This document shows positions 1-7,708 of a stretch of 7,708 nucleotides of DNA, one piece after another. The DNA comes from Actinomycetes bacterium (GTDB lineage Bacteria; Actinomycetota; Aquicultoria; CAJVYJ01; JAUVQD01), in assembly GCA_030666075.1 (NCBI GenBank), contig DAOUYN010000033.1, positions 1-7,708 on the forward strand. The letters run 5' to 3'. Below the pieces are notes generated by a model. That model ran no database searches and was not told where the DNA came from. It was given only the letters and a program-made list of their open reading frames with translations. Position 1 is the first letter of the stretch. Each line of letters starts with the position of its first letter. The translations under genes and the position numbers were made by a program.

Positions 1-1
1 C

Positions 2-475
2 GATCGGTTCCCCGAGCTGGATATCAGCGACTGGCAGATCGAACAGGCCAACTTGGTCTCCGCCCTGAACAGCCAGACAATATCCACCACCATCATCCAG
101 GTATTTGTCTTGGTCGCCGTCGCCCTCGGGATCGCCTCGACGCTGTCGATCTCAGCTATCCAAAAGACCCGGCAAATCGGGATATTGAAGGCGGTGGGAC
201 TGACAGACCGTCAGGCTGCCGCGATCTTTCTGTGGCAAGGGGTCATCTTCGGTCTTTTGGGAACCATAGGCGGGAACCTGGTCGGCATCGGCCTCATCGA
301 CCTCTTCCAGTCCGTGACGGCGAGCGTTGACAGCTCCCTTTTTCCAATAAGCGTCGATCCGGATTTTATATTGATCGCCTCCATAACCGGCCTCGCCATC
401 GCGCTGCTAAGCGCCGCCATCCCTTCCCGCCGCACAGCCGGGCTCGACCCGATCAAAGTGATCCAGGGTGGCTGA
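2..475 (+). CDS. ABC transporter permease, FtsX/MacB/LolC type (C-terminal part, 5' truncated)
   Basis: This is the C-terminal part of an integral membrane permease. The reading frame is open from the first bases with no stop, so the true start lies upstream; the internal TTG at 53 is not needed as a start. The 157 visible residues hold three hydrophobic segments at about residues 31-54, 74-102 and 122-141. Between the first two lies the loop with RQIGILKAVGL, a conserved feature of the FtsX domain, and the end carries the usual P-S-R-R...LDPIKVIQ tail. Proteins of this family work with a LolD/MacB-type ATPase to extract lipoproteins, export peptides or small molecules, or regulate wall hydrolases. 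The next gene, overlapping by 8 bases, is exactly such an ATPase. The substrate cannot be told: the extracytoplasmic domain that would separate MacB, LolC and FtsX subtypes is outside the window. Family is secure, role is not. Confidence 0.9.
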   Translation, partial: DRFPELDISDWQIEQANLVSALNSQTISTTIIQVFVLVAVALGIASTLSISAIQKTRQIGILKAVGLTDRQAAAIFLWQGVIFGLLGTIGGNLVGIGLIDLFQSVTASVDSSLFPISVDPDFILIASITGLAIALLSAAIPSRRTAGLDPIKVIQGG

Positions 476-1154
476 GCTCGTTGGACTGGAAAACGTAAGT
501 AAGGCCTATGGCCCGACGGCCCAGATGCTGGCCGTCGACGGCGTGACGCTGACACTCCACCGCCAAGAGGTGGCGGCCCTTATCGGCGACTCAGGCTCCG
601 GCAAATCCACTCTCCTGAATATGATCGGGCTGCTCGACCGGCCCACCGGGGGCGAAGTCCGCCTCGAGGGGCGGGCGACACAAGACATGACAAAAGTCCG
701 CCGAGCGCAACTGAGAAATAGTTTTGTCGGGTTCGTCTTTCAGTACCACTACCTCCTGCCTGAATTTTCAGTCCTCGAAAATGTCTTGATGCCCGCCCGT
801 ATCGGCGCCCGCCCGCAGGACTCGGCGCGCCGGCGGGCACTGGAACTCCTGGCACTATTGAATCTGGAATCTTTGGCCGACAAGAACGCGGACCAGCTCT
901 CAGGGGGCGAAAAACAACGGGCGGCCATCGGCCGGGCGCTTATCAACGAACCGCCGCTGGTCCTCGCCGATGAGCCAACGGGCAATCTTGACAGCGCCAA
1001 CTCCGATGATGTTTACCGTCTCTTCCGCTCGATCAATGAACAGATGGGCATGACGTTCCTGGTCGTCACACACAATCGGGCCGTATCGGCCCAGATGGAC
1101 CGCGTCCTGGAGATAGCCGATGGCCGCCTCATCAGAGACGATCTAGCCGCCTAG
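468..1154 (+). CDS. ABC transporter ATP-binding protein, LolD/MacB-like
   Basis: This cytoplasmic ATPase would power the permease encoded just upstream. All motifs of an active ABC ATPase are present in its 228 residues: Walker [10 protein letters not shown] (40-48), Q-loop Gln92, signature LSGGEKQ (144-150), Walker B LVLADEP followed by TGNLD (164-175), and the switch histidine His202 in VVTHN. The [10 protein letters not shown] block and the overall length are typical of the LolD/MacB/FtsE group. The chosen start is a GTG at 468 overlapping the permease stop, consistent with translational coupling; there is no strong Shine-Dalgarno sequence, only a weak CAGG directly before it. A two-gene transporter like this often also has a membrane-fusion partner, which could lie upstream. 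The gene symbol is left open because LolD, MacB and FtsE cannot be separated by sight. Confidence 0.93.
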
Positions 1155-1181
1155 GGCCCGGGCTGAGCCGGCAAGCGCATA

Positions 1182-1191
1182 AGTGATCACT
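1182..1191. promoter_or_regulatory. 10-bp perfect palindrome upstream of the GAF-HATPase gene
   Basis: AGTGATCACT reads the same on both strands and lies in the 73-bp gap between the ABC ATPase and the GAF-HATPase gene, about 36 bases before the preferred start. It could be a small operator half of a transcription factor site, but no second copy was seen and a chance palindrome is possible. Confidence 0.25.
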
Positions 1192-1217
1192 AAATCGGGT
1201 ATCAACAGAGCACACGT

Positions 1218-1222
1218 AAGGA
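1218..1222 (+). promoter_or_regulatory. Ribosome binding site of the GAF-HATPase gene
   Basis: AAGGA lies five bases before the ATG at 1228. The longer in-frame GTG start at 1183 has no comparable site, so this Shine-Dalgarno match decides the start in favour of 1228. Confidence 0.6.
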
Positions 1223-1227
1223 TAGAG

Positions 1228-2211
1228 ATGAAAGCGGCCCAACCACAAACACCAAAACCCGCCCCGCCGGAGCCCAATGCTTTACGCGAAGCGGTCGAAG
1301 CCTTCAATAAGATAAGTGAAGCCTGCTCGGGGATATTGGGCTTTGAAGAAGTCCTGGGCAATGTCCTCGATGCCGCCGTCGAATTACTGGGGCTCGACGG
1401 CGGATCTATCTGCCTGGTCACCCCCGAAAACACGCTTAGCCTGGTCGCCCACAAAGGTCTCAGCCAGGCAGCGGCAACCGATATCTTGGCGAGCCAGACC
1501 AAAGTCGGCGAATGCCTCTGCGGACAGCATTTCCAGTTCCACGCGTCCTTTCCGTTATCGTCGAGATCGGTCTGCCGCGGCGTGCTCTGCGTCTTCTCGC
1601 AAGGAAGCGAGAGACCTCTGGGTCGACAGCTACAGGTCCTGGAAATGATCACCACGATGGCGGCCATGGTCATCGAAAATGCCCGGCTTTATGAAGACAA
1701 GACCAAAAAAGAGCTGGAGATCCGTCATATATATATCGATATCTTAGCCGCGGTGACCGGCGGCAAGCTGGTGATCATGACCCCCGCAGAACTGGATACG
1801 GCGCTCGGAGAGCTGAGGGGCGCCCCGACCGCCATCGCTGAGCTGGCGGACCTGGGCCGGGGCCGGGCTTATCTACGTGAAAAGATGATGCCGCTCCTAA
1901 ACCCCGGCTCGCGAGCGAACGATGCTCTGATAGCAGCGTCGGAGGCGATGACCAACGCCGTCAAGCACGGGGGCGGCGGAGAGATCTCGCTCTTTCAGCG
2001 CGACGATATCGTCCAGGCGGCCATCATCGACACCGGCACGGGGATCGACTTCCAGCTATTGCCCAAGGCGACCTTGATGTCCGGCTTCTCGACCAAACGG
2101 TCCCTGGGAATGGGCTTCGATCTCATGCTCGAATTATGCGACCGCCTCTTGCTCGTTTCCGACCGGGAAGGCACCACCATAGTTTTGGAATTCGCCCGGC
2201 AAGTTGAATAA
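1228..2211 (+). CDS. GAF domain protein with C-terminal anti-sigma-type HATPase
   Basis: This is a soluble signalling protein of 327 residues with no membrane segment. Residues about 19-155 form a GAF sensory domain, recognisable from VGECLCG (93-99), the FPLSS/GVLCVFS strands and the closing helix IENARLYE. A linker module with ILAAVTGG follows, then a GHKL ATPase domain. Its N-box is EAMTNAVKHG (Glu239, Asn243), its G1 box IIDTGTGID (268-ish), and its ATP lid STKRSLGMGF (288-297), followed by the GTT motif near the end. This ATPase is of the RsbT/RsbW/SpoIIAB type. No phospho-acceptor histidine (DHp) region is present, so it is more likely a serine/threonine kinase or a switch protein than a histidine kinase. 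The usual partners (STAS antagonist, sigma factor, PP2C) are not nearby. The GAF domain appears about 25 residues shorter than its relatives and has six cysteines. A GTG at 1183 would add 15 residues. Confidence 0.85.
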   Translation: MKAAQPQTPKPAPPEPNALREAVEAFNKISEACSGILGFEEVLGNVLDAAVELLGLDGGSICLVTPENTLSLVAHKGLSQAAATDILASQTKVGECLCGQHFQFHASFPLSSRSVCRGVLCVFSQGSERPLGRQLQVLEMITTMAAMVIENARLYEDKTKKELEIRHIYIDILAAVTGGKLVIMTPAELDTALGELRGAPTAIAELADLGRGRAYLREKMMPLLNPGSRANDALIAASEAMTNAVKHGGGGEISLFQRDDIVQAAIIDTGTGIDFQLLPKATLMSGFSTKRSLGMGFDLMLELCDRLLLVSDREGTTIVLEFARQVE

Positions 2212-2214
2212 CGC

Positions 2215-2234
2215 CTGCTTTTGGGTATAAGCAG
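2215..2234 (+). promoter_or_regulatory. Small hairpin directly before the pirin start codon
   Basis: CTGCTT at 2215-2220 pairs perfectly with AAGCAG at 2229-2234 across an 8-base loop. The hairpin ends two bases before the pirin ATG and occupies the place where a ribosome binding site would be; no clear Shine-Dalgarno sequence is seen. It has no following T-run, so it is not an intrinsic terminator. It may modulate translation of pirin, or be chance. Confidence 0.3.
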
Positions 2235-2236
2235 AT

Positions 2237-3094
2237 ATGGACAGCAAGCGCCAAATAGCTAAGGTACTCCGAAGCAAGCCAACCATCGAAGGAGCCGGGG
2301 TCCGGCTTAAACGCGCTTTCGGCTACCCTGAAGTCCCGCTTCTCGACCCTTTTTTGCTCCTGGATGACTTTCACTCCGAGGACCCGAACGATTATATAGC
2401 CGGATTCCCCTGGCATCCGCACCGGGGCATCGAGACGGTTACCTATATGCTCCAAGGTGAGGTCGAGCATGGGGACAGCCTCGATAATCAAGGCGCTATC
2501 GGAGCCGGCGATACCCAGTGGATGACAGCGGGCAGCGGAATAGTCCATCAAGAGATGCCCCGGCGCCAAGAGGGCGCCCTCCAGGGGTTCCAGCTCTGGG
2601 TCAACCTGCCGGCATCCCACAAGATGATGCCTCCTCGCTACCAGGAAGTGAAAAGAGCGGCGGTGCCCACCGTCGAAGCGGCTCCGGGAGTGAGCGTAAA
2701 AGTCATCTGCGGCGAGATCGAGGGCGCCCGCGGTCCGGTCCGGGACATCATCGCCGAGCCGAAGTACTTTGATGTCACCATGGCGCCGCAGAGCAGTTTC
2801 TCGCCGGCGGTCAACCCGGGCCACAAGGTCTTCGCCTACATCATCGCCGGGGACGGGTTCTTCGCCGACGAGGAGCCGGAACTACTCAAAGAAGAGCATC
2901 TGATCATCTTTGGGGACGGCGATAGTCTTGACATCTTGGCCGGGGAAACGGGTCTGCGGTTCCTGCTCATCTCCGGAAAGCCCATCGGAGAGCCGGTCGC
3001 CTGGCGCGGACCGATAGTCATGAACACGCAGGCTGAACTGATGACCGCCTTCCAGGAATATGAGAACGGTACTTTTATCAAAAACAACGACTAA
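2237..3094 (+). CDS. Pirin family protein (cupin metal-binding)
   Basis: This is a 285-residue cytoplasmic bicupin of the pirin family. The N-terminal cupin has the family's metal site: WHPHRGIETVTY gives His60 and His62, and GIVHQEMP gives His104 and Glu106, the H-x-H...H-x-E pattern that binds iron or another metal in human pirin and E. coli YhhW. The EGAGVRLKRAFG segment near the N-terminus and the WVNLP segment are also family hallmarks. Some bacterial pirins open flavonols such as quercetin with oxygen, and others regulate metabolic enzymes by binding them; the physiological substrate here is unknown. The start is fixed by an in-frame stop at 2228-2230, just upstream. The gene begins 25 bp after the GAF-HATPase gene on the same strand, so they may be cotranscribed. 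Its stop codon overlaps the stop of the convergent nnrE gene. Confidence 0.93.
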   Translation: MDSKRQIAKVLRSKPTIEGAGVRLKRAFGYPEVPLLDPFLLLDDFHSEDPNDYIAGFPWHPHRGIETVTYMLQGEVEHGDSLDNQGAIGAGDTQWMTAGSGIVHQEMPRRQEGALQGFQLWVNLPASHKMMPPRYQEVKRAAVPTVEAAPGVSVKVICGEIEGARGPVRDIIAEPKYFDVTMAPQSSFSPAVNPGHKVFAYIIAGDGFFADEEPELLKEEHLIIFGDGDSLDILAGETGLRFLLISGKPIGEPVAWRGPIVMNTQAELMTAFQEYENGTFIKNND

Positions 3095-3840
3095 GCGCTT
3101 TGCCGCTGCACCTCCGCTATCGTGTCGGCAGCAAAGATCGGTCCGACCGACAACCCGAGACGGGAGTAGAGTTCGGGAGGCACCCCGATGTCGGCAAGGA
3201 AGAGCCGTCCGATAGCAGCCTGCGCCGACGGCGACGCCAGTCCCGATTTCGGCAGGGCCAGTGTCAAAGTAGCATCGGCATTCACGTGCGGTTCAAAGAC
3301 GCGCCCGGTGCCGGCATCCAATCCCGACGGCACATCCAGCGAGAGCTTAACGCCCGCGGCCTCATTAGCGGCCGCTATCAGGGCGGCCGTGTGCCCGATT
3401 GGCGGACCCGAGAGTCCGTAGCCGATCAGCGCGTCGACAACCAGATCCCAATCGCCATCGGCCAGCTGTGCCGCCGCTTCCTGCGCAAAGACGGGTTCAA
3501 CCCCGCTCGCCCGGACGATATCGAGCTGCGCGGCCGGGGCCGGTCCCAGACTATCCTGTGAGACCAATACAGTCACATCGGCCCCCCAGTTGTGGAGATG
3601 TCTGGCCGCGGCCAATCCGCCGCCCCCATTGTTCCCGCGCCCGGCCGCTACGGCTACCTTGCTCCCCACAACCGATCCGTTCAGCAGCCGTCCCCCGAGG
3701 ATCGCCAGGTTCCTCCCGGCGTTCTCCATCATCTGCAAAAGCGTCACACCGTAGACTTCGATCATCAGTCGATCGACTTCCCGCATGACTTCCGCCGTCA
3801 CCGGCGGGACCTTAGCCCCTGCAACGATAAAATCCATCAT
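3091..3840 (-). CDS. nnrE: NAD(P)H-hydrate epimerase (YjeF N-terminal domain only)
   Basis: The enzyme epimerises the damaged cofactors R- and S-NAD(P)HX so that a separate dehydratase can repair them. Its 249 residues correspond to a single YjeF_N Rossmann-like domain; the C-terminal ADP/ATP-dependent dehydratase (NnrD) found fused in many bacteria is absent here and not encoded nearby. Recognisable family elements are MMENAGRN (37-44), the nucleotide loop GRGNNGGGGLAAARHL (67-82), VVDALIGYGLSGP (134-146, with Asp136 at the expected potassium-binding position) and LDVPSGLD (168-175, Asp169 and Ser172). One point is odd: the loop is normally NNGGDG, and here the aspartate is glycine (Gly74). 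The start has two consecutive ATG codons (3840 and 3837) and no strong ribosome binding site. It is transcribed divergently from the copper lipoprotein gene and converges on pirin with overlapping stops. Confidence 0.9.
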   Translation of the reverse strand: MMDFIVAGAKVPPVTAEVMREVDRLMIEVYGVTLLQMMENAGRNLAILGGRLLNGSVVGSKVAVAAGRGNNGGGGLAAARHLHNWGADVTVLVSQDSLGPAPAAQLDIVRASGVEPVFAQEAAAQLADGDWDLVVDALIGYGLSGPPIGHTAALIAAANEAAGVKLSLDVPSGLDAGTGRVFEPHVNADATLTLALPKSGLASPSAQAAIGRLFLADIGVPPELYSRLGLSVGPIFAADTIAEVQRQSA

Positions 3841-3846
3841 ATCCCG

Positions 3847-3852
3847 ATAGTA
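3847..3852 (-). promoter_or_regulatory. Possible -10 element giving a leaderless nnrE transcript
   Basis: On the minus strand TACTAT (four of six matches to TATAAT) lies six bases before the nnrE ATG, which would place the transcription start on the A of the start codon. No recognisable -35 box is present, and the gene lacks a clear Shine-Dalgarno sequence. This is a weak, position-based suggestion. Confidence 0.15.
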
Positions 3853-3925
3853 TCCCCGCTAACCGCTTGAATCCACCCGCGGCGCTAAAAAGTCATGTAA
3901 TATGGAGATCGCGGTTGAACCTACT

Positions 3926-3931
3926 AAGGAG
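3926..3931 (+). promoter_or_regulatory. Ribosome binding site of the copper lipoprotein gene
   Basis: AAGGAG lies ten bases before the ATG at 3942. It supports that start, which also gives a well-formed lipoprotein signal peptide. The longer frame opening with TTG at 3867 would place 25 unlikely residues in front of the signal peptide. Confidence 0.6.
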
Positions 3932-3941
3932 CCACTCGAGG

Positions 3942-5387
3942 ATGTTCAAGCCAATCCGGAACTCACTGGTCGCCCTCTGCACAATAGCCGCTGCAACTCT
4001 CTTGAGCGCCTGCGGGGCCCAGCCGGTCGCTTACGATGATGCGGGCCTTGACGCCGAAGAGTTTACCAAGGCGCTGCCAGTCCCCCCTTTATTGAAAGAT
4101 ACGGACCCCCGCCCCAAACAAGCCGCTTTCGAACTGACCGCCCAGAGTGGTCCTTCACAGTTTTTTAAAGGCAAATCCACCCGCACGTTCGGTTACAACG
4201 GCCCGTATCTAGGTCCGACCATCAAGGTCACCAAGGGCGAGACGGTCAAAATCAAAGTCAATAACGAGCTGACTGAGCCGACGACTATCATGTGGCAAGG
4301 CCTTATCGCCCGCTCGGGAGCGTTGGGCGCCGCGCGCGAACTGATCGCTCCCGGTTCCTCTTGGACGACCTCCTTCGCTATCCGACAGGAGGCAGCCACG
4401 TTATGGTACCGGCCGGACCCGCTGGGCCGGGCAGGCGAGCAGCTCTATGCCGGCTTGGCCGGCGCCTTCTTAGTAGAAGACCCCGATGCGGACAAGCTCG
4501 GTCTTCCGCAGAACTACGGCCGAAACGACTTTCCCATCATCATTCAGGACCGGAAATTCAATCGCGACGGTAAGCCGGAGTACAAGTCGAGCGTCGTCTT
4601 CAGCCGAAACGGTATCTTTGGCGACCGCGCCCTGATCAACGGGGTCATCGCCCCCGTACTAGAGGTTCAGAACATAAAAACCCGGCTGCGCCTGATAAAC
4701 GCCTCGAACACCAGAGTCTACAATGTCGCCCTTAGCGACGGCACACGGTTCACTCAGATCGGCGGCGGAGGCGGGCTGTTGCCCTCCGCGGTAGAAATGA
4801 AGTCTCTGGAGCTGGCCCCGGGCGAGAGGGCCGATATTATCATCGATTTCTCGAACCGGGATGTGGGCACCGAGCTATTCCTTGAAGACCCCGAGTTCAG
4901 CCTAGTTAAAATAGCCGTGACGGCCAAGGGCAAGGACGGCCCCGCAATCCCCAAACGCTTGGCCACCATCCCAAGGCTCGATCCCCGCCGGGCGGCAAAA
5001 ACCGTGAAGTTTGAGCTGTCGAGCGCCGTGGCCGCGGCCGGCGAACCCAGCCTGATGATCAACGGCCAGAGCTTCGATCTAGAGCGGATCGATGCGCGGG
5101 CAGAAGCGGGAACCACCGAGATCTGGGAAATATCGAATCCGGTCCGTCGAGGCGAAAACTTCTCATCTCACCCGTTTCATATCCAGGGCGCCCGGTTTCA
5201 GGTCTTAAAGCGCAATGGGCGCGGAGCGGCGGCGAACGAACAAGGGTGGAAAGACACGATCTTCCTGCATGGCGATGATACCGTCCGATTGATCGTCGAC
5301 TTCACGGAGCGCGGCCTCTTCGCCTACCACTGCAACATGCTCGAACATGAGGACGCCGGGATGATGGGGCAGTTCCGGGTCGATTGA
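3942..5387 (+). CDS. Multicopper oxidase-family lipoprotein with type 1 copper site but lost trinuclear cluster
   Basis: This is a 481-residue exported protein with a CueO/CotA/FtsP-like three-cupredoxin fold. The N-terminus is a lipoprotein signal peptide (basic residues, hydrophobic core, lipobox LSAC with Cys24), so it should be anchored outside the cytoplasmic membrane. Family landmarks include GPTIKV, GLAGAFLVEDP, IIQDRKF, FGDRALINGV, LAPGERADIIIDF and GWKDT. The type 1 copper ligands are all present: His410, Cys464, His469 and Met474. The trinuclear ligands are largely gone. The first HWHG motif reads MWQG (117-120) and the second, HPH, reads RPD (157-159). In the C-terminal motifs HPFHIQG has Gln415 for His, and HCNMLEH has Asn465 for His. 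Only His413 and His463 of eight remain. Oxygen reduction to water is therefore unlikely; blue-copper electron transfer, copper binding or a structural role like FtsP is more likely. FtsP itself also lacks the type 1 site, so this is not a simple FtsP. Confidence 0.88.
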   Translation: MFKPIRNSLVALCTIAAATLLSACGAQPVAYDDAGLDAEEFTKALPVPPLLKDTDPRPKQAAFELTAQSGPSQFFKGKSTRTFGYNGPYLGPTIKVTKGETVKIKVNNELTEPTTIMWQGLIARSGALGAARELIAPGSSWTTSFAIRQEAATLWYRPDPLGRAGEQLYAGLAGAFLVEDPDADKLGLPQNYGRNDFPIIIQDRKFNRDGKPEYKSSVVFSRNGIFGDRALINGVIAPVLEVQNIKTRLRLINASNTRVYNVALSDGTRFTQIGGGGGLLPSAVEMKSLELAPGERADIIIDFSNRDVGTELFLEDPEFSLVKIAVTAKGKDGPAIPKRLATIPRLDPRRAAKTVKFELSSAVAAAGEPSLMINGQSFDLERIDARAEAGTTEIWEISNPVRRGENFSSHPFHIQGARFQVLKRNGRGAAANEQGWKDTIFLHGDDTVRLIVDFTERGLFAYHCNMLEHEDAGMMGQFRVD

Positions 5388-5496
5388 GGCCAGATTCGAT
5401 TCGCGTCTTGCAAGCAATCGCACAAGGGTTCGCATCGGCACCGCTAGATGATCCGAGTGTCCCATGGAGGAGCGACATGATCCGGCCGATAAGTGA

Positions 5497-5537
5497 TAAG
5501 ATAGCCTGACGTTTTGACCGGCACAAAGGGGTGTCGG
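5497..5537 (+). promoter_or_regulatory. Putative leader of the cyclase gene: extended -10-like element and hairpin
   Basis: The 170-bp gap between the copper lipoprotein and the cyclase is the longest in the window. It contains TGATAAGAT (5494-5502), which resembles an extended -10 element, but no good -35 box accompanies it. Downstream, CCGGCAC (5518-5524) pairs with GTGTCGG (5531-5537), seven pairs with one G-U, around the loop AAAGGG. The hairpin ends one base before the AGGAGG ribosome binding site (5539-5544), which lies 13 bases from the ATG. No T-run follows, so it is not a terminator. The rest of the gap shows no recognised riboswitch or RNA. Confidence 0.25.
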
Positions 5538-5557
5538 CAGGAGGGAGCTGAGCGAGA

Positions 5558-6781
5558 ATGAGAACCACGACGCTCACGCGCCAGTATCAACTCGCTATCG
5601 GCTTGGTTGCTGTTCTATCGATTATCTCTTTCCTGACCCTGCAGCAACTGATCAAAACCCAACTGACCGCCGCCGACGTCGTCAATGTCAGCGGCCGGCA
5701 ACGCATGCTCTCGGAAAAAATCGCGTTGACGGGCCTGGCCCTGATCCACGCAGCCGATGATGCTGAGCGAGACAGTCTCCGCTCAGAGCTTAAAGTTGCC
5801 AGTAAGCTGATGAATGACTCAGCCAATGCTCTTTTTTACGGCGGCACGGTCACTAGCCCCCCCGAAAGCCACGTCTTGCCCGAACTAAGGTCGGAGGACA
5901 TCCGGTCTATCTACCTGGAAAAGCCGACTTTGCTAAGAGAGCAGACAAAGAACTATCTCAGCCACGCCGATTCATTGGTGGCGGCCGATTCTTCGGAGTT
6001 GCGTCCCGGCAACACCCACGCAACGGCCCTGCAAAAGACAGCGCCCGCCCTGCTGACCTCCTTCAATAGGGTAGTTGCGGCCCATGCCGCTAAAAGCCGC
6101 CGAGATATCGAACAACTGCGATACATCGCTCTCGGCATCCTGCTGGTCACGCTGACCGCTCTACTGCTCATCTGCTACTTGGTCTTTCGCCCGACCGTCG
6201 ATCTCGTTGAGGAAGAAGCAAAGGAACTGGAGAAGGCGAATAGACAACTGTACCGGCTCTCGTCGATCGACGGCCTGACCGGAGTCGCCAATCGTCGCAA
6301 TTTCGATGAGTTCTTGGAAAACGAATGGCGCCGCGGGCTGCGGGATTCGGCCCCGGTCACGGTCATCATGGCGGACATCGATTTTTTCAAGGCGTTCAAT
6401 GACAGCCTCGGGCACCAAGCGGGAGACGAATGCCTCAAAGCCATAGCGGCCGTCATCGCCGAAGCCCTGAAACGCCCTGGTGATCTAGTGGCCAGATATG
6501 GCGGGGAAGAATTCGTTGCCGTCCTCCCCGGCACCGAGTTGACCGGCGGCCGGGAGGTGGCCGAGACGCTTCGGGCCCGAGTCGAAGAGATCGGGATAGC
6601 TCACCCGGCCTCGGAGATAGGCCCTACTACCACCATCAGCCTGGGAGTCGCCTGTGTCGTCCCCGACAAGTCGACCTCCCCGCGCGACTTGGTTCACCAG
6701 GCGGACCAGTCCCTATACCTGGCCAAGGCGGGCGGACGTAACCGCGTCGTCGCCTTTGAAGAAAAAGGCATCAAAACCTGA
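5558..6781 (+). CDS. Membrane diguanylate cyclase with PilJ-type sensor domain (GGDEF)
   Basis: The protein makes the second messenger cyclic di-GMP from two GTP. Its 407 residues comprise a short cytoplasmic start, a first membrane helix (about 12-28), an extracytoplasmic sensor region, a second membrane helix (about 189-210), a short coiled-coil-like linker rich in Glu and Lys (about 215-232) and a GGDEF domain. The sensor begins with VNVSGRQRMLSEKIA (42-56), matching the conserved helix of PilJ_N/NarX-like domains. The cyclase part shows DGLTGVANRR (238-247), ADIDFFKAFND (272-282) and the active-site GGEEF (315-319). RPGD (306-309), five residues before it, is the RxxD inhibitory site, so product feedback is expected. 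The ATG start has AGGAGG upstream. The stop codon is one base from the next ATG, so it is probably cotranscribed with the dehydrogenase. The signal sensed is unknown. Confidence 0.94.
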   Translation: MRTTTLTRQYQLAIGLVAVLSIISFLTLQQLIKTQLTAADVVNVSGRQRMLSEKIALTGLALIHAADDAERDSLRSELKVASKLMNDSANALFYGGTVTSPPESHVLPELRSEDIRSIYLEKPTLLREQTKNYLSHADSLVAADSSELRPGNTHATALQKTAPALLTSFNRVVAAHAAKSRRDIEQLRYIALGILLVTLTALLLICYLVFRPTVDLVEEEAKELEKANRQLYRLSSIDGLTGVANRRNFDEFLENEWRRGLRDSAPVTVIMADIDFFKAFNDSLGHQAGDECLKAIAAVIAEALKRPGDLVARYGGEEFVAVLPGTELTGGREVAETLRARVEEIGIAHPASEIGPTTTISLGVACVVPDKSTSPRDLVHQADQSLYLAKAGGRNRVVAFEEKGIKT

Positions 6782-6782
6782 C

Positions 6783-7708
6783 ATGCGCGCCGCGGTTTAC
6801 TATAAGAACAGCGACGTCCGAATAGAAGAACGCCCCCGTCCGGATATCGGCCCGGGCGAATTGCTGATCAAAGTCGAAGCCAGCGGCATCTGCGGGACTG
6901 ATGTCCTGGAGTGGTATCGGATCCACCGGGCGCCGCTTATCCTGGGACACGAGATAGCCGGGACTATCGCCGAGGTCGGCCCGGGAATCTCAGAATTCGC
7001 GCTCGGCGACCGGGTAGCCGCCGCCCACCACGTTCCCTGCCATACCTGCCACTACTGTTTGAGCGGGCACGCGACTGTCTGCGAGACCCTGCGAACGACG
7101 AACTTCGATCCGGGCGGCTTCGCCGAGTATCTCCGTTTGCCCGCCCTCAATGTAGACCGGGGCGTCTTCCGCCTCCCCGATGAAGTCGGTTTCGATGAAG
7201 CCACCTTCATCGAGCCCTTAGCGTGTGTCGTCCGCGGCCAGCGCGCCGCCCGTTTCAGTCCAGGGCAAACCGTTCTCGTCATCGGCAGCGGCATGGCCGG
7301 GTTGCTCCACGTGCAATTAGCCGCGGCCCAGGGGGCCGGCCGAATATTCGCCGTCGATATCTCAGACTACAAGCTGGCCGCTGCTAAAAAAGCCGGCGCC
7401 GACGAGGCCTTTGACGCACGCGTTGATATCCCGGCCAGGATCCGGGAACAAAACGATGGCCGCCTAGCCGACCAGGTGGTCCTCTGTGCCGGAGCGGCCT
7501 CGGCCGTAGACCAGGCGATGGCATCAGTCGAGCGCGGTGGCACCGTTCTCTTCTTCGCGGCGACGAAAGACGGGGTGCGCATCGAGAAGCCTATCAATGA
7601 GATCTTCTGGCGCAACGAGGTCACCCTGACGTCTTCATATGCCGGCGATCGCGACGACCACATGACCGCACTGAAGCTGATCGCCGCCGGGCGGGTCAAG
7701 GTATCCGA
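6783..7708 (+). CDS. Zinc-dependent medium-chain dehydrogenase (3' truncated by window end)
   Basis: The frame is open to the end of the window: 308 codons of a protein that usually has about 330-360 residues. It belongs to the zinc-containing MDR family near sorbitol and threonine dehydrogenases. Cys37 in GICGTD, His56-Glu57 in LGHEIAG and Glu144 in FIEPLA match the catalytic zinc site of the sorbitol dehydrogenase type. Cys86, Cys89, Cys92 and Cys100 have the spacing of the four-cysteine structural zinc lobe. The Rossmann loop is IGSGMAG (167-173), and the Asp in FAVD after the second strand favours NAD over NADP. It would oxidise a secondary alcohol or polyol, or reduce the ketone; the substrate cannot be deduced. 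The ATG follows the cyclase stop after one base and lacks a strong ribosome binding site, so translation is probably coupled. Confidence 0.92.
   Translation, partial: MRAAVYYKNSDVRIEERPRPDIGPGELLIKVEASGICGTDVLEWYRIHRAPLILGHEIAGTIAEVGPGISEFALGDRVAAAHHVPCHTCHYCLSGHATVCETLRTTNFDPGGFAEYLRLPALNVDRGVFRLPDEVGFDEATFIEPLACVVRGQRAARFSPGQTVLVIGSGMAGLLHVQLAAAQGAGRIFAVDISDYKLAAAKKAGADEAFDARVDIPARIREQNDGRLADQVVLCAGAASAVDQAMASVERGGTVLFFAATKDGVRIEKPINEIFWRNEVTLTSSYAGDRDDHMTALKLIAAGRVKVS

What the first reader, a model, noticed from the sequence alone, without database searches (positions are those of the whole stretch)
3942..5387. Multicopper oxidase scaffold reduced to a type 1-only copper lipoprotein
All four type 1 copper ligands (His410, Cys464, His469, Met474 from the ATG at 3942) are kept with the spacing seen in CueO-like enzymes, yet six of eight trinuclear ligands are replaced: HWH to MWQ, HPH to RPD, the last His of HPFHIH to Gln, and the second His of HCH to Asn. 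The losses hit every one of the four motifs and are point replacements in an intact reading frame, which argues for selected loss, not decay. E. coli FtsP/SufI lost copper altogether; keeping only the type 1 site implies a blue copper electron carrier, copper-binding protein or redox sensor on the cell surface. This would be a distinct functional class if conserved in homologues.
Basis: partly seen in the sequence, partly recalled or inferred. Interest (0 to 1): 0.75.

Follow-up and report, generated by a model that had tools for sequence, protein, structure and literature searches.

The report
Copper oxidase stripped to one copper
In a bacterial lineage that likely lives without oxygen, a protein of the multicopper oxidase family has lost most of the histidines that hold its oxygen-reducing copper cluster but kept every ligand of its single "blue" copper, so it is predicted to be a one-copper electron carrier on the cell envelope, the reverse of the copper-poor relatives that we found described.

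Summary
The protein (3942-5387 +) keeps type 1 (T1) ligands H410, C464, H469 and M474 and has lost six of eight trinuclear (TNC) histidines. Three full-length homologues (96, 83, 79% identical) share the pattern; two have lost all eight TNC ligands yet keep all four T1 ligands. Of 36 columns near-invariant in 231 related rows, the clade changed ten: eight TNC ligands, the CueO Asp112 relay and one other Asp; 26 stayed, all T1 ligands among them. Against a same-genus copy, dN/dS over codons 1-339 is 0.14, but that copy has a stop codon 65 nt before its contig end and does not reach the T1 ligands. The clade is monophyletic (100/100); its sisters keep all ligands. E. coli FtsP shows the opposite pattern (T1 lost), as do SKU5, MCORP and LPR1 in papers. 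Neither genome of the genus (both about 75% complete) shows a haem-copper or bd oxidase, so loss of an oxygen-reducing site fits a likely anaerobe. Copper binding and function are untested. I favour a T1-only redox lipoprotein; a Cu(I)-binding protein is the main rival. New variant of the multicopper oxidase fold, known from four proteins and one partial copy.

The parts
3942..5387 (+). Multicopper-oxidase-fold lipoprotein gene, 481 aa, T1 ligands kept and TNC ligands lost
3926..3931 (+). AAGGAG, likely ribosome-binding site ten bases before ATG 3942
   Evidence: sequence; favours ATG 3942 over the upstream TTG at 3867
4002..4013 (+). Lipobox LSAC, predicted lipid anchor Cys24
   Evidence: sequence; LSAC or LAAC in all four full-length clade members
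4290..4298 (+). M117-W-Q119 in place of HWH (TNC ligands lost)
4323..4325 (+). L128 in place of the Asp (CueO Asp112, number recalled) tied to proton transfer at the TNC
   Evidence: Asp in 99.6% of outgroup rows with a letter there, L/L/L/S in the clade
4410..4418 (+). R157-P-D159 in place of HPH (TNC ligands lost; R and D the same in all four)
5169..5171 (+). H410, T1 copper ligand kept
5178..5186 (+). H413 (TNC ligand kept here, Asn in P0003/P0004), I414, Q415 (TNC ligand lost)
5328..5336 (+). H463 (TNC ligand kept here, Tyr/Ser in P0003/P0004), C464 (T1 ligand kept), N465 (TNC ligand lost)
5346..5348 (+). H469, T1 copper ligand kept
5361..5363 (+). M474, axial T1 copper ligand kept

Best explanation
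It is a three-domain multicopper-oxidase-fold protein that has lost six of the eight ligands of the oxygen-reducing trinuclear site but kept all four type 1 copper ligands, as do all three full-length close relatives; it is predicted to be a lipid-anchored protein that binds one copper, and it likely carries single electrons between a donor and an acceptor outside the membrane instead of reducing oxygen. Inferred mechanism: the T1 copper in domain 3 would accept an electron at its exposed face. One of the two histidines flanking the T1 cysteine is lost here, and both in P0003 and P0004, so the electron cannot pass inward to a TNC and would have to leave by an outer-sphere route to a partner such as a c-type cytochrome. 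The road to this state is also inferred: in a lineage without terminal oxidases the TNC had no oxygen to reduce, so selection kept the T1 site and not the TNC; Arg157, Asp159, Gln119 and Gln415, the same in all four members, probably fill the empty pocket. Shown here: ligand pattern, its conservation, phylogeny, dN/dS of codons 1-339, fold of the model, no oxidase gene found in the two incomplete genomes. Not shown: copper, colour, potential, partner.
Against: No tool here shows copper. T1 geometry could not be measured, as the tool gives no model coordinates. dN/dS covers codons 1-339 only, so the DNA-level test does not reach the T1 ligands; their retention rests on four protein sequences. 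No copper or electron-chain gene lies beside it in the window. The G001 copy has a TAG at codon 340, 65 nt before its contig end: a contig-end error or a broken gene. Both genomes of the genus are about 75% complete, so missing oxidases could be gaps; G000 gave no acetyl-CoA synthase hit and no Cupredoxin_1 hit, and G001 no cytochrome of PF13442, so a partner is not seen in both. The hosts of P0002-P0004 are unknown. Only 2 of 36 genomes of the class hold the gene. CueO's substrate-copper residues (recalled) are not matched in the alignment (MML before HPF in CueO, FSS here), so no donor can be named.
Confidence: 0.45

Rival explanations
1. A copper-binding lipoprotein: the Cys-His2-Met site holds Cu(I) tightly and the protein buffers, stores, delivers or senses copper outside the membrane, without electron transfer as its task.
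For: In an anaerobe Cu(I) would prevail and the kept ligand set suits it (general chemistry, recalled). Copper-transporting ATPase matches over the cut-off in both genomes. Nothing near the gene points to an electron chain.
Against: A copper buffer would not obviously need an intact three-domain scaffold, and nothing near the gene concerns copper either. The axial Met and the whole LEHEDAGMM loop are unchanged in all four.
Confidence: 0.28
2. A structural or scaffold protein like FtsP/SufI: the protein binds partners through its surface, and the T1 ligands persist for structural reasons or as a bound but inert copper.
Against: FtsP shows which ligands are free to go once copper is not needed: its T1 positions read QSMS. 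The clade keeps all four T1 ligands through a stem of 0.86 changes per column, and the tree puts it apart from FtsP.
Confidence: 0.15
3. A decaying gene: the TNC went first and the rest will follow.
For: TAG at codon 340 in the G001 copy. Four of eight former TNC positions still vary inside the clade.
Against: Four of four full-length copies are open frames; dN/dS over codons 1-339 is 0.14, close to pirin and below YjeF_N beside it; 26 of the 28 near-invariant columns outside the TNC ligands are kept; lipobox and T1 ligands are intact in all four.
Confidence: 0.06
4. Still an enzyme: the remade pocket (Arg157, Asp159, Gln119, Gln415, with His413/His463 here) does other chemistry, fed by the T1 copper.
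For: Arg157, Asp159, Gln119 and Gln415 are the same in all four members.
Against: The last two histidines of the pocket are replaced in P0003 and P0004; Arg/Asp/Gln is a poor copper set (general chemistry), and the Asp112 relay is gone.
Confidence: 0.06

Closest known systems
Three-domain bacterial multicopper oxidases (CueO; Pediococcus Mco 6z0j/6xiz)
   Same: Fold, three cupredoxin domains, T1 ligands and the LEHEDxGMM loop; 33-38% identity to the enzymes aligned
   Different: Six to eight TNC ligands and the Asp112 relay are lost; predicted lipoprotein signal without twin arginine
E. coli FtsP/SufI
   Different: Opposite loss: T1 positions read QSMS in FtsP; the clade keeps HCHM. Separate branch in the tree
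Insect MCORP and plant SKU5/SKS
   Same: Copper-poor members of the family
   Different: Described as lacking T1 and T3 ligands and keeping two T2 histidines (PMC4203857, passages; SKU5 type I and III loss also in PMC10315306, passages); the clade keeps T1 and loses T2/T3
Plant LPR1
   Same: Multicopper oxidase relative with part of its copper sites
   Different: Lost the T1 site yet described as a ferroxidase (PMC10315306, passage)
Small blue copper proteins (cupredoxins) and mononuclear domains of six-domain blue proteins
   Same: T1 site without a TNC of its own; ceruloplasmin has mononuclear sites in domains 2, 4 and 6 (PMC3600357, passages)
   Different: Here a whole three-domain oxidase scaffold carries a lone T1 ligand set

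Membership tests
Multicopper oxidase (four-copper enzyme) | Three cupredoxin domains of the family | tested here: met
Multicopper oxidase (four-copper enzyme) | T1 ligands His, Cys, His, Met | tested here: met
   H410, C464, H469, M474 in 4 of 4 full-length members
Multicopper oxidase (four-copper enzyme) | Eight TNC histidines | tested here: not met
   Two of eight left in P0001/P0002, none in P0003/P0004
Multicopper oxidase (four-copper enzyme) | Oxygen reduction coupled to substrate oxidation | not testable with these tools
   Needs purified protein
FtsP/SufI | NCBIfam FtsP equivalog cut-off (581 bits) | tested here: not met
   297.6 bits
FtsP/SufI | T1 ligands lost | tested here: not met
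   All four kept; FtsP reads QSMS
FtsP/SufI | Twin-arginine signal peptide | tested here: not met
   MFKPIRNSLVALCTIAAATLLSAC has no RR and ends in a lipobox (sequence, by eye)
CueO (copper efflux oxidase) | NCBIfam CueO equivalog cut-off (525 bits) | tested here: not met
   352.8 bits
SKU5/MCORP type of copper-poor relative | T2 histidines kept, T1 lost | tested here: not met
   T1 kept; of the T2 pair (positions 117 and 413, after Fet3p H81/H416 in PMC4203857) only H413 is left here and neither in P0003/P0004
Blue copper electron carrier | Binds one T1 copper with a ~600 nm band | not testable with these tools
   Ligands present; metal and spectrum need protein
Bacterial lipoprotein | Signal peptide with lipobox and Cys | tested here: met
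   LSAC24 here, LSAC/LSAC/LAAC in P0002/P0003/P0004 (by eye); processing untested

The most novel reading that the evidence does not exclude
A natural class of mono-copper "half oxidases": multicopper oxidases that shed the oxygen-reducing cluster in anaerobes and became dedicated type 1 copper electron-transfer lipoproteins, the mirror image of the copper-poor relatives described so far (FtsP, MCORP, SKU5, LPR1), which lost T1.
Probability: 0.42. Interest if true: 0.72.

Novelty: new variant of a known kind. Interest (0 to 1): 0.58.

Why it matters
The four three-domain copper-poor relatives that I found described (FtsP, MCORP, SKU5, LPR1) all lost the T1 site. A clade that keeps T1 alone would split the two halves of the reaction by evolution: electron uptake without oxygen reduction. 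It would be a natural counterpart to engineered copper-depleted enzymes such as the Fet3p variants, and a testable case of what happens to an oxygen-using fold in a lineage without oxygen. It also warns that a "multicopper oxidase" label on an anaerobe's gene need not mean an oxidase.

Tried and rejected
Decay of a single copy: rejected as main reading (homologues, dN/dS), though the G001 stop codon keeps it alive at low odds. FtsP orthology: rejected (ligands, cut-off, tree; treekit warned that CueO and FtsP are long branches that meet and that the make-up of P0001-P0004 departs from the alignment's, so deep placements are unsure). Operon or neighbour clue: none; flanks are an FtsX-like permease and LolD-like ATPase, a GAF/ATPase protein, pirin, an NAD(P)HX epimerase, a GGDEF protein and a zinc dehydrogenase. 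Promoter and terminator scans of 3700-5700 gave no promoter and two terminator-like sites where shuffles give 2.0; the 3' flank folds no better than shuffles (z -0.29). Anaerobe marker TIGR02176 was asked four times and never answered. A second structure job was not used, since ligand geometry cannot be read from the tool. A natural T1-only three-domain protein was looked for in ten paper searches and not seen in the listings (capped lists, open-licence papers only).

Full report

The ligands. Type 1 (T1) ligands H410, C464, H469 and M474 are in place. Ligand assignment follows CueO (numbers recalled) and was checked by aligning E. coli CueO, which reads HCHM with eight His, and FtsP, which reads QSMS with T A H N H E N Q (sequences).

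Homologues. A protein search scored 7996 candidates and listed 120 of 852 matches. Three are close: P0002 (96%), P0003 (83%) and P0004 (79%); the next are at about 50%. A profile search with the four listed 120 of 546 and showed no further close member. All four keep the T1 ligands and the lipobox. P0002 equals the window at the TNC; P0003 and P0004 have lost the last two histidines too. In 236 rows (128 proteins and 108 frames from loci, some of them the same gene twice) 226 keep all twelve ligands, four are the clade, one is the partial clade copy of the sister genome, two depart at one ligand each (P0040 one TNC, L010 one T1) and three are fragments. In 29 further rows from 28 loci of the phylum, 26 keep all, two are fragments of one locus and one has Gln for the axial Met; these are 28 of the 53 matches listed, and one of the loci (L137) is the gene of L003 again.

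Selection. I took the columns that are filled in at least 90% and one letter in at least 97% of 231 outgroup rows: 36. The clade changed ten of them: the eight TNC ligands, Asp128 (CueO Asp112) and Asp276. It kept 26, all T1 ligands among them. Fisher tests give 1.5e-6 (TNC against the rest) and 0.002 (TNC against T1); both were framed after seeing the data. Inside the clade 118 of 439 core columns vary, four of eight TNC positions and none of four T1 positions. Between the window and the same-genus genome G001 the first 339 codons show dN 0.015 and dS 0.112, ratio 0.14 by NG86 (0.11 by YN00), next to 0.16 for pirin (216 codons) and 0.25 for YjeF_N; 11 nonsynonymous against 25 synonymous codon differences (p = 3e-8 against neutrality). 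This test does not reach the T1 ligands.

Results against. The G001 copy has a TAG at codon 340, behind which its contig has 65 bases left. The frame goes on behind it at high identity. A contig-end error and a real break cannot be told apart here. The T1 region of that copy is off the contig.

Phylogeny. In a 51-row tree the four are one clade (100/100) on a stem of 0.86 changes per column; P0005 and P0006, with all ligands, are their sisters (100/98). FtsP and CueO lie far off on long branches, and the program flags the letter make-up of P0001-P0004. The simplest reading is that six TNC ligands went in the stem and the last two later in the P0003/P0004 line or lines (that pair is 96/55, not firm), while T1 stayed.

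Host. G000 is 1.15 Mb in 215 contigs, 75% complete, with one copy. Of 36 genomes of the class only G000 and G001 hold the gene. The family searches covered 20 genomes, G000 and G001 included. Haem-copper oxidase: 1 of 20, neither G000 nor G001. Cytochrome bd: 0 of 20, while 10 of 14 control genomes ring. Acetyl-CoA synthase: 14 of 20, G001 among them, G000 not. Copper ATPases: matches in 20 of 20, over the cut-off in 15, G000 and G001 among them. Cupredoxin_1: 9 of 20, G001 but not G000. Cytochrome c of PF13442: 13 of 20, G000 but not G001. G000 contig 60 encodes a monohaem cytochrome c with a lipobox and a dihaem one cut by the contig end; G001 contig 233 a small cupredoxin lipoprotein. The lineage is therefore likely anaerobic, with the reserve that both genomes are incomplete. 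The hosts of P0002-P0004 are not known.

How it would work. Shown: loss of the oxygen-reducing ligands, retention of the T1 ligands, purifying selection on codons 1-339. Inferred: one copper in T1, electron taken up and given off by outer-sphere transfer, partner perhaps a cytochrome c lipoprotein; no path inward remains, because the positions on either side of Cys464 no longer lead to copper. That copper other than T2 can stay when T2 is abolished is known from Fet3p, 2.7 copper per protein, T3 still present (PMC5796215, passages). The rival, a Cu(I)-binding lipoprotein, fits the same sequence facts and is not excluded.

Comparison with what is known. SufI lacks all but two copper ligands and has no copper in the crystal (PMC2661564, passages). 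Insect MCORP lacks T1 and T3 ligands and keeps two T2 histidines; its authors say the same of SKU5 (PMC4203857, passages). SKU5 lacks type I and III ligands and LPR1 lost type I (PMC10315306, passages). Six-domain blue proteins have lost various sites: factor V has none left, factor VIII keeps one trinuclear and two mononuclear ones (PMC3600357, passages). The clade here is the reverse of the first four. Ten paper searches did not list a natural three-domain T1-only protein, in a library without most subscription journals.

Verdict. Observation confirmed; interpretation supported for the selected T1-only state, open for function. New variant of a known kind.

Noticed in passing
L002 (G001 contig 167), codon 340 of the homologous gene: In-frame TAG where the window has a Leu codon, 65 nt before the contig end; the frame stays similar behind it.
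   Followed up: partly
window 3091-3840 (-) and 2237-3094 (+): Pirin and an NAD(P)HX epimerase (YjeF_N domain only, no dehydratase domain) meet tail to tail with a four-base overlap; same order and overlap in G001 (L002).
   Followed up: no
window 5558-6781 (+): GGDEF diguanylate cyclase with an N-terminal PilJ-like sensor domain directly downstream.
   Followed up: no
L151 (G000 contig 60) 1379-1756 (-) and 5396-6118 (-): Small monohaem cytochrome c with a lipobox and a dihaem cytochrome c frame cut by the contig end: possible redox partners.
   Followed up: partly
L152 (G001 contig 233) 2250-2765 (+): Small cupredoxin lipoprotein frame with YTYHCHLHPNM near its end, a second likely copper lipoprotein in the genus.
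   Followed up: partly
L010 and L147: Single T1 departures in otherwise complete relatives: Pro at the first T1 His position (L010, may be alignment) and Gln for the axial Met (L147).
   Followed up: no
P0040: Asp for one TNC His (HWD) and DAGGPH in place of DGGPH in an otherwise complete relative; sequence error or a second case of TNC change.
   Followed up: no
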